Origin: Thermosulfurimonas sp. F29
GTDB taxonomy: Bacteria; Desulfobacterota; Thermodesulfobacteria; Thermodesulfobacteriales; Thermodesulfobacteriaceae
NCBI RefSeq assembly: GCF_019688735.1
Contig: NZ_JAIFYA010000003.1
Location: 372,001-436,000, forward strand
Direction of reading: 5' to 3'
DNA length: 64,000 nucleotides
Shown here piece after piece: positions 1 through 64,000 of this stretch (position 1 is its first letter; every line of letters starts with the position of its first letter). The notes under the pieces are model-generated. The model saw only the letters and a list, made by a program, of their open reading frames with translations. It searched no databases and was not told the origin of the DNA. Position numbers and translations under genes: made by a program.

Positions 1-80
1 ACATCCACTTTCCGTTTAACACCCCCGGCAGGGATTGGACTCTACCTCCAGATTGTATTAGCATAAGGCGGGAAACGACC

Positions 81-611
81 ATGTCGATACTGCGCCCGGA
101 CTTCAGACTCGAGCCCTCCTCGTGTTATGTGGATGCGCGGTGTCCGCGCTACAGGGTGGTGGTGCCGGCGGAGGAGGACCTCGCTCCGCTCATGCCCTAC
201 CTTAACGCCGCCGCCCGGGTGGTCTATTACGATCCCGGGGAACCGGTGCTGATCTTCCGGCTGGGACGCTACAAGGTGGCGGTACGGCGCGATCATGTGC
301 AGGTGGCGCCGGTGTCTGACCTTGAGGAGGGGCGCCGGGCCAGGGACGAGGCGGAGGCCTTCCTTGAGGAAATCCTCCGGCGGCGGGGAGAAATTCAGCC
401 CCGGTTCGAACCCCGCCGCCTTCCCCCGGCCCTGACCATATACCGCTATCTCCCCCGGACCAATTGCGGTCGCTGCGGGGAACCCTCCTGTCTGGCCTTC
501 GCCGCCAAACTTTCCTCCGGTGAGGCGGAACTCAAAGACTGCCCTCCCCTTCAGGAGGCCCCGCACTCCCGGGATCGCCGGAAACTGGAAGAACTCCTGG
601 GTGAGGGCTAA
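81..611 (+). CDS. Fe-S cluster domain protein (PF04060-like C-terminus)
   Basis: This 176-residue soluble protein probably carries one 4Fe-4S cluster in a redox or scaffold role; its partner is unknown. The C-terminal third has the four-cysteine signature TNCGRCGEPSC followed about 17 residues later by DCPPL, the pattern of the Fe-S domain at the N-terminus of the CODH/acetyl-CoA synthase corrinoid protein (PF04060). The N-terminal 120 residues are an unrecognised alpha/beta region with no membrane segment. The ATG is the first start in frame and follows a purine-rich stretch (GGGAAAC). The stop overlaps the stop of the convergent superoxide reductase gene. The cluster assignment is firm from the cysteines; the physiological role is not. 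Confidence 0.8.
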   Translation: MSILRPDFRLEPSSCYVDARCPRYRVVVPAEEDLAPLMPYLNAAARVVYYDPGEPVLIFRLGRYKVAVRRDHVQVAPVSDLEEGRRARDEAEAFLEEILRRRGEIQPRFEPRRLPPALTIYRYLPRTNCGRCGEPSCLAFAAKLSSGEAELKDCPPLQEAPHSRDRRKLEELLGEG

Positions 612-1036
612 CTCACCTCCACCTTCACGGGCTCGCTAATCCAGGTCCCGTGAAGATTACAGTTCTCCACCGCCTCCAGAACGGCGCTTTCTTTCAGTCT
701 AATCCTGAAGGTGGCCACAGAGGCGAGAGGACCTCCCTCGGGAAACCTGACCTCCGCTATCTTCCGACCATTGCATAAAAGGGCTATCCAGGTGATCCAG
801 TGCGTTGGAGTGGAGGGATGCTCCACAAGGTAACCCACCCGAACCCTAACCTCAAACCACTCCCCGGCCTTCACCCGCAGAGGAACCTCCACCCCGGGAA
901 CATGCTTCTTTTCAAGCAGGGAAGGATTGCGGGGATTGCGCAGACGCAGATAATTCTTCTCCCCGGCCCGGGCGGGAGGGGCCACCCCCACCAGGACCAG
1001 ACCCGCCAAACCCTTAACGAAAGCTCGTCTCTTCAT
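608..1036 (-). CDS. exported superoxide reductase (neelaredoxin type)
   Basis: This protein is predicted to reduce superoxide to peroxide at a non-haem Fe(His4Cys) centre without making oxygen. All five expected ligands are visible: His45 in KKHVPGVE, His73 in VEHPS, His79 in PTHW, and Cys126 and His129 in NCNLHG. The N-terminal desulforedoxin domain of class I enzymes is absent, so it is the one-iron neelaredoxin type. The first 25 residues are a Tat-like signal (KRRAFVKG, hydrophobic core, ARA), which suggests export after folding; cytoplasmic location is more usual. ATG at 1036 is chosen because GGGGGATC precedes it closely; a TTG four codons upstream is possible. SoxZ-like proteins share the fold but lack these ligands. 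Confidence 0.85.
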   Translation of the reverse strand: MKRRAFVKGLAGLVLVGVAPPARAGEKNYLRLRNPRNPSLLEKKHVPGVEVPLRVKAGEWFEVRVRVGYLVEHPSTPTHWITWIALLCNGRKIAEVRFPEGGPLASVATFRIRLKESAVLEAVENCNLHGTWISEPVKVEVS

Positions 1037-1157
1037 CTGATCCCCCAAAAGCTTTTTTAAATTATATCTCTTCCAATTTCGAGGATAGCCTTTTTCCGTT
1101 CCTTGTCAATTCACTAGATTTTGTTAGGTTTTGAAGGAAAAAAGCGGGGGTAGGAAT

Positions 1158-2198
1158 GTGTCCGAGATAGATCGAATAAGAAAACAGGTATTAAGGACCC
1201 TGAAGCTCGGTCCCAAATCTTTCTGGGAACTTATCAACTATCAGGATGGCCACATCGCCGTCTTCTTTGAGGTCGTAAACCGGCTCCTGGAAGAGGGGCT
1301 GATAGGTTACAGGGACTACAGATTTCACCTTCGAAAGGAGGTCCCCTACCGGCCCTTTGCGGATACCGTGTGTCGCACCTGCGGTCTGGGGGTGGAACTC
1401 AGGGGTTTCTGGGAGGACCTTTACCGGCGGTTCATGGAGGTTACCCGGGATCGCCCCCTTCCCACCAGCGATTACGACCAGGGTTTCGTGCGCCCGGTGG
1501 ACACCGTGCGCCGGGTGGCCTACATCTACCAGCGCGGCGACCTGGAGGAGGCCGAGATCTTCATCCTGGGCGACGACGACCTCCTCTCCGTGGCCATGGG
1601 ACTCACCGGGATGCCCCGTCGCATCGTGGTGGTGGAGATAGACCGGCGCATCAACCGCTTCATTCAGGACTTCGCCCGCCGGGAAAACCTCCCCTGGATC
1701 GAGGTTTACGACTACAATGTGATTGAGGCCCTTCCCGAAGGCCTGAAACGGGCCTTTGATGTCTTCGTAACGGACCCGGTGGAGACGAAAAAGGGGCTCA
1801 AGCTCTTCGTGGGGAGGTGTCTGGAGGCCCTCAAGGGACCCGGGGCGGTGGGCTACATGGGCTTCACCCACCGGGAGGCCTCCCTGCGCAAGTGGTTCGA
1901 GTTCGAAAAGTTCATCCTTTCCGCCGGGCTGGTGATAACCGACATCCTGCGGGACTTCGCCATCTATCCGGAAAGGGAGAATCAGTGGGAGCACTTTTAC
2001 GATACCTACGAGATCATGAAAAAGCTGGAGCTACCCCTTCCGGAGGTGGACTGGTACAAGAGTTCCTTCGTGCGGTTTGAGGTGGTGGAGGGGCCGCGGG
2101 TGCCGGAATTCGAGCCCCCAAAGGACCTGCGGGAGCTTTACTTCGACGAAGAATCCTGGGCCACCCCGCTTCCCTCCTACCTCAAGGAGAATTCCTGA
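1158..2198 (+). CDS. bpsA: branched-chain polyamine synthase, N4-bis(aminopropyl)spermidine synthase
   Basis: It transfers aminopropyl groups from decarboxylated S-adenosylmethionine to the central nitrogen of spermidine, making branched polyamines known from hyperthermophilic archaea and thermophilic bacteria. A winged-helix-like N-terminal region (about residues 1-65) precedes a Rossmann-like aminopropyltransferase core with the family motifs DQGFVRP, LGDDDLLS (the GDDD motif), VVEIDRR and TDPVE. About 346 residues is the usual length. GTG at 1158 is chosen because GGGGGTAGGA lies just upstream; an in-frame TTG at 1131 would add nine residues. It converges on hisD with a 17-bp overlap. Its dcAdoMet donor must come from an AdoMet decarboxylase, which the speD-like gene at 9320 seems unable to be. 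Confidence 0.88.
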   Translation: MSEIDRIRKQVLRTLKLGPKSFWELINYQDGHIAVFFEVVNRLLEEGLIGYRDYRFHLRKEVPYRPFADTVCRTCGLGVELRGFWEDLYRRFMEVTRDRPLPTSDYDQGFVRPVDTVRRVAYIYQRGDLEEAEIFILGDDDLLSVAMGLTGMPRRIVVVEIDRRINRFIQDFARRENLPWIEVYDYNVIEALPEGLKRAFDVFVTDPVETKKGLKLFVGRCLEALKGPGAVGYMGFTHREASLRKWFEFEKFILSAGLVITDILRDFAIYPERENQWEHFYDTYEIMKKLELPLPEVDWYKSSFVRFEVVEGPRVPEFEPPKDLRELYFDEESWATPLPSYLKENS

Positions 2199-3486
2199 GG
2201 CGTACGCGCACGGCCTCGGCGTGAGCGGAAAGGCCCTCGGTCTCGGCAAGCGTGAGCACCGCGGGGCCCTCGCGTCTCAGGGCCGCGGCCTCGTAGGAAA
2301 GCAGACCGGTCTTCTTTAGAAAGACCGAGACCGAGAGGGCGGAGGTGAACCGGGCCGCCCCCAGGGTGGGAAGCACATGGTTGGGGCCGGCCACATAATC
2401 GCCCAGGGCCTCCGGGGTGTGGTGCCCCAGGAAGACCGCCCCGGCGTTCCTTATCCGGGGAAGCAGGGCGAAGGGATCGGCCACGGCCAGCTCCAGATGC
2501 TCCGGGGCCACGCGATTGGCCAGATCGATGGCCGATTCCAGGCTCCGGGTCACCACCAGCCCGCCCCGTTTTCTGAGGGAGGCCTCGGCCACCTCGCGTC
2601 GGGGAAGGCGGGGAAGGGCCCCGGCGAGGGCCTCCCTCACCCGGCGAGCCAGTCGCCACGAAGGGGTTAAAAGCACCGCCGTAGCCAGGGGGTCGTGCTC
2701 GGCCTGGGCCAGCAGATCCCAGGCCAGGTGTTCCGGAGGGGCCGACTCGTCGGCCACGATGAGGACCTCGCTGGGACCGGCCACCAGATCCACCCCCACC
2801 TCCCCGTAAAGGAGTTTCTTGGCCACGGTGACATATATGTTGCCCGGGCCGGCAATGACCGAAACCGGAGCGATGGTCTCCGTACCGTAGGCCAGCGCCC
2901 CTATGGCCCAGGCGCTTCCCACCCGGTAGATCTCCGTGACCCCGCATTCGGCCGCGGCCACCAGCAGGGCCGGATGCAGTCTCCCCTCCCGATCGGGGGG
3001 GGAGACCATCACGATACGCTCCACCCCGGCCACCCGCGCCGGCACCGCGGTCATGACCACCGTGGAGACCAGAGGGGTCTGGCCACCGGCCCCTCCGGGC
3101 ACATAGAGCCCCGCCGAGGCCACCGGGCGCACCATCTGTCCCAGAAAGACCCCCTCCCGGGTGAAGAACCAGGATTCCTCCCGCTGTCTTTCGTGAAAGG
3201 CCCGCACATTCTCAATGGCCAGCCGCAGGGCGGAGAGAAGTTCCGGAGAGACCTCCCGATAGGCGTTCCGGATCTCCTCCTCGGATACCCGGAGTCGATC
3301 CGCGGTAAAGTCCGGACAGTCAAAACGCCGGGTGAAGTCCACCAGGGCCTCGTCCCCCCGGCGCCGCACCTCGGAGAGGATCTTCCTCACCGAGCGCTCG
3401 ACGCGCAGAGGGATCCTCTCACCCCGATGGATCAACCTTTCCAGAAACCGCCTCCCGGCCCGGGATTCCTCCCTGAAAATCCTCAT
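2182..3486 (-). CDS. hisD: histidinol dehydrogenase
   Basis: It catalyses the last two steps of histidine synthesis, histidinol to histidinal to histidine, with NAD and a zinc ion. At 434 residues it has the family length. Recognisable segments are YVPGGAGGQTPLVS (nucleotide loop region), AGPGNIYVT, VAGPSEVL, the LLAQAEHDP zinc/catalytic segment, VAPEHLEL and GDYVAGPNHVLPT. A few usually invariant positions differ (VGSAWAIGALAYGT instead of the common VGGAQAIAALAYGT), but the active-site segments are intact. ATG at 3486 is preferred over one 39 nt upstream because GGAGGTATTC precedes it. No other his gene lies in the window, so histidine genes appear dispersed. Confidence 0.95.
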   Translation of the reverse strand: MRIFREESRAGRRFLERLIHRGERIPLRVERSVRKILSEVRRRGDEALVDFTRRFDCPDFTADRLRVSEEEIRNAYREVSPELLSALRLAIENVRAFHERQREESWFFTREGVFLGQMVRPVASAGLYVPGGAGGQTPLVSTVVMTAVPARVAGVERIVMVSPPDREGRLHPALLVAAAECGVTEIYRVGSAWAIGALAYGTETIAPVSVIAGPGNIYVTVAKKLLYGEVGVDLVAGPSEVLIVADESAPPEHLAWDLLAQAEHDPLATAVLLTPSWRLARRVREALAGALPRLPRREVAEASLRKRGGLVVTRSLESAIDLANRVAPEHLELAVADPFALLPRIRNAGAVFLGHHTPEALGDYVAGPNHVLPTLGAARFTSALSVSVFLKKTGLLSYEAAALRREGPAVLTLAETEGLSAHAEAVRVRLRNSP

Positions 3487-3551
3487 GAATACCTCCACAC
3501 CTTGACCGATCTTTCGGAATCTCATACCATGCTCTCCAACCGGAGGGAAGG

Positions 3552-4274
3552 ATGGAGATTTTCCTGCGCAACCTGATCCTGGCCCTCTTTCTTTTGACCT
3601 CGGTGCCGGCTTTCGGGACGGTGGCCATCCTCATAGCCCTGGTGGAAAAACGCAAGGTTCTGGCCCATCGGGTGGCCTGGCTCTGGTGCCGGATCGTGCT
3701 CCGGATCTCCGGGGTGAGGATCGAGGTGGAGGGACTGGAGCGTCTGGATCCGGAAAAACGGTATGTATTCTTCGCCAACCACCGGAGCCAGATGGACATC
3801 CCCGTGCTGGAGGAGGTCCTGCGCCCCTTCGAAATCCGCTTCCTGGCCAAAAGGAACCTCTTTCGAATCCCCTTTTTCGGCTGGGGGCTTTCGGCCCTGG
3901 GCTACATCCCCGTGGAGAGGGAGGATCCCCGGGAGGGTCTCAGGAGCCTCATCGCCTGTGCGGAGAGGGTCAGGGCCGGCTACTCCGTGGTGGTCTTTCC
4001 GGAGGGGACCCGCAGTGCGGACGGGCGACTGCTACCCTTCAAGACCGCGGGGTTCCTCATCCCCATTCGGGCCGGAGTGCCGGCGGTGCCGGTGGCCATC
4101 CTGGGCACGGAGAAGATCCTGCCCAAAGGAAAACTTATCGTGCGCCCCGGAAGGGTGCGGGTGATAATAGGGGAGCCCATCCCCACCCAGGGGCTGAGCA
4201 GCCGGGATAAGGAGAAACTCGCCCGTAAGGTGCGAAACTTCGTGGAAGGGTTCATTCCCCCCGCAGGGCCATGA
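3552..4274 (+). CDS. plsC: 1-acyl-sn-glycerol-3-phosphate acyltransferase
   Basis: It acylates lysophosphatidic acid to phosphatidic acid at the inner membrane during phospholipid synthesis. An N-terminal hydrophobic helix (about residues 5-27) is followed by the acyltransferase core: block I NHRSQMD near residue 76 (the HX4D catalytic pair), a middle block GYIPVERED, and block III FPEGTRS near residue 150. The length of 240 residues is typical. It is divergent from hisD with 65 bp between starts, and converges on ddl with a 23-bp overlap. Other PlsC-like acyltransferases cannot be excluded from sequence alone. Confidence 0.9.
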   Translation: MEIFLRNLILALFLLTSVPAFGTVAILIALVEKRKVLAHRVAWLWCRIVLRISGVRIEVEGLERLDPEKRYVFFANHRSQMDIPVLEEVLRPFEIRFLAKRNLFRIPFFGWGLSALGYIPVEREDPREGLRSLIACAERVRAGYSVVVFPEGTRSADGRLLPFKTAGFLIPIRAGVPAVPVAILGTEKILPKGKLIVRPGRVRVIIGEPIPTQGLSSRDKEKLARKVRNFVEGFIPPAGP

Positions 4275-5169
4275 GAAGGAGTCTCTCCACCAGCTCCTCG
4301 AAGGAGAGACCCGCCACCCCTGCGGCAAGGGGCAGCAGACTGGTCTCGGTCATGCCGGGAATGGTATTGGTCTCGAGTAGATAAATCTCTCCCTCCATCG
4401 CGATCATGTCCGTGCGGCTGTAGTGCCTGAGCCTGAGGGCCCGATGGGCCCTCAGGGCGTATTCCCGGGCCCTCGCGGCAATGTCCTCCGGCAGGTCGGC
4501 CGGACAGATCTCCCGGGCCGCTCCGGGGGTGTACTTTGTCTCGTAATCAAAGTACTCGCATCTTTCCGGAATGATCTCCACCACCGGGAGGGCCTCCTCT
4601 CCCAGGACCCCCACGGTGAGCTCCCGCCCCCTGAGGAAACGCTCCACCACCACCTCGTCGTCCAGGGCAAAGGCCTCCGCAAGGGCCCGGGGGAGATCCT
4701 CCGGGCCCTTAACCACCGATAGTCCCAGGCTCGAACCCTGGGTGGCCGGTTTCACCACCACCGGAAAACCGAGACTCTCGCAGAAGGGCGGGATCTCGTC
4801 CTGTCCTTCCCGGGAAAAACACCTTCCGGGCGGCACCGGAAGCCCCGCGGTCTGATAAAGGAGACGGGAAAGCCCCTTGTGCACGGCCAGGGCCGAACCC
4901 AGCACGCCGGCCCCCTGGTAGGGAAGGCCCAGGGAATCCAGGAAACCCTGGATGGTTCCGTCCTCCCCCCCGGGTCCGTGAAGCACCAGGAAGGCGGCGT
5001 CGAACTCCCGGGCCCTTGCGGCAAGTTCGGGAAGATCCCCCGGGGGGTCGAAACGCACCACCTCGTGCCCCAGAGCGCGCAGGGCCCGCTCCACCGCGGC
5101 CCCGCCCTTTAAAGAGACCTCTCTTTCCGGGGAGATTCCCCCGGCGAGTAAAGCCACGCGGTAAGGCAT
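4252..5169 (-). CDS. ddl: D-alanine--D-alanine ligase
   Basis: This ATP-grasp enzyme joins two D-alanines for the peptidoglycan stem peptide. Visible family segments are LLAGGISPEREVSLKGG at the N-terminus, LHGPGGEDGTIQG, KGLSRLLY, VVKPATQGSSLGL (ATP lid/lysine), TVGVLG, TKYTPGAAREICPA (substrate loop) and LETNTIPGMTETSLLP with the metal-binding Glu/Asn. At 305 residues it is full length. It is the second gene of a minus-strand pair: the upstream HD-domain gene runs 61 nt into its start, so translation is probably coupled. A GGAGG lies about 10 nt before its ATG, inside that upstream gene. Confidence 0.95.
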   Translation of the reverse strand: MPYRVALLAGGISPEREVSLKGGAAVERALRALGHEVVRFDPPGDLPELAARAREFDAAFLVLHGPGGEDGTIQGFLDSLGLPYQGAGVLGSALAVHKGLSRLLYQTAGLPVPPGRCFSREGQDEIPPFCESLGFPVVVKPATQGSSLGLSVVKGPEDLPRALAEAFALDDEVVVERFLRGRELTVGVLGEEALPVVEIIPERCEYFDYETKYTPGAAREICPADLPEDIAARAREYALRAHRALRLRHYSRTDMIAMEGEIYLLETNTIPGMTETSLLPLAAGVAGLSFEELVERLLLMALRGE

Positions 5170-5729
5170 CCTCGCACATCCTCCACCCGATTTAAACGCA
5201 GAACTTCTTCCGGACCGAAGGGAAGAAACCGGAAGATCCGCCGCTCGAGGAGCCTGGTGAGTTCCTCCAGGCGCCAGATGCGCACCCAGGAGGAGGGCCT
5301 CCTTCCGTAGCGTTCCCTGAGGTCCACGAAGCGTTCCTTCAGGGTGACGATCTCCTCGTGCCGAACCCGTTTGTCCGCATAGTACACCAGTTCGTCGGCC
5401 CTGATGGGGGTCCCCGGAGGCCCGGGTTTCAGAAAGATGTGGTTCCCCACCACCTCGGCTACCTCGGGGAACCCCAGAGCGCGAAGCCTCCGCCGGGCGC
5501 TTTCGGCGTGATTCTCCCCGGTCCGCAGGGAATGGTGCTTGGTGAGATCGTGAAGCAATCCTCCGGCCGCAACCAGAAAGACATCCAGGGGCTGACCCGC
5601 CCGAACCAGCTCCCGGGCCAGGAAGACCCCTACCTGCGCCACCCGCTCACAGTGACGCACGATGTGCCGGGGAACCCCCTCCCGCGCAAGCAATTCGTAG
5701 CACTCCTCCAGGGTCGGAATCCTCCCCAT
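5109..5729 (-). CDS. HD-domain metal-dependent phosphohydrolase
   Basis: This 206-residue protein has an HD-type phosphohydrolase domain: HCERVAQVG with the first histidine, the HD pair in GGLLHDLTK, a histidine in ENHAESARR, and GNHIF with DELVYYADK. These hold two divalent metals in the superfamily and suggest hydrolysis of a nucleotide, perhaps (p)ppGpp, dNTP or cyclic nucleotide; the substrate is unknown. ATG at 5729 is chosen because AAAGAGGAC precedes it and the family match begins there; the frame stays open 159 nt further upstream. The last 20 codons overlap the start of ddl in another frame, an unusually long same-strand overlap. Confidence 0.75.
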   Translation of the reverse strand: MGRIPTLEECYELLAREGVPRHIVRHCERVAQVGVFLARELVRAGQPLDVFLVAAGGLLHDLTKHHSLRTGENHAESARRRLRALGFPEVAEVVGNHIFLKPGPPGTPIRADELVYYADKRVRHEEIVTLKERFVDLRERYGRRPSSWVRIWRLEELTRLLERRIFRFLPFGPEEVLRLNRVEDVRGCLTAWLYSPGESPRKERSL

Positions 5730-5872
5730 GTCCTCTTTCCTAACAGAATTAAGGCCTTCGGGGAAGCCCCCGCCTAACCCCCGAAGCCTCCGCCACAAAA
5801 TCTCGAGGGCAAAATCAGACGAAATAGGCCGAAAACGGAAGGAAGCTTTCCCCTCCTGAAAGTGCAGAACCT

Positions 5873-5891
5873 CATTTGTGATTAACAAATG
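5873..5891. repeat. perfect inverted repeat CATTTGT-N5-ACAAATG
   Basis: Two perfect 7-bp arms surround GATTA in the AT-rich part of the HD/dnaA intergenic region. The size and spacing suit a dimeric regulator site, loosely like CRP/FNR-family operators, but it matches no consensus well enough to name the factor. It lies about 150 bp upstream of the HD gene start and 210 bp upstream of dnaA. Confidence 0.4.
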
Positions 5892-6037
5892 TCTTATAAC
5901 CCGGTCTAAATTTTAGAAGGCAGATTGGACGATGTAGCCTGTATTTCAAAACAACGCAACTTAACCGTCGATGTAATCGGTAAAAAAAGTCCCCTCGCCG
6001 TTGAGGGTTAATTTCCCCTATCCGGTCTTTTCGGTTT

Positions 6038-6066
6038 TTGCCTTTCCTCCCCCCTCGGGTTAATAA
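6038..6066 (+). promoter_or_regulatory. predicted dnaA promoter
   Basis: TTGCCT and TAATAA are separated by 17 bp, placing the start of transcription near 6073 and giving a leader of about 29 nt before the GGAGGGAG ribosome-binding site of dnaA. Confidence 0.5.
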
Positions 6067-6101
6067 GTTAGGGACCGTTTCGCACGGCTTCGGAGGGAGT
6101 T

Positions 6102-7451
6102 ATGGCAGGATTGTGGCCAAAAATAAAAGATATTCTCAGGGAAAAACTCCCCGAACCCGCCTTTCGGGTCTGGATCGAGCCCCTTTCCGCGGAGATAAAG
6201 GAAAACACCCTGGTGGTTCTGGTGCCCAACGATTTCACCCGGGAGTGGGTGGAGGAGAACTACCTGGATCTCCTGCGGGAGGCCGCCCGTGAACAGGGGC
6301 TGTCCCGGGTGACCTTCCGGGTGGAGGAGGTCTCTCCTCCCACCCAACTCACCCTCCCCTACGAGCCGGCCCGGGTGCTGGGCCGCCGGCTCTCCCGGAG
6401 GTTCACCTTCGAGGAGTTCGTGGTGGGAGACTGCAATCGGCTGGCCTACAGGGTCTGCCGAAGGGTCACCGAGGACCCCCGGGGCCAGATCGTTTACCTC
6501 ACCGCCGAAAGCGGTCTGGGGAAAAGCCACCTCTCGCAGGCCGTGGGAAACGCCCTCCTTTCCGAAAAGAAGGAGGTCAGGGTCTGCTACCTCACCGCCC
6601 GGGACTTCACCGCCGGTCTGATCCGGGCCCTGAAGGGCGGCCAGATGGACGACTTCAAGGACCGGCTCTGGAGGGCCTGCGACGTCCTGGTCCTGGAGGA
6701 GGTGCACCAGCTTCCACCCCGGGACTTCACTCAGGGGGAACTAGCCCTGGCCCTGGATCACCTCTACGAGGAGGAGAAGGCGGTGGTCTTCACCTCGGTG
6801 AAGAAACCCCACGAGCTCTCCCATCTGGACTCGGCCCTGCGCTCGCGGTTTTCGGCGGGGATGGTGGTGCGCATCAATCCGCCGGACTACGAGACCCGGC
6901 GCAACATCATTCGCCGCAAGGCTCGCCGCCAGGGGCACGAGTTCCCCGAGGAGGTGGTGGAGTTCCTGGCCCGGCACCTCCGGGGCGACATCCGGCAGAT
7001 CGAGAGCGCCGTGGTGGGGCTCATCGCCCGGGCCAGCATCCTCCGGGAACCGGTGAACCTGACTCTGGCCCGGGAGCTGGTGGCCGAAATTCTCCCTCCC
7101 CAGGGGACCGATCCGTTCTCGTTGGTGATCGAGCTGGTGTGCCGCAACTTCCGCGTCTCCCCGGAGGAACTCCTGTCCCGATCCCGGAAAAAACGCGTGA
7201 GCGAGCCCCGGCAGGTGGCCATGTTTCTCCTGCGCAAGTACACCGACCAGAGCCTTTCGGCCATCGGGCATCGTTTCAACCGGGATCACGCCACGGTGCT
7301 CTACGCCATCCAGACCGTGGAAAAAAAGATGGCCTCTTCGGATCGCTTCCGGTATCAGATAGAATACCTGGAAAAGGAGCTTGAGGAGCGTTTCGGCTTT
7401 GAAGAGGAGGCTCAGCAGGGCCGCCCGCAGAGCCCTGCGAAGGCTGCTTAG
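6102..7451 (+). CDS. dnaA: DnaA-family replication initiator with altered Walker motifs
   Basis: The 449-residue protein has the full DnaA layout: domain I (WPKIKDILREKLPEPAFRVW), a short linker, an AAA+ domain from about residue 100, and a C-terminal DNA-binding domain with the signature FNRDHATVLYA. The ATPase core departs from the family. Walker A reads AESGLGKS where GGTGLGKT is usual, and Walker B reads LVLEEVHQL where LLIDDIQFL is usual. The arginine-finger region SRFSAG and DNA-binding helices are intact. It follows a predicted promoter and good SD, and its 3' end overlaps the glcD-type gene. It is not beside dnaN, recF or gyrB. It may be the sole initiator with a drifted ATPase or a second paralogue; the window cannot tell. 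Confidence 0.85.
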   Translation: MAGLWPKIKDILREKLPEPAFRVWIEPLSAEIKENTLVVLVPNDFTREWVEENYLDLLREAAREQGLSRVTFRVEEVSPPTQLTLPYEPARVLGRRLSRRFTFEEFVVGDCNRLAYRVCRRVTEDPRGQIVYLTAESGLGKSHLSQAVGNALLSEKKEVRVCYLTARDFTAGLIRALKGGQMDDFKDRLWRACDVLVLEEVHQLPPRDFTQGELALALDHLYEEEKAVVFTSVKKPHELSHLDSALRSRFSAGMVVRINPPDYETRRNIIRRKARRQGHEFPEEVVEFLARHLRGDIRQIESAVVGLIARASILREPVNLTLARELVAEILPPQGTDPFSLVIELVCRNFRVSPEELLSRSRKKRVSEPRQVAMFLLRKYTDQSLSAIGHRFNRDHATVLYAIQTVEKKMASSDRFRYQIEYLEKELEERFGFEEEAQQGRPQSPAKAA

Positions 7452-8748
7452 GGATCGCTTTCTCGAGGAAGAAGCCGCGTGCCTGGCCTACGCCTACGAC
7501 GCTTCGGGGCTGATTCGGGTGCCCGAGGCGGTGGCCCTCCCGGAAAACACCGAGGAGGTCTCCCGGATCCTGACCCTGTCCTACGAGGAGGAGTTCCCGG
7601 TGACGCCCCGGGGGGCCGGCACCGCCACCACCGGAGCCCCTCTGGCCCCGGAGGGGGGGTTGGTCCTCTGCCTTTCCCGCATGAACCGGATCCTGGAGAT
7701 CAACCCCGAGGACCTGGTGGCGGTGGTGGAACCCGGAGTGGTGAACGCCCGCCTCAAAGAAGCCCTGGCCCGGAGGGGACTCTTCTATCCGCCGGATCCG
7801 GCCAGTTTCCGCTTCTCCACCATCGGGGGCAATGTGGCCACCTGCGCCGGAGGGCCCCGGGGTCTCAAGTACGGGGTCACGCGGGACTATGTGTTGGGGC
7901 TCGAGGCGGTGCTTCCGGGGGGTGAGGTTCTCTCCCTGGGCGTGAGGACCCTCAAGGGAGTGGTGGGTTACGACCTCACCCGGCTCCTCGTGGGCTCAGA
8001 GGGGACGCTGGCGGTCTTCACCCGGATTACTCTCAAGGTGCTCCCGCTTCCTCCGTCCCGGGGGACCCTCGCCGCGGGATTCACCGACGAGGAGTCGGCG
8101 CTTTCGGCCATGCAGGAGGTGCTTTCCCGCGGCGTGCTTCCCGCCGCCGCCGAATTCATGGATCGCGTCACCCTCTCGGCCACCGGTTTCCCCGAAAGGG
8201 AGGTGCACGGACTGCTTCTTTTTGAGTTCGACGGCCCGGAGGCCGCCGTAAAAGAGGATCTCGAACGCACCCGGCACCTCCTCGCCGGGAAGACCCGTTT
8301 CCTGAAGGAGGCCCGCGGAGCCGAGGCCGAAGGACTGTGGGAGATACGCCGGGGAATTTCTCCGGCCCTAAGGAAACTGGGGGCCCGGCGCTTCGCCGAC
8401 GATGTGGTGCTCCCCCGATCCAGGCTCTCGTTCTTCCTGAAGGAGGTGCGACGGCTCTCCGCGGAGACCGGTCTCACCGTGGCCTGTTTCGGCCACGCCG
8501 GCGACGGGAACCTCCATGTGAACATCCTCTTCGAGCCGGAGGCGGAACCCCGGGCCCGAACCCTGCGGGAAAAAATCCTCTCCCTGGTGCTCGAACTCTC
8601 GGGAACCCTCTCCGGCGAACACGGCGTGGGCCTCACCAAGAAGGCCTATCTCCCCGCCGAAGTCCCCCCCGCAGGACTCTCCCTCATGCGAGAGCTGAAA
8701 CGACTCTTCGACCCTAAAGGCCTCCTCAATCCGGAAAAAGTCCTCTAG
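7399..8748 (+). CDS. glcD: FAD-linked oxidase, glycolate oxidase GlcD / D-lactate dehydrogenase type
   Basis: This flavoenzyme oxidises a 2-hydroxy acid such as glycolate or D-lactate. It has the PCMH-type FAD-binding domain (VTPRGAGTATTGAPLAPEGG, the pyrophosphate loop; NVATCAGGPRGLKYG; VVGYDLTRLLVGSEGTLAV) and the C-terminal FAD-oxidase domain ending in CFGHAGDGNLHVN, LSGEHGVGLTKK and FDPKGLLNPEK. About 449 residues is normal. There is no ATG near the start; TTG at 7399, preceded by GAGGAG, is preferred, with another TTG at 7381. It overlaps dnaA by about 50 nt in another frame. No glcE or glcF subunit follows, so the electron acceptor is not evident. Confidence 0.88.
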   Translation: MKRRLSRAARRALRRLLRDRFLEEEAACLAYAYDASGLIRVPEAVALPENTEEVSRILTLSYEEEFPVTPRGAGTATTGAPLAPEGGLVLCLSRMNRILEINPEDLVAVVEPGVVNARLKEALARRGLFYPPDPASFRFSTIGGNVATCAGGPRGLKYGVTRDYVLGLEAVLPGGEVLSLGVRTLKGVVGYDLTRLLVGSEGTLAVFTRITLKVLPLPPSRGTLAAGFTDEESALSAMQEVLSRGVLPAAAEFMDRVTLSATGFPEREVHGLLLFEFDGPEAAVKEDLERTRHLLAGKTRFLKEARGAEAEGLWEIRRGISPALRKLGARRFADDVVLPRSRLSFFLKEVRRLSAETGLTVACFGHAGDGNLHVNILFEPEAEPRARTLREKILSLVLELSGTLSGEHGVGLTKKAYLPAEVPPAGLSLMRELKRLFDPKGLLNPEKVL

Positions 8749-8751
8749 TTT

Positions 8752-8781
8752 TTGTCACTTTTCCCTTTTTTCGCCCATAAT
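8752..8781 (+). promoter_or_regulatory. predicted promoter before a decayed small gene
   Basis: TTGTCA and CATAAT are separated by 18 bp directly after the glcD stop. The predicted start of transcription falls on or next to the ATG at 8788. Confidence 0.35.
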
Positions 8782-8787
8782 TTAGGT

Positions 8788-8895
8788 ATGGCCCAAACAC
8801 AGGAGGATTTTCCGGGGGAGAGAAGGCCCCTTCTTCCGCACCCTGCGGATACCGGCGGTGTCAGGCCTGCTGCGAGGGGCATCCCTTTTCCCTGA
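8788..8895 (+). pseudogene. possible remnant of a cysteine-cluster (YkgJ-like) protein
   Basis: An ATG with a promoter-like sequence opens a 35-codon frame that ends at a TGA. In another frame of the same stretch (8844-8882) lies a cysteine cluster, CGYRRCQACCEGH, of the CX4CX2CC kind seen in YkgJ-type zinc/iron-chelating proteins. The frame holding the cluster has no start of its own and runs downstream into sequence without recognisable protein character. I read this as a gene inactivated by frameshift and truncation; chance cysteine codons are a real alternative. Confidence 0.25.
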
Positions 8896-9146
8896 TTTTG
8901 GGTCTCAGGAGGGGACCACCGGTTGCGGGGTGGAGCGGGCCGAGAACCTCGACCTCTAGGCCGAAAAGCTTTTCCCTGTGCGAAAATGGGCTGAAACGCC
9001 CCAATGGCCAAGTAGCGTGGACTGATCCGGAGCCCGGTAGGATAGCCCCCGTCAGTTTTCCCGAAAAAGCGAGCTATAAATCTCAGATTTCTAGTAATTT
9101 ACGGACAACAAAATTGCTTGAGGATACCAAAATTTCGGGTTTTATC
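8896..9146. other. intergenic stretch without recognisable gene
   Basis: About 250 bp between the decayed gene and the tRNA promoter. It becomes AT-rich after 9060. I see no ribosome-binding site with a credible coding frame and no match to SRP RNA, RNase P RNA, tmRNA or 6S RNA core motifs. Confidence 0.5.
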
Positions 9147-9175
9147 TTGACAACCCACGGTAATGTGGATATAGG
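9147..9175 (+). promoter_or_regulatory. tRNA-Pro promoter
   Basis: TTGACA and TATAGG are separated by exactly 17 bp. The predicted start near 9182 would give a very short 5' leader before the tRNA, as expected for a stable-RNA gene. Confidence 0.7.
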
Positions 9176-9188
9176 TTTGGCGGAGGTT

Positions 9189-9265
9189 CGGGACGTAGCG
9201 CAGCCTGGCAGCGCACCCGCTTGGGGTGTGGGGGGTCGGCGGTTCAAATCCGCCCGTCCCGACCA
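9189..9265 (+). tRNA. tRNA-Pro (anticodon GGG)
   Basis: A complete 77-nt cloverleaf can be folded: acceptor CGGGACG/CGTCCCG (7 bp), D stem GCGC/GCGC, anticodon stem CCCGC/GTGGG with one G-U pair, anticodon loop TTGGGGT reading GGG at positions 34-36, T stem GGCGG/CCGCC with TTCAAAT loop, discriminator A, and an encoded CCA end. A T5 run follows directly but without a GC-rich hairpin, so read-through into the speD-like gene 55 nt downstream is possible. Confidence 0.97.
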
Positions 9266-9290
9266 TTTTTATTTGTAAAAACTCACAAAA

Positions 9291-9306
9291 CCAGGCCCTG
9301 GCCTGG
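9291..9306 (+). repeat. short inverted repeat before the speD-like gene
   Basis: CCAGGCC-CT-GGCCTGG lies between the tRNA and the GGGGGGAGG ribosome-binding site of the speD-like gene. It could fold as a small hairpin in a tRNA-speD transcript. No T run follows, so it is not a terminator for the plus strand. Confidence 0.4.
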
Positions 9307-9319
9307 GGGGAGGTGTGCG

Positions 9320-9751
9320 ATGAGGGCGACCCCGGTGTGCCAGATTGACCGGCTGGATGTCATTCCCGCCCAGGGGGGCAGGAAAGAGAGTAGTTTTCCG
9401 GTAACCACGCATCTTCTGGTGGAGATGTGGCAGGCGCCCTTTCAGGTGCTGGCCCGGGCCGACGAGGTGGAAAGGGCCCTGCGCTTTTCCGGAAACGGAC
9501 GCGGAGAAAGGGGCGACATCGTTTCCTACCAGTTTCAGCCCTACGGGGTCTCGGCCAAGGCCACCTTCGGGGATGCCCACATCTTTATCCACACCTGGCC
9601 GGAAAACGGCTACGCCGCGGTGGACATCTTCGCCGCCACGGAGGAAGGGGCTTACGCCATCCTGGATCGCATGCAGAAGGCCTTCCGCCCCAGTTATGTC
9701 CATGTGGTAGAGGTCAAGAGGGGCAATCTCTTTTCCGAGGGGGAGACTTGA
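9320..9751 (+). CDS. AdoMet decarboxylase (SpeD)-like protein lacking the pyruvoyl serine
   Basis: The 143-residue protein aligns with class I bacterial AdoMet decarboxylase through PYGVS and IHTWPENGYAAVDIF. Against the Thermotoga maritima enzyme, Ser55 and His68 are kept (Ser78, His91), but the self-cleaving Ser63, which becomes the pyruvoyl group, is Ala86 (sequence FGDAH where ESH is usual), and catalytic Cys83 is Ala106. The codon for Ala86 is plainly GCC. Without that serine the proenzyme cannot be processed in the known way, so it is probably inactive as a decarboxylase, perhaps a regulatory partner like the trypanosome AdoMetDC prozyme. ATG follows GGGGGGAGG. It overlaps speE by 4 nt. 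It also has about 25 extra N-terminal residues. Confidence 0.85.
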   Translation: MRATPVCQIDRLDVIPAQGGRKESSFPVTTHLLVEMWQAPFQVLARADEVERALRFSGNGRGERGDIVSYQFQPYGVSAKATFGDAHIFIHTWPENGYAAVDIFAATEEGAYAILDRMQKAFRPSYVHVVEVKRGNLFSEGET

Positions 9752-10578
9752 CTCGCTACTGGTGGCGCGAATCCCTGGGCCGGGATTACGGCCACGCCTA
9801 TCGGGTGGGCCTGATTTACGAGGAACGCACCCCGGCCGGCCAGCACCTCCAGGTCTTCCACAATCCCTTCTGGGGGCGATTCGTCGTCCTGGACGGGATC
9901 GTGCAATTCACCGAGCGGGACGAGTTCGTTTATCACGAGACCATCGTTTACACGCCGGCCGCCGCCCTCGCCGGGGCTCCGGAAACGATCCTGATCGTCG
10001 GAGGGGGGGACGGCGGGGTTCTGCGTGAGGTTCAGAAACTCGAGGGAGTGAAGCGCATCCTCCAGGCCGAGCTGGATCTTTCCGTGTTCGAGGTGTGTCA
10101 GAAGTACCTCCGGGATCTCTCCGGGGATTACGAGGATCCCCGGGTGGAATTCATGGTGCGGGACGGGCTAGCCGCGGTTTCCGAACTCCCCGGGGAGAGT
10201 TTCGATCTGGTCATCGTGGATTGCACCGATCCGGTGGGCCCGGCTCGGACCCTTTACACCGAGGAATTCTACCGGGGGGTGCTGCGGATCCTCAAGCCCG
10301 AGGGGCTTTTCATTCAGCAGGCCAGTCTTCCGGGCTTCTTTCCGGACATTCTCCGCCGGGCCTGGCGGCTTGCCTCCGGGGTCTTTCCGCGCCTTGCGGT
10401 GCTGCGGGCCATGGTGCCCTGCTACGGTGACGAGATCGCTTTTCTGATGGGGGGACGCTCCCCGGAACTCGACTTCGAACCCAAACGCCGCTTCGTGGGG
10501 CGTCACTACAGTCCGGAGATGCACCGGGCCTCCTTTGCCCTTCCCGAGTGGTGGCGCCGGGAGATCCTGTATCTCTAA
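9748..10578 (+). CDS. speE: spermidine synthase / aminopropyltransferase
   Basis: It transfers the aminopropyl group of decarboxylated AdoMet to putrescine or a related amine. The N-terminal beta domain has GRFVVLDGIVQFTERDEFVYHE, and the Rossmann core has GGGDGGVLREV (dcAdoMet loop), AELD where EID is usual, VRDG and VDCTDPVGPA (gatekeeping loop). Its 276 residues match the family. The start is TTG, whose last bases overlap the speD-like stop (TTGA), which indicates translational coupling. It converges on sbcC with a 4-bp overlap. With bpsA at 1158 it gives a route to branched polyamines. Substrate (putrescine versus agmatine) cannot be fixed from motifs. Confidence 0.92.
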   Translation: MTRYWWRESLGRDYGHAYRVGLIYEERTPAGQHLQVFHNPFWGRFVVLDGIVQFTERDEFVYHETIVYTPAAALAGAPETILIVGGGDGGVLREVQKLEGVKRILQAELDLSVFEVCQKYLRDLSGDYEDPRVEFMVRDGLAAVSELPGESFDLVIVDCTDPVGPARTLYTEEFYRGVLRILKPEGLFIQQASLPGFFPDILRRAWRLASGVFPRLAVLRAMVPCYGDEIAFLMGGRSPELDFEPKRRFVGRHYSPEMHRASFALPEWWRREILYL

Positions 10579-13574
10579 ATCCTCACCCGGATCGTGCTCC
10601 CCTCCTTGCCCGGGATCACCTCCAGCACCGCCGGAAGGCGTTCCTTCAGTTCCCGCACATGGGAGATGATCCCCACCAGGCGCCCTCCGGCCCTGAGCCC
10701 GGAAAGAAGCGAAAGGGCCATTTCCAGGGCTTCGGGATCCAGATTGCCGAAGCCTTCGTCAATGAAAAGACACTCCAGGGGTCTTCCCCCGGCCATCTCC
10801 TGAACCACCTCCGAAAGGGAGAGGGATAACGCGAGGGCCGCCAGAAAGGACTCCCCTCCGGAAAGGGTGGAGACCGGGCGTACCCCTCCGCTCCAGGAGT
10901 CGAATACGGCGAGATCGAGCCCCCCTATCCGTCTTCGATCCCGGATCTCGGCCTCCCGCAGGAGGTGGTAACGCCCCGCGGTAAGCTCCCCCAGCCTGTC
11001 CGAGGCCCGCTCGAGCACCCTCTCAAAAAAGGCGGCCACCACGAAACGGTGAAAGGAAAGCCGTTTGTCGTTGTCTCCGCTCATCCGGCGGGCAAGCGCA
11101 CTTACCACCCGGAGGCGTTTTTCCGCCCCGGCCAGCTCCTCCTCCACCGCCTCCAGATCCCGGAGCAACCCCTTCAGGTATTCCACTCTCTCCGAGAGCC
11201 TTCCCTCCTCCCGGTGCAGGCGCTCCTCGGCTTCGCGCAGGGCCAGGTGTTTCTCCCGAAGGGTCTCCAGGTCCGGCGGGCTCTTTCCGGTCAGTTCCCG
11301 CTCCAGATCCCGGAGACGCTTCCTCAGGGCCTCTCTTTCCGTCTCAAAGGCCCGCAGGACGGCCTCCAGTTCCCCCCGCCGGGCTCTCTTTTCCAGGAGC
11401 CCCTCGAACTCCTTTCGGTCAAGCCCCGTGGCCCGCAGGCCGGCCCGAAATTCCTCCTCGGCCCGCGTCCTCTTTTCCTCCGTTTCGGAGAGTTCCTCCG
11501 CCAGCCTTTTCAGCACCGCCTCAAGGGCCGCCCGCCGGGATCGTAAGGTCTCCACCTTCTCCCCGAGGAGGCGTTTTTCCTCCTGCCAGGCGGAAAGACG
11601 CCTTTCCCCCTCCCGCAGTTGTCTCGCCAGCGACGCGGAGTCCACCGGCGAGGGGATTCCCCTTCGCAGGGCCTCGAGTCGGGCGGCAATCCTTTCCACC
11701 CGGGAGGCCCTCTGCCGGAGCGCTTCCTCCAGCCGCTCGCGTTCCTCCTCCAGGCGAAGCCTCTCGGCCCGCAGAGTCTCCAGGCTCCGCGAAAGCTCGC
11801 CGGCCTCCCTGCGAGCCCTCCGGCAGACCTCAAGGTCCTTCCGCAGCCGAAGCAGTTCCGCCCGGAGCTCGTCCGCCGGGGCCCTTTCGGAAAGACGATC
11901 CAGGAGAGCCGCCATCTCCCGCTCCAGGCCCTCCCTTCTTCCCTTAAGGAGGGCCCGGGTCTTCTCCTTTTCCGCAAGTTTCTCCCTCAACTCCTTCACC
12001 TCCCGCTCGAGCTCCCGCAGATCCCCTTCCCGCGGAACCTCCCCGGGGGGCTCCGCCGGAAAGGGATGTTCCGTGGAACCGCAGACCGGGCAGGGTTTTC
12101 CCGGTTCGAGCTCCCGGGCTATCTCCCAGATTCTGTGCCGGGAAAGAACTTCCCGCATCTCCTCAAGCTTTTCCTCTTTAAGGGCAAGAAGCTCCGTAAG
12201 GCGAGCCATTTCCTCCTCGAGCCGGCCCTCCTCCCCTTCCAGCCGGTTTTTCTCCCCGGCCAGGACCTCAAGGCGGGCCATTCTTTCCAGGGTCTCCTCC
12301 AGCTGACGCACCCTCGCGAGGCAATCGGGCTCCTGCGCGGAAAGGGAGAGTCGGCGGGAAAGCTCGTCCTCCATCCCGCGTATGCGCTCCTGAAGCCCCC
12401 GGAGCCTCCCGAGGCAGGTCTCCAGGGCCCCGGAGACCTCCCGCAACTCTCTCTCCGCTCCGGCTCTCTCCTTTTCCAGCGTTTCCAGCTCCTGCACCAC
12501 CTCCAGAAGGTCCCTCAGCCGGTGCAGTTCCTCCCGCAGGGCCTCGATCTCGTCCTCCCGGCCGGTCACCTCCTCGAGCCGGCGGGCCGCCCTTTCGAGC
12601 TCCTCCTCCAGGCGCCTCAGCTCCAGGGAGAGACGCTCTCTCTCCCTACTTTTCCGACGCCATTCCTCCTCGAGCTCGTTCACCCTGCGGTAAAGGGGCA
12701 GGAGCTTCTCCACCTCGTTCAGGGCCTCGATCTCCTTTTTCAGGGCCTCCATTTCCGGTGTCCGTCTTTCGAGTTCCCGGAGCCTGAGGGCGATCTCCCG
12801 CCTCTCCTCGAAGATCCTGGCCACCCGCTGGGCCTCCTCGAGAGTCCTCTCCAGGGCCTCCCGACGCCTCCGGGTCTCCCGGAGTTCCCTCCGGACACGC
12901 TCCAGGGTTTCGGTTTCGGTCCGGAGGTGCTCGCGGAGGGCCTCTCTTTCCTCGAACCCCGAGGAGGTCAGAAGGGCCTTCCGGCGTTCCTCCAGGTTTG
13001 ACCATCTCTGTCGGGCTTCGGCCTCCATGGTCTTGAGGATCTCCTCCAGGGCGGCAAAACGCTCGGTCTGGAACACGGTCCGGAGGAGTCTTTCCCGTTC
13101 CTCGCCCCGGGCCAGCAGCAACTCCCGGAATTTCCCCTGCGGTATGAGGAGAACGCGTCGGAACTCCCGGGCCGAAAACCCGAGAAGCTCCCGCACCCGG
13201 GCGGTGACCTCGCTGGTCTTCTGGGTGGAAAGCCGTCCCTCCTCCCAGAGGGCGGCCTCTTTCTGAAGGCCCCGGGGGGTTTCCCGGAAGACTCTCACCA
13301 CCCGGTGTCGTCTCCCCCGCACGCCGAATTCGAACTCCACCGTGGTCGGAAGGGATCGGGGGGCCCGGATGTTGCGGAGATCCCGATCCCGTTTTTCCTC
13401 CAGGCTGGCCTCGCCGTACAGGGCAAAGGTGATGGCGTCAAACAGGGTGCTTTTCCCGGCCCCGGTGGGTCCGGAGATGAGAAAGAGCCCGAATCTATCA
13501 AAGACCCGGAAGTCCACCTCGACGGGGTTCAGGTAGGGACCGAAGGCCTGCAGGCGAAGTCGCAGGGGGCGCAT
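10575..13574 (-). CDS. sbcC: exonuclease SbcC, ATPase subunit
   Basis: SbcC is the SMC-like subunit of the SbcCD (Mre11-Rad50 type) nuclease that opens hairpins and blocked DNA ends. The 999-residue protein begins with an ABC half carrying Walker A GPTGAGKST, then long coiled-coil arms rich in Glu/Arg/Leu with a zinc hook KPCPVCGSTEHP near residue 497, and ends with signature STLSGGESF and Walker B CLFIDEGFGNLD. All catalytic motifs are intact. It lies alone, separated by about 16 kb from sbcD; the two are usually adjacent in one operon. Its ATG follows GGGGCG. Confidence 0.96.
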   Translation of the reverse strand: MRPLRLRLQAFGPYLNPVEVDFRVFDRFGLFLISGPTGAGKSTLFDAITFALYGEASLEEKRDRDLRNIRAPRSLPTTVEFEFGVRGRRHRVVRVFRETPRGLQKEAALWEEGRLSTQKTSEVTARVRELLGFSAREFRRVLLIPQGKFRELLLARGEERERLLRTVFQTERFAALEEILKTMEAEARQRWSNLEERRKALLTSSGFEEREALREHLRTETETLERVRRELRETRRRREALERTLEEAQRVARIFEERREIALRLRELERRTPEMEALKKEIEALNEVEKLLPLYRRVNELEEEWRRKSRERERLSLELRRLEEELERAARRLEEVTGREDEIEALREELHRLRDLLEVVQELETLEKERAGAERELREVSGALETCLGRLRGLQERIRGMEDELSRRLSLSAQEPDCLARVRQLEETLERMARLEVLAGEKNRLEGEEGRLEEEMARLTELLALKEEKLEEMREVLSRHRIWEIARELEPGKPCPVCGSTEHPFPAEPPGEVPREGDLRELEREVKELREKLAEKEKTRALLKGRREGLEREMAALLDRLSERAPADELRAELLRLRKDLEVCRRARREAGELSRSLETLRAERLRLEEERERLEEALRQRASRVERIAARLEALRRGIPSPVDSASLARQLREGERRLSAWQEEKRLLGEKVETLRSRRAALEAVLKRLAEELSETEEKRTRAEEEFRAGLRATGLDRKEFEGLLEKRARRGELEAVLRAFETEREALRKRLRDLERELTGKSPPDLETLREKHLALREAEERLHREEGRLSERVEYLKGLLRDLEAVEEELAGAEKRLRVVSALARRMSGDNDKRLSFHRFVVAAFFERVLERASDRLGELTAGRYHLLREAEIRDRRRIGGLDLAVFDSWSGGVRPVSTLSGGESFLAALALSLSLSEVVQEMAGGRPLECLFIDEGFGNLDPEALEMALSLLSGLRAGGRLVGIISHVRELKERLPAVLEVIPGKEGSTIRVRI

Positions 13575-13590
13575 CGCCCCTTCATGATAA

Positions 13591-13624
13591 ACCCCCGGAG
13601 ACCCCGAGGGAAGCCTCCGGGGGT
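13591..13624 (-). terminator. terminator after the cytochrome c peroxidase gene
   Basis: A 10-bp perfect stem (ACCCCCGGAG with CTCCGGGGGT) with a 14-nt loop lies 17 bp past the peroxidase stop and just before sbcC. Only a weak T tract (TTTATCAT) follows on the minus strand. Confidence 0.55.
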
Positions 13625-13640
13625 GACGGGGCCCAGGCTC

Positions 13641-14711
13641 TTACTTAACCTTGCCCAGGATGGGTTTCGGGGTCCGGTCGGTGCTCGGCGGAAGGATGGG
13701 CAGGGTGATTTCGGGCTGCTTTCCGGTGAGACTCCTCAGAAAAGCGGTGATCTTCTTCACCTCCGCGGGGGAGAGCTCCGCGCCGAGCTGGGCCGTGCCC
13801 ATTATGGCCACGGCGTCCTCAAGGCGCCACACCTTTCCGGAGTGAAAGTAGGGGTAGGTAAGGGCCACATTACGCAGGGAGGGCACCTTGAAGACATACT
13901 CGTCCGAGGCGGTCTTGGTCACCGCGAAGCGGCCCTTGTCTCCCGGGGGAAGGATGTCCGCTCCGGGACGCTCCACCACCCCGAAGGGGGCGTACATGCC
14001 ACCGCCCACATTCACCCCGTTGTGACAGTTGGCGCAGCCCTTTTCCATGAAAAGACGCAGGCCTTCTTTTTCCTCCGGGTTGAGGGCGGAGAGGTCCCCC
14101 TTAAGAAACCGGTCGAAGGGGGCATCGGGGGTGAGAAGGGTGGCCTCGAAGGCCTCGATGGCCTTGGCCACATTGTCGAAGGTCACGGGGTCCTTCTCAC
14201 CGGGGAAGGCCCGGCGAAACATCTCCACATACTCGGGGATGGACTTGAGGGTGGCCACCACCCGTTCCGGGGTGTTGCTCATCTCCACCGAGGCCTGCAC
14301 CGGCCCCTTGGCCTGTTCCTCGAGATCCCTGGCCCGTCCGTCCCAGAACTGGGCGGTGTTGAAGACGGCGTTCAGTACCGTGGGGGCGTTTCGGGGACCC
14401 CGCTGCCACATGTGTCCGGTGGAGGTCTCCTGGATGTCCACCCCAGCCAGGGAGAGATTGTGGCAGGTGTTGCAGCTTATGAGGTGCGAGGCGGAAAGGC
14501 GGGGATCGAAGTAGAGCATCTTCCCGAGCTCGATCTTGGCGGGGGTAAGGGGATTGTTCCGCAAAGCCGGGGGTTTGTCCGGAAGAGGCTTGAAGTACTG
14601 CCGGGCCTCCGCGAGAAGCTCCTGATCCCCGGCCCGCGCTCCCGAAAACCCCAGTCCCAATACCACCAGTAAAAGTCCAATTACACTTAGAAACCTGTAC
14701 ATCTTCCCCAT
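13641..14711 (-). CDS. di-haem cytochrome c peroxidase (CcpA/MauG family)
   Basis: This periplasmic enzyme reduces hydrogen peroxide to water with electrons from c-type cytochromes. A Sec signal (hydrophobic core then SGARA) is followed by two class I haem-binding motifs, CNTCH and CANCH, with the family segments NAPTVLNAVFNTAQFWDGRA and VPSLRNVALTYPYFHSG, the latter before a methionine. The length of 356 residues is standard. ATG at 14711 is preferred because AAGGAGG lies 6 nt upstream; the ATG 6 nt earlier sits on the SD itself. It lies downstream of the peroxiredoxin gene on the same strand, giving a two-compartment peroxide defence. Confidence 0.93.
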   Translation of the reverse strand: MGKMYRFLSVIGLLLVVLGLGFSGARAGDQELLAEARQYFKPLPDKPPALRNNPLTPAKIELGKMLYFDPRLSASHLISCNTCHNLSLAGVDIQETSTGHMWQRGPRNAPTVLNAVFNTAQFWDGRARDLEEQAKGPVQASVEMSNTPERVVATLKSIPEYVEMFRRAFPGEKDPVTFDNVAKAIEAFEATLLTPDAPFDRFLKGDLSALNPEEKEGLRLFMEKGCANCHNGVNVGGGMYAPFGVVERPGADILPPGDKGRFAVTKTASDEYVFKVPSLRNVALTYPYFHSGKVWRLEDAVAIMGTAQLGAELSPAEVKKITAFLRSLTGKQPEITLPILPPSTDRTPKPILGKVK

Positions 14712-14741
14712 AACCATCCTCCTTCTTAGATTTTAAAGGAA

Positions 14742-14758
14742 GGGGGCCTTCGGCCCCC
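14742..14758 (-). terminator. GC-rich hairpin between peroxiredoxin and peroxidase genes
   Basis: GGGGGCC-N3-GGCCCCC forms a 7-bp perfect stem 7 bp past the peroxiredoxin stop. On the minus strand it is followed by TTCCTTTAAAA, which suits a partial intrinsic terminator or mRNA-stabilising hairpin that sets relative expression of the two genes. Confidence 0.5.
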
Positions 14759-14764
14759 GGGGTT

Positions 14765-15373
14765 TTAATCCACCAGTTCGGCCTTCCAGGTCTCGTAAAC
14801 CTTCCCGGCCAGCTCCGCTCCGGGCTTGAGGGTGGGCTTTCCGGGCTCCCAGTGAGCCGGACAGACCTCGGCCCCGCCGGTCTCCCGCACATGCTGGAAG
14901 GCGCGAATGCGCCGGATGAGCTCGTCCACATTCCGCCCCACCGGAGCGTTGAGGATGTCCATGAACTGGATCACGCCGTCGGGATCGATGAGGAAGGTGC
15001 CCCGCAGGTTGAGCCCCTGCTTCTCGTCGTAAACCCCGTAGAGCTGCCCGATCTTTCCGGCGGGATCGGAAACCAGCGGGAAGGGCACCCCGCCCTCCAC
15101 CATCTTGGAGAGTTCGGTTTCCTGCCAGACCTTGTGTACAAAAGGCGTGTCGATGCTAATCCCCAGCACCTCCACGCCCATGTCCTGAAGGTCTTTGTAC
15201 TTCTTGGCGATGGCCACCAGCTCCGTGGGACACACGAAGGTGAAGTCCGCCGGATAGAAGACCAGCAGGACCCACTTGCCCTTGCAATCCGAAAGCTTAA
15301 GGGTTTTGATGGTTCCGTCCGCATAGGCCTGAGCCTCAAAATCCGGCGCCATCAGTCCCGGTCTAATGCACAT
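14765..15373 (-). CDS. 2-Cys peroxiredoxin (AhpC/Prx1 type)
   Basis: This cytoplasmic thiol peroxidase removes hydrogen peroxide and organic peroxides. The peroxidatic cysteine is Cys48 in PADFTFVCPTE, and the resolving cysteine is Cys171 in EVCPAHW, so it is a typical 2-Cys enzyme. The length is 202 residues with no signal. The ATG follows AAAAGGAGGTGTAATT, a strong ribosome-binding site. A good promoter lies just upstream. No dedicated reductase (ahpF) is next to it, so a thioredoxin or NADH-dependent system elsewhere must recycle it. Confidence 0.95.
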   Translation of the reverse strand: MCIRPGLMAPDFEAQAYADGTIKTLKLSDCKGKWVLLVFYPADFTFVCPTELVAIAKKYKDLQDMGVEVLGISIDTPFVHKVWQETELSKMVEGGVPFPLVSDPAGKIGQLYGVYDEKQGLNLRGTFLIDPDGVIQFMDILNAPVGRNVDELIRRIRAFQHVRETGGAEVCPAHWEPGKPTLKPGAELAGKVYETWKAELVD

Positions 15374-15408
15374 AATTACACCTCCTTTTATAGATTTGTT
15401 TGCTTTTT

Positions 15409-15437
15409 TACTTAGAACAATTTTTAGAAAAAGTCAA
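15409..15437 (-). promoter_or_regulatory. predicted peroxiredoxin promoter with a direct repeat in the spacer
   Basis: On the minus strand TTGACT and TAAGTA are separated by 17 bp. TTCTAA occurs twice, 12 bp apart, within and next to the spacer, on one face of the helix. This would suit a regulator bound over the promoter, but it is not a recognisable PerR or OxyR site. Confidence 0.5.
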
Positions 15438-15511
15438 GTCTAGAATACCCACCTCCATCTCCTGTTATTCGAGAAGATAAGCACGGCCCGCGTCATCGGT
15501 AACCCCTCGGG

Positions 15512-15535
15512 AAAATGGGATCCGATCCTATTTTT
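15512..15535. repeat. palindromic promoter element, copy A
   Basis: AAAATGGGATC and GATCCTATTTT form 11-bp arms (one mismatch) around a single C at 15523. It is the first of five related copies in the window (others at 21254, 31889, 39006, 39783). It lies upstream of the slyD-opp-rtcA operon, with its axis about 53 bp before the predicted start of transcription. Confidence 0.8.
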
Positions 15536-15540
15536 AGAAG

Positions 15541-15569
15541 TTGACCCCGGAGTAAAGGGGGGGTTAAAT
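15541..15569 (+). promoter_or_regulatory. predicted slyD operon promoter
   Basis: TTGACC and TTAAAT are separated by 17 bp, placing +1 near 15576. The ATG at 15568 would then lie before the transcript start, which argues for the ATG at 15604 as the true slyD start. Confidence 0.55.
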
Positions 15570-15603
15570 GAAAAGATACAAGCTTGATCGATGGGGGTTT
15601 TAC

Positions 15604-16092
15604 ATGGATGGTCTTACCGTGGGACCGGATAGATTGGTAACCCTGGTTTATCACCTTGAGATCGAAGGGGAGGAGGCCCCGGAATGGTTCAGAAGGCCCA
15701 TGGAGGCCTCTTTCATTTACGGGCGTGAGCCGGTGCTGCCCCTTCTCGAGCGGGCCATCGAGGGGGCCCGGGAAAACGACGAAATCGTAATTACCATCCC
15801 TCCGGAGCAGGCTTACGGGCCGCATCGGGCGCATCTGGTGAAGGAAATCCCCCTCTCCCGTCTAAAACATCCCGAACGGGTTAAGCCCGGAGCCTATTAC
15901 GAAGAGGTGGGGCCCTTCGGACAGAAGACCTTTTTCAAGGTCCTTGAGGTAAACGGCGATCGGGTCAAGGCCGACTTCAACCATCCCGCGGCCGGAAAAA
16001 ATGTGCTCATGAGGGTGCGCATCGAGGCCGTGCGGGAGGCCACGGCTCAGGAGATCCTGGCCGCGGAGATCCGGCGCTGCGGCGGAGGCTGA
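15604..16092 (+). CDS. slyD: FKBP-type peptidyl-prolyl isomerase, SlyD family
   Basis: A chaperone and prolyl isomerase of the SlyD type. The FKBP core (TLVYHLEIEGEEAP ... FIYGREPVLPLLERAIEGAREND) is followed by the inserted-flap region with IPPEQAYGPHRAHLV and a return to the FKBP fold (VKADFNHPAAGKNVLMRV, where family members have DFNHPLAGK). The histidine-rich metal-binding tail of E. coli SlyD is nearly absent; only the end RRCGGG remains. Start 15604 fits the predicted promoter, with GGGGG 6 nt upstream; an in-frame ATG at 15568 would add 12 residues. It is the first gene of an operon with oppD, oppF, rtcA and an RNA ligase. Confidence 0.88.
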   Translation: MDGLTVGPDRLVTLVYHLEIEGEEAPEWFRRPMEASFIYGREPVLPLLERAIEGARENDEIVITIPPEQAYGPHRAHLVKEIPLSRLKHPERVKPGAYYEEVGPFGQKTFFKVLEVNGDRVKADFNHPAAGKNVLMRVRIEAVREATAQEILAAEIRRCGGG

Positions 16093-16101
16093 GCCTAACC
16101 C

Positions 16102-17055
16102 GTGGAGGGGGTCCCCCTCCTACACATCCGGAATCTGTCGCTGGGCCTGGGGGAAAAAGGTCCCCTGCTGGTGGACGGCGTGGACATCTCCGTCCACCGG
16201 GGGGAGGTGTTCGGTCTGGTGGGGGAAAGCGGCTGCGGGAAGACCCTGACCGGCCTTGCCTGTCTGGCGCTCTTTCCCCCTCAGGTAAGACCCCGAAGGG
16301 GGGAGGTTCTCCTGGCCGGAAACGACCTCCTCAGCGTCTCCGAGGAGGAACGAAGACGCGTGCGGGGGCGTCGGGTGGCCCTCATCTTCCAGGAACCCCT
16401 CACCGCCCTCAACCCCGTCTTCACCGTGGGCTACCAGGTGGAGGAAGTCCTGCGTCTCCACCGTGGACTTACGGGAAGGGAGGCCCGCCGGGAGGCCGCC
16501 CAGCTCTTTGCCGAAGTGGGGCTCCCCGATCCGGAGACCCGCCTCAGGAACTACCCCCACGAACTTTCCGGGGGAATGCGTCAGCGGGTCATGATTGCCA
16601 TGGCGCTGGCCGGCAATCCCGACCTCCTGGTGGCTGACGAACCCACCACGGCCCTGGATGTGACCGTGCAGGCCCAGATCCTGGACCTTTTCCTGGAATT
16701 GAGGGAACGCCGGAACCTGGCCCTTCTCTTCATCTCCCACGACCTTGCGGTCATCCGGGAGGTGGCCGACCGGGTGGCGGTCATGTACGCCGGAGAGGTG
16801 GTGGAGGTAGCCCCGCGGGAGGATCTTTTCGCGGAGCCCCTGCATCCCTACACGCGGGCCCTCCTTGAGGCCTTTCCGCGTCTGGGGATACGCCGACTAA
16901 AAGGACTCCCCGGACAGGTACCCCCGCCGGGGAGGTGGCCCCCGGGATGTCGTTTCGCTCCGCGCTGCCCCGAACGCCTCCCCGACTGTGCCGGGATTCA
17001 TCCCGAACTCAAAGAGTCTTCCCCCAACCGGTGGGTGAGATGTCTGAAACGGTGA
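16102..17055 (+). CDS. oppD: peptide/nickel-type ABC transporter ATP-binding protein, OppD/DppD family
   Basis: One of the two ATPases of an oligopeptide or nickel-peptide importer. Walker A is GESGCGKT, the Q loop FQEPLTALNP, signature LSGGMRQR, Walker B LLVADEPTTALD and the switch histidine in FISHDL. The C-terminal oligopeptide extension has the cysteine set GCRFAPRCPERLPDC that is typical of the family and may hold an Fe-S cluster. It starts with GTG 9 nt after slyD and overlaps oppF by 16 nt. No permease or binding-protein gene is in the window. Confidence 0.9.
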   Translation: MEGVPLLHIRNLSLGLGEKGPLLVDGVDISVHRGEVFGLVGESGCGKTLTGLACLALFPPQVRPRRGEVLLAGNDLLSVSEEERRRVRGRRVALIFQEPLTALNPVFTVGYQVEEVLRLHRGLTGREARREAAQLFAEVGLPDPETRLRNYPHELSGGMRQRVMIAMALAGNPDLLVADEPTTALDVTVQAQILDLFLELRERRNLALLFISHDLAVIREVADRVAVMYAGEVVEVAPREDLFAEPLHPYTRALLEAFPRLGIRRLKGLPGQVPPPGRWPPGCRFAPRCPERLPDCAGIHPELKESSPNRWVRCLKR

Positions 17056-17990
17056 AGGTGCTCGAGCTTCGGGAGGTCCATCGAAGCTATCGGCTCCGGC
17101 GACTCTGGGGCCGGGGGCCGAGGGTGGAGGTGCTCCGGGGGATCGACCTGACCCTTTACGAGAACGAGACCCTGGGACTGGTGGGGGAGAGCGGTTGCGG
17201 GAAAAGCACGCTGGCCCGGGTGGCCCTGGCCTTAGAGCCCCCTGATCGGGGAGAGGTGTATTTTCTGGACGCCCCTTTCTGGCGGGTGTCCTCGTCACGC
17301 CGTAAGGCCCTGCGTCCGAAACTGCAGGCCGTCTTCCAGGATCCGGCGGCTTCCCTCAATCCCCGCCTGCGCGTGGTGGACCTCGTTACCGAGCCCCTGA
17401 GGTTGCAAGGAGTCGGCCACCGCGAGGCCCGGGAGAAAGCCCTCCGGCTCCTGGAACTGACCGGACTCTCCTCCGAACTCCTCTCCCGTTTTCCTCACCA
17501 GCTTTCCGGCGGGCAGCGCCAGCGCGTGGCCCTCGCCAGGGCGCTCGCCTCAAACCCCCGGGTCATCGTCCTGGACGAACCCACCTCGGCCCTGGATGTC
17601 TCCGTGCAGGCCCAGATCCTAGAACTTCTCGAGGAACTCAGGCACCGTTTCGGGATGAGTTATCTCTTCATCTCCCACGACCTTCCGGTGGTACTTTATC
17701 TGAGCCATAGGGTAGCGGTCATGTACCTGGGGGAGATCGTGGAGCTGGGCCCCCGGGAGGTCTTCTTCGGGGACCTGCTCCATCCCTACACCCAGATTCT
17801 GCTTGCGGCGGTCCCGGGAGGGGATCGGCCCCGGAGGAAACCCCTCGGCGAACCCCCCAGCCTCCTTCATCGGCCGCGGGGTTGCGTCTTTCATCCCCGC
17901 TGCCCGGAGGCCGGGGACCTCTGCCGCCGCAAGGCCCCGACCCTCAAGGAGGTGGAGCCCGGGCACCTGATAGCCTGTCACCGGAGGTGA
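17040..17990 (+). CDS. oppF: peptide/nickel-type ABC transporter ATP-binding protein, OppF/DppF family
   Basis: The partner ATPase to oppD. It has Walker A GESGCGKST, Q loop FQDPAASLNPR, signature LSGGQRQR, Walker B VIVLDEPTSALD, SHDLPVV, and the C-terminal GCVFHPRCPEAGDLC cluster. At 316 residues it is full length. ATG at 17040 lies within the 3' end of oppD, indicating coupled translation. The transmembrane and periplasmic subunits must be encoded elsewhere, or this ATPase pair serves permeases at another locus. Confidence 0.9.
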   Translation: MSETVKVLELREVHRSYRLRRLWGRGPRVEVLRGIDLTLYENETLGLVGESGCGKSTLARVALALEPPDRGEVYFLDAPFWRVSSSRRKALRPKLQAVFQDPAASLNPRLRVVDLVTEPLRLQGVGHREAREKALRLLELTGLSSELLSRFPHQLSGGQRQRVALARALASNPRVIVLDEPTSALDVSVQAQILELLEELRHRFGMSYLFISHDLPVVLYLSHRVAVMYLGEIVELGPREVFFGDLLHPYTQILLAAVPGGDRPRRKPLGEPPSLLHRPRGCVFHPRCPEAGDLCRRKAPTLKEVEPGHLIACHRR

Positions 17991-17994
17991 ACGG

Positions 17995-19035
17995 GTGCTC
18001 GTTCTCGACGGATCCTACGGAGAAGGCGGGGGACAGATCCTCCGGACCGCCCTCACCCTATCTCTTCTCACCGGGCGTCCTTTTCGCCTGATCAACATCC
18101 GGGCCGGGCGTCCCCGCCCGGGATTGAGGCCTCAGCATCTCGCCTGCGTCAGGGGAGCCGCCCGCCTGGCCGGGGCCGAGGTGGAGGGGGACGGCCGGGG
18201 ATCCCTGGAGATCACCTTCCGCCCCGGACGCCCGCGCCCCGGCGCCTACACCCTGGACATAGGCACCGCCGGGGCCACCGGTCTGCTCTTCCAGACCCTC
18301 TACCTGCCCCTTTCCGCGGCGGGCGGAGGGCGTCTTATCCTGCGCGGAGGTACCCATGTGCCCCACAGCCCCTGCTTCCACTATCTCTCCGAGGTCTTCT
18401 GGCCGGTGGCCGAAGCCATGGGCCTCTCCGGAACCCTGAGGATCCGACGCTACGGCTTCTATCCCGCCGGAGGTGGAGAAATCCTCGCGGAACTGGAGCC
18501 CGTAAAGGCCCTGGTCGGGGTCACCCTGGCCCCTCCTTTCCGGCCCCGGCTGACCCGTGTCCTTTCCGTGACCAGCCGGGACCTCCCCGCCCACATTCGA
18601 CGGCGTCAGGCCCGCCGCGCGGAAAAACTTCTCGAAGAAGCCGGAATTCGCGGTGAGGTCATGATTGAGGCGGTGGAAAGCCCCTCCCCCGGAACTTTTG
18701 TGGGAGTCTGGGGTCTGGAGGAGACGAAGAGACTGGGGCACTTCGCCCTGGGAGCCCGCGGCAAGCCCGCCGAGAGGGTGGCCGAGGAGGCGGTGGAGCC
18801 TTATCTTGAAGACATGGAGAGGGAGGCGTCCGTGGACGAACACCTGGCGGATCAGATCCTTCTTCCGGCGGCGCTGGCCACCGGAAAGACCCGCTTCCGA
18901 ACTCCTCGCGTGACCGGGCATCTCCTGACCAACGCCTGGGTCATCAGCCGGTTCCTGCCGGAGGCCGGGATCGAAATCCACGGAGAGGAGGGACATCCGG
19001 GAGAGGTGGAGGTCTTCGGTGTCGGATTCTTCTGA
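17995..19035 (+). CDS. rtcA: RNA 3'-terminal phosphate cyclase
   Basis: It converts RNA 3'-phosphate to a 2',3'-cyclic phosphate through a covalent enzyme-AMP. The N-terminus DGSYGEGGGQILRTALTLS, GTAGATGLLFQTL, RGGTHVPHSP, YGFYPAGGGEI and the adenylated-histidine segment VDEHLADQILLP (His283, equal to His309 of the E. coli enzyme) are all present. The length of 346 residues is standard. GTG at 17995 follows the oppF stop by 4 nt with GGAGGTGAACGG before it. Unlike E. coli, there is no rtcB here; the next gene is an RNA ligase of another family that overlaps it by 17 nt. Confidence 0.95.
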   Translation: MLVLDGSYGEGGGQILRTALTLSLLTGRPFRLINIRAGRPRPGLRPQHLACVRGAARLAGAEVEGDGRGSLEITFRPGRPRPGAYTLDIGTAGATGLLFQTLYLPLSAAGGGRLILRGGTHVPHSPCFHYLSEVFWPVAEAMGLSGTLRIRRYGFYPAGGGEILAELEPVKALVGVTLAPPFRPRLTRVLSVTSRDLPAHIRRRQARRAEKLLEEAGIRGEVMIEAVESPSPGTFVGVWGLEETKRLGHFALGARGKPAERVAEEAVEPYLEDMEREASVDEHLADQILLPAALATGKTRFRTPRVTGHLLTNAWVISRFLPEAGIEIHGEEGHPGEVEVFGVGFF

Positions 19036-20182
19036 GACCGCTCTGGAGCGCCTGAAGGGCGTTTACTTCCGCAACGAGCAGATGAGGCGGTTGCCTCTCG
19101 AGGCGTGGGAGAGGGCCCTTCAGGCCGGAAAACTGCGCGCCCTCGCTGGAACCAAACATCCGCTTTTCCGGCTCCGCCGCGACTTCAGGGGATTTGCCGC
19201 CGGAACGGTCTTCGGGCCGGGGATCACCCTGCCCGGATTCCCACACATTCCGCGCCTCTTCCGTCTCTCCACCGGGGTGCCGCGCTACTTCCGGAAACCC
19301 TTCTTTGCCGAAGAAAAGATCGAGGGCTACAATGTCCGGCTTTTTCGCATCGGAGGAGAGATCCTGGCCCTGACCCGGAGGGGATTCATCTGCCCCTTTG
19401 CCACCGATCGTTTCCCCGACTTTCTGCCCGATCTTCCCCGTTTCCTTGACGACCATCCTGACCTCTGCGTCTGTGCCGAGGTGGCGGGGCCGGGAAACCC
19501 CTTCGTGGGGGAATGGCCTCCCTACATAAGGGAGGATGTGCGTTTTTTCGTGTTCGACCTCATGAAGGTGCCGGAGGGGCGCCTCCTGCCTCCGGAGGAA
19601 AAGTATGCCCTGCTCGAGGCCTACGGTTTCCCTCGTCCCGAGATTCACGGCCCCTTTGAGCCCGGGGCCCCCGAACCGCTCCTGGATCTTCTGCGTCGTT
19701 ACGAAGCGGAGGGCCGGGAGGGGGTGGTACTCAAGGAATCCGGCGGGGGGACCTACCTCAAGTACGCCACGCCGGCCTCCCACCTGGAGGACCTGCGGGT
19801 GGTTTTCCCCTATCTGGGGGATGTGCCTCCGGAGTATCTAACGCATCGGCTGGTGCGGTATGTGCTGAGCCGGTGGGAGCTCGCCGGATCCCTCTCCGGT
19901 GAGGAATGGAGCGAGGTGGGCCGACGCCTGCTCGCTCCCCTCTCCGAGCTTCTCCGCAGGGTGGACGAGGGAGAGCCGGTCACCGAGGCCTTCCGGCTCC
20001 GTTTCCGGACCGAACGGGCCCTGAGAGCCCTGCTGGCCCACTTCAGACACGCCCGGGTAAAGGTGGAGGTGCGGAAAGTGGAGGAGAAAGAGGGGTACCT
20101 GGTGGTGGAGCTGATCAAGATCTATCCGCGGGCCACCGCTTTCTGGAAACAGAAGCTGGAAGGGTTTGCCGTGGTGGATTAG
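19019..20182 (+). CDS. ATP-dependent RNA ligase, Rnl3 (Pab1020) family
   Basis: A nucleotidyltransferase that adenylates itself and seals RNA 5'-phosphate to 3'-OH; archaeal relatives circularise RNA. Motif I is EEKIEGYNVRL with the catalytic lysine near residue 100, motif III FFVFDLM, motif IV EGVVLKE and motif V TYLKYA. The C-terminal 130 residues are the helical dimerisation region of the family. Length is 387 residues. It starts with GTG inside the rtcA 3' end, so the two are almost certainly co-translated. The pairing suggests an RNA end-healing and sealing unit, although RtcA makes an end this ligase type does not normally use. Confidence 0.88.
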   Translation: MSDSSETALERLKGVYFRNEQMRRLPLEAWERALQAGKLRALAGTKHPLFRLRRDFRGFAAGTVFGPGITLPGFPHIPRLFRLSTGVPRYFRKPFFAEEKIEGYNVRLFRIGGEILALTRRGFICPFATDRFPDFLPDLPRFLDDHPDLCVCAEVAGPGNPFVGEWPPYIREDVRFFVFDLMKVPEGRLLPPEEKYALLEAYGFPRPEIHGPFEPGAPEPLLDLLRRYEAEGREGVVLKESGGGTYLKYATPASHLEDLRVVFPYLGDVPPEYLTHRLVRYVLSRWELAGSLSGEEWSEVGRRLLAPLSELLRRVDEGEPVTEAFRLRFRTERALRALLAHFRHARVKVEVRKVEEKEGYLVVELIKIYPRATAFWKQKLEGFAVVD

Positions 20183-21207
20183 CTTATTCCCTTTCGTGAG
20201 AAGAGTCTTTTCCACAGGAGTTCCCGCAGGAAAAACACGCCCAGAACGCCGGCGGAGAGCACGGATACCGGCCCCGGTCCCTCCTCCAGAGCGCCCTTTC
20301 CCGGGGGGACGAATCCTCCCACCAGGCGGTCGAAGATCCACCCCGAGACAAAAGCGGCCAGGATGAGGCTAACCAGGTAGAGGATCGTTATCCGTTTTCC
20401 GAACACCCTCACCAGCACCGTGAGGGAGGTCACATTGGTGGCCGGTCCGGCCATGAGGAAGATGAGCACGCTTCCGGGGCTGAATCCCTTGGTCAGGAGG
20501 GCGTAGCCCAGGGGTATGGAGGCGGTGGCGCATAGATAGAGGGGGAGCCCCAGGAGGAGCATGGCCGGATAGGTGAGCCCGTGAGCGGAGAGTACGCGGG
20601 CCAGATCCGGGGGAAGCAGGACGGAGACCAGCGCCGCCAGGAGAAATCCCACGAGGAGGGGACGGGCTATCTCGGCGAAGAGTTCCTCCACGGAGTGACG
20701 CAGGGAGGCGACCAGTTTTTCGGAAAAGGTGTGAGTATGAGGATTCTGCTCGGAGCAACAGGCACAGGAGAGGAGGGGGGTGGTGGTTTCCCGGTGTCGC
20801 CGCCCGGTACCGAAGGTAATGGCGAGGGCCACCAGGAGAGCCGCACCGAGGGCTGAAAGAGGATAGGCCACCGCAAAGACTCCGCCCAGGAGTCCGTAGG
20901 CCAGGGCGATGGCGTCCACGCTGGTCTGAGGGGTGGCCACCAGAAAGGCGAAGGTGGCCGGGAGCCCTGCGCCCTGACGATAGAGCCCCACCGCCGCCGG
21001 AAGCACCCCGCAACTGCAAAGAGGAAGCGGTAGCCCCAGAAGGGCCGCCTTGAAAGCTCCGAGAAGGGAATGACCTCCCAGGTGGCGGATGAGAAACTCC
21101 TCCGGGAGAAACACCCTGAGAAGTCCGGCGATGAAAAGCCCGGCCAGAAGATACGGAGCGCTTTCCAGGAAGAGGTGCGTGAGACTCGTAAAATAGGCTC
21201 CCACCAT
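20179..21207 (-). CDS. SO_0444-type metal efflux permease
   Basis: This polytopic membrane protein resembles the DUF318/SO_0444 (ArsP-like) permeases thought to export Cu, Zn or arsenicals. There are about eight to ten hydrophobic segments in two repeats. The family motifs LPLPLCSCGVLPAA in the first half and LPLYLCATASIPLG in the second half carry the conserved cysteines. A cysteine/histidine-rich cytosolic loop, CACCSEQNPHTHTF, lies in the middle and may bind metal. The ATG coincides with the predicted transcription start of a bidirectional promoter shared with the epimerase gene. It converges on the RNA ligase gene (4-bp overlap). Confidence 0.85.
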   Translation of the reverse strand: MVGAYFTSLTHLFLESAPYLLAGLFIAGLLRVFLPEEFLIRHLGGHSLLGAFKAALLGLPLPLCSCGVLPAAVGLYRQGAGLPATFAFLVATPQTSVDAIALAYGLLGGVFAVAYPLSALGAALLVALAITFGTGRRHRETTTPLLSCACCSEQNPHTHTFSEKLVASLRHSVEELFAEIARPLLVGFLLAALVSVLLPPDLARVLSAHGLTYPAMLLLGLPLYLCATASIPLGYALLTKGFSPGSVLIFLMAGPATNVTSLTVLVRVFGKRITILYLVSLILAAFVSGWIFDRLVGGFVPPGKGALEEGPGPVSVLSAGVLGVFFLRELLWKRLFSRKGIS

Positions 21208-21213
21208 GTCTCC

Positions 21214-21311
21214 ATTTTACCGGTCCTTCCCCATCCCCGCACCACCCTCCCAAAAAATAAGAACCGATCCTATTTATCGGGGTGGGGAAGGGGCCGGTCA
21301 GGGTATATAAT
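21214..21311. promoter_or_regulatory. bidirectional promoter between permease and epimerase genes
   Basis: A minus-strand TAAAAT (21219-21214) and a plus-strand TATAAT (21306-21311) face outward with 86 bp between them, around palindromic element B. Each -10 box places +1 on the initiation codon of its gene (21207 and 21318), so both messages look leaderless. Neither side has a recognisable -35 box. The region at 31848-31945 has the same -10 to -10 spacing. Confidence 0.65.
21254..21277. repeat. palindromic promoter element, copy B
   Basis: AAAATAAGAAC-C-GATCCTATTTA, axis at 21265. The right arm is intact and the left arm has diverged, but the outer A/T tracts still pair. Beyond the element, ATCGGGGTGG on the right mirrors CCACCC-rich sequence on the left, extending the dyad. 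Confidence 0.75.
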
Positions 21312-21317
21312 AGGAAC

Positions 21318-22238
21318 ATGGTAAGGGTTTTCGTGGTGGGGGGCACGGGGTTTATCGGGCGAGCCCTCCTATCCAGGCTGGTAAAGGCCGGCTACGAGGT
21401 ATGGGCCCTGGTGCGGAGCAAGGCCCGGATTGCGGTTTTGCCGGAGGGAGTTCGTCCGGTGCCGGGGGACCCCCTGCAGCCCGGGCCCTGGCAGGAGGAG
21501 GCCGCCCGCTGCGCGGTAGGGTTCAACCTGGCCGGGGCCAGCATTTTCCGCCGCTGGAGCAAAGAATACAAGCAACTACTGCGGGATTCCCGAATACTCT
21601 CCACCCGGCTTCTGGGAGAAGCCCTTTCCCGGGGCGAGGGGCGCGTTCTCGTAAACGCCTCCGCGGTGGGCTACTACGGTGACACCGGGGAGATCACGGT
21701 GGAGGAGGATCATCCGCCGGGTAAGGATTTTCTGGCCCGGCTGTGTGTGGACTGGGAAAAAGCGGCCCTTTCCTTTGAAAAACAGGGACTCCGGGTGGCG
21801 GTGGCCCGATTCGGAATCGTCCTGGGACCCGACGGAGGGGCACTGCTTTCCATGCTTCCGGTCTTTCGTCTGGGGCTCGGGGGGCCCATAGGCTCGGGAA
21901 GACAGTGGTTTCCCTGGATACACCGGGCCGATGTAGCGGCGGCCCTGGTCTTTCTCGCGGAGACCCCCGGGGCCAGAGGACCCTTCAATTTGGTGGCTCC
22001 GGAACCAGTGCGGCAGAGGGAGTTCGCCCGGGAACTCGCACGGGTGCTCCGGCGTCCGGCCTTCCTCCCCGCCCCTCTCTGGGGTCTCCGGCTCGTCTTC
22101 GGCGAGGTGGCCGGGGTACTTGCGGAAAGCTGCCGGGCCGTGCCCCGGAGGCTCCTCTCACTGGGTTTTCGTTTCTCCTTTCCGAAACTCCGCCCCGCCC
22201 TGGAGAACATACTGCACAAAAAAGGAGGACAACCATGA
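21318..22238 (+). CDS. TIGR01777-family NAD(P)-dependent epimerase/dehydratase (YfcH-like)
   Basis: An extended-SDR protein of unknown substrate. The Rossmann motif VVGGTGFIGRALLSRL is at the N-terminus, the SDR core has NLAGASI and NASAVGYYGD, and the C-terminal domain has the family signature IGSGRQWFPWIHRADV and FNLVAPEPVRQREFA. A DUF1731-like end is present but short. Length is 306 residues. The ATG at 21318 coincides with the predicted start of transcription. It ends in a 4-nt ATGA overlap with pfkA, so the two genes form a coupled pair. Confidence 0.85.
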   Translation: MVRVFVVGGTGFIGRALLSRLVKAGYEVWALVRSKARIAVLPEGVRPVPGDPLQPGPWQEEAARCAVGFNLAGASIFRRWSKEYKQLLRDSRILSTRLLGEALSRGEGRVLVNASAVGYYGDTGEITVEEDHPPGKDFLARLCVDWEKAALSFEKQGLRVAVARFGIVLGPDGGALLSMLPVFRLGLGGPIGSGRQWFPWIHRADVAAALVFLAETPGARGPFNLVAPEPVRQREFARELARVLRRPAFLPAPLWGLRLVFGEVAGVLAESCRAVPRRLLSLGFRFSFPKLRPALENILHKKGGQP

Positions 22239-23581
22239 AACCCACCTGTTCCCTTTTCGACTTTCTGGAGGAGATCCCTGACGACATCAACACTGCGATA
22301 GAAGTTCTCGGTCCGGCCCGCATCGAAAACCCCCTGGATCTTCCCAGGGGCTGTTTCGTCACCGACGAAATGCGGGTGGTCCTGCGGGTCTCGGAGAACT
22401 ACCTGCGCGAGGCCGTCGAAAAGGACCGGAGCATTCCCTCGGCGGAGCTGGCCGGTCCAAGACCCTACATCTATTTCGATCCGGCCAAGACCAGGGCCGC
22501 GGTGGTGACCTGCGGAGGCCTCTGTCCGGGCATAAACGATGTGATCCGATCCATCGTGCTCACCCTCTATCACTCCTACGGCGTGCGCCACATTTACGGT
22601 ATCCGCTACGGATTGCAGGGGTTCATTCCCGGCTACGGCCACGATGTGGTGGAGCTTACTCCGGAGGTGGTGGCGAGCATTCACGAGCTGGGAGGCACCT
22701 TCCTGGGCACCTCCCGGGGACACCAACCCATTGATCAAATCGTGGACGCTCTGGAGCGCATGAATGTAAACATCCTTTTCATGATCGGCGGGGACGGCAC
22801 CTTTCGGGCGGCTAACAAAATCCGAGAGGAAATTGACCGGCGGGGTCTCAAGATCGCGGTGGTGGGAATTCCCAAGACCATTGACAACGACATCTGGCTG
22901 GTATCCCGCACCTTCGGATTCGTGACCGCGGTGGAGGAGGCCTGCAAGGCCATTCGGTGTGCCCATACCGAGGCCATTGGGGCCCCCAACGGTATCGGAC
23001 TGGTCAAGGTGATGGGACGCCACTCGGGTTTCATCGCCGCGGCAGCCACGCTGGCCACCAAGGAGGTCAACTTCTGCCTGATACCCGAGGAGGACTTCGA
23101 TCTCGATGGCCCCCGGGGGTTGCTTGCGGCCCTGGAAAGACGCCTGGCGGAGCGCAAACACGCGGTGATCGTGGTGGCCGAGGGCGCCGGGCAGAAGTAT
23201 GTGCAGGGTGAAAAACCGGAATACGACCCCTCGGGCAATCTGAAACTCGGGGACATCGGGGCCTTCCTGCGGGATCGCATCAAGGCCTATTTCAAGGCGA
23301 AAAACATCGAAGTCTATGTGCGTTATATCGACCCCAGTTACATCATCCGGAGTGTGCCAGCCTGCGTGGACGACCGGATCTACTGCGGTTTCCTGGGGCA
23401 GTACGCCGTGCACGCCGCCATGGCCGGAAAGACCGGTCTTATGATCAGTTACCTAAATCACCACTATGTGCACCTTCCCCTTTCCGAAGCCGTAAAGCGC
23501 CGCAAGCAGGTGAACACCCAGAGCCGATTCTGGCTCTCGGTGCTGGAGTCCACCGGCCAGGGGAGGCTTAAAAACGAATGA
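22235..23581 (+). CDS. pfkA: ATP-type 6-phosphofructokinase (long, group X type)
   Basis: It phosphorylates fructose 6-phosphate at position 1. The 448-residue protein has the PFK core with TCGGLCPGINDVIR, YGLQGF, MIGGDGTFRAA, PKTIDND (catalytic Asp), VMGRHSGFIAA and IPEEDFDL. GGDGT, rather than GGDD, together with no lysine change at the PKTIDND loop, suggests ATP rather than pyrophosphate as donor; this should be read as likely, not proven. The long N-terminal extension of about 80 residues is typical of plant and trypanosome-like bacterial PFKs. SD AAAAAAGGAGGACAACC precedes the ATG. It converges on the aldolase gene, the next glycolytic enzyme. Confidence 0.9.
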   Translation: MKPTCSLFDFLEEIPDDINTAIEVLGPARIENPLDLPRGCFVTDEMRVVLRVSENYLREAVEKDRSIPSAELAGPRPYIYFDPAKTRAAVVTCGGLCPGINDVIRSIVLTLYHSYGVRHIYGIRYGLQGFIPGYGHDVVELTPEVVASIHELGGTFLGTSRGHQPIDQIVDALERMNVNILFMIGGDGTFRAANKIREEIDRRGLKIAVVGIPKTIDNDIWLVSRTFGFVTAVEEACKAIRCAHTEAIGAPNGIGLVKVMGRHSGFIAAAATLATKEVNFCLIPEEDFDLDGPRGLLAALERRLAERKHAVIVVAEGAGQKYVQGEKPEYDPSGNLKLGDIGAFLRDRIKAYFKAKNIEVYVRYIDPSYIIRSVPACVDDRIYCGFLGQYAVHAAMAGKTGLMISYLNHHYVHLPLSEAVKRRKQVNTQSRFWLSVLESTGQGRLKNE

Positions 23582-24818
23582 CCCTCCGAACCAGCTCCAG
23601 GGTGTCGATGACCCGGAGGGCCCGGAAGATACGCTCGAAGGTCTCGGCCAGGGTCTCCATGATGGGAATCTTCACCTTTTCGGGAAGATCCCACCATTCC
23701 TTTTTAAAAATACCGAAGGCCTTCTTGCGGGTCTTGTAGAGAAACTGCGCCTCGGTCCAGCCCTCCTTCCATTCCTTCCGCAGGTTTTCCCTGAGATAAG
23801 CGTACACTCTTTCTTTGAATTCCGCGGGGAGAGCCGGATGATCGAATACGATGTTCTGGAACCCGGTGGCCAGATGGATCTCCGCACATCCCACATCGGG
23901 AAAAAGGTGGAAGTAGTCCTCGGGAAGCGTGGAGGCCCCGTGCTGAACCGCCCCGGCCAGCCCGTATTCCCTGCGGGCGATGTCGGAGAGCACCCGCAGG
24001 GTGTCAAAGTCTATCTGGACCCGGGCCACGGACCCATCCGGAAGCACCACCCCTCCGTGGCTCGAGCCGGTCTGCACGCTGATCTTGGAAAGCCCCACCT
24101 CACCGGAAAACGACCGGCCAAAACCCTCCATAAAGGCCCGGAGTTCCTCCGGGGTGCTGTTGTGCCCTCCGATCTCCCCGATTTCTCCGCCCAGGTTTAC
24201 CGTGATCCCCTCGGGTTCCAAGGAGCGCACATACGCGGCCAGTTCCGCGGTGAGCTCGTAATTGGGGCGCTGTTGCTCCTCAAGAGTCTCCTTGGATAGA
24301 TCCACCAGGGTAGAGGCGTCTATGTCGATGTTATAGAAACCGGCCTCAATGGCCTCCCGGATAAGGGCCCTGAGGGCCTCCTTTTCCGCCTGAGGGTTGG
24401 CCAGAAAAGCCCTGCGGTTGGCCTGAAAATGATCGCCCTGAAGAAACACGGGACCGGGGAACTCCTCCCGGGCCGCCGCGGCCAGCACCACCGTGGCATA
24501 CTCAAGGGGTCTCTGCCGGGTATACCCCATCTCCGAGCGGGCGATCTCCACCAGAACCGCCCCCACGGAAAGCCGCCGGGCCACCCGAAAGAGGGTTCGG
24601 GCCACATCGTAGGTAAGCCCCCGAATGTTTACGGCCGGCACGGTGAAACCCGGAAACTCACGGGCCATCTCCCGATAGAGGGGATATATGGAGGCCGGAC
24701 GCACCCCCATCTCAAGCACCCGCTCCCTCAGGGCCCGCAAACGCCTCTCCTTTTCTCCCCCCTCCGCAAAGACCGCCCGATAAACCTCACCATCAAATTC
24801 TTTTTTCTCGTCCACCAT
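23568..24818 (-). CDS. class II fructose-1,6-bisphosphate aldolase-like
   Basis: A zinc-dependent ketose-bisphosphate aldolase. Visible family segments are FTVPAVNIRG, VFLQGDHFQ (zinc His), NIDIDAS, TVNLGGEIGEIGGHNST (zinc and active-site Glu), VQTGSSHGG with the third His, and GAVQHGASTLPEDYF. At 416 residues it is longer than KbaY/FbaA types, with about 50 extra N-terminal and 60 extra C-terminal residues, and belongs to the long subfamily seen in thermophiles. Its stop overlaps that of pfkA by 14 bp, so two consecutive glycolytic enzymes converge. Tagatose-bisphosphate activity cannot be excluded. Confidence 0.85.
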   Translation of the reverse strand: MVDEKKEFDGEVYRAVFAEGGEKERRLRALRERVLEMGVRPASIYPLYREMAREFPGFTVPAVNIRGLTYDVARTLFRVARRLSVGAVLVEIARSEMGYTRQRPLEYATVVLAAAAREEFPGPVFLQGDHFQANRRAFLANPQAEKEALRALIREAIEAGFYNIDIDASTLVDLSKETLEEQQRPNYELTAELAAYVRSLEPEGITVNLGGEIGEIGGHNSTPEELRAFMEGFGRSFSGEVGLSKISVQTGSSHGGVVLPDGSVARVQIDFDTLRVLSDIARREYGLAGAVQHGASTLPEDYFHLFPDVGCAEIHLATGFQNIVFDHPALPAEFKERVYAYLRENLRKEWKEGWTEAQFLYKTRKKAFGIFKKEWWDLPEKVKIPIMETLAETFERIFRALRVIDTLELVRRVIRF

Positions 24819-24912
24819 ACCAGAACTCCTTCTTTTTATATTTGATTTCTGGACAAACAGACCTTCCTTCCTTACATTAAGTCTATCCTAACACGACAAA
24901 GAGGAGGCCTCC

Positions 24913-26838
24913 ATGCGAGATCGGGTGGTAATAATCCTGCTCGTTTTCCTGGGAGTTCTTCCTGTGGGGCTGGCGTTCTGGGCCCCGAGGGCGCCCTGGA
25001 ACTATGCGTTGGCCGGAGCGGGTGTTCTGGCCGTTGCAGGCCTTTTCTGGCGTCTCCTCCGGGGTACGGAGGGAAGAAAAACATTACTATCGATCCTTGA
25101 TGAGTATATACATCTGGAATTTCGTCGTGCTCCTGCTACGGAAAGAACCGGCGAGGAAGAAAAGGTGGTACAAAAGTACGCCAACTTTGCGGCGCTGGTA
25201 GCGGCGCACCTCGAAATGATCCAGCGTCAGGCCCGGGTGCTGGCCGAGATAAGGGACTTCATGGGGGAAGTCTCGGACAAGCTGGTAAATTACTACGAGA
25301 AAACCGACTACCTATCCCTGGAACTTTACAGCTCTTCTCAGAGGGCGGCCCAGGATGTGGAGGTGCTCTCCCGGGCCCTCACCGACCTCAACACCGCCGC
25401 GGGGGAAATCGCCTCGAGTATCTCCAACACCGCCCAGAAGACCTCCCAGGCCCGGGAGATGGCCATGCAGGCCAAGAGCACCATAGAGAAACTCCTGGAA
25501 AGCACGGAGCGCATCGGCTCCGTGGCCCAGGTCATAAACGAGATCGCTGACCAGACCAATCTTCTGGCCTTAAACGCCACCATTGAGGCGGCCCGGGCCG
25601 GGGAGGCCGGAAAGGGATTCGCCGTGGTGGCGGGCGAGGTCAAGGAACTCGCCCGGCAGACCGCCGAGGCCACCAAGGAGATCGCCCGCATAATCGAGGA
25701 GATTCAGAACGAAACGCGCAACGCTGTGGCCGCGGTGGAGAGCATCACCAGCGGGGTGCTGGAGATAGACGACCTCGCCACCACCATCGCCTCGGCCAGC
25801 GAGGAGCAGACCGCCACCATCTCCGACATCACCCACAATATCGAAAATGTCCAGGCCGTGGTGCAGAAGACCTTCGAGGCCTCCCAGACCCTCATGGAAC
25901 ACACCAAGGAGTTCTCCCAGGTGCGCACCTTCATGGAGTCCTTCCGCACCTCTATGGAAACCGTCACCATGGAAAACAATGTCCTGCTCCACGCCCTTAC
26001 GGTGGACGAGGCCTTCTACCGGGAGGTCAGGGACTGTCTAGAGGAATACACCCGCATAGAACTGGTGCTCCTCAAGCACTACGAGTGGATGAACGAGGTG
26101 CTTAACGGTCTTATCCTGGGCAAGCCGCCGGAGGTTCAGGTGGACCCGGAACGCTGCGCCCTGGGGATCTTCCTGGGCGACTATGTCGCCGACGAGCGCA
26201 CCGAACCCATCCTGCGCGAGTTGCGCCCGGTGCACGAGGAGTTTCACCGCACCGCGGAGGAGATCCAGCACCGCCTCTCCCGGGGGGACCAGGCCGGGGC
26301 CCTGGAGATCTTCCGCCGGGAGACCCTCCCCCGATTTTTCAGGATGACCGAACTCTTCGGCCGGTGGCTTTCCACGGTGAGCGACCGGGAGGTCACCACC
26401 CTTTCCGCCGGGGAGATCCGGGAGGCCGAGGAGGAGTTCATCACCTTCGGGCCGGAGCTCGAGACCGGAATCCAGGAGATAGACCAGCAGCATCGCAAAC
26501 TGGTAGCTATGGTTAATCGACTCCACCGGGCCATAAAGAGCGGAGAGGGGCAGGCTGCACTGGGAGAGATCCTGAACGAACTGGTGGACTACACCGACTA
26601 TCACTTCAAGACCGAGGAGTACTACTTCGACAAGTTCGGTTACCCCGAGGGTGAGCTCCACAAGGAGATCCACCGCAAGCTCACCGCCAAGGTACTGGAG
26701 TTCAAGGAGAAGTTCGAAAAGGGCGAGGCCACCCTCTCCTACGACCTCCTGAACTTCCTCAAGGACTGGCTGGTCAATCACATCGGAAAGACCGACAAGA
26801 AGTACGCCCCCTTCCTCAGGGAGAAGGGGCTTCGTTAA
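24913..26838 (+). CDS. methyl-accepting chemotaxis protein with CZB and bacteriohemerythrin domains
   Basis: A membrane chemoreceptor with cytosolic sensing. Two N-terminal hydrophobic segments (about residues 7-24 and 29-47) leave almost no periplasmic loop. The MCP signalling hairpin follows with its tip [22 protein letters not shown]. Next is a zinc-binding CZB domain (HYEWM near residue 390, [10 protein letters not shown] near 411, HEEFH), then a C-terminal bacteriohemerythrin domain with iron-ligand histidines and acids in [23 protein letters not shown] and [10 protein letters not shown]. It probably senses oxygen or redox state at a di-iron site together with zinc or oxidants. SD AAAGAGGAGGCCTCC precedes the ATG. 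It converges on sbcD with a 23-bp overlap. Confidence 0.92.
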
Positions 26839-27949
26839 GGCGCTGCAGGGCCTCCTCGAAGAGTTTTTCCTCCTCGGAGGAGGGGGCTCTTCCGGCCACC
26901 TCCCGCACGAAGGCCGCAAAGAGAGCCCGGGGATCGGTCCTTCCCACCTCCGACCCCGCGAGGGTTCCTCCTGAAACCCCTCTAAGATACGGGGTCTCCA
27001 GCACCAGAAGCCCCGGGAAGCGGCGTTTGAGCCTTTCAAAGGCCTGGGGCACGGGGGTCTCGTCCTCGAGCACGATCTTTACATAGGCCTGGGTGGGAGG
27101 ATGAGCGAGGAGGTCGGAAAAGCTCCCCCGAAGGACCCTCATCTCCCGGGGAGGGGCGAGGGGGACAAACTCCGCGGAGAAGCTCCCCCGGTGGGGATCG
27201 ACCTCGAAAACGAGCACTCCCTTTGGGGTTTCGGTATCCGCAAAGGAGAGGGGATAGGGAGAGCCGGCGTAGTAGAGGCCCGGAGCGGGCTGCTGATGCC
27301 GGTGAAGATGCCCCAGAAGCACCAGGTGGAAACGGTGGAAGAGACTCGCGGGAAGGGCCTCCTCTCCCCCCACCCACAGATCGGTTTCGGAATCCCCCCG
27401 CTGTCCGCCCTCCACGAAGAGGTGTCCCACGAAAACGCGGAAGGTTCCCTCCGGGGCCCCGGCCTCGGCCAGGGCCATGGACCAGAGGTCCCCCGGTTCG
27501 GAAAAAAGGATATCCCCCGAGAGGGAACGCCGCCTGAGGAGCTCTTTCAGATGCAGGGGGGTAAGATGAGGGGCCAGGGTGAGCGACACCCGCCCCATAC
27601 GAAGGGGATCGAAGAGGTATTCCGCTTCCTCGGCCACATGGATGCGCAGCCGGGCGAAAAGCTCCCGGGCGAAGGCCAGGCGTTCCCGATGGTCGTGATT
27701 TCCCGGTATGAGGAGGATACGGGCCCCGGTTTCGTGCAGGCGGGCCAGGATCTCCCCGAAAAGGCCCACAGCCTCGGCGGAGGGTACCGGTCGGTCGAAC
27801 ACATCCCCGGCCACCACCACCAGATCAGGCCGAAGGTCTCTGGTCAGGGGCAGGAATTCGGTCTCAAAGAAGCGAATCTGATCCCCGGTAAGGTGAACCC
27901 CGTAGAAAAGTTTGCCCAGGTGCCAGTCCGCGGTATGAAGGATCCTCAC
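26816..27949 (-). CDS. sbcD: exonuclease SbcD, Mre11-type nuclease
   Basis: The nuclease subunit of SbcCD. It has the calcineurin-like phosphoesterase motifs in order: [38 protein letters not shown], with the metal ligands all present. Length is 377 residues. It starts with GTG in a GTGA overlap with argH, so it is co-translated with amino-acid and pyrimidine genes, far from sbcC. Confidence 0.94.
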
Positions 27950-29337
27950 CGGTCTTCCTCAAGGGCCTGTCTGGCCCTTTTCAGGGCCTCGCGCACCCGT
28001 TCCGGAGCCGTACCCCCAAAGGTCCGCCGGCGAGCCACCGATCCCTCCACCGTGAGCCATTCGTAAACATCCTCTTCAATGAGCTCGGAGAAACGCCGGA
28101 AATCCGAAAGCGGGATTTCCCAGAGTTTGAGGCCCTTTTCCTCGGCGTAAGCCACGATGCGTCCCGCCACATGATGGGACTCGCGAAAGGGAAGTCCCTT
28201 CATCACAAGATAATCCGCCAGGTCAGTGGCGGTGGTGTACCCCTCTTCGGCGGCGGTCCGCATCCGGTCGACCCGGGGATGCAATCCCTCCACCATCAGT
28301 ACACTCAGTTCCAGACAGGACTTCAGCGTGTCCACGGTGTCGAAGACCGGCTCCTTATCCTCCTGAAGATCCCGGTTGTAAGCCAGAGGGAGTCCCTTCA
28401 TCACCGTGAGGAGTGCCACGAGGTTTCCATAGACCCGGCCGGTCTTTCCTCGAATGAGTTCGGCCACATCGGGATTCTTTTTCTGGGGCATAATGGAGGA
28501 TCCGGTGCATAGGGCATCCGGAAGGTCGATAAAACCGAACTCCGGGCTCATCCATAGGATCAATTCCTCGGAAAGCCGCGAGAGGTGCATCATGGTGAGG
28601 GCAGCGTTAAAGAGGAATTCCAGGGCGAAGTCCCGATCCGAGACCGCATCCAGACTGTTCGGCGCGGGGCGCTCGAAGCCAAGAAGCCGGGCCGTGAGCT
28701 CCCGGTCCAGGGGATAGGGTGTGCCTGCGAGGGCGGCCGAACCCAGAGGACAGACCGCAAGGCGCTTCAACGATTCCCGAAAGCGTTCGGCATCCCGGGA
28801 AAACATCTCATAATAGGCCAGGAGGTGATGGGAGAAAAGGACCGGCTGAGCGTGCTGGAGGTGGGTGAAGCCGGGAAGGATTATCCCGAATACCTCCTCG
28901 GCCTTGTCCACCAGCGCCCGTCGAAGGTCCCGGAGAAGCTCCAGGATCGACCGGACCTCCTCCGTGAGGTAGAGCCGGAAGTCCGTGGCCACCTGATCAT
29001 TGCGACTGCGACCGGTATGAAGTTTTCCCGCAAGTGGTCCGATTCTCTCCGTTAAGGCGGCCTCGATGTTCATGTGGACATCCTCCAGTTCCCGCCGGAA
29101 AACGAACCGCCCCTCGCGGATCTCCTCCTCGATCTCCCGCAACCCGCGAGAGAGTGTTTCGGCCTCCTCAGGGGTCAGCACCCCCGCCTCCCGCAAGGCC
29201 TCTATATGGGCCAGGTTCTGACGGATGTCCTGAAGGGCAAGGCGGCGATCAAAGGAGACCGACTCGGTGAACTTCTCCACCAGGGCGTGGGTGGACTCCC
29301 TAAAGCGTCCGCCCCAAAGCTTATCTATATTCGCCAT
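27946..29337 (-). CDS. argH: argininosuccinate lyase
   Basis: It splits argininosuccinate to arginine and fumarate. The N-terminus is LWGGRF, the middle carries TGRSRNDQVATD and THLQHAQP, and the signature GSSIMPQKKNPD of the fumarase/aspartase superfamily is intact with its catalytic serine loop. Length is 463 residues. ATG at 29337 is chosen because the conserved N-terminus starts there and GGAGG lies 9 nt upstream. It overlaps pyrC by 13 nt at its 5' end and sbcD by 4 nt at its 3' end. Confidence 0.95.
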   Translation of the reverse strand: MANIDKLWGGRFRESTHALVEKFTESVSFDRRLALQDIRQNLAHIEALREAGVLTPEEAETLSRGLREIEEEIREGRFVFRRELEDVHMNIEAALTERIGPLAGKLHTGRSRNDQVATDFRLYLTEEVRSILELLRDLRRALVDKAEEVFGIILPGFTHLQHAQPVLFSHHLLAYYEMFSRDAERFRESLKRLAVCPLGSAALAGTPYPLDRELTARLLGFERPAPNSLDAVSDRDFALEFLFNAALTMMHLSRLSEELILWMSPEFGFIDLPDALCTGSSIMPQKKNPDVAELIRGKTGRVYGNLVALLTVMKGLPLAYNRDLQEDKEPVFDTVDTLKSCLELSVLMVEGLHPRVDRMRTAAEEGYTTATDLADYLVMKGLPFRESHHVAGRIVAYAEEKGLKLWEIPLSDFRRFSELIEEDVYEWLTVEGSVARRRTFGGTAPERVREALKRARQALEEDR

Positions 29338-30599
29338 ACTATTCGTCCTCCCACCACGGTGAGCACCGCGCGGCCCCGCATCTCCCATCCCAGGAAGGGG
29401 CTATTCTTGCTTTTGGAGTACAGGGTTTCCCCGGTCACCACCCACACCGCCTCCGGGTCTATGAGGGTGAGATCCGCCGGAGAGCCCGGTTTGAGGGTCC
29501 CCCCCGGCACTTTCAGGATGCGGGCCGGGTTGGTGGAAAGGAGCTCCACCATGCGCAGAGGGGAAATCAGACCCTCCCGCACCAGCCGGAGGGTGAGGGG
29601 CAGGGCGGTCTCGAGGCCGATGAGACCGAAGGCCGCCGCCGGGAATTCCACCTCCTTTTCCAGGGGACTGTGCGGAGCGTGATCCGTGGCCACGGTGTCT
29701 ATCACCCCCTCGGCCAGGGCCCGGCGCACGGCCTCCCGGTCCCTTTCGGTGCGGAGAGGAGGATTGACCTTGGCGTTGGTGTCATAGTCCAGCACGGCCT
29801 CCTCGGTGAGGGTGAAGTAGTGGGGAGCGGTCTCCGCGGTGACGGGAAGCCCCTCCTCCTTGGCCCGGCGTATGATCTCCACCGCCCCGGCGGTGGAGAC
29901 ATGGGCAATGTGTACCGGATGTCCGGTAAGTTTGGCCAGGGCTATGTCCCGGAAGACGGCCACCTCCTCGGCCTCGGCGGGAATCCCCTTGAGTCCCAGC
30001 CGGGCCGAAACGATCCCTTCGTTCACCTGCCCGCCTGCGGAAAGCCCGGGATCCTCGGCGTGGGAGATGACGGGAAGATCGAAACTGCGGGCGTACTCCA
30101 GGGCCAGACGCATGAGCCCCGCATCGGCCACGGGCCGGCCGTCGTCGGATACCGCCACCGCTCCGGCCTCACGCAACTCCCCGAAGGGAGCAAGCTCCCG
30201 TCCCTCCTGCCCCCGGGAGATACAGGCCACGGGATATACCCGCACCAGGTCCACCTCCCGGGCCCGATCCAGTATGTAACGGGTGGTCTCTGGGGAATCG
30301 TTGGGCGGACGCGTGTTGGGCATACAGGCCACAGCGGTGAACCCTCCGGCTGCCGCGGCCCGGGACCCGCTCTCTATGTCCTCTTTCCATTCCTCACCGG
30401 GCTCCCGCAGGTGCACATGCATATCAATGAGCCCGGGTACCAGCCACTTCCCCCGGGCCTCAATGATCTCCGTTTGCGGATCGGCGGGAATCTCCCCCTC
30501 CAAGGCCGCGATGCGCCCTTCTTCAACCAGGAGATCCCCCTCCCGGTCGAGCCCCTGCGATGGATCCAGGATCCTAGCCCCGCGGATGAGAAGCTTCAC
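29325..30599 (-). CDS. pyrC: dihydroorotase
   Basis: It closes carbamoyl aspartate to dihydroorotate in pyrimidine synthesis. Metal ligands are visible in DMHVHLREPG, ISHAEDPG, HIAHVSTAGAV and ATDHAPHS; the active-site flexible region TAETAPHYFTL is also present. Length is 424 residues, the class I long type that can associate with PyrB. GTG at 30599 is chosen as start: it overlaps the stop of the tiny membrane gene (GTGA), and the conserved sequence begins directly after it. Confidence 0.95.
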   Translation of the reverse strand: MKLLIRGARILDPSQGLDREGDLLVEEGRIAALEGEIPADPQTEIIEARGKWLVPGLIDMHVHLREPGEEWKEDIESGSRAAAAGGFTAVACMPNTRPPNDSPETTRYILDRAREVDLVRVYPVACISRGQEGRELAPFGELREAGAVAVSDDGRPVADAGLMRLALEYARSFDLPVISHAEDPGLSAGGQVNEGIVSARLGLKGIPAEAEEVAVFRDIALAKLTGHPVHIAHVSTAGAVEIIRRAKEEGLPVTAETAPHYFTLTEEAVLDYDTNAKVNPPLRTERDREAVRRALAEGVIDTVATDHAPHSPLEKEVEFPAAAFGLIGLETALPLTLRLVREGLISPLRMVELLSTNPARILKVPGGTLKPGSPADLTLIDPEAVWVVTGETLYSKSKNSPFLGWEMRGRAVLTVVGGRIVWRI

Positions 30600-30706
30600 G
30601 AGTGTACCCGAGATTTGCGTCTTTCCAGCCAATCCAGAAAGAGAACCAGCAACCCGGCTCCTATAGCCAGGCCTCCTAAAATGAGAGTACTAATTTCTGG
30701 TTTCAT
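30596..30706 (-). CDS. 36-residue single-span membrane protein in the pyrB-pyrC operon
   Basis: I do not recognise this protein. It has one hydrophobic span (ISTLILGGLAIGAGLLVLFL) and a basic tail, LERRKSRVHS, predicting N-out/C-in topology. Its ATG overlaps the stop of the 65-residue gene (ATGA) and its stop overlaps the pyrC start (GTGA), so all are translated in relay. Such strict coupling on both sides, and the same arrangement in a second locus (56616-56895), argue that it is a real gene. Function is unknown; assembly or membrane tethering of PyrB/PyrC is one guess. Confidence 0.7.
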   Translation of the reverse strand: MKPEISTLILGGLAIGAGLLVLFLDWLERRKSRVHS

Positions 30707-30900
30707 GGCTTGCGTTCCCCCTTTTCCAGAAGTAGTCCCCCGGCTAAAAGTGATCCGATTACTAGTATAACAAGAACCACGAATACCTCATAAGAAAGCC
30801 TTCGTCCCGAAACCAGAGGGCTTACGATTCCGGCAACGATCAGGGCCAGCGCCAGGTTGAGAAGCCACTTTCCGAACTCGAGAAGGGTTCGTGGCCTCAT
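30703..30900 (-). CDS. 65-residue two-span membrane protein in the pyrB-pyrC operon
   Basis: Not recognised. Two hydrophobic segments (about residues 11-31 and 37-57) are joined by a short basic turn, VSGRRLSYE, with a charged tail EKGERKP. The pattern FGKWLLNLALAL ... VSPLV resembles LGEHFFNAALVI ... LQPIV in the protein at 56713, including the Asn in the first span and the Pro at its end, so they look homologous. ATG overlaps the pyrB stop (ATGA), with no separate SD space; the next gene overlaps in the same way. It sits between aspartate carbamoyltransferase and dihydroorotase. Confidence 0.75.
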   Translation of the reverse strand: MRPRTLLEFGKWLLNLALALIVAGIVSPLVSGRRLSYEVFVVLVILVIGSLLAGGLLLEKGERKP

Positions 30901-31835
30901 GCGGAACCTTCGCTGCTTTTGAGGAGCAACAGCAGGAGGGCCATCCTCACCGCCACGCCGTTTTCCACCTGTTCCAGGATCACCTGTCCGGGGAAGTCGG
31001 CGAGTTCGGGGGCCAGCTCTATTCCCCAGTTGATGGGACCCGGATGCATGAGAAGGGCCCCCTCGGCCGCCCGGGAAAGGATCTCGCGGCTCAACCCGAA
31101 GTAACGGGCGTATTCATGAAAGCTGGGAAAAAGCGGACGCCCGTGCCGTTCCTTCTGCACGCGCAGAGCAATAACCACATCGGCCCCTTCCACGGCCTCC
31201 TCCGGTCTGAAACACACCCTGGCTCCCAGGGCCTCTCGTTCAGGGGGAAGGAGGGTTCCGGGGCCGGAGACACAGACCTCGGCCCCCATCTTCCTGAAGG
31301 CCAGGATGTCCGAATGCGCCACCCGGCTGTGGCGGATGTCCCCGATAATGGCCACCTTGAGTCCCGAAAGGGTTCCCTTTTTTTCCCACACGGTAAGGAG
31401 ATCAAGCAGGGCCTGGGTGGGATGCTCGTGAAAGCCGTCCCCGGCGTTGATGACCGGGACATCGATGTGCCGGGCCACGAAATGGGGGGCTCCGGAGGCG
31501 GGATGACGGATCACGAAGAGATCCGGCCCCATGGCTTTCAGATTTTTCACCGTGTCCAGGAGGTTTTCCCCTTTCTCAAGGCTGCTTCCCCGGGCGGAAA
31601 AGTTTAACACCTCCGCGGAAAGCACCTTAGCCGCCCGCTCAAAGGAGAGTTTGGTGCGGGTGCTGGGCTCAAAAAAGAGGTTGGCCACCACCTTTCCTCT
31701 GAGGGTGGGGACCTTGGGAATGGGGCGCCGGAGGACCTCCTTGAGGTTACGAGCGGTCTCCAAAACGATCCGGATATCCTCCCGACTGAGGGGACCTATT
31801 TCCAGGAGGTGTCGATGGGGAAACTCAATACCCAT
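30897..31835 (-). CDS. pyrB: aspartate carbamoyltransferase catalytic subunit
   Basis: It forms carbamoyl aspartate, the committed step of pyrimidine synthesis. Carbamoyl-phosphate site FFEPSTRTKLSFE, SARGSSLEKGE, the HPASGAP and HPTQALLDLLT segments, and ALRVQKERH and MHPGP for aspartate binding are all present. Length is 312 residues. No pyrI regulatory gene is nearby; the downstream pyrC is of the kind that can form PyrB-PyrC complexes. The predicted promoter leaves only about 6 nt before the ATG, with no SD, so the message is nearly leaderless. Confidence 0.95.
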   Translation of the reverse strand: MGIEFPHRHLLEIGPLSREDIRIVLETARNLKEVLRRPIPKVPTLRGKVVANLFFEPSTRTKLSFERAAKVLSAEVLNFSARGSSLEKGENLLDTVKNLKAMGPDLFVIRHPASGAPHFVARHIDVPVINAGDGFHEHPTQALLDLLTVWEKKGTLSGLKVAIIGDIRHSRVAHSDILAFRKMGAEVCVSGPGTLLPPEREALGARVCFRPEEAVEGADVVIALRVQKERHGRPLFPSFHEYARYFGLSREILSRAAEGALLMHPGPINWGIELAPELADFPGQVILEQVENGVAVRMALLLLLLKSSEGSA

Positions 31836-31847
31836 GGGTTCTTAACC

Positions 31848-31945
31848 TATTTAGCCGAAACCCCACCCCCGGGTCAACCCCTCCCCGAAAAATAGGATTC
31901 GATCCTGTTTTTACGGGGGTGGCCGGTGGCGGAGGGGGGTATAAA
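31848..31945. promoter_or_regulatory. bidirectional promoter between pyrB and dnaE
   Basis: A minus-strand TAAATA (31853-31848; TTGACC 18 bp upstream) drives pyrB, and a plus-strand TATAAA (31940-31945) drives dnaE, giving dnaE a leader of about 35 nt with GGAGG. The two -10 boxes are separated by 86 bp, exactly as at 21214-21311, and surround palindromic element C. The dnaE side has no recognisable -35 box. Confidence 0.6.
31889..31912. repeat. palindromic promoter element, copy C
   Basis: AAAATAGGATT-C-GATCCTGTTTT, axis at 31900, nearly perfect dyad. CCCCG before it and CGGGG after it extend the symmetry to about 36 bp with single-base slips. Confidence 0.8.
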
Positions 31946-31986
31946 ATTAGGAGCGAAACCACGAAGTTCCCCCGGAGGTGGTCTCC

Positions 31987-34900
31987 ATGGCCGAATTTGT
32001 GCACCTGCACCTACACACCGAATGGAGCCTGCTCGACGGAGCCCTGCGGGTGGAGGATGTGGCCAAAAAGGCCGTGGAGTACCGCATGCCCGCCGTGGCC
32101 ATCACCGATCACGGCAATCTCTTCGGCGTCATCCACTTTTACGAAAAGATGCGGGAGGCCGGAATCAAACCCCTCATCGGCTGCGAGTTCTATGTGGCCC
32201 CGGGCTCCCGTTTCGATAAGAAGGCCAAAAGCGCTCACGAGGCCGGTTATCACCTGGTTTTGCTCGCGGAAAACGAAACCGGTTATCGGAACCTCTGCAA
32301 GTTGGCCACCAAAGCCCACTTCGAGGGCTTCTACTGGAAGCCCCGCATAGACAAGGAACTCCTCCGGGAACACAACGAGGGGCTCATCGCCCTTACCGCC
32401 TGTCTGCATGGAGAGATTCCCGCGGCCATTCTCGCCGGGGACAAAGACCGGGCCCTCGAACTCATAAAGATATACAGAGACCTCTTCCCCGGCCGGTTTT
32501 ACCTGGAGGTGCAGGAAAACGGTCTTCCCGAACAGACGAAGGTGAACCAGACGCTCCTCGAGATGGCCGAACACCTGGGGCTTCCGGTGGTGGCCACCAA
32601 CGACTGTCACTTTCTCTCCCCGGAGGACGCCTTCGTCCACGAGGTGCTCCTCTGCATCCAGACCGGAAAGACCCTGAACGATCCCAACCGCTTCCGCTTT
32701 GAGACCGATCGGGTCTACCTGGCCTCACCCGAGGACATGGCCGCCCGCTTCCGGGATTATCCGGAGGAGGTGCTCACGAACACCCTGGAGATCGCCGAAC
32801 GCGTCAACCTGGAGTTGAAGCTCGGGGAGCCCCGGTTTCCCGTATATCCCATCCCGCCGGGCAAGACCTACGAGGAGGTCTTCGAGGAAAAGGCCCGCCG
32901 GGGCTTTGAAGAGAGGCTTACGGAACTGAAGAACGGGCCGGGGCTGGCCGCACCGGAGTCCGAGTATCGCGAGCGTCTGGACTACGAAATCGAGGTCATC
33001 AAGAAGAAGGGGTTTGCCAGTTACTTTCTGATCGTGGCCGACTTCATCGGCTGGGCCCGGAGCCGGGGCATCCCCGTGGGCCCGGGGCGGGGTTCGGCCG
33101 CCGGCTCGCTGGTGGCCTACGCCATGCGCATCACCAACCTGGATCCCCTGCGCTACGGACTGCTCTTCGAACGGTTTCTCAATGTGGAACGCACCAGCCT
33201 TCCGGACATAGATGTGGACTTCTGCATGCAGCGTCGGGACGAGGTGATCGAGTATGTGCGGGAAAAGTACGGAGGGCAGGAGTATGTGGCCCAGATAGCC
33301 ACCTTCGGACAGCTCAAGGCCCGGGCCGTGGTGCGGGATGTGGGGCGGGCTCTGGGTTTCAAGCCCAAGGAAATCGATCCCATCGCCAAGCTCATCCCCG
33401 AGGGTCCCAATGTGACCCTGGCCGAGGCCCTTTCGGCCGAGCCTCGCCTGAGGGAGCTGGCCGAGAAGGACGAGCGCGTGGGTAAACTCTTTGCCATCGC
33501 CCGGGCCCTCGAGGGCCTCCCCCGGCACTCCTCCACCCACGCCGCCGGGGTGGTCATCGCCGACCGTCCCCTCACCGATTACCTCCCGCTGATGAAGGGC
33601 GACAAGGGGGAAATCATCACCCAGTTTGACATGAAGGCCGTGGAAAAGATCGGCCTCATCAAGTTCGACTTCCTGGGGCTCAAGACCCTCACCATCATCG
33701 ATCACACCCTGAAACTGATCCGGAAATACTACGGGAAGGACATCGACCCGGATCGTCTTCCTCTTGACGACGAAAAGACCTTCGAGCTTTTGCGCCGGGG
33801 GGAGACCGACGGGGTGTTCCAGCTGGAATCCTCGGGGATGAAGGACCTCCTGCGGCGGCTCAAACCCACGGACTTCAACGACCTCATCGCGGTGCTGGCC
33901 CTTTACCGTCCCGGGCCCCTCGAGTCCGGCATGGTGGAGCAGTACATCGAGGTCAAGCACGGTCGGCGCAAACCGGACTACCTCCACCCGCGTCTCGAGC
34001 CCATCCTGCGAGAGACCTACGGGGTGATCCTCTACCAGGAGCAGGTCATGAAGATTGCGCAGGAGCTCGCGGGCTACAGTCTGGGGGAGGCGGACATCCT
34101 GCGCAAGGCCATGGGGAAGAAGATCCCGGAGGTCATGGCCGAGCAGCGCGAGCGTTTCGTCTCCGGGGCGGTGGAACGGGGTGTGTCCCAGGAACTTGCC
34201 GAACGCATCTTCGATCTCATGGAGAAGTTCGCCGGATACGGGTTCAACAAGAGTCATTCCGCGGCTTACGCCCTGGTGGCCTATCAGACCGCCTATCTCA
34301 AGGCCCACTACCCCCTCTGCTACATGGCCGCCCTTCTCTCCTACGAAATGGGAAAGGCCGAGGAGGTCATGAAGTATGTGGCGGTGTGTCGCCGGATGGG
34401 TATCGAGGTGCTTCCGCCGGATGTGAACGCCAGCGGAGTGAGTTTCACCATAGAGGGGGAGGGGATAAGGTACGGCCTTGCGGCCATAAAGAATGTGGGG
34501 CAGGGTGCGGTGGAGGAGATCGTGGCCGAGCGGGAACGGGGCGGGCCCTTCCATTCCTTCGAGGACTTCTGTCTCCGGGTGGATCCCGGGAAGGTGAACC
34601 GCCGGGTGCTCGAGGCCCTGATCAAGGCCGGGGCCTTCGATCGTCTGGAACCCAATCGGGCCAGGCTCTTCCACAACCTGGAGGCCGTAATGGACTGGGC
34701 CCACCGGGAACGGGAGGCCCGCAGCCGGGGCCAGTTTTCCATCTTTGATCTCTCCGGTGGGGAAAGGGGCTCCTCGGCGGCACCGGAACTCTCCGAGGTG
34801 CCGGACTGGGGGCCCGAGGAGAAACTTCTTCGGGAACGCGAGGCCCTGGGTTTCTACCTCACGGGGCATCCCCTTGAGGCCTTTCGGGAATGGCTTGCGG

Positions 34901-35451
34901 CCATTACTCCCTACACCGTATCGGGGCTCTCCCGGGTGCCGGAGGGGCGAAAGATCTACCTGGGTGCGGCCCTGGGAGCCATCAGGACCAAGAACACCCG
35001 CCGCGGCGAGAAGATGGCCTTCGTGCAGCTTGAGGACGGCGAGGCGGTGGTGGAGGCCATCGTCTTCCCCGAGGCCTATGCCCGCTCGGTGGAGTTTCTG
35101 GAGGAAGGCCGCCTGGTGCTGGTGCGGGGCACCGTGGAGAAGGAGGAGGGAGGGCCGCGTCTCCTGGTGGAGGATCTGAAACCCCTTTCCCGGGCCCCGG
35201 AGAGCCTTTCCGGACGGGTGGTGCTGAGACTTGCGGCGGAGGGAATCTCCGCCCGGGAGCTTGAGGCCCTGCGGGAGGTCCTCTCCTCAAGCCGGGGCCC
35301 CTCGGAGGTCAATCTCGAACTGGTCTTCCCGGAGGGCACGGTGCGGGTGGACCTCAACGGGGCCTTCCGCATTACCCTCCGGCCGGAACTCCTCTCCGAG
35401 ATCCGCCGTTTCCTGGGAGACCGCCTCCTCTCGGTAAACCTGGAGGGTTAG
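31987..35451 (+). CDS. dnaE: DNA polymerase III alpha subunit
   Basis: The replicative polymerase catalytic subunit. The N-terminal PHP domain starts FVHLHLHTEWSLLDG with ITDHGNLFG; the palm has GPGRGSAAGSLVAY and the catalytic PDIDVDFC near residue 407; later come LGLKTLTIIDH, YQEQVMKIAQELAGYSLGEAD, FNKSHSAAYA, HhH region and the OB fold around residues 985-1060. At 1154 residues it is a full DnaE1-type enzyme. ATG at 31987 is chosen, 8 nt after GGAGG; an in-frame GTG lies 9 nt upstream. It is divergent from pyrB and shares its promoter region. Confidence 0.97.
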   Translation: MAEFVHLHLHTEWSLLDGALRVEDVAKKAVEYRMPAVAITDHGNLFGVIHFYEKMREAGIKPLIGCEFYVAPGSRFDKKAKSAHEAGYHLVLLAENETGYRNLCKLATKAHFEGFYWKPRIDKELLREHNEGLIALTACLHGEIPAAILAGDKDRALELIKIYRDLFPGRFYLEVQENGLPEQTKVNQTLLEMAEHLGLPVVATNDCHFLSPEDAFVHEVLLCIQTGKTLNDPNRFRFETDRVYLASPEDMAARFRDYPEEVLTNTLEIAERVNLELKLGEPRFPVYPIPPGKTYEEVFEEKARRGFEERLTELKNGPGLAAPESEYRERLDYEIEVIKKKGFASYFLIVADFIGWARSRGIPVGPGRGSAAGSLVAYAMRITNLDPLRYGLLFERFLNVERTSLPDIDVDFCMQRRDEVIEYVREKYGGQEYVAQIATFGQLKARAVVRDVGRALGFKPKEIDPIAKLIPEGPNVTLAEALSAEPRLRELAEKDERVGKLFAIARALEGLPRHSSTHAAGVVIADRPLTDYLPLMKGDKGEIITQFDMKAVEKIGLIKFDFLGLKTLTIIDHTLKLIRKYYGKDIDPDRLPLDDEKTFELLRRGETDGVFQLESSGMKDLLRRLKPTDFNDLIAVLALYRPGPLESGMVEQYIEVKHGRRKPDYLHPRLEPILRETYGVILYQEQVMKIAQELAGYSLGEADILRKAMGKKIPEVMAEQRERFVSGAVERGVSQELAERIFDLMEKFAGYGFNKSHSAAYALVAYQTAYLKAHYPLCYMAALLSYEMGKAEEVMKYVAVCRRMGIEVLPPDVNASGVSFTIEGEGIRYGLAAIKNVGQGAVEEIVAERERGGPFHSFEDFCLRVDPGKVNRRVLEALIKAGAFDRLEPNRARLFHNLEAVMDWAHREREARSRGQFSIFDLSGGERGSSAAPELSEVPDWGPEEKLLREREALGFYLTGHPLEAFREWLAAITPYTVSGLSRVPEGRKIYLGAALGAIRTKNTRRGEKMAFVQLEDGEAVVEAIVFPEAYARSVEFLEEGRLVLVRGTVEKEEGGPRLLVEDLKPLSRAPESLSGRVVLRLAAEGISARELEALREVLSSSRGPSEVNLELVFPEGTVRVDLNGAFRITLRPELLSEIRRFLGDRLLSVNLEG

Positions 35452-35509
35452 GGGATCAGATTCCCGGCTAAGTCCGGCTCCCGCGCTGGAGGCTTTGCCC
35501 CCAACGCAC

Positions 35510-37601
35510 TTAACCGGAATTCCGGGTATACTCGGAAAGATCCAGTTCGGAGAGGTCCGCCACCCGGAGAAACAGCCCCGCGATCTCCTGGAGGAGGCCC
35601 AGACGGTTGCGGCGAAGATCCTCCTCCTTCACCATCACGAAGACCTCGTCGAAAAAGCGGTCGATGGGTTCCTTGAGCCGGGTGAGGCACCTCAGGGTCT
35701 CCTCGTAGCGGCCCCCGGAAAGCAGGGGCTCGGTCTCCCTGCGAACCGCGGAGAAGGCCTCCCACAGGGTCTTCTCCGCGGGTTCCTTGAGAAGCTCCTG
35801 CCGCACCGGGTAACGCTCCTCGAGTTTTTTCGTCATGTTCATGACCCGTTTGAAGGCCACGGCCAGGGCCGCGAATTCCGGGCCGGAGCGAACCCGATGG
35901 AGGGCGGAAAGCCTCCGGCGGACCTCCACCGGATCGTCAAACCCCACCCGGAGCACGGCCCGCACCTCGTCCAGCGGAAAACCCGCGGCGACAAGTTCCC
36001 CCTCGAGCCTCTTTTCCATGAAAGGAAGGAGGTCGTCCAGGATCTCTCCCTGCGGCCGTTTCAGAAATCCCTGCCGCTCGAGGACCCACAGAGCAAAGGT
36101 GAAGAGTTCCCGCAGGGAAAGGGAAAGACCGTGGTGAAGCACGGTGCGGAGAAGGCCGTAAGCGGCCCGGCGCAGGCCGTAGGGATCCGAGGCCCCGGTG
36201 GGCCTCTCCCCCACGGCGAAAAAGGCCGAAAGGATGTCGGTCTTGTCCGCGAGCGATAGCACTATTCCCGTCGGGCTCTCGGCCACCCGATCCTCTGCTC
36301 CGCGGGGAAGATACTGTTCTAGAAGGGCCTCGGCCACCTCGGGATCCTCACCATCCTTGAGAGCGTATATGCGTCCCATCTCCCCCTGGAGGGAGGGAAA
36401 CTCTCCCACCACCTCGGTTACGAGATCGGCCTTGGAAAGCTCGGCGGCGCGCAGGGCCAGCGCCTTCTTCTCCGGAAACCAGAGCCCCGCAAGATACCCG
36501 GCCAGGGCCTTGAGTCTTTCGGTCTTTTCGGCGAGCGTCCCCAGGAGGGCGTGGTAAACCACCCCGGAAAGTTCCCCGACCCTTTCGGAAAGAGGCACCG
36601 AGAGATCCCGTCGCCAGTAGAAACGGGCGTCCTCGAGCCGGGCCCGGAGGACCCGCTCATGGCCGCGCCGGAGGACCTCCGGATCGCGCGGGCGATTGTT
36701 GTTCACCGAGACGAAGGCCGGAAGGAGTTTACCCTCCCCGGTGCGCACGGCGAAGTAGCGCTGGTGTTCCCGCATGGCGGTGATGATGAGAGGCTCGGGC
36801 AGCTCCAGGTATTCCTCGGGAAAGGTACCCGCCAGGGCGAAGGGATATTCCACCAGGTGGGCGTTTTCGGAAAGAAGTTCGGGGTCCTCCTGCGGGACTC
36901 CTCCGGCCTCCCGGGCCGCCCGGAGGACCTCCTCCCGGGTGCGGGAGAGTCTCTCGGCCGGGTCCGCCAGCACGAAGGCCTTCCGCAGGCCCGAAAGGTA
37001 CTCCTCAAGGCCCGAGACCGGAAAGCCCTCCGGTGCGAGAAAACGGTGTCCGTAAGTCTTCCGGTCGGCGCGTACGCCGGCCACCTCAAAAGGCACCACC
37101 TCTCCCCCGTATAGGGCCAGCAGCCAGCGTATGGGACGGGCAAAACGAAAGTCGTACTCCCCCCAGCGCATGGTCCGGGGGAAACGGATTCGGGAGATGA
37201 GCTCCCGCAGGAATTCCGGGAGGAGTTCCGGAGTGGTTCGTCCGGGGACGCGCTTTTCGACGAAGAGGTATTCTCCTCTGGGGGTCTCTTTTACTTTGAT
37301 TTCGGAAAGCTCCACCCCCTGTTTACGGGCGAATCCCAGGGCCGCGGGAGTGGGGTTTCCGGCCTCATCGAAGGCCACCCGGCGGGGTGGGCCCATGACT
37401 TCCTCCACGCGATCGGGTTGCCTTTCGGAAAGTTCGGCCACGAAGAGGGTGAGGCGTCTGGGGGTACCCAGCGTGCGAATCTCCCCGAAGGAAAGACCCC
37501 TTTCCGAAAGAAGCCTTTCGGCTTCCTCGGCCATGGATTCGAGGGCCGGTTCGACGAACCGGGCCGGGAGTTCCTCACATCCCACCTCAAAGAGGAGATC
37601 C

Positions 37602-37609
<8 letters not shown>
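35510..37609 (-). CDS. glyS: glycine--tRNA ligase beta subunit
   Basis: The large subunit of the alpha2beta2 glycyl-tRNA synthetase, involved in tRNA recognition. It starts [15 protein letters not shown], as the family does, and carries [59 protein letters not shown] and the C-terminal anticodon-binding DALR-like region. Length is 699 residues. It overlaps glyQ by 8 nt, so the subunits are co-translated. Its 3' end contains a 12-bp palindrome CCGGAATTCCGG. Confidence 0.96.
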
Positions 37610-38450
<841 letters not shown>

Positions 38451-38516
38451 CTTCCCCTCCGCACGGCTTTCCGTCCCCTGTGTATACCACAGGAGAGGGA
38501 GTTTGCGGAGGGGATC

Positions 38517-38912
38517 CTAGCGACGAATTTCGAGAAGAAGGCGGACCTCTCCTTTCGGTCCGGGGAGACGCAGGACTACCCGGGACGGGATCGGCTCCAG
38601 GCGGTGCCCGCCGTGCACCTTGCGCACCCGAATGGTCTCAGTTAGGGGCCACTTTCCGGAAAATTCTTCGCCTTTTACGAGGAGAGCACCGTCTTTGATA
38701 TACAGTCGATATCGGCGGTTCTCTCCCTTCCGGGAAAGAACCAGCGTCCAGGCGTCTTCTCCCTGCGGGAGGAGGCGCCAGGTCAGCCCCCTTTCACCGA
38801 AAAGGGAAAGCACTCTCAGGGAAGGTCTCCACTCAGCACGGACCACGGCACCCTTTAGTCCGCCGGTGAGAAGATACGCGGAGGCTAGAAGGATCGTCAC
38901 CATCCGGCGCAT
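38517..38912 (-). CDS. secreted protein of unknown function (131 aa)
   Basis: Not recognised. A signal peptide (MRRMVTILLASAYLLTGGLKGAVVRA) precedes about 105 residues rich in Arg, Leu and beta-strand-like alternation; no cysteines and no membrane span follow, so it is probably a small soluble periplasmic protein. SD is GGGGG about 8 nt upstream. It has its own promoter (TTGGAG-N17-TATACT on the minus strand) with palindromic element D upstream. It lies between trmJ and glyQ on the same strand but with clear gaps on both sides. Confidence 0.65.
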   Translation of the reverse strand: MRRMVTILLASAYLLTGGLKGAVVRAEWRPSLRVLSLFGERGLTWRLLPQGEDAWTLVLSRKGENRRYRLYIKDGALLVKGEEFSGKWPLTETIRVRKVHGGHRLEPIPSRVVLRLPGPKGEVRLLLEIRR

Positions 38913-38968
38913 CGCTTAACCCCCTGGTAACATGTTTTTAAATTTTAACTAAAGTTAATCTACTTTTA

Positions 38969-38997
38969 AGTATATTCGGAAGGGATCGATCCTCCAA
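38969..38997 (-). promoter_or_regulatory. predicted promoter of the secreted 131-aa protein gene
   Basis: On the minus strand TTGGAG and TATACT are separated by 17 bp, giving +1 near 38962 and a 50-nt leader. The leader contains an inverted repeat, TTAACT-AA-AGTTAA at 38945-38958. Confidence 0.5.
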
Positions 38998-39005
38998 GTC
39001 CTTTT

Positions 39006-39029
39006 AGAACACGATCCGATGCTATTTTT
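39006..39029. repeat. palindromic promoter element, copy D
   Basis: A diverged copy with the core GATCCGATGCTATTTTT, axis at 39017. It lies about 55 bp before the predicted start of the 131-aa secreted protein gene and overlaps the trmJ stop codon (TAG, within CTATTTTT read on the minus strand). Confidence 0.65.
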
Positions 39030-39780
39030 CGGGGCGGGGATGTTCGAGGGCCCAGAGGAGCTGTTTGCAAAAACCCTGAATGACCCGAACCTCCTGTGCG
39101 GTAAGATCCAGGCGGGACAAAAATCTTCGAATGGTCGTCATCCAGAGGGTTTCGTTGTCGTGGGGGACATAGTCGATGCGTTTGAGCGTTTGGCGAATGA
39201 TCTCGTACATGACCTCGAGCTCCCGCACGGTGGCCAGACGCGGTTTGGGGAGTTCCACCTCCGCCGAGGCGCAGAACATCTCGTAGAGCACGATGACCAC
39301 CGCCTGGGAAACATTGAGGCTAGCCTTCTCCGTGGTGGGAATGGTGATCACCGTGTGACAGTGGTATAGATCCTCGTTGGTAAGCCCCCACTTCTCGTTT
39401 CCGAAAAGAAAGGCTATGCGATTGTTCTGCGAAAGATCCACGATCCTGGGCACGATTTCCCTGACGGTTTCGTGCACCTTGCGCTGTTTGCCCAGACGGG
39501 CGGTGGTTCCCACCACATAATTGAACTCCGCCAGGGCCTCCACCAGATCCCGGTAAACGCGCATCCGCTCCAGCACGGGGAGTCCGCTCCGCGTGGCCAT
39601 GGCCCGCATCTTTTCCGGATTGAGATCCCGGGGCCGAACCAGAACGAGACGAGACACCCCGAAGTTGGCACAGGCCCGGGCCGCAGCCCCGATGTTTTCG
39701 GGATAAAGGGTATCGACCATGACCACCGCAAGATTTTCCAGACGAGCCCGGATCTCCCTGGTCTTAATGCGTACCTGCAT
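39022..39780 (-). CDS. trmJ: tRNA/rRNA 2'-O-methyltransferase, TrmJ-like SPOUT
   Basis: A SpoU/TrmH-family ribose methyltransferase, probably modifying Cm32/Um32 of tRNA. Motif 1 is LYPENIGAAARACANFG, motif 2 LFGNEKWGLTNEDL, motif 3 IPTTEKASLNVSQAVVIVLYE, with a helical C-terminal extension of about 80 residues as in TrmJ. The deep trefoil knot region is intact. Length is 252 residues. It follows rlmD after 12 nt on the same strand, making a two-gene RNA-modification operon. LasT-like assignment is the alternative. Confidence 0.88.
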   Translation of the reverse strand: MQVRIKTREIRARLENLAVVMVDTLYPENIGAAARACANFGVSRLVLVRPRDLNPEKMRAMATRSGLPVLERMRVYRDLVEALAEFNYVVGTTARLGKQRKVHETVREIVPRIVDLSQNNRIAFLFGNEKWGLTNEDLYHCHTVITIPTTEKASLNVSQAVVIVLYEMFCASAEVELPKPRLATVRELEVMYEIIRQTLKRIDYVPHDNETLWMTTIRRFLSRLDLTAQEVRVIQGFCKQLLWALEHPRPEK

Positions 39781-39782
39781 CA

Positions 39783-39802
39783 GAATCCGATCCTATCTTT
39801 TT
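39783..39802. repeat. palindromic promoter element, partial copy E
   Basis: GAATC-C-GATCCTATC followed by TTTTT. The half GATCCTAT is intact and the outer left A tract is lost. It covers the rlmD stop codon and the gap before trmJ. No -10 box stands at the distance seen for copies A-D, so it may be a decayed copy or serve another purpose. Confidence 0.5.
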
Positions 39803-41100
39803 CGAAGCACCGCCAGGGCCTCGAGGTGATAGGTCTGAGGAAACATGTCAAAGCCGATCACCCGCTCCACCTCGTAGCCCGCCTGAAGGAGAAGCCTGAG
39901 ATCCCGGGCGAGAGTCGGAGGGTCGCAGGAGATGTAGAGGATGCGCCGGGTGGCCACCTCGGGGAGGTAGCGCATGAGCTCGCGACATCCGCCCCGGGGA
40001 GGATCCAGCACCACCAGAGGATAGGTCTCCGCGGCCTTCCAGGTCTCGATGAGGGCCTCGGTGGCTGTGGTCCTTTCGAGGCGCACCCGATCCGCCAGCC
40101 CGAGTCTCTCCGCGGTGTAGCGGCCGTCCTCTATGGCCCCGGGATCGGTGTCCACCCCCAGGGCCTCGCGCACCAGCGCGGCCAGGGGAAAGAGGAAGTT
40201 ACCCATTCCGGAATGGAGATCCAGCACCCGATCCACCTCCCGGGCGTAGGGACGCAGGACCTCCATGATCCGGAGGTTTATCTCCCAGTTGGCCTGGGTG
40301 AAGACCCCCGGACGGACATAATAAAGGGGGGAATCGGCCTCCGGGAAGATGGTTTCGGGCACGGGGAAGAGCCTCCGGCCTCCGTGCGGAGCGTCTTTAG
40401 GGAAGGGGCCCCGGGGTCGCGGCCCGCGCACCCAGTAGAAGACGCTCTTTACCCCCGGAAGCTCCCGGGAAAGGGCCTCCACATCCCCGGCCGGGGGCTC
40501 CACGGTGATCCAGAAGAGGATCGTTACCAGCCCTTCGGCCGGAGAGAGTTCCAGCTTCACCCGTTTGGCGAAGGCCTGAAGGCGGCGCCAGGCGTCGCTT
40601 TCGACGAAGGCCGAAAGCACCCGGCTCAGGGCTTCGTCCCCGAGGAGACATTCTCTGGTCAGGACCAGATCGTGACTCTTCCTCCGCACGAAACCGAGCC
40701 CCCCGGTTCCGGGCTCCACATGAAAGCGCAGGCGGTTGCGATAGCGAAATTCCCGCGGCGAAGGGACCACGGTCTCCACCAGGTCCCCGGAAAGACCCCC
40801 CTGGCGTCTGAGGATCTCCCTGAGCATTTCCTCCTTGATCCGGATCTGGGCCTCGTAACGGAGGTGCTGCAGCTGACACCCTCCGCAGGTTCCGTAACGG
40901 GGGCAGACCGGTTCCACCCGATCCGGCGAGGGGGAAAGGATACGCACGGGCTCGGCCTCCACATAATCACGATGCTCCCGGAGTACGCGGACCTCCACCT
41001 CCTCCCCCGGGGCCACCCAGGGCACAAAGGCCACCCGGCCGTCCGGCAGCCGGGCCAGCCCCTCCCCACCGTACACGATCCTCTCTATCTCTACCCGCAT
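39793..41100 (-). CDS. rlmD: 23S rRNA (uracil-C5)-methyltransferase, RlmD/RumA family
   Basis: It methylates uracil 1939 type positions in 23S rRNA. An N-terminal TRAM domain (ERIVYGGEGLARLPDGRVAFVPWVAPGE) precedes the Fe-S motif CPRYGTCGGCQLQHL; a fourth cysteine is in ECLLG. The methyltransferase core has VFTQAN, DLHSGMGNFLFPLA, VVLDPPRGGCRE with the catalytic cysteine region, and YISCDPPTLARDL. Here SCDP replaces the more usual SCNP. Length is 435 residues. It is divergent from the CheX-like gene. Confidence 0.92.
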   Translation of the reverse strand: MRVEIERIVYGGEGLARLPDGRVAFVPWVAPGEEVEVRVLREHRDYVEAEPVRILSPSPDRVEPVCPRYGTCGGCQLQHLRYEAQIRIKEEMLREILRRQGGLSGDLVETVVPSPREFRYRNRLRFHVEPGTGGLGFVRRKSHDLVLTRECLLGDEALSRVLSAFVESDAWRRLQAFAKRVKLELSPAEGLVTILFWITVEPPAGDVEALSRELPGVKSVFYWVRGPRPRGPFPKDAPHGGRRLFPVPETIFPEADSPLYYVRPGVFTQANWEINLRIMEVLRPYAREVDRVLDLHSGMGNFLFPLAALVREALGVDTDPGAIEDGRYTAERLGLADRVRLERTTATEALIETWKAAETYPLVVLDPPRGGCRELMRYLPEVATRRILYISCDPPTLARDLRLLLQAGYEVERVIGFDMFPQTYHLEALAVLRKR

Positions 41101-41168
41101 CCCGGAAATTGTCTTTCTTTCGGATTTGTGGTAGGAGCCTAGTATAAAACGAGTGGAGGCAATCGGCC

Positions 41169-41762
41169 ATGGCCGAAAAGAGGCTGGGCACGGTCAACCA
41201 GATCGCCAAACTCACCTGCGAGGCGGTCAAGGAGGTGCTCGAGGCGGCCACGGGCTCCCGAATTCGCTACGCCCCCACCGTTCAGCGGGTGCCCATGGTA
41301 AGCCTCAAGCCGGATCTGGGGTGTTTCATCGAATTCACCGGGGACTACAACGGCCTCTTCTGCATGAACTTCTCCGGCGCCGCCGCCCTGGAACTCTACC
41401 GCAGGGCCATGACCTTCATGGGGATGCCGGAAGAGGAGTTGGCCCGGGATTACACCTCCGACGAGGTGGTGAACTTCATCGGGGAAATGGTCAACCAGGT
41501 GATCGGGGCGGTGCGGCGCAAGATCGAACAGCAGTTCGGACTCACCGCCCGGAACAGTCAGCCCCGGGCCATCGCCATAAACCAGACCATAACCCTGCTT
41601 TTGAACACCATGATCGACCGGCCCCAGTGCCGCCGTCTCTCCTTCCGCACCGAGGACAGCGCTCCCTTCTATGTGGAGCTTGGTCTCGAGCAGACCGAGT
41701 TCATCCCCCTGGAGGCCCCTCAGGAGGTGGATGTGGACGAGATCCTGGCGCAATTTGGATAA
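41169..41762 (+). CDS. CheX-like / DUF3334 chemotaxis-phosphatase-fold protein
   Basis: The 197-residue protein has the CheC/CheX/FliY fold pattern. The phosphatase-like helix is DEVVNFIGEMVNQVIGAVRRK, with the E..N pair (EMVN) that in CheX places a water for CheY-P dephosphorylation. Hydrophobic strand pairs flank it (CFIEFTGDYNGLFCMNFS). A role in switching off a CheY-like protein, perhaps linked to the chemoreceptor at 24913, is plausible but not shown. TATAAA at 41143-41148 and GGAGG stand before the ATG. The next gene, mdh, begins 15 nt later. Confidence 0.7.
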   Translation: MAEKRLGTVNQIAKLTCEAVKEVLEAATGSRIRYAPTVQRVPMVSLKPDLGCFIEFTGDYNGLFCMNFSGAAALELYRRAMTFMGMPEEELARDYTSDEVVNFIGEMVNQVIGAVRRKIEQQFGLTARNSQPRAIAINQTITLLLNTMIDRPQCRRLSFRTEDSAPFYVELGLEQTEFIPLEAPQEVDVDEILAQFG

Positions 41763-41777
41763 AAAGGAGGCTAGCAA

Positions 41778-42704
41778 ATGGCCAAACTCTGCATTATAGG
41801 AGCCGGAGCCGTGGGCACCGCCGCGGCCCACTGGGCGGCGGTTAAAGCCGTGGCCGAGGAGATAGTCCTCATCGACATCGTGCCGGATCTGGCCAGGGGC
41901 AAGGCCCTGGACATCGCCCAGAGCGCCCCGGTCTACGGGTTCTCCTGCCGGGTTTGGGGCACGGAGGATTTCGGGGCCCTCAAGGGCTCCGATGTGGTGA
42001 TCCTCACCGCGGGCCGGCCCCGCAAACCCGGCATGAGCCGGGAGGACCTCCTGCGCACCAACCTGGAGGTCGTCCGTTCCTGCGCCGAGGCGGTTCGGGA
42101 CCTGGCCCCGGAAAGCATCCTCATCGTGGTGACCAATCCCATCGATGCCATGGTCTATGCCGCCTTTCGTACCACGGGGTTCCCTCGAAACCGGGTCCTG
42201 GGCATGGCCGGGGTACTGGATTCGGCCCGTTATCGCTACTTCATCGCCGAGGCCCTGGGGGTCTCCCCCCGGGATGTGCAGGCCCTGGTGATGGGCATCC
42301 ACGGGGACCACATGCTCCCCCTCACGAGGCTCGCCAATGTGGCCGGCATCCCCGTCACCGACCTCCTTCCCCCGGAGAAGATCTCCGAGATCGTGGAGCG
42401 GACCCGCAAGGGAGGCGGAGAGATCGTGAGCTACCTCAAGACCGGAAGCGCCTTCACCTGTCCGGGGCTTGCGGCGGTGGAGATGGCCGGGGCCGTGCTC
42501 CGGGACGAGAAGCGGGTGTTCACCTGCTCGGTGTGGCTTGAGGGGGAGTTCGGTTTTTCGGAGGTTTTTATCGGGGTGCCGGTGGTTCTCGGGGCCGGGG
42601 GACTGGAACGGGTTCTCACCTTTGAACTGACCGAGGAGGAACGGAAGGCCCTTAAGGCCTCGGTGGAGTCCGTCAGGAAACAGATGGCCCTCACCGGGCT
42701 CTAA
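41778..42704 (+). CDS. mdh: malate dehydrogenase (LDH-like type 3)
   Basis: NAD-dependent interconversion of malate and oxaloacetate. The Rossmann loop is CIIGAGAVGTAAAHWA with acidic LIDIVPD for NAD. The substrate loop AGRPRKPGMSREDLL has arginine at the position that selects malate over lactate, then VVTNPIDAM, VLDSARYRYF and the catalytic histidine in MGIHGDHMLPL. Length is 308 residues. SD AAAAAGGAGG precedes the ATG. Confidence 0.93.
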   Translation: MAKLCIIGAGAVGTAAAHWAAVKAVAEEIVLIDIVPDLARGKALDIAQSAPVYGFSCRVWGTEDFGALKGSDVVILTAGRPRKPGMSREDLLRTNLEVVRSCAEAVRDLAPESILIVVTNPIDAMVYAAFRTTGFPRNRVLGMAGVLDSARYRYFIAEALGVSPRDVQALVMGIHGDHMLPLTRLANVAGIPVTDLLPPEKISEIVERTRKGGGEIVSYLKTGSAFTCPGLAAVEMAGAVLRDEKRVFTCSVWLEGEFGFSEVFIGVPVVLGAGGLERVLTFELTEEERKALKASVESVRKQMALTGL

Positions 42705-42767
42705 GAACTTGCCAGAAGTTGGTCGTTTTGCTATGAGAGAGCAAATTCCGGCAGGAGGAGGTGCAAG

Positions 42768-44231
42768 GTGAGAAAGGGGTTGGTTTTTCTGATCCTTTTA
42801 GGGTTGCTCGTGGTGCCCCCGGGGCTGGCCCGGGGGTCTTCCGGGGATGAGGACCTGCGGGCCCTGGTGCAGGAGCTCCTCAGGGAGGTAAAGGAACTCA
42901 AGAAGGAGAACGCGGAGCTGCGCAGCGAGCTCGAGAAGCTCAAGGCTCAGCGGGCGCCGGCTCCGGCCCGGGCCCTGATCACGGCCCCGAGCAAGGGGAA
43001 ACACAGCTTCTTCAGCAAGGGAGCCTACGGCTCCAAACCCAGCGGGGTGGATTTTTACGGCTTCTTTAAGATCGACGCCGTGTGGCAGGATGCTAACGCC
43101 GTGGGTGATGAGTATGTCCTGTGGGTGCTCCCCGAACACAATCTCCGCGGCGGACACAAGTACGGATCGGATTCCACCTTCACCATCAACTTCCGGCATA
43201 GCCGTTTCGGCTTTAACCTCTGGAAATACTATGGAAACTGGAAGCTCTTCGGAAAGTTCGAAATGGATTTCTATACGCAGAGCCACGGGGAGGACACCCT
43301 TCCCTGGAACCCCAACCATTCTCCCCTTCGGGCCAGGCGCGTCTTCCTCGGAGTGGAGAAGGGTACCTGGCAGTTGCTTGCCGGGCTTGACTGGATGACC
43401 ATCTCCCAGCTCTATCCTCATCTCTCGAACTTTCCCTCCGGGACCTTCATGGGGAACATCGGTTACCGGATGCCCCAGATCCGGGTATCCAAGTGGTTCG
43501 ATCTTTCCGGCGGACGGCTGAAGTTTGAGGCCGCCCTGGAAAAGCCTTACGGATTCCCGCGCATGGAGGGCATCATCTGGGATGAGGATCCTTCCGACCG
43601 GGCCGGATATCCGGGTTTCGAGGGACGTATCTCCTATACCACCAAAATATGGGGACAGCCGGCCCTCATCGCCGTCTGGGGACATTACTCCGAGGAGGAG
43701 TACGACACGGTGGACGGCGTGGAGGACGCCGACAGTTACTCCCTAGGCCTGGAGGCCAAGTTCCCCATCCCCCTTTCCTTCGCCCGCAGGGCCTTCATCC
43801 TGGGCGAAATCTGGACCGGCACCAACCTGGACGGATACTACACGGGGGGCGTCAATCAGGGAACGCGTTTTAAACTGGATAACGGTCTATATGTAACCGA
43901 TCTGAGAAGTAAATTTACCGGGGGCGGAAAGATCGTAGATGTCGATGAAATCGACGCTGTGGGCGGGTATGTGGAGCTTGAGATCTTCTGGACACCCGAG
44001 CTGGTCACCCACTTCGGCTGGGGAATCGACAACCCCGACGACGGCGATCTCAAGTATGTAAAGGGCGCCCGCCTTCAGCAGCAGATGTATTACGCCAACT
44101 TCATCTACCGGTTCACCAGGGAGTTCGCCGTGGGCGGGGAATACATGTACATCGATTGCGATTACCGCAAGTCCGACGGTGACGACGGCAAACTGAATCG
44201 CTTCATGGCGAGCTTTTACTATTTCTTCTAG
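42768..44231 (+). CDS. outer-membrane porin with N-terminal coiled coil (DcaP-like)
   Basis: A signal peptide (about residues 1-22) is followed by a coiled coil (LRALVQELLREVKELKKENAELRSELEKLKAQ), which probably trimerises in the periplasm, and then a beta-barrel rich in alternating aromatic residues ending in the outer-membrane C-terminal phenylalanine (FYYFF). This layout matches DcaP-like trimeric porins for organic anions. The start is GTG with GGAGGAGGTGCAAG upstream. The gene follows mdh, which might hint at dicarboxylate uptake, but that is speculation. A strong terminator follows. Confidence 0.8.
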   Translation: MRKGLVFLILLGLLVVPPGLARGSSGDEDLRALVQELLREVKELKKENAELRSELEKLKAQRAPAPARALITAPSKGKHSFFSKGAYGSKPSGVDFYGFFKIDAVWQDANAVGDEYVLWVLPEHNLRGGHKYGSDSTFTINFRHSRFGFNLWKYYGNWKLFGKFEMDFYTQSHGEDTLPWNPNHSPLRARRVFLGVEKGTWQLLAGLDWMTISQLYPHLSNFPSGTFMGNIGYRMPQIRVSKWFDLSGGRLKFEAALEKPYGFPRMEGIIWDEDPSDRAGYPGFEGRISYTTKIWGQPALIAVWGHYSEEEYDTVDGVEDADSYSLGLEAKFPIPLSFARRAFILGEIWTGTNLDGYYTGGVNQGTRFKLDNGLYVTDLRSKFTGGGKIVDVDEIDAVGGYVELEIFWTPELVTHFGWGIDNPDDGDLKYVKGARLQQQMYYANFIYRFTREFAVGGEYMYIDCDYRKSDGDDGKLNRFMASFYYFF

Positions 44232-44249
44232 GAATCGACACATCCGAGA

Positions 44250-44280
44250 GGCCGGAGGGAAGGCCCCTCCGGCCTTTTCT
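44250..44280 (+). terminator. intrinsic terminator after the porin gene
   Basis: GGCCGGAGG and CCTCCGGCC form a 9-bp perfect stem with a 7-nt loop, followed by TTTTCT. Confidence 0.85.
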
Positions 44281-44445
44281 CTAGTAATGCCCAAATAACT
44301 TCTGCGGCCATTTTTTCGGCATTGAGGAAATCCTGCCTTGAGGGTAGAATTTTTAAAATACATGGATGCTTTTTTCGAAAGTTCGGAAGGGAGTTTGAAC
44401 GCCGGAAGGGAATTAAGATAAAAATGTCCTGTTAAAGTTAAGTCC

Positions 44446-45252
44446 ATGAAAGTCGGTTTTATAGGCGGGGGAAAGATGGCCGAAGCCATCCTGAAAGGAG
44501 GGCTTCGGGCGGGGATTTTTCGATCGGAAAAGGTCCTGGTCTCCACCCCGGGAGAGGAAAGAAGGGCGTATCTCGAGCGGACCTACGGGGTGCGGGTCCT
44601 GTTTGACAATCCCGAGGCGGTACGCCGCTCGGAGGTAATTATTCTTGCGGTGAAACCGGCGGTTCTTCCGGGAGTCCTCGAGGAGATCCGGGAGGCGGTA
44701 AGGGATGCCAATCCCCTCCTGATCTCGGTGGCGGCGGGAGTCCCTCTTGCGCGCATGACGGATATTCTGGGGGAGGAGACCCGCCTGGTGCGGGTCATGC
44801 CCAACACGCCGGCCCTGGTACTTTCCGGGGTGAGCGTTCTGTGTAAGGGAGGTGGGGCCTCGGAGGAGGACCTCGAAATGGCCGAAAGGATCTTTTCCGC
44901 CCTTGGAGAAACCTTCCGTCTCCCGGAGGAACTTTTCGACGCGGTAACGGGGCTTTCTGGAAGCGGTCCGGCCTATGTGTTCGCTTTTGTCGAGGCCCTG
45001 GTGGACGGAGGGGTGCTCGTCGGGCTTCCCCGGGAAATAGCCGAACGCCTTGTCGTGAGTACCGTTCTCGGGGCGGCCCGGCTCATGAAGGAAACCGGTG
45101 AGGATACCTACCGTCTGAAGGCCATGGTGACCTCTCCGGGAGGAACCACCATAGCCGGGCTTAAGGCGCTGGCCGAACGCGGCTTTCACGGAGCGGTTAT
45201 GGAGGCGGTGGCCAGGGCCACCACTCGTTCCAGGGAACTTTCCCGTGGTTAG
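44446..45252 (+). CDS. proC: pyrroline-5-carboxylate reductase
   Basis: The last step of proline synthesis. The N-terminal NADPH loop is VGFIGGGKMAEAILKGG, followed by LAVKPAVL, VMPNTPALV, TGLSGSGPAYVF, and the family signature MVTSPGGTTIAGLKAL. Length is 268 residues. TTGAAC at 44395-44400 with ATAAAA 17 bp later is a possible promoter. It overlaps rlmE by 8 nt. Confidence 0.95.
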   Translation: MKVGFIGGGKMAEAILKGGLRAGIFRSEKVLVSTPGEERRAYLERTYGVRVLFDNPEAVRRSEVIILAVKPAVLPGVLEEIREAVRDANPLLISVAAGVPLARMTDILGEETRLVRVMPNTPALVLSGVSVLCKGGGASEEDLEMAERIFSALGETFRLPEELFDAVTGLSGSGPAYVFAFVEALVDGGVLVGLPREIAERLVVSTVLGAARLMKETGEDTYRLKAMVTSPGGTTIAGLKALAERGFHGAVMEAVARATTRSRELSRG

Positions 45253-45859
45253 AAAGAAAAAGAACCCCTGGGCCGATCATTACTCCCGCAGGGCCAGAGA
45301 GGAGGGTTTTCCGGCCCGCTCGGTTTACAAACTCAAGGAGGCGCAGCAGAAGTATCGTCTCATTTCTTCAGGGGATGTGGTTCTGGATCTGGGATGTGCC
45401 CCGGGGGCCTGGAGTAAATACGCCCTGAAGGTAGTGGGCCCGGCGGGACTGGTGGTGGGAGTAGACCTGAGCCCGGTAAAGATTTCGGCCCCGAATTTCG
45501 TCTTCATCCGGGAAGATGTCTTCGAGATCGTCCCGGATAAGCTTCGCGAAATTTCTCCGAAGGGATCTTACGATGTGATCCTGAGCGATCTGGCCCCCAA
45601 AACCACCGGAGATCGCTCCGGGGACCACTTTCGGTCCCTCCACCTGGCCCGCCGGGCCCTCGCGTTGGCCCGGGAGCTTCTCGCCCCCGGAGGGAATTTC
45701 ATGGTCAAAATATTCGAGGGGGAACGCACCCCCGGGTTTAGAGAGGAGGTAAAAAGGTGTTTCCAGCGTATAAAAGTCTTTCGCCCCACAAGTACCCGCT
45801 CCGGTAGCCGGGAAGTTTTTATTATCGGATTTTCTGTAACTCATGGCAAATCCTTATAA
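45245..45859 (+). CDS. rlmE: 23S rRNA 2'-O-ribose methyltransferase RlmE (FtsJ/RrmJ)
   Basis: It methylates U2552 of 23S rRNA during 50S assembly. SAM loop VLDLGCAPGAWSKYAL; catalytic K-D-K-E tetrad suggested by RSVYKLKE, DLAPKTTGD, MVKIFEG and SGSREVFIIG. Length is 204 residues. The start is GTG inside the proC 3' end. Heat-shock association of this gene is known in E. coli; nothing here shows it. Confidence 0.93.
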   Translation: MVRKKKNPWADHYSRRAREEGFPARSVYKLKEAQQKYRLISSGDVVLDLGCAPGAWSKYALKVVGPAGLVVGVDLSPVKISAPNFVFIREDVFEIVPDKLREISPKGSYDVILSDLAPKTTGDRSGDHFRSLHLARRALALARELLAPGGNFMVKIFEGERTPGFREEVKRCFQRIKVFRPTSTRSGSREVFIIGFSVTHGKSL

Positions 45860-45917
45860 AATACGGATTTGACTTTGAGGAAATCATCTGAAAAGAATTA
45901 GAACGGAGGCCCGAAAA

Positions 45918-47744
45918 ATGAAATCTGCGAAAGCCTGTAAAGATCGGCTCGGTAAAAAATTATGGGAGCTTCTGGAGCCCCTGTTGAGATTGAGTCTTTT
46001 CTGGAAAATGGGAGTGGTAATAGGAGCCTGTGTGGTGGTCAATTCAATTATGGCTATATACCTTTATTACCAGCTAAAGCGAACCTACTTTCACCTGATA
46101 GATTCCCCAGGATACATCTATGAAAGTATGGCCCGAGAAGGGCTTCTTTATCTCGAAAATTTGAAACATCTGAACCCTTCCTCCCCGGATTTCGTCTATA
46201 ACCTTTCGGTTCTGGAAATCATGCTGAGACACGCCGTAAAGGGAGGAGTGTATAGGGTGAGCTCTCAGAACAACGGGGACATTATTTTTGAGTTTCCCTC
46301 CAAAGTCAAACAGTTAAGTATATATCCCTTGCTCGAAGATGCCTATCAGCGTGTGGAAAAGTTATTAACCGATCGTTCTCTATCACCGAAAACTGTGGCC
46401 AATGAATTTGAAGCTATCGAGAAGGACTTCAATCAGATTCTCTCCTGGGGATTTCATACTCAATATTCTTTTCGTAAACATCTTGAAAAACTATTTGTTC
46501 AGACTGCACGCTTGAAGTGGGTCATAGGAGGAGTTCTCGCTTTCTTCATGATATGGGGAGCGGTGGCTTTTATAGCCATGGTAGTCATCCCCTTACGGAG
46601 GGTGGCAGAACGAATTCGAGGATTAACCCGTGGGGAACTTGCTTATAGATGTCTAGACGATCCGGAATCCTGTCATTTGAGTTACTACGCCAACGACGAA
46701 ATAGGTAATTTGACCAACGCGGTCAATGAATTGATCGGAAAATACAGTGCCCTTTCCACCTTCAAACATCTAATAGAAGAAGACGAAGAGGTGGACGAAA
46801 TTTACGGACGCCTGGCCCATGTATTCAAGGAGCTGGGGCTTGAGACCTTCGTCATCTTTTCGGTCTCTAATTCACAGAATACCATGCAGGTAATCTATTC
46901 CTCCCCCGAAGACCTGGAGGTTAATGCGGAAAAACTGATAAACGCCAATCTCTGCCGGGCCAAGAGGACCGGGCATATAGTAAGTTCCCTTGAGGCCCCG
47001 CGGATCTGCAAGATGTTCCTCTGGTCCGACGAGGCGGACCACTTCTGTATCCCCATGATGTACGGGGGACAGTGCGTGGGAGTGGTCCAGTTTCTTCTCC
47101 CTCCGGAAAGTTCCGTAAGAAAACGCAAGAGCATTCAGGAGAAGTTACGACTGGCTCAGGAATACATAGAAGAAACGGTTCCGGTCCTGGAGGCCAAGAG
47201 ATACGCAGCCACCCTTAAAGAACAATCCATGAAGGATGCCCTGACCGACCTCTACAACCGCCGCTTCCTCGAGGCCACCCTGGACACGCTTGTGGCCGGA
47301 ATATTGCGCCGCAAGACCACCATGGGCATCCTTATGGCCGATCTGGATTACTTCAAGTCCGTCAACGATAAGTACGGACACGATGTGGGAGACCTGATCC
47401 TCAAGGAGACCGCGAGGATACTCAAATCCAATGTGCGTCAATCCGACCTGGTAATTCGTTTCGGAGGGGAGGAATTTTTAATCCTCCTGATTGATTGTCG
47501 TGATGGAGAATCGGTAAGAATTGCCGAAAAATTGCGGGCAGCGGTGGAGGCGCACAAGTTCGAGGTGCCCGGGGGAACGATTCAACGCACCATCTCCATA
47601 GGGGTGAGCGAGTTTCCCACCGACGCCCAGGGGATCTGGGAAGCCATAAAGTACGCGGATGTGGCCCTCTACAAGGCCAAGGAGATGGGGCGCAACCGGG
47701 TGGTGCGCTTCACCCCGGACATGTGGCCTCTTGAGGAATACTAA
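45918..47744 (+). CDS. membrane-bound diguanylate cyclase with HAMP and GAF-like domains
   Basis: It makes cyclic di-GMP in response to an unknown signal. A first membrane span (about residues 31-50), a periplasmic sensor of about 150 residues, a second span (about 201-224), a HAMP region, a GAF-like region (about 275-425, with several cysteines) and a C-terminal GGDEF domain are visible. The active site reads RFGGEEF near residue 515, and the RxxD inhibitory site (RQSD) lies five residues before it, so product inhibition is expected. The N-terminal half is markedly richer in A/T than neighbouring genes, which may indicate different ancestry of the sensor part. SD GGAGG precedes the ATG. Confidence 0.9.
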   Translation: MKSAKACKDRLGKKLWELLEPLLRLSLFWKMGVVIGACVVVNSIMAIYLYYQLKRTYFHLIDSPGYIYESMAREGLLYLENLKHLNPSSPDFVYNLSVLEIMLRHAVKGGVYRVSSQNNGDIIFEFPSKVKQLSIYPLLEDAYQRVEKLLTDRSLSPKTVANEFEAIEKDFNQILSWGFHTQYSFRKHLEKLFVQTARLKWVIGGVLAFFMIWGAVAFIAMVVIPLRRVAERIRGLTRGELAYRCLDDPESCHLSYYANDEIGNLTNAVNELIGKYSALSTFKHLIEEDEEVDEIYGRLAHVFKELGLETFVIFSVSNSQNTMQVIYSSPEDLEVNAEKLINANLCRAKRTGHIVSSLEAPRICKMFLWSDEADHFCIPMMYGGQCVGVVQFLLPPESSVRKRKSIQEKLRLAQEYIEETVPVLEAKRYAATLKEQSMKDALTDLYNRRFLEATLDTLVAGILRRKTTMGILMADLDYFKSVNDKYGHDVGDLILKETARILKSNVRQSDLVIRFGGEEFLILLIDCRDGESVRIAEKLRAAVEAHKFEVPGGTIQRTISIGVSEFPTDAQGIWEAIKYADVALYKAKEMGRNRVVRFTPDMWPLEEY

Positions 47745-47820
47745 ACCCCGGTCCTCCTTGTCATTTCGGCCCTCTCCGGGTTAAGTAAGGGAAGGCTACT
47801 ACTCGAGGAGGGTGCGTTCT

Positions 47821-50637
47821 ATGGACTGGAAGGAGACCCTGAATCTCCCGCGAACCGACTTTCCCATGAAAGGGAAACTTCCCCAGAGGGAACCGGAGTT
47901 TCTGCATTTCTGGGAGGAGATCCGCCTTTATGAAAAACTGAACCGTCGGGAAGGCCCTCTTTTCGTCCTTCACGACGGGCCACCCTACGCCAACGGGCAC
48001 ATTCACATGGGCACGGCCCTGAACAAGGTCCTCAAGGATATCATCCTCAAGAGCCGCCGGATGATGGGCTACCGGGCTCCGTATGTGCCGGGCTGGGACT
48101 GCCACGGACTGCCCATCGAGCTCAATGTGGAAAGGGAACTCGGCGTGCGTCGGGGAGAACTTCCCAAAAACGAAATCCGGAAACACTGTCGGGCCTATGC
48201 CCGGCGCTTCGTTGACATCCAGCGGGAGGAATTCCGGCGCCTGGGGGTGCTCGGAGACTGGAAAAATCCCTACCTCACCATGAGCCCGGACTACGAGGCC
48301 ACCATAGCCCGGGAATTCGTGCGTTTTCTCGTCTCCGGACGGGTTTACCGGCGCAAGAAACCGGTCTTCTGGTGTACCCACTGCGTAACCGCGCTGGCCG
48401 AGGCGGAGGTGGAATACCACGATCACCGTTCCCCCTCCATCTATGTGAAGTTCCCTCTGGCCGAAGACGCCCTGAGGGCCCTGAACCTCCCGGAAACCTC
48501 CGCGGTGCTCATCTGGACCACCACTCCCTGGACCCTTCCGGCCAATCTGGCCGTGGCCCTCAATCCGGAGTTCGATTATGTGGCCGTGCGCTGGAACGAG
48601 GAGGTGCTGATCCTGGCCGAAGGACGCCTCTCCGCCCTCTGCGCCGAGCTGGATCGAGACCTCCCGGAGGTAATAAGGCGGGTGGATCCACGCGAGCTGG
48701 AGGGCAAGCATGTCCGCCACCCCTTTTACGATCGGGAAAGCCTCCTGATCCTCGCCGACTATGTGACCCTCGAGGCCGGAACCGGATGCGTGCACATCGC
48801 CCCCGGCCACGGTGAGGAGGACTACGAGAGCGGTCTCCGTTACGGGCTTGAGGTTTACTCCCCCGTGGACGATACCGGGCACTTCGAAAAGGAGCTTCCC
48901 ATCTTCGGGGGTCGGAACATTTTTAAGGCCAACCCGGAAATCATCGCCCTCCTCAGGGAAAAGGGACACCTGCTTCACGCCGAGGAGGTAACGCACAGCT
49001 ATCCCCACTGCTGGCGCTGCAAGAGACCGGTGATCTTCCGGGCCACCGAACAGTGGTTCATCTCCATGGATGAGGGGGGCTTGAGGGAGAAGGCGCTTTC
49101 CGCCATCGAGAGGGTGCGCTGGATCCCCCGCTGGGGAAGGGAACGCATCCGCGGCATGGTGGAAAAGAGGCCGGACTGGTGTCTTTCCCGACAGCGAGCC
49201 TGGGGGGTACCCATTACGGTCTTTATCTGTCGGGCCTGCGGCGAAATCCTCCGGGAGGAGAGGTATTACGAAAAGGTCCTGGCCCTCTTCGAAAGGGAAG
49301 GCACGGACCCGTGGTTCGAACTTCCGGCGGAGGCGTTGCTACCGGAGGGCACCCGCTGTCCCCGTTGCGGCTCCGGAGAATTTCGCAAGGAAGAAGACAT
49401 CCTGGATGTGTGGTTCGACTCCGGGGTGTCCTTTGCCGCGGTTCTGGAAAGGCGCCCGGAGCTGGCCTTCCCCGCGGACCTCTACCTGGAAGGCTCGGAT
49501 CAACACCGGGGCTGGTTCCAGAGTTCGCTCCTCTGCGCCGTGGGCACCCGGGGTGAGCCGCCCTACCGGGCCGTCCTCACCCACGGCTTCGTGGTGGACG
49601 GCCAGGGACGCAAGATGTCCAAGAGCCTGGGCAATGTCATTCACCCCCAGGACATCATCGAGAAGTACGGCGCGGAGATCCTTCGTCTCTGGGTGGCTTC
49701 GGAGGATTACCGGGAGGACATCCGGCTGTCCGAGGAGATCCTGCGGCATCTGGTGGAGGCCTACCGCAAGATCCGCAACACGGGTCGCTACCTCCTGGGG
49801 GTGCTTCACGACTTTGACCCCGAAAGACACCTGGTCTCCTGGGAGGAACTCCCCGAGCTGGAACGCTATCTCCTCCTCCGGCTGGGTGAGCTCATCCGGC
49901 GGGTGCGGAGGGCCTACGAGGATTACGAATTTCACCTGGTGGTGCACGAGCTCCATCGGTTCTGCGTGGTGGAGCTTTCCTCACTCTTCATCGACATAAA
50001 CCGGGATCGGCTTTACTGCGATCATCCCGAGGATCCCCGGCGTCGGGCCACGCAGACCGTCCTGTATCACGCCCTTTCGGCGCTGGTGCGTCTCATGGCC
50101 CCGGTGCTCTCCTTTACCGCCGAGGACCTTTATCAACACTTCCCCTTCCGGCGTGAGGCCGAAAGCGTCCACCTCCTTTCCTTCCCCGAGGTCTCCTGGC
50201 CGGAGCCCGACCGGGGGTTTCGGGAACGCTGGCGGAGGCTGCTTACCCTCCGCGGGGAGGTGACCAGGGCCCTGGAGGTGGCCCGCAAGGAGACCGAGCT
50301 CATAGGGAGCTCCCTCGAGGCCCAGGTGCTGGTGCGTCCCCCGGAAGGCGAACGGGAACTCTTTTCCGACCCCGACTGGTGGGCCTACTTCGTCATCGTT
50401 TCCTCCTTTGAGGTGAGGGAGGAGCTTCCCGCGGCCGGTCCGAGGGAGGTGCTCCTCGAGGGCGAGGAAGTCCCGGATTTCCGGGTGCTGGTGCGCCGGG
50501 CCCCGGGACGCAAGTGCGAAAGGTGCTGGCAGTGGCGCCCGGAGGTGGGGGAAGACCGGGAATTCCCCGGACTCTGCGCCCGATGCACCCGGGTGGTGCG
50601 CCGGCTGGCGGAGGAGGGAAGGCTGAGCGGGGGTTAA
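47821..50637 (+). CDS. ileS: isoleucine--tRNA ligase
   Basis: Class I synthetase with editing domain. The HIGH motif reads HMGT (GHIHMGTALNK), a variant found in related bacteria; KMSKS is exact near residue 598; LEGSDQHRGWFQSSLL is typical. Two zinc-type cysteine sets are visible: CRACG...CPRCG in the middle, and CERCW...CARC at the C-terminus. Length is 938 residues. ATG at 47821 is preferred, about 9 nt after GAGGAGG; an in-frame GTG lies 9 nt upstream. It is followed directly by lspA. Confidence 0.96.
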   Translation: MDWKETLNLPRTDFPMKGKLPQREPEFLHFWEEIRLYEKLNRREGPLFVLHDGPPYANGHIHMGTALNKVLKDIILKSRRMMGYRAPYVPGWDCHGLPIELNVERELGVRRGELPKNEIRKHCRAYARRFVDIQREEFRRLGVLGDWKNPYLTMSPDYEATIAREFVRFLVSGRVYRRKKPVFWCTHCVTALAEAEVEYHDHRSPSIYVKFPLAEDALRALNLPETSAVLIWTTTPWTLPANLAVALNPEFDYVAVRWNEEVLILAEGRLSALCAELDRDLPEVIRRVDPRELEGKHVRHPFYDRESLLILADYVTLEAGTGCVHIAPGHGEEDYESGLRYGLEVYSPVDDTGHFEKELPIFGGRNIFKANPEIIALLREKGHLLHAEEVTHSYPHCWRCKRPVIFRATEQWFISMDEGGLREKALSAIERVRWIPRWGRERIRGMVEKRPDWCLSRQRAWGVPITVFICRACGEILREERYYEKVLALFEREGTDPWFELPAEALLPEGTRCPRCGSGEFRKEEDILDVWFDSGVSFAAVLERRPELAFPADLYLEGSDQHRGWFQSSLLCAVGTRGEPPYRAVLTHGFVVDGQGRKMSKSLGNVIHPQDIIEKYGAEILRLWVASEDYREDIRLSEEILRHLVEAYRKIRNTGRYLLGVLHDFDPERHLVSWEELPELERYLLLRLGELIRRVRRAYEDYEFHLVVHELHRFCVVELSSLFIDINRDRLYCDHPEDPRRRATQTVLYHALSALVRLMAPVLSFTAEDLYQHFPFRREAESVHLLSFPEVSWPEPDRGFRERWRRLLTLRGEVTRALEVARKETELIGSSLEAQVLVRPPEGERELFSDPDWWAYFVIVSSFEVREELPAAGPREVLLEGEEVPDFRVLVRRAPGRKCERCWQWRPEVGEDREFPGLCARCTRVVRRLAEEGRLSGG

Positions 50638-50638
50638 G

Positions 50639-51076
50639 GTGATCTACGGTCTGGCCCTGGGGATCCTGATTCTGGATCTCCTCACCAAGTTTCTCCTGGA
50701 AAGATGGCTTCCGCCGGCGGGTCTCTCCCTGGTCCCGGGTCTGCTGAACCTGGTTCGGGTACGCAACCCCGGCGTGGCCTTCGGTCTTTTTCGGGACTGG
50801 GGGTGGATGGGACTATGGGTGTGGTCGCTTCTCGGCCTTGCGGCGGGGGGGCTCATCCTTTACCTGGGAAGAACCGAAAAGGATAGAGGGAGGAGGGTGG
50901 CCCTGGGAATGATCTCCGGAGGGGCTCTGGGCAACGCCGTGGATCGGATCCTTCACGGAGCGGTTTTCGACTTCGTGGACCTCCACTGGGGAGCTTATCA
51001 CTGGCCGGCCTTCAACCTGGCCGACGCGGCCATAACCCTGGGAGTGGGGGTCTACCTCCTGAGGTTGAGGTCTTGA
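50639..51076 (+). CDS. lspA: lipoprotein signal peptidase (signal peptidase II)
   Basis: An inner-membrane aspartyl protease that removes lipoprotein signal peptides. Four hydrophobic spans are predicted. The conserved boxes are DLLTKFLL, VRNPGVAFGLF, GGALGNAVDRI and FNLADAAI with the two catalytic aspartates. Length is 145 residues. GTG starts 1 nt after the ileS stop, the common ileS-lspA arrangement. Its stop overlaps the next gene (TTGA). Confidence 0.95.
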   Translation: MIYGLALGILILDLLTKFLLERWLPPAGLSLVPGLLNLVRVRNPGVAFGLFRDWGWMGLWVWSLLGLAAGGLILYLGRTEKDRGRRVALGMISGGALGNAVDRILHGAVFDFVDLHWGAYHWPAFNLADAAITLGVGVYLLRLRS

Positions 51077-52971
51077 GCGAAAAACTGCGTCTTTTCTTCC
51101 ACGAAAGGCTGACTTCTTTCCTTTTCCCGGGGAGGGAAAACGACTTTCGGGCCCTGGTTCTGCGTACCCTTTCCGGGGCTCTTCCCCGGGAAGGGGAAAG
51201 TTTTCTCTTTACCCCGGATCGCCTTTCGGAGCTGGAAAAGGCCCTTTCGTCGCTGCGCAGGCTTTTCGAAAGTCAACTGGCCGAGGCCCCTTTCCCCTTT
51301 ACCTTCTTCCCGGAGGGAAATCCCCCCCGCTGGACAAGGCCCGGGAGAATCTATTTCCATTCGAAGCTCCAGAAAGAGGTGGAGGAGGCCGCCAAAAGGG
51401 CGGAAATCGTGGTGGGGACGGAGAGGCAGGGCGATCTTCTTGAGGTAAGATTACCCTCCACCACCCCTCCGGACACCCTTTTTTCGGTGCGCGATCTCCT
51501 CTGGGTGGGGGAGCATGCCCCCTGTTTCTACTGCGGTCTGCCCTGGCATTCCACCGCGAGCTGCCCCGGAATAAGGGAGATAATCCCCGGAAAGGCCCTC
51601 CGAGGCTATCTCAAGATCCCTCTTCGGGATCTCGGTCCCAGGCTCGCCGGGGAAATACTATCCGGGAAACTGGACTCGGAGAACCTCTTAGGGCTCTATG
51701 CCCGCCACTTCTATCTCCTTCCGGCTTTTCTTCGGGTCCTTTTTTACAGGGCCCCGGAGGGAGCCCGCTTTGCCAACCTTTCGCTGGGCCAGGAAATACC
51801 CGGGAAAGGGGGCAATCTGCAGATCGGTCTCGAGTGTCTTATAAACGGCGAAGTGGGCGAGGCGGAAAAGCGCTTTCTCGCCGAAGCGGATAACCCTCAG
51901 GGACTCCTGGGTATGGTTCAGGTGGGAGTGCTCCAGGGAGATCCGGAAAAGGCCCTCTACTACCTGGAGGAATTGCCCCTTGACGGACTTCCCCCTCTGG
52001 TGCAGGCCGCGGCTCTGGTATGGAAGGGTCGAGTCTTTGAGTGGCAGAGGGACTATACCTCCGCCGAACGCTCCTACGCCGAGGCCCTGCGCCGGGACTC
52101 ATCCTTCCATCCGGCGGCCTATCTCCGCCTTCGCATGAGCTTTCTTCTCGGAGGGACGGCACGCCGGATAGAGCCCCTCCGGGCCTATCTGGGACACCCG
52201 ATCATTTACGGTCTGGCCTTCCTGGAACCCTTCTTTCTGCCCCTGGCCCGGACTCTGGAGAAGGAACTTTTGAGCCGGGAGGAGGAGAAGCAGGCCCAGG
52301 CCCTTTCGGCCATTCGCGAGGCCGAGGACGAACTTCATCGCCTGAAGGGTCTTCTTTCCGAGGAGGAACGCGCGGACCTCGAGGACAGAATACGGCGTTT
52401 GCGGGAAGAGATCTATCAGGGGTCTTTCTACGACCTGGAAAGGGTGGCCCTCCGGGCCTCGGAACTGGCCCTGGAGATGAAGGGCTACACCTATCGCAAG
52501 ATTCGGGAACTGAGGGAGGGACTTTCGGACCAGTACCGGCGTTACATGGAGCTGAAGCGCTACTGGCAGCGTTATCCCTATAAGACCGAGGCCCGATCCT
52601 GGGGACGGAAACTCCAGGAGCTCGGCGAAAGGCTCACCCGGACGGAACACCGTCTGGGAAAGGACGCGGTCCGGGAATTTCCCGGACTTTTAAGGGAATA
52701 CGAGCACATAAAGCGCCTTTTCGAGGAGCTGGAAGAGGGAAAGAGGGAGCTGGAGGCCAGACTCGTTTTCCGTAAACAGCTCCACACCTTCCTCACGGTC
52801 TTTCTTCTGGGGGAGACTCTGCTCTTCGTTCTGTTTTTCACCATCCCTCCTCTCGTTTCGGCCCTTTTCCCGGAGGCGCTTGCCTACCTGCCCCTGGGTC
52901 TTTCCTCCTTCCTGTGGGCTTCCCTGGGAGTTCTGGTGCTCTCCCTACTTCTGGCCCTCTCTCGCCGCTGA
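51073..52971 (+). CDS. TPR/coiled-coil membrane protein with a CCHC zinc knuckle
   Basis: Not recognised as a known family. In order: an N-terminal region of about 140 residues; a cysteine motif with C151, C154, H159 and C164, which is exactly the CX2CX4HX4C spacing of retroviral-type zinc knuckles; a region with tetratricopeptide-like helices (about 260-370, for example AERSYAEALRRDSSFHPAAYLRL); a charged coiled coil (about 390-560); and two C-terminal membrane spans (about 570-595 and 600-628), so it is tail-anchored. TTG overlaps the lspA stop, coupling it to ileS-lspA. A scaffold or nucleic-acid-related role at the membrane can only be guessed. Confidence 0.7.
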   Translation: MSEKLRLFFHERLTSFLFPGRENDFRALVLRTLSGALPREGESFLFTPDRLSELEKALSSLRRLFESQLAEAPFPFTFFPEGNPPRWTRPGRIYFHSKLQKEVEEAAKRAEIVVGTERQGDLLEVRLPSTTPPDTLFSVRDLLWVGEHAPCFYCGLPWHSTASCPGIREIIPGKALRGYLKIPLRDLGPRLAGEILSGKLDSENLLGLYARHFYLLPAFLRVLFYRAPEGARFANLSLGQEIPGKGGNLQIGLECLINGEVGEAEKRFLAEADNPQGLLGMVQVGVLQGDPEKALYYLEELPLDGLPPLVQAAALVWKGRVFEWQRDYTSAERSYAEALRRDSSFHPAAYLRLRMSFLLGGTARRIEPLRAYLGHPIIYGLAFLEPFFLPLARTLEKELLSREEEKQAQALSAIREAEDELHRLKGLLSEEERADLEDRIRRLREEIYQGSFYDLERVALRASELALEMKGYTYRKIRELREGLSDQYRRYMELKRYWQRYPYKTEARSWGRKLQELGERLTRTEHRLGKDAVREFPGLLREYEHIKRLFEELEEGKRELEARLVFRKQLHTFLTVFLLGETLLFVLFFTIPPLVSALFPEALAYLPLGLSSFLWASLGVLVLSLLLALSRR

Positions 52972-52977
52972 CCCCCC

Positions 52978-53005
52978 TTGCGCGCCTTCCCCCAGTGATT
53001 ATATT
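52978..53005 (+). promoter_or_regulatory. predicted groESL promoter
   Basis: TTGCGC and TATATT are separated by 16 bp; the -10 box runs into the CIRCE operator, so bound HrcA would block polymerase. Confidence 0.5.
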
Positions 53006-53030
53006 AGCAGCCGAACTAAGTGAGTGCTAA
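53004..53030. promoter_or_regulatory. CIRCE operator (HrcA binding site)
   Basis: TTAGCAGCC-N9-GAGTGCTAA. The right arm is identical to the CIRCE consensus and the left arm differs at two positions; the 9-bp spacer is exact. This is the established operator for the heat-shock repressor HrcA, and it stands directly before groES. Confidence 0.92.
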
Positions 53031-53060
53031 CAAAAATTTTGATTGAAGGAGGGGGTTGCT

Positions 53061-53351
53061 ATGAAGATCAAGCCGCTTCACGATCGTATCCTGGTTCAGC
53101 GTCTGGAAGAGGAGGAGAAGACCGAGTCCGGAATCATCATCCCCGACACGGCCAAGGAGAAGCCGGTGATGGGCAAGGTGATCGCGGTGGGTGAGGGTCG
53201 GATTCTGGAAAACGGTCAGAAGCAGCCCCTCACGGTGAAGGAGGGGGACAAGATCCTCTTCGGCAAGTACGCCGGAACCGAGGTCAAGATCAAGGGCGAG
53301 GAATACCTCATTATGCGCGAGGACGATGTGCTCGCCATCATTGAGGAATAA
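53061..53351 (+). CDS. groES: co-chaperonin GroES
   Basis: The 10-kDa lid of the GroEL cage. [33 protein letters not shown] (mobile loop) and [15 protein letters not shown] are typical; length is 96 residues. ATG follows GAAGGAGGGGG. An earlier in-frame start would only add six residues. Regulated by the CIRCE element 30 nt upstream. Confidence 0.97.
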
Positions 53352-53371
53352 AAATTCAAAATTTTCGATAG

Positions 53372-55009
<1,638 letters not shown>

Positions 55010-55040
55010 GACCTCCTTCGTGCGGAACACCGGAAAACCC

Positions 55041-55071
55041 GGGGCGGGCGCAGACCCGCCCCTTTTCGTTT
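55041..55071 (+). terminator. intrinsic terminator of the groESL operon
   Basis: GGGGCGGG and CCCGCCCC form an 8-bp stem with a 6-nt loop, followed by TTTTCGTTTTT. Confidence 0.88.
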
Positions 55072-55082
55072 TTATCGGGACC

Positions 55083-55110
55083 TTGTGGATGGAGGGGGGA
55101 ATGTTAGAAT
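55083..55110 (+). promoter_or_regulatory. predicted promoter of the M48 peptidase gene
   Basis: TTGTGG and TAGAAT are separated by 16 bp. The predicted +1 falls on the GTG start codon, another leaderless arrangement. Confidence 0.45.
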
Positions 55111-55116
55111 GAGTCC

Positions 55117-56493
55117 GTGAGGAAGTTCTTTCTTCTGTTTTTTTCCCTTAGCCTGCTTCTTCCCCGGCCCCCGGTCCTGGCCATTCTTTCCCCGGAGGAA
55201 GAGGCCAAACTGGGGCGCAAAATCCTGACCCAGATCCGGGCGAAAGCCGAACTGGTTCAGGATCCGGAGGTCATCGAATATCTAAACCGAATAGGCAAGC
55301 GTCTGCTAGCGGTAGCCGGTCCTCGTTATTTCCCGTTTAAATTTTATGTACTTAAAGACTCGTCCCTAAACGCCTTCGCCCTCCCCGGAGGGTACATCTT
55401 TTTCACCTCCGGTCTCATCGAGGAGGTGGACCGGGAGGACGAACTGGCCGCGGTAATGGCCCACGAGATCGCCCATGTTCAGGCCCGGCATGTGGCCCGA
55501 CGGCTGGAGGCGTTGAAGCGGTTGCAGATCGCCGTCGGAGCGGTGACGCTGGCGGGATTGCTACTGGGCGGGGGCAAGGCCGGAAACGCCATAGCCGTGA
55601 CCTCCACCTCGCTGGCCATCACCAGGGCCCTCGCCTACAGCCGGGCCGAAGAGGAAGAGGCCGACCGGATGGGATTCGAGTACCTGGTCAGAGCCGGCTA
55701 CGATCCCTCGGCCTTCCTCTCCATCCTGAACAAGATCGCTCGTCATCGGTGGCTCCTTACCGAAACCGGTCCCAACTATCTCCTCACCCATCCGGCTCCG
55801 CCGGAGCGAATCACCTATCTGGAGACGCTCGCGTCCAGGTATCGCCCCCGCCGACGCGTGCCGGAAGATCCCCTTTACCTGCGCCGGCTCCAGGTGCGTC
55901 TCAAGGTGGAGACCCACGATCCCGGCACCCTGGTAGTGCGCTATCGCGAGGCTCTTAAGATGACCCCGGAGGATCCGCTTCTTCATTACGGACTGGGGAT
56001 GGCTCTGGCCCGGGCCCGATTTTTCCGGGAGGCCATCGAGGAACTGGGAAAAGTGGTGCGGGCCTACCCGAAAAGGGATTACTTTCGGCTGGATCTGGCC
56101 GAGGTCTACTTTTCGGCCGGTTATTACCGGGAGGCCCGGGGGCTTCTTGAGGACTATCTCCGCCGTCATCCCGAGGCCGTACGGGCCCGGTGGTTGCTCG
56201 CCCGCACCTACCAGGAACTCCGGCTGAACACAAAGGCCCTCGTTCTTTTCTCCGGTCTCGCCAAAAAACTCGATGACCTCCCCGACTTTCATTATTACTA
56301 CGGCCGACTTCTTTCGGACCTGGGCCGGGAGGGAAGATCCCATTACCAGTTCGCCCGATACTTTTTCCTCAAGGGAGACCTCAAGGTGGCCAACTACCAC
56401 TATCGTAAGGCCCTCAAATATCTGCCTCCCGACGATCCCCTGCGAAAGGAGATTCGGGATAAGCTTTCCTCGTCTTCCCCGGAAAGGTCCTGA
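55117..56493 (+). CDS. periplasmic M48 metalloprotease with TPR domain (BepA-like)
   Basis: A zinc protease and chaperone for outer-membrane protein assembly, as BepA in E. coli. A signal peptide (about residues 1-22) is followed by the M48 domain with HEIAH near residue 115 and the third ligand in YSRAEEEEADRMGFEYL, and then by TPR repeats from about residue 260 to the end (for example DPLLHYGLGMALARARFFREAIEELGKV). Length is 458 residues. The start is GTG. Its presence supports a Gram-negative envelope. Confidence 0.9.
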   Translation: MRKFFLLFFSLSLLLPRPPVLAILSPEEEAKLGRKILTQIRAKAELVQDPEVIEYLNRIGKRLLAVAGPRYFPFKFYVLKDSSLNAFALPGGYIFFTSGLIEEVDREDELAAVMAHEIAHVQARHVARRLEALKRLQIAVGAVTLAGLLLGGGKAGNAIAVTSTSLAITRALAYSRAEEEEADRMGFEYLVRAGYDPSAFLSILNKIARHRWLLTETGPNYLLTHPAPPERITYLETLASRYRPRRRVPEDPLYLRRLQVRLKVETHDPGTLVVRYREALKMTPEDPLLHYGLGMALARARFFREAIEELGKVVRAYPKRDYFRLDLAEVYFSAGYYREARGLLEDYLRRHPEAVRARWLLARTYQELRLNTKALVLFSGLAKKLDDLPDFHYYYGRLLSDLGREGRSHYQFARYFFLKGDLKVANYHYRKALKYLPPDDPLRKEIRDKLSSSSPERS

Positions 56494-56518
56494 TCCCCGT
56501 CTTTCTGCTTAAACGAGC

Positions 56519-56575
56519 TTTCCGGCAATCCGGGCATGGACGACGAGACCTCGTGCTGGAAACGAACCAACTGAA
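56519..56575 (+). repeat. 57-bp direct repeat, copy 1
   Basis: Identical over 57 bp to copy 2 at 56934. It contains CCGGCAATCC and a short hairpin ACGA-N4-TCGT. Only copy 1 has a complementary segment downstream (56588-56606, GGATTGACCGG then AAAAGC), which would pair with GCTTTCCGGCAATCC to close a roughly 90-nt RNA structure, with CTGA-AAA-TCAG inside. It lies 25 bp past the M48 stop. Confidence 0.85.
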
Positions 56576-56615
56576 AATCAGGATTACTGGATTGACCGGT
56601 AAAAGCTAAAGGGGA

Positions 56616-56720
56616 TCAGTGAGCAGGGCGCTTTTCTTTCCTGGAAGCGATTTTGAGGGCTATCCAGGCCCCTACCACCATAGCAATAATAGCAGCTATG
56701 TATCCAGAGGCTTCAATCAT
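56616..56720 (-). CDS. 34-residue single-span membrane protein, second pair
   Basis: Not recognised. One hydrophobic span (YIAAIIAMVVGAWIALKI) and a strongly basic tail ASRKEKRPAH. Its ATG overlaps the end of the upstream gene by 8 nt (ATGATTGA). Size, topology and order are the same as in the pair within the pyrB-pyrC operon, which supports it being translated despite its size. A purine-rich GGAGAAAAG stands before the ATG. Confidence 0.6.
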   Translation of the reverse strand: MIEASGYIAAIIAMVVGAWIALKIASRKEKRPAH

Positions 56721-56895
56721 TTTCTTTTCTCCGCAAAAGTAAAGCTCCTAAACTTAAAGCTATAACATAAGCCGTAGATCCGCAAGCTAAAAGCCAGGGA
56801 GAAAACTTATTGGTCACTATAGGTTGAAGTATCACCGTGCCAAGAATAACCAGGGCGGCGTTAAAGAAGTGCTCTCCTAACTTACGACGGATCAT
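56713..56895 (-). CDS. 60-residue two-span membrane protein, second pair
   Basis: Not recognised. Two hydrophobic spans (about residues 10-28 and 36-54) with a charged end LLRRKEND. The Asn in the first span and the Pro that ends it align with the 65-residue protein at 30703. ATG at 56895 is chosen because GGAAGG lies 6 nt upstream; an ATG two codons earlier is possible. The gene pair sits alone, bracketed by the 57-bp repeats. Confidence 0.65.
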   Translation of the reverse strand: MIRRKLGEHFFNAALVILGTVILQPIVTNKFSPWLLACGSTAYVIALSLGALLLRRKEND

Positions 56896-56913
56896 AATCA
56901 TCCTTCCCCCGGT

Positions 56914-56943
56914 ATTTTATCAGATAACTCGTTTTTCCGGCAA
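56914..56943 (-). promoter_or_regulatory. predicted promoter of the second tiny-membrane-protein pair
   Basis: On the minus strand TTGCCG (within repeat copy 2) and TAAAAT are separated by 18 bp, giving +1 about 12 nt before the ATG. The -35 box therefore comes from the 57-bp repeat. Confidence 0.45.
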
Positions 56944-56990
56944 TCCGGGCATGGACGACGAGACCTCGTGCTGGAAACGAACCAACTGAA
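56934..56990 (+). repeat. 57-bp direct repeat, copy 2
   Basis: Identical to copy 1 at 56519 for 57 bp; similarity continues weakly for about 15 bp beyond. The downstream partner strand of copy 1 is missing, so this copy appears truncated as an RNA structure. It lies between the tiny membrane genes and the M16 peptidase gene. Confidence 0.85.
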
Positions 56991-57008
56991 CAATTAAGCC
57001 TTACTGAT

Positions 57009-57056
57009 CCCGCGGGGCCCTGATTTCCGGTTAACCGGAAATTTTGGCCCCGTGGG
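57009..57056 (+). repeat. large hairpin with a 20-bp perfect palindrome
   Basis: An 11-bp outer stem (CCCGCGGGGCC with GGCCCCGTGGG, one G-U pair), a small internal loop, and an inner perfect palindrome ATTTCCGG-TTAA-CCGGAAAT. It lies about 60 nt before the M16 peptidase start. No T run follows on either strand, so it is more likely an mRNA structure or protein site than a terminator. Confidence 0.7.
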
Positions 57057-57117
57057 TTGTGAACCGGGGAAGAAATGGGTAAGCTTTTAGACTCGAAAGC
57101 CCAGGGGGTAGCCATGT

Positions 57118-59763
57118 ATGAAAAAGGCAGGTCTTTTGTGGATATTTTTCTTTTTGTGCTTGGGAACTTTAGGTAACACGGTCATGGCTGCGGAAAAGCG
57201 ATCCGGGGATATACGGCGGGAAACATTGAAAAACGGGCTCGTGGCCATCGTGGAGGAGAATCACCGGGCCCCGGTGGTGGCGGTCCAGGTCTGGGTGAAG
57301 GTGGGCAGCACCTACGAGGACGAAAAGATAGCGGGAATTACGCACCTTATCGAACACATGATCTTCAAGGGCACGGAGAGGAGAGGCCCCGGCGAGATTG
57401 CCGAGACCATCGAGGCCCAAGGAGGTTACATCAACGCCTTCACCTCCTACGATTACACCTGTTATTACATCGTGGGGCCCAGGGACATCCTGGAGACCGC
57501 CCTGGACATCCTCTCCGATGCGGTCTTCCATCCCGCTTTCGATCCCGGGGAACTGGAGCGGGAGAAAGAGGTGGTTCTCGAAGAGATGCGGATGCGCGAG
57601 GACCGTCCCATGATTTTACTTTCGGAGAGGGTGCTGGAGGCGGCTTATGTAAAGTATCCCTATCGGCGTCCCATCATAGGCTACGAAAAAACGGTCAGGG
57701 CCCTTTCCCGAAAGGATCTTCTGGATTACATGCACCGCTATTATGTCCCCTCCAACATGGCGGTGGTGGTGGTGGGGGATGTGGATGCCTCTCAAACTCT
57801 GGCGCTGGTGGAGAGGTATTTCGGAGGGGTTCCCGCGCGCAAACCCCCGGAGGTCAAATTTCCGGAGGAAACCTATGTGAAGGAACCCCGGGCGGTTACC
57901 GTGCACAAGGGCGTGGAGGAGAACTACTTTGAGATAGTTCTTCCCGCTCCCCGGCTTACCGATCCGGAGGCCCCGGTGATGGATGTGATGGCGGCCCTTC
58001 TCGGGGAGGGACACTCCTCGAGGCTCTATTTGAAGTTGCGCCGGCGCCTGGGGCTGGTGCACAGCATTGAGGCCGCGGCCTTCACCCCGGCCGGACCGGG
58101 ACTTTTCGAGGTCTACGGCACCGCCTCTCCCGAGAACCTGAAGGCGGCCCTTAAGGAGGCCCTGGTGGAGGTCTTCCGGCTCAAGTACGAGCCCGTGTCC
58201 GAGGAGGAGCTTCGCCGGGCCAGGATCCAGGTACTTTCGGACTTCGTGTACAGCCGGGAGACCATGGAGGGCGAGGCCCGGAAGCTCGGCACCTTTGAGA
58301 TGGTGGCCGGGGACCCCGCGGCAGCGGATCGTTACATGGAGGCCGTGCGCCGGGTGAAACCTCAAGACCTCATGGCCGCGGCCCAGAAGTACTTCGATCC
58401 CGCCAGGGTGGTGGCCGGAATCCTCACCAGCCAGGGGGAACTCTCCCCGGGGGAATTGAAACGCCTGGTGGAAGAGGCCGAACTCGAGGCCCAGGGGATA
58501 ACCCCCACCGAAGCCGGTCCGGTGATCCCCCCGGTCTATCGCAAGCTGTCCAACGGTCTGCGGGTGGTTATTTTACCCCTGCGGGATGTGCCCTCCGTAG
58601 CCATGGCCCTGGTCTTCCCGGGGGGATTGCGTTACGAGACCCCGGAGACCAACGGGCTCTTCCGGGCTCTGGTGACCGTCTGGCCCCGGGGAACCCGCAA
58701 ACACTCCGCCGAGGAGATTTCCCGCCTGGTGGAATCCCTCGGGGGAAAGATCAAGGGATTTTCCGGTCGCAACACCTTCGGGCTTGAGGCCACCTTCCTT
58801 TCCGACGGTTTCCGGGAAGGGCTGGATCTCTTCCTGGAGGTCCTGCGGGAGCCGGCCTTCACCGAGACCGAGGTGGATCGTGCCCGACCGGAGCTCATCT
58901 CCGCCCTCATGCGGCAGGACGATCAGCCCGTACAGGTGGCTCTAAAAGAGTTCTACCGGGTTATGTTTTCCCCCCACCCCTACGGCCTTAATGTGCTCGG
59001 ATCCCGGGACTTCTTCGAGAAGGTCACCGCGGAGACCCTGCGGCGGGCCTATGCCCGCTATGTGCGTCCGGATTCCGGGGTGCTGGCCATCGTGGGCGAT
59101 GTGGATCCCGAGGAGGTCCTGAGGGAACTTTCCCGGAAACTCGTGGACTGGAAGGCCCCTCCGGAGCCTCTTCCCCGGGACGAGAAACCCCCGGCCCTTT
59201 CCGGTCCACGAATAACCACCGTTACCAAGGAGGCGGAGCAGACCCACATTCTCCTGGGATTCAGAGCGGTGGGGCTGAGAGATCGGGATCGTTATGCCCT
59301 GGAGGTGTTAAACGCCGTCCTGGCCGGACAGGGAGGACGCCTCTTTCGCACCCTTCGCGACGAAAAGGCCCTGGCCTACACGGTGACCTCCTTTCTAACC
59401 CTGGGGGTGAACACGGGTTCACTGGCCCTTTACATAGCCTGCGCCCCGGACAAAAAAGACGAGGCCCTTTCCGGGCTGTGGAACGAAATCGCCCGGATCA
59501 AGGAAAGGGGTATCACCGACGAGGAACTCGCCCGGGCCAAAAACTGGCTCGTGGGCAGCTACGAAACCGAGCTCCAAACCAATCTTTCTCAGGCCATGGA
59601 TCGGGCCCTGAACGAGGCCCTGGGCCTGGGATTCAACTACTTTTATCGTTACATTGAGGGAATAAAAAGGGTTACCCGGGAGGAGGTGCAGGAGGCGGCC
59701 CAAAAATATCTCCGGAATGACGCTTATGTACTGGTAATCCTTGAGCCCGCCGGGGGTCAATAG
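57118..59763 (+). CDS. M16-family zinc peptidase, tandem two-domain type
   Basis: A secreted insulinase-type (pitrilysin) protease. After a signal peptide (about residues 1-25) the first M16 domain has the inverted zinc motif HLIEHM near residue 77 and the third ligand in EREKEVVLEEMRM. A second M16-like domain (about residues 455-880) lacks the zinc motif, as usual for the regulatory half. Length is 881 residues. The ATG is 9 nt after AGGGGG. It may act with the M48 protease upstream in envelope protein turnover. Confidence 0.92.
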   Translation: MKKAGLLWIFFFLCLGTLGNTVMAAEKRSGDIRRETLKNGLVAIVEENHRAPVVAVQVWVKVGSTYEDEKIAGITHLIEHMIFKGTERRGPGEIAETIEAQGGYINAFTSYDYTCYYIVGPRDILETALDILSDAVFHPAFDPGELEREKEVVLEEMRMREDRPMILLSERVLEAAYVKYPYRRPIIGYEKTVRALSRKDLLDYMHRYYVPSNMAVVVVGDVDASQTLALVERYFGGVPARKPPEVKFPEETYVKEPRAVTVHKGVEENYFEIVLPAPRLTDPEAPVMDVMAALLGEGHSSRLYLKLRRRLGLVHSIEAAAFTPAGPGLFEVYGTASPENLKAALKEALVEVFRLKYEPVSEEELRRARIQVLSDFVYSRETMEGEARKLGTFEMVAGDPAAADRYMEAVRRVKPQDLMAAAQKYFDPARVVAGILTSQGELSPGELKRLVEEAELEAQGITPTEAGPVIPPVYRKLSNGLRVVILPLRDVPSVAMALVFPGGLRYETPETNGLFRALVTVWPRGTRKHSAEEISRLVESLGGKIKGFSGRNTFGLEATFLSDGFREGLDLFLEVLREPAFTETEVDRARPELISALMRQDDQPVQVALKEFYRVMFSPHPYGLNVLGSRDFFEKVTAETLRRAYARYVRPDSGVLAIVGDVDPEEVLRELSRKLVDWKAPPEPLPRDEKPPALSGPRITTVTKEAEQTHILLGFRAVGLRDRDRYALEVLNAVLAGQGGRLFRTLRDEKALAYTVTSFLTLGVNTGSLALYIACAPDKKDEALSGLWNEIARIKERGITDEELARAKNWLVGSYETELQTNLSQAMDRALNEALGLGFNYFYRYIEGIKRVTREEVQEAAQKYLRNDAYVLVILEPAGGQ

Positions 59764-60035
59764 GGATAAAAGTAATGGCGCAGCGATTCCCCGAAGGACA
59801 TGATCACCGCGGCCCAGAGGGCTATTTTAAAAAAGTTCTCCCACACGAGCTCCTTTTTGAAAAACTGCCGGATGGCCCACTTACAGAGAAAGGCAACCCC
59901 CAGACCGTAGAGAATCACCGCCACCAGAAACTTTCCCGTGGCGAGCAGCGTGCGTTGCGGATACCCGGGATAGTAGCGAATACTGAAGAAAAGAAGAAGG
60001 ATCCCTCCGAAGAGATACTCTCGAAAATTCTTCAT
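59757..60035 (-). CDS. small membrane protein of unknown function (92 aa)
   Basis: Not recognised. Three hydrophobic segments are visible (FGGILLLFFSI, FLVAVILYGLGVAFL, KIALWAAVIMSF), with aromatic and basic residues between and ending HYFYPY. ATG at 60035 follows a possible -10 (TATTTT) so closely that the message would be leaderless; there is no SD. It is divergent from trpF with only 15 bp between start codons and converges on the M16 gene (7-bp overlap). Confidence 0.6.
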   Translation of the reverse strand: MKNFREYLFGGILLLFFSIRYYPGYPQRTLLATGKFLVAVILYGLGVAFLCKWAIRQFFKKELVWENFFKIALWAAVIMSFGESLRHYFYPY

Positions 60036-60050
60036 GGCTTCTAAAATAGC

Positions 60051-60686
60051 ATGAAAGGAACCGAAAAGGTAAGGGTCAAGGTTTGCGGCATTACCAGACC
60101 GGAGGACGCGCTCCTTGCGGTATCCCTGGGGGCCTCGGCCCTGGGGTTCATCTTTTATCCGGGGAGCCCCCGTTACCTTCCTCCGGAAAAGGCTCGGGAG
60201 ATCGTGCAAGGGCTACCTCCCTTCGTGACCACGGTGGGGGTCTTCGTAAACGAGGAACCGGAACGGATAGAGGAAGTGGTCCTCGGAGTCGGGCTGGACC
60301 TGATTCAGCTCCACGGGCAGGAACCCCCGGAACTCTGTGCCCGATTTTTCCCCCGGGTGATCAAGGCCCTGAGATTAAAGGGGCCGGAGGATCTTGAGAC
60401 GATCAGGGCCTACCGGGGAGTGGTTAGGGCGATTCTCCTCGAGCCCTATGTGGAGGGAGTGCCCGGGGGAACGGGGCGAACTCTGGACTGGGACCTTGCC
60501 GCCCGGGCCGGCACCCTGGGGGTGCCGATTATCCTGGCCGGTGGACTGGGTCCCGGAAATGTAAGAGAAGCCGTCCGGAAGGTTCGCCCCTTTGCCGTGG
60601 ATGTGAACTCCGGAGTGGAAAAGAGACCGGGCGAAAAGGACCCGGAGAAACTCCGGGCCCTTTTCGCCGCGCTGGAAGGTTTTTGA
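60051..60686 (+). CDS. trpF: phosphoribosylanthranilate isomerase
   Basis: An Amadori rearrangement in tryptophan synthesis. VKVCGITRPEDALLAVSLGASALGFIFYPGSPRYL with the catalytic cysteine, VGVFVNE, IQLHGQE, catalytic Asp in LDWD, LAGGLGPGNVREAV and the phosphate site FAVDVNSGVE are all present. Length is 211 residues. The start is close to a divergent gene and lacks an SD. No other trp gene is in the window. Confidence 0.94.
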   Translation: MKGTEKVRVKVCGITRPEDALLAVSLGASALGFIFYPGSPRYLPPEKAREIVQGLPPFVTTVGVFVNEEPERIEEVVLGVGLDLIQLHGQEPPELCARFFPRVIKALRLKGPEDLETIRAYRGVVRAILLEPYVEGVPGGTGRTLDWDLAARAGTLGVPIILAGGLGPGNVREAVRKVRPFAVDVNSGVEKRPGEKDPEKLRALFAALEGF

Positions 60687-60688
60687 TT

Positions 60689-61051
60689 TTACCGGTGCCA
60701 GCAATTGGGACATCCGGGAGCCGACGCTTCACCCGACCGCATCCTCTGACAGAAACGTTCCTCGTGGTGTTTCTCACAGTAGTCCTTCATATCCTTCCAG
60801 ACCTTTTCCCGCAATTCCCGCATCTTCTCCCAGTGGCCGCGCATGTAGTTCATCATTTCCCGGCAGGCCGAACTATCCGGATTGACTCCCCGGCAGTATC
60901 TCCAGAGAGAAGTGGCCGCGGGTGGGCCCGAATCCGAACGGACGGCCTTTTGGGGCGGGGAGGGGGAGGGCCCGGATTCGGAAAATCCCATCCCCGCGGC
61001 CAGAAGTAAAACCATCATCGCACCCAGAATCCATGTCTTTCTTCCCTGCAT
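60689..61051 (-). CDS. secreted Cys/Met/His-rich small protein
   Basis: Not recognised. A signal peptide (about residues 1-24) is followed by a Pro/Ser linker and a helical region with many Met, His, Glu and Lys (CREMMNYMRGHW, DYCEKHHEERFCQRM) and a CPNCWHR end. Six cysteines plus histidines suggest metal binding or disulfides in the periplasm. In broad character it recalls ZraP/CpxP-type periplasmic stress proteins, without a convincing match. SD AAGGAGG precedes the ATG. It is downstream of the lipoprotein gene (16-nt gap), probably one transcript. Confidence 0.6.
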   Translation of the reverse strand: MQGRKTWILGAMMVLLLAAGMGFSESGPSPSPPQKAVRSDSGPPAATSLWRYCRGVNPDSSACREMMNYMRGHWEKMRELREKVWKDMKDYCEKHHEERFCQRMRSGEASAPGCPNCWHR

Positions 61052-61067
61052 AACGCACCTCCTTGGA

Positions 61068-61496
61068 TTAATAGTAGTTTCCGGTCTTGCTTCCCTCACA
61101 GACCTCCTCGATCCGGTCCGTGACGAGCTGTCCGTTGCGCCACACCCGTTTGTGGACTTTGTGGCAGTAGGTCTTCTGGTTGTAGTCCAGCGGTGTGGCC
61201 TCCACCACCGCGTTCCCCTGCCGATAGACCACCGGTCGTCCGTTGGCTACGGCCCGGGCACTGGCCCTCGAGCTGATGGCACTAAGGCCTCCGCCCAGGG
61301 TGGCTCCGATCGCCCCGCCGATCACCGCTCCGCGCCAGGGGTTGTGGTGATCGAGGAGAGCCCCCGAAAGCGCCCCCACCGCCGCCCCCAGACCGGCCCC
61401 CTGATAGGGAGCACTGCCCTGAGTGGTGGTACAGGCGGAGGCGGAAAGGAGAATTCCCGCCACCAGAAGAACCAGAGGCTTCATAGCGTTTCTCAC
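61068..61496 (-). CDS. lipoprotein with glycine-zipper domain
   Basis: An outer-membrane-type lipoprotein. The signal ends with lipobox SASAC, after which the mature protein has glycine-zipper repeats (GAGLGAAVGALSGALLD, GAVIGGAIGATLGGGL) like SlyB/YMGG proteins, and a polar C-terminal region with VYRQGNAVV and two cysteines. GTG at 61496 is chosen, as AGGAGG lies 7 nt upstream; an ATG four codons later is possible. A sigma-54-type promoter precedes it. Mature length is about 120 residues. Confidence 0.78.
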   Translation of the reverse strand: MRNAMKPLVLLVAGILLSASACTTTQGSAPYQGAGLGAAVGALSGALLDHHNPWRGAVIGGAIGATLGGGLSAISSRASARAVANGRPVVYRQGNAVVEATPLDYNQKTYCHKVHKRVWRNGQLVTDRIEEVCEGSKTGNYY

Positions 61497-61536
61497 GGGC
61501 TCACCTCCTTTCTGTTGCGAGTCTGCCGGAGGTATA

Positions 61537-61552
61537 AACAAGGATCGTGCCA
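61537..61552 (-). promoter_or_regulatory. candidate sigma-54 promoter for the lipoprotein operon
   Basis: On the minus strand TGGCACG-N4-TTGTT. The -24 element is a perfect match; at -12 the usual GC is GT. Predicted +1 is near 61526, giving a 30-nt leader. Confidence 0.6.
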
Positions 61553-61640
61553 GAAGCCGGAAAGCGCGATCCTCCAACGGTTCCGTGAAAAAGGCCTCCC
61601 GGGTACCCGAGGTGGTGGTTCGACAATGTCTTCCGGTCCT

Positions 61641-61658
61641 TTCGACGATTTTGTCGAA
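61641..61658. promoter_or_regulatory. inverted repeat TTCGAC-N6-GTCGAA, candidate activator site
   Basis: A perfect 6-bp dyad between two divergent sigma-54-type promoters, centred about 75 bp before the plus start and 124 bp before the minus start, which suits an NtrC-type enhancer site. Another TTCGAC half site lies 22 bp to the left (61619-61624), two helical turns away. Confidence 0.55.
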
Positions 61659-61697
61659 GGGGGTCTACGGGACCGAGAAATCTTAAAGCCTGGTGGA

Positions 61698-61713
61698 GGG
61701 CACGGATCCTGCA
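61698..61713 (+). promoter_or_regulatory. candidate sigma-54 promoter for the two-component operon
   Basis: GGGCACG-N4-CTGCA on the plus strand. The invariant GG (-24) and GC (-12) are kept, with one mismatch in each element. Predicted +1 is close to the first start codon, so the leader would be very short. Confidence 0.5.
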
Positions 61714-61726
61714 TAAAATTAAAGAG

Positions 61727-62101
61727 ATGATAGTGCGTCTGAGCTTTCTGATTTTGGTCTTGATCTTCGCAAACGGAAATGTTCCCCTGAGGGGGGCGGA
61801 GAGGGGGTGTTGCTGGCGGAAGAAGGTTCTGGTGGTGGGACGCGTGGTGGAGTGGCGTCCGCCCCTTCTGACGCTCCGCACCTCTTCGGGGAAGATGCTT
61901 TATATCCGGATGGGGCCTTACCGCTTCTGGCACCGGTTGCGGCTGGAATTGAATCCCGGAGAGAAGGTGCTAGTGAAGGGATGGCGATGCGGGGAGGTGC
62001 TTATTCCCGAAACCCTGGAATCGCCAGCGGGGCGCCTGCGGCTGCGGGATGAGCGGGGATGGCCGCTCTGGAGAAGAGGGAGTTCGGAAGAGGAATGGTA
62101 A
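61727..62101 (+). CDS. small secreted protein, possibly OB-fold
   Basis: Not recognised. A signal peptide (about residues 1-24) precedes about 100 residues with beta-strand character (VLVVGRVVEWRPPLLTLRTSSG, PGEKVLVKGWRCGEVLIPETL) that recalls OB-fold proteins, and three cysteines. ATG at 61727; a GTG two codons later has AAAGAG at better spacing. Its stop overlaps the kinase start (ATGGTAA), so it belongs to the kinase-regulator operon and may be a periplasmic input or target. Confidence 0.6.
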   Translation: MIVRLSFLILVLIFANGNVPLRGAERGCCWRKKVLVVGRVVEWRPPLLTLRTSSGKMLYIRMGPYRFWHRLRLELNPGEKVLVKGWRCGEVLIPETLESPAGRLRLRDERGWPLWRRGSSEEEW

Positions 62102-63312
62102 CCCTGCGTTTCCGTTTTTTTCTCACCGGGGCGCTTCTCCTGGTGGGAACCTTCTTTCTGCAACTCTTCATCATTCGCCACACCCTCTCCCTCCATCAGC
62201 GTTTTGAGGCCGAAAGGGCCCTGGGCCTTATAGAGGGACGTCTTTCCGGATACCTGGAGCTCCTGAGGGTGCTTCCAGATCCTCCGGCCTTCCTCCGGAA
62301 TCTGGCCTGGCTTACCGACGAGCTCCAGAGTGATCCCGGGCTGGTGGGTGTCCGGGTCTCCGAAAAAGGGCGTCCCCTGCTGGACACCTTTCCCGAGGGG
62401 GTCGGAGCGCCACCCTGGCCTATCTGTGTGCAGGGTTATCAAAGAGACGGGCTCTTTTTTCTGTGTCGCGAAAGCGAGCTCGTGCCCGGACGCTACTTTC
62501 GGATCACCGCGGCTTTCGAAAATACCTTTAAGATCAGACTCTTCCGCGAGGCCCTTGAATACGGAGGCCTGGTGCTGATCGGAGGACTCCTGCTGCTTCT
62601 TTTCGCCTATCTTTACACCAGGAGACTCGAAAGGGAAAGGGAAAACCTGGAGCGACGACTCTCGGCGTCGGAAAAACTTGCCGCAATGGGCAGGCTCTCG
62701 GCGATGATCGCCCATGAAATCCGAAATCCCCTGCATACCCTTTCCATGGGAATGCAATACATCTTTGAGGATCCGGAGTCGGCCCGGGAGTATAGACCCC
62801 TTCTCGAAAAGGAGATTCGCCGGTTAAGTGAACTTACAGGGGAGCTTCTCCGCCTTTCCCGGGGGTTCGAGATCCATCCCGAACCAGTGGAGGTGGAGGA
62901 TCTTCTTTCGGAGCTCACAGCCCGTTTTCGTCCGAGGGCGGAGGCCCGAAAAATCCGTTTCCGGATCAAAAACGAGGGAGTACGGGAGTGCCGGGCTGAT
63001 CGCCGCTGGCTCTACCGGGCACTTTCGAGCCTTCTGGAAAATGCCCTCGCGGCCCCCGAAGGGCACGAGGTGGAGCTACGGATCTTTCCCCGGGGGAATG
63101 AAATATGTTTTTCGGTCCGCAATACCGGCACCACGGTTCCCGAGGAACTACGATCCCGGATTTTTGAGCCCTTTTTCACCACCAAAAGAGACGGTTTCGG
63201 ACTGGGACTTTACATAGTGAAACAGGTGGCCGAGGCCCACGGAGGACGGGTGGATCTCCGGGAGGGAGGGAAATGGGTATGCTTCGAGATGAGGCTCCCG
63301 CGGTCCTCCTAG
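62098..63312 (+). CDS. membrane sensor histidine kinase, NtrB/ZraS type
   Basis: It phosphorylates the downstream NtrC-type regulator. Two membrane spans (about residues 5-27 and 157-177) enclose a periplasmic sensor of about 130 residues. The H box is [16 protein letters not shown] with the phosphorylated His; the ATPase domain has [12 protein letters not shown] (N box), NTGTTVP (G1), [18 protein letters not shown] (F/G2) and [10 protein letters not shown]. Length is 404 residues from ATG 62098; an in-frame ATG at 62059 would add 13. Its 3' end overlaps the regulator gene. Confidence 0.92.
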
Positions 63313-64000
63313 TGGAGGACGAGGAGGCCCAGCGGCAAATCCTGGGGAAGTACCTTGAGCGCAAGGGTTTTCGGGTCCGGGAGGCCCCAACCGGGGCCGA
63401 GGCCCTCCGAATCGTGGCGGAGCATCGACCCGAGCTGGTAATCCTGGACTGGCGTCTTCCGGATACGGACGGATTGCAACTTATTCCGAAAATAAGAGAG
63501 AGGAGTCCTTTCACCGCTATAGTAATGCTTACGGCCTTTGCCACGGTGGAACGCGCCGTGGAGGCCATGAAACTGGGAGCCTATCACTACCTAACCAAGC
63601 CGGTAAACCTGGAAGAACTGACCCTGGTTCTGGAAAAGGCCCTTTCGGAACTCCGTCTGCGGCGGGAGGTAAGAAGACTCAGGGAGAAGTTGAGTGAACT
63701 CGGGATCCCGGAGGCGAAGGATGTGGTGGCCGAGAGTCCGGCCATGAAGGAGATCCTGCGGCTCATCGCCCGGGTGGCCCCCACCGAAGCCACCGTGCTT
63801 CTCACCGGAGAGTCCGGCACCGGGAAAGAGGTCCTGGCCGGTCTGATCCACCGTTTGAGCCCCAGACGCAACTCTCCCTTTCTTAAGATAAACTGTGCAG
63901 CCATTCCGGAGGGACTCCTGGAATCTGAACTTTTCGGTCACGAGAAAGGCGCCTTCACCGGGGCTGATCGGGCCAGAGCGGGACTCTTTGAGGAGGCCGG
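63273..64000 (+). CDS. NtrC-type sigma-54 response regulator, cut by the window end
   Basis: A receiver domain ([11 protein letters not shown], phosphorylated Asp in [12 protein letters not shown], Thr in VMLTAFAT, Lys in YLTKPVN) is followed by the AAA+ activator domain with Walker A GESGTGKE and the sigma-54 contact loop GAFTGA. The C-terminal DNA-binding domain lies beyond the window. ATG at 63273 has GGAGGGAGGG before it; a second ATG two codons later is also possible. It overlaps the kinase gene by 40 nt. It is the obvious activator for the two sigma-54-type promoters upstream. Confidence 0.93.

Follow-up and report, generated by a model that had tools for sequence, protein, structure and literature searches.

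Why should a heat-loving bacterium keep, directly before an aminopropyltransferase gene, a protein with the fold of AdoMet decarboxylase (AdoMetDC, SpeD) from which two catalytic residues are gone, and where does the dcAdoMet consumed by its polyamine enzymes come from? These questions are raised by a gene of Thermosulfurimonas sp. F29 at positions 9320..9751 (plus strand) of the window, i.e., of the whole 64,000-nucleotide stretch of DNA that was analysed. The gene starts with ATG, codes for 143 amino acids and was recognised as encoding a dead SpeD-fold protein from PF02675, alignments and an AlphaFold model with Foldseek. A good ribosome-binding site with ggaggtg, ggggggaggtgtgcg (9305..9316, plus strand), was read in the sequence before the ATG, as an earlier sequence-only reading of this DNA had stated. 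Directly upstream lies a tRNA-Pro (GGG) gene (9189..9265, plus strand), which precedes the dead speD copies throughout the order. On the other side, the polyamine aminopropyltransferase gene speE (9748..10578, plus strand; TIGR00417 216 bits, PRK00811 246 bits, GGGDGG motif) has its TTG start codon at 9748, which gives a 4-nt overlap with the dead-speD stop codon (ACTTGA). Another gene whose product consumes dcAdoMet, bpsA for branched-chain polyamine synthase, is located at 1131..2198 (plus strand), and its PF01861 match reaches 264 bits (G000:C3:373416-374159).

The window protein matches Pfam AdoMet_dc PF02675 with E 1.2e-22 and 80.7 bits and scores 71.1 against NCBIfam TIGR03330, under the equivalog cut-off of 75.65. 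Its AlphaFold model (pLDDT 83) has the half-sandwich fold of AdoMetDC, and the top Foldseek matches are the bacterial AdoMetDCs 2iii, 1vr7, 1tlu and 1tmi. The top PDB match of the protein is 1tmi, the non-processing S63A mutant of Thermotoga maritima SpeD, and A86 of the window protein is aligned with the mutated S63. With class 1b SpeD, represented by T. maritima TM0655 (PDB 1tlu/1tmi/1vr7; 32–33% identity in the structure alignment), it shares the fold, the length, the substrate-binding residues and the place before speE. Kept are F49 (F72 in the window protein), P51 (P74), S55 (S78), H68 (H91), W70 (W93), P71 (P94) and E72 (E95). The sequence-only reading had claimed the loss of the pyruvoyl serine and the catalytic cysteine, and this is borne out: S63 has become A86 (codon GCC, 9575–9577) and C83, the catalytic and processing cysteine, has become A106 (also GCC, 9635–9637), while E62 is replaced by D85. 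Thus, the set S63, H68 and C83, conserved in the SpeDA and SpeDC proteins (PMC10407285), is incomplete by S63 and C83. Judged by its residues, the window protein falls outside AdoMetDC by function, because two defining features were tested and both are missing.

The loss is not confined to the source genome. This genome, 40 relatives, GTDB contigs and 297 genomes from the phylum were searched, and 48 related dead-type loci came to light, distributed over the order and at least seven further GTDB families. Within the order, almost every member has the window type together with an intact type. The scans also place the dead type in about ten 'Deltaproteobacteria' MAGs and in eleven genomes that belong to seven other GTDB families. 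The dead-type sequences form one clade (SH-aLRT 99) inside class 1b SpeD, apart from the intact type, in a quick tree of 136 columns where a long stem leads to the clade and its exact sister is not fixed. Between closely related pairs dN/dS is 0.02–0.16, and the dead-type protein is under purifying selection. The gene speE follows dead speD directly, overlapping it or lying no more than 48 nt from the aligned end, in all loci of the order and the MAGs that were checked, and this coupling is near-invariant across 39–94% identity; in three (L152–L154) of the dead-type loci L144–L154 the same query gave no speE match. The coupling to speE noted earlier from the sequence therefore holds for nearly all copies checked, and the purifying selection, the single clade and the near-invariant coupling agree with the proposal of selection for a role other than stand-alone decarboxylase. 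A pseudogene or a sequencing error at the Ala86 codon, which the absence of two catalytic residues might suggest, is scarcely credible, since 48 intact related loci with the same loss exclude both error and chance, and the dN/dS values and the clade support of 99% SH-aLRT point the same way.

Alignment of the 48 loci shows which part of the active site was given up. The position of S63 is occupied by A in 27 loci, S in 7, V in 4, I in 3, L in 3, T in 2 and M in 2, so that alanine is merely the commonest letter and 41 of 48 sequences have no serine. Cysteine at position 83 was found in none of them (E, R, G, S, A, K, D and other residues occur), and position 62 is unconstrained. Unlike class 1b SpeD, the dead type is thus mostly devoid of the pyruvoyl serine, and it lacks the catalytic cysteine and the ESH motif, while the class 1b motif YECD is replaced by W-x-x-P-F. 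On the other hand, F49, P51, G53, V54, S55, I67, H68, T69, W70, P71 and E72 are invariant in 48/48 loci; the earlier observation that the surroundings of the active site are kept is well founded. Invariant columns make up 22 of the 113 filled ones, and the probability that the seven substrate-side residues (49, 51, 55, 68, 70, 71 and 72) are all among them by chance is 4.4e-6. In intact class 1b SpeDs, nearly all sequences keep S63, E62 and C83 together with F49, P51, S55, H68, W70, P71 and E72. New invariants specific to the dead clade are W at Y13, P-F at D16-R17, A at D21 and Q at R48. The gene sits before speE, where an AdoMetDC normally lies, and serine persists in 7/48 loci, so one may ask if the dead protein might decarboxylate AdoMet by itself through unusual chemistry, with neither pyruvoyl nor cysteine. 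This is very improbable: positions 63, 62 and 83 are free to vary, and among the newly invariant residues of the 48-locus alignment there is no nucleophile, lysine or cofactor-binding residue.

This division can be compared with the human enzyme. Eukaryotic AdoMetDC corresponds to two fused bacterial half-enzymes (PMC5201418), and AdoMet is contacted in the human protein by F223, E247 and E67 (PMC3686867). According to the PDB sequences, E67, S68 and C82 belong to its N-terminal half, and F223-x-P225-x-G-x-S229 ... H243-x-x-P-E247 to its C-terminal half. The F-6-S and H-4-E spacings are identical in the human C-terminal half, T. maritima SpeD and the window clade, and the window protein therefore corresponds to that half of the human AdoMetDC. 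In the window model, residues 86–93 form one strand on which A86 and H91 are five residues apart, too distant for one site, so that the site would be built across chains. From the human half-assignments and the strand rise in the model, we infer that each class 1b site joins E62, S63 and C83 of one chain with F49, P51, S55, H68 and E72 of the facing chain. If so, the dead protein, as far as its residues indicate, has lost the pyruvoyl/cysteine set and kept the facing-chain set, like the human C-terminal half.

Such a half-site would call for a partner, and the source genome offers a candidate. Three PF02675 proteins are encoded there: besides the window protein, there is an intact one (L001) next to agmatinase and, on a different contig, a weak one. 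The search for a second speD with an intact ESH, advised in the sequence-only reading, was successful: the source genome has another SpeD that retains ESH and Cys, and so has each dead-type genome in the sample from the phylum. The agmatinase-linked type adjoins agmatinase in 58/58 loci examined and keeps E62, S63, H64, H68 and C83 in 48/48 loci, as well as S55 and mostly E72. It departs from class 1b SpeD in having Tyr for F49, A or G at P51 (no conserved Pro), an extended loop preceding S55 and Phe in place of W70, the register at F49/P51 being alignment-dependent (hhalign places a 7-residue insert there, and L001 itself has a Pro nearby); the strands 57–61 and 70–77 of the L001 model support the equivalence of Y62 and F49. 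An XRE-cupin-like regulator gene is found near the pair of this speD and speB outside the order (L174, L182, L183, L185, L191).

With 87.4 bits against TIGR03330, L001 is above the cut-off and so is called AdoMetDC. At the same time, it has features of SpeDA, the pyruvoyl L-arginine decarboxylases derived from SpeD (PMC10407285), which resemble this partner and not the window protein: S63, H68 and C83 are conserved, speB is a neighbour, the gene often occurs without speE, and there is no conservation of the Pro that, as read from the text of PMC10407285, is probably diagnostic of AdoMetDC. A SpeD homolog without SpeE is a hallmark of neofunctionalised SpeD, and SpeDA enzymes had no AdoMetDC activity in complementation tests (PMC10407285); the L001 subfamily was not found among the enzymes assayed there. 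Six genomes with the agmatinase-linked type (three of family f20 and three of f41) have no TIGR00417 match, and in other genomes carrying it, from f9, f53 and f92, such matches are weak and inside long proteins. The exception is G293, where this type is the only SpeD detected and a divergent aminopropyltransferase is present. Because of the agmatinase neighbour, the frequent absence of speE, the lack of a detected SpeA and the altered adenine-binding loop, the agmatinase-linked type is, as predicted from its context, most probably a SpeD-derived arginine decarboxylase (ADC).

No SpeA was found over the cut-off in 44 genomes. In the order, PF01862 (PvlArgDC) gave no match, and PF01276 (OKR_DC) and TIGR01273 gave none over the cut-off; a PLP-dependent or another pyruvoyl arginine decarboxylase was sought there by family profile searches with no clear candidate. 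PF02784 in the order detects LysA and, in some genomes, a patchy homolog of about 450 amino acids, a second PLP decarboxylase. A PLP decarboxylase gene (PF02784 and PF00278; L127:3540-5345, G000:C2) located by that of a membrane/M23-peptidase-like protein is also patchy in the order. For the class 2 AdoMetDC, PF01536 gave no match in the genomes searched, the control genomes being silent too. The third PF02675 protein of the source genome (G000:C4) was rejected as a general AdoMetDC, having Ser at H68 and occurring only in this genome among the relatives. Its gene (L003/L072, about 92.9–95.3 kb of a 145 kb contig) encodes a divergent SpeD-like protein with Ser and Cys kept and is situated near genes of a divergent spermidine-synthase-like protein and pilin-like ones. 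If the agmatinase-linked type is an ADC, it follows that no conventional AdoMetDC is detected in dead-type genomes.

Consumers of dcAdoMet are nevertheless there in these genomes. Nearly all of them keep aminopropyltransferases, usually two (G182 has no TIGR00417 match), and BpsA is present in the order. Aminopropyl polyamines are made by Thermodesulfobacterium: in Escherichia coli, two aminopropyltransferases of Thermodesulfobacterium thermophilum proved active with dcAdoMet, and norspermine is prominent in this species (PMC11107197). In the phylum sample, the agmatinase-linked type is also carried by every dead-type genome (12 of the order and 11 others). Counted by families, this type accompanies the degenerate speE-side SpeD in 12/12 cases versus 5/23 for the intact one (Fisher 7e-6, from a hand tally of families that ignores shared ancestry).

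In our opinion, there is about an even chance that the dead protein is the non-catalytic, substrate-binding subunit of a heteromeric AdoMetDC, whose pyruvoyl group belongs to the agmatinase-linked SpeD. This explanation starts from the observed pattern of loss and retention, the purifying selection, the synteny, the co-occurrence and the lack of another detectable AdoMetDC or SpeA; judging from the alignments, each of the two proteins has suffered losses in a different half of a shared dimer site, and these losses complement one another. The agmatinase-linked protein would cleave itself, and its homodimer would decarboxylate arginine. In a heterodimer, the pyruvoyl and the cysteine would come from it and the AdoMet-binding half from the window protein, so that the pyruvoyl would face an AdoMet-type pocket and dcAdoMet would be formed for the co-translated SpeE, the second aminopropyltransferase and BpsA. 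Coupling to speE would keep the synthesis of the dead subunit in step with that of a dcAdoMet consumer. The trans site, the ADC activity of the partner, and the formation and activity of the heterodimer are predicted parts of this scheme. Several facts count against it: the two genes sit in different operons, serine is retained at position 63 in seven dead-type members, L001 exceeds the TIGR03330 cut-off and its ADC activity is read from context, some members of the order have the second PLP decarboxylase, and G293 has its divergent aminopropyltransferase. It may also be that an AdoMetDC family still unknown makes dcAdoMet in dead-type genomes. A further step, that one pyruvoyl protein serves two substrates by partner swap, taking arginine as a homodimer and AdoMet as a heterodimer with dead SpeD, is put forward more tentatively.

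Other explanations have to be weighed against the heteromeric enzyme. The agmatinase-linked protein could be an AdoMetDC, or a bifunctional enzyme, switched by the dead protein without any contribution of site residues. The trypanosome prozyme, which gives about 1000-fold activation (PMC5201418), is a precedent for such allosteric regulation, the two proteins strictly co-occur and the partner is above the TIGR03330 cut-off, but the residues conserved in the dead protein constitute a substrate-binding half-site, more than a surface, and the partner is also found in speE-less genomes, where AdoMetDC activity would be of no evident use. We regard purely allosteric action as rather unlikely. The sequence-only reading had likewise suggested a regulatory partner of a true SpeD, as the prozyme is. 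A prozyme-like role is indeed plausible, whereas the likelier partner is the agmatinase-linked, SpeD-derived ADC, no conventional AdoMetDC having been detected, and the dead protein probably acts by completing a shared site and not by allostery of the trypanosome type. It is more doubtful that the agmatinase-linked type alone decarboxylates both Arg and AdoMet, the dead protein having an unrelated role, e.g., as a metabolite sensor. The full pyruvoyl machinery is kept in this type along with S55, H68 and mostly E72, and its homodimer could therefore decarboxylate AdoMet alone; nevertheless, the published SpeDA enzymes lacked AdoMetDC activity in complementation (PMC10407285), and the key residues are alike in speE-less and dead-type genomes, which makes this explanation quite improbable.

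The near-invariant coupling with speE and the invariance of the adenosine-binding F49 and E72 may also be understood if a dead homodimer binds AdoMet, dcAdoMet or MTA and channels substrate to SpeE or relieves its inhibition. Natural SpeD-SpeE fusions are known elsewhere (PMC11107197), and in one ORF of our sample, L242 (G183), SpeD continues in frame into a spermidine-synthase-like domain. The gene order of canonical speD-speE pairs is no different, and so the synteny of the dead gene may be simply inherited; besides, an accessory of SpeE leaves unexplained both the source of dcAdoMet and the occurrence of the dead family only together with the agmatinase-linked SpeD. We therefore consider it unlikely. 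The related earlier proposal of a dcAdoMet binder serving SpeE and BpsA loses weight because BpsA is missing in 11 dead-type genomes outside the order and the missing AdoMetDC would be left unexplained.

Several known systems invite comparison. Like the trypanosomatid prozyme, the window protein is a dead AdoMetDC paralog accompanied by an intact homolog in one genome, but the prozyme, described as restricted to trypanosomatids (PMC5201418), is an inactive duplicate of the class 2 enzyme with its two domains, whereas the window protein is a single class 1b domain of 143 amino acids from a bacterial clade. The prozyme is allosteric at an edge-to-edge interface (PMC5201418), and dead SpeD is proposed to complete a site face to face. 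Thus, the latter is not a prozyme by descent and may work somewhat like one by another mechanism. The C-terminal half of eukaryotic class 2 AdoMetDC also keeps F-x-P-x-G-x-S ... H-x-x-P-E without catalytic Ser and Cys, but it is fused to the catalytic half, while dead SpeD is free-standing and similarity outside the motif is very low. The SpeD fusions of Victivallis vadensis and Desulfobacter (PMC10407285) likewise contain a bacterial SpeD domain without active-site residues tied to active AdoMetDC, and dead SpeD may function in a similar way as an independent subunit. In those fusions, the degraded domain follows a bona fide SpeD at its C-terminal end, in contrast to the separate, speE-coupled window gene, for which no bona fide SpeD was found. 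No description of a free-standing dead bacterial SpeD subunit was met in the literature searched, which included few subscription papers.

If the heteromeric AdoMetDC exists, the missing AdoMet decarboxylation step would be filled for Thermodesulfobacteria and relatives, and there would be a bacterial pseudoenzyme that alters substrate preference by contributing one half of the active site. Such an enzyme would also represent, in unfused form and in living organisms, the passage from the bacterial homodimer to the asymmetric two-half eukaryotic AdoMetDC. With partner swap, the order and several other families would have no self-sufficient AdoMetDC, both decarboxylations of spermidine synthesis would be carried out by one pyruvoyl protein, and the pair would correspond to the two-half eukaryotic enzyme, but split into free-standing proteins. 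Annotation pipelines may label both proteins 'AdoMetDC', and perhaps neither is one alone.

Other SpeD-like proteins with altered active sites were also encountered. In a SpeD clade of families f40 and f73 (L211, L213–L217), H64 is replaced by Phe or Tyr (ESF/ESY) and in some members C83 by Ser or Thr; speE adjoins L211 and L214–L216, and the clade, which may represent a partly degenerate stage, co-occurs with the agmatinase-linked SpeD. Finally, a dead SpeD-like domain with Gly at S63 and Ala at H68 (L055, genome G040) bears a lipoprotein-like signal sequence and is apparently exported.
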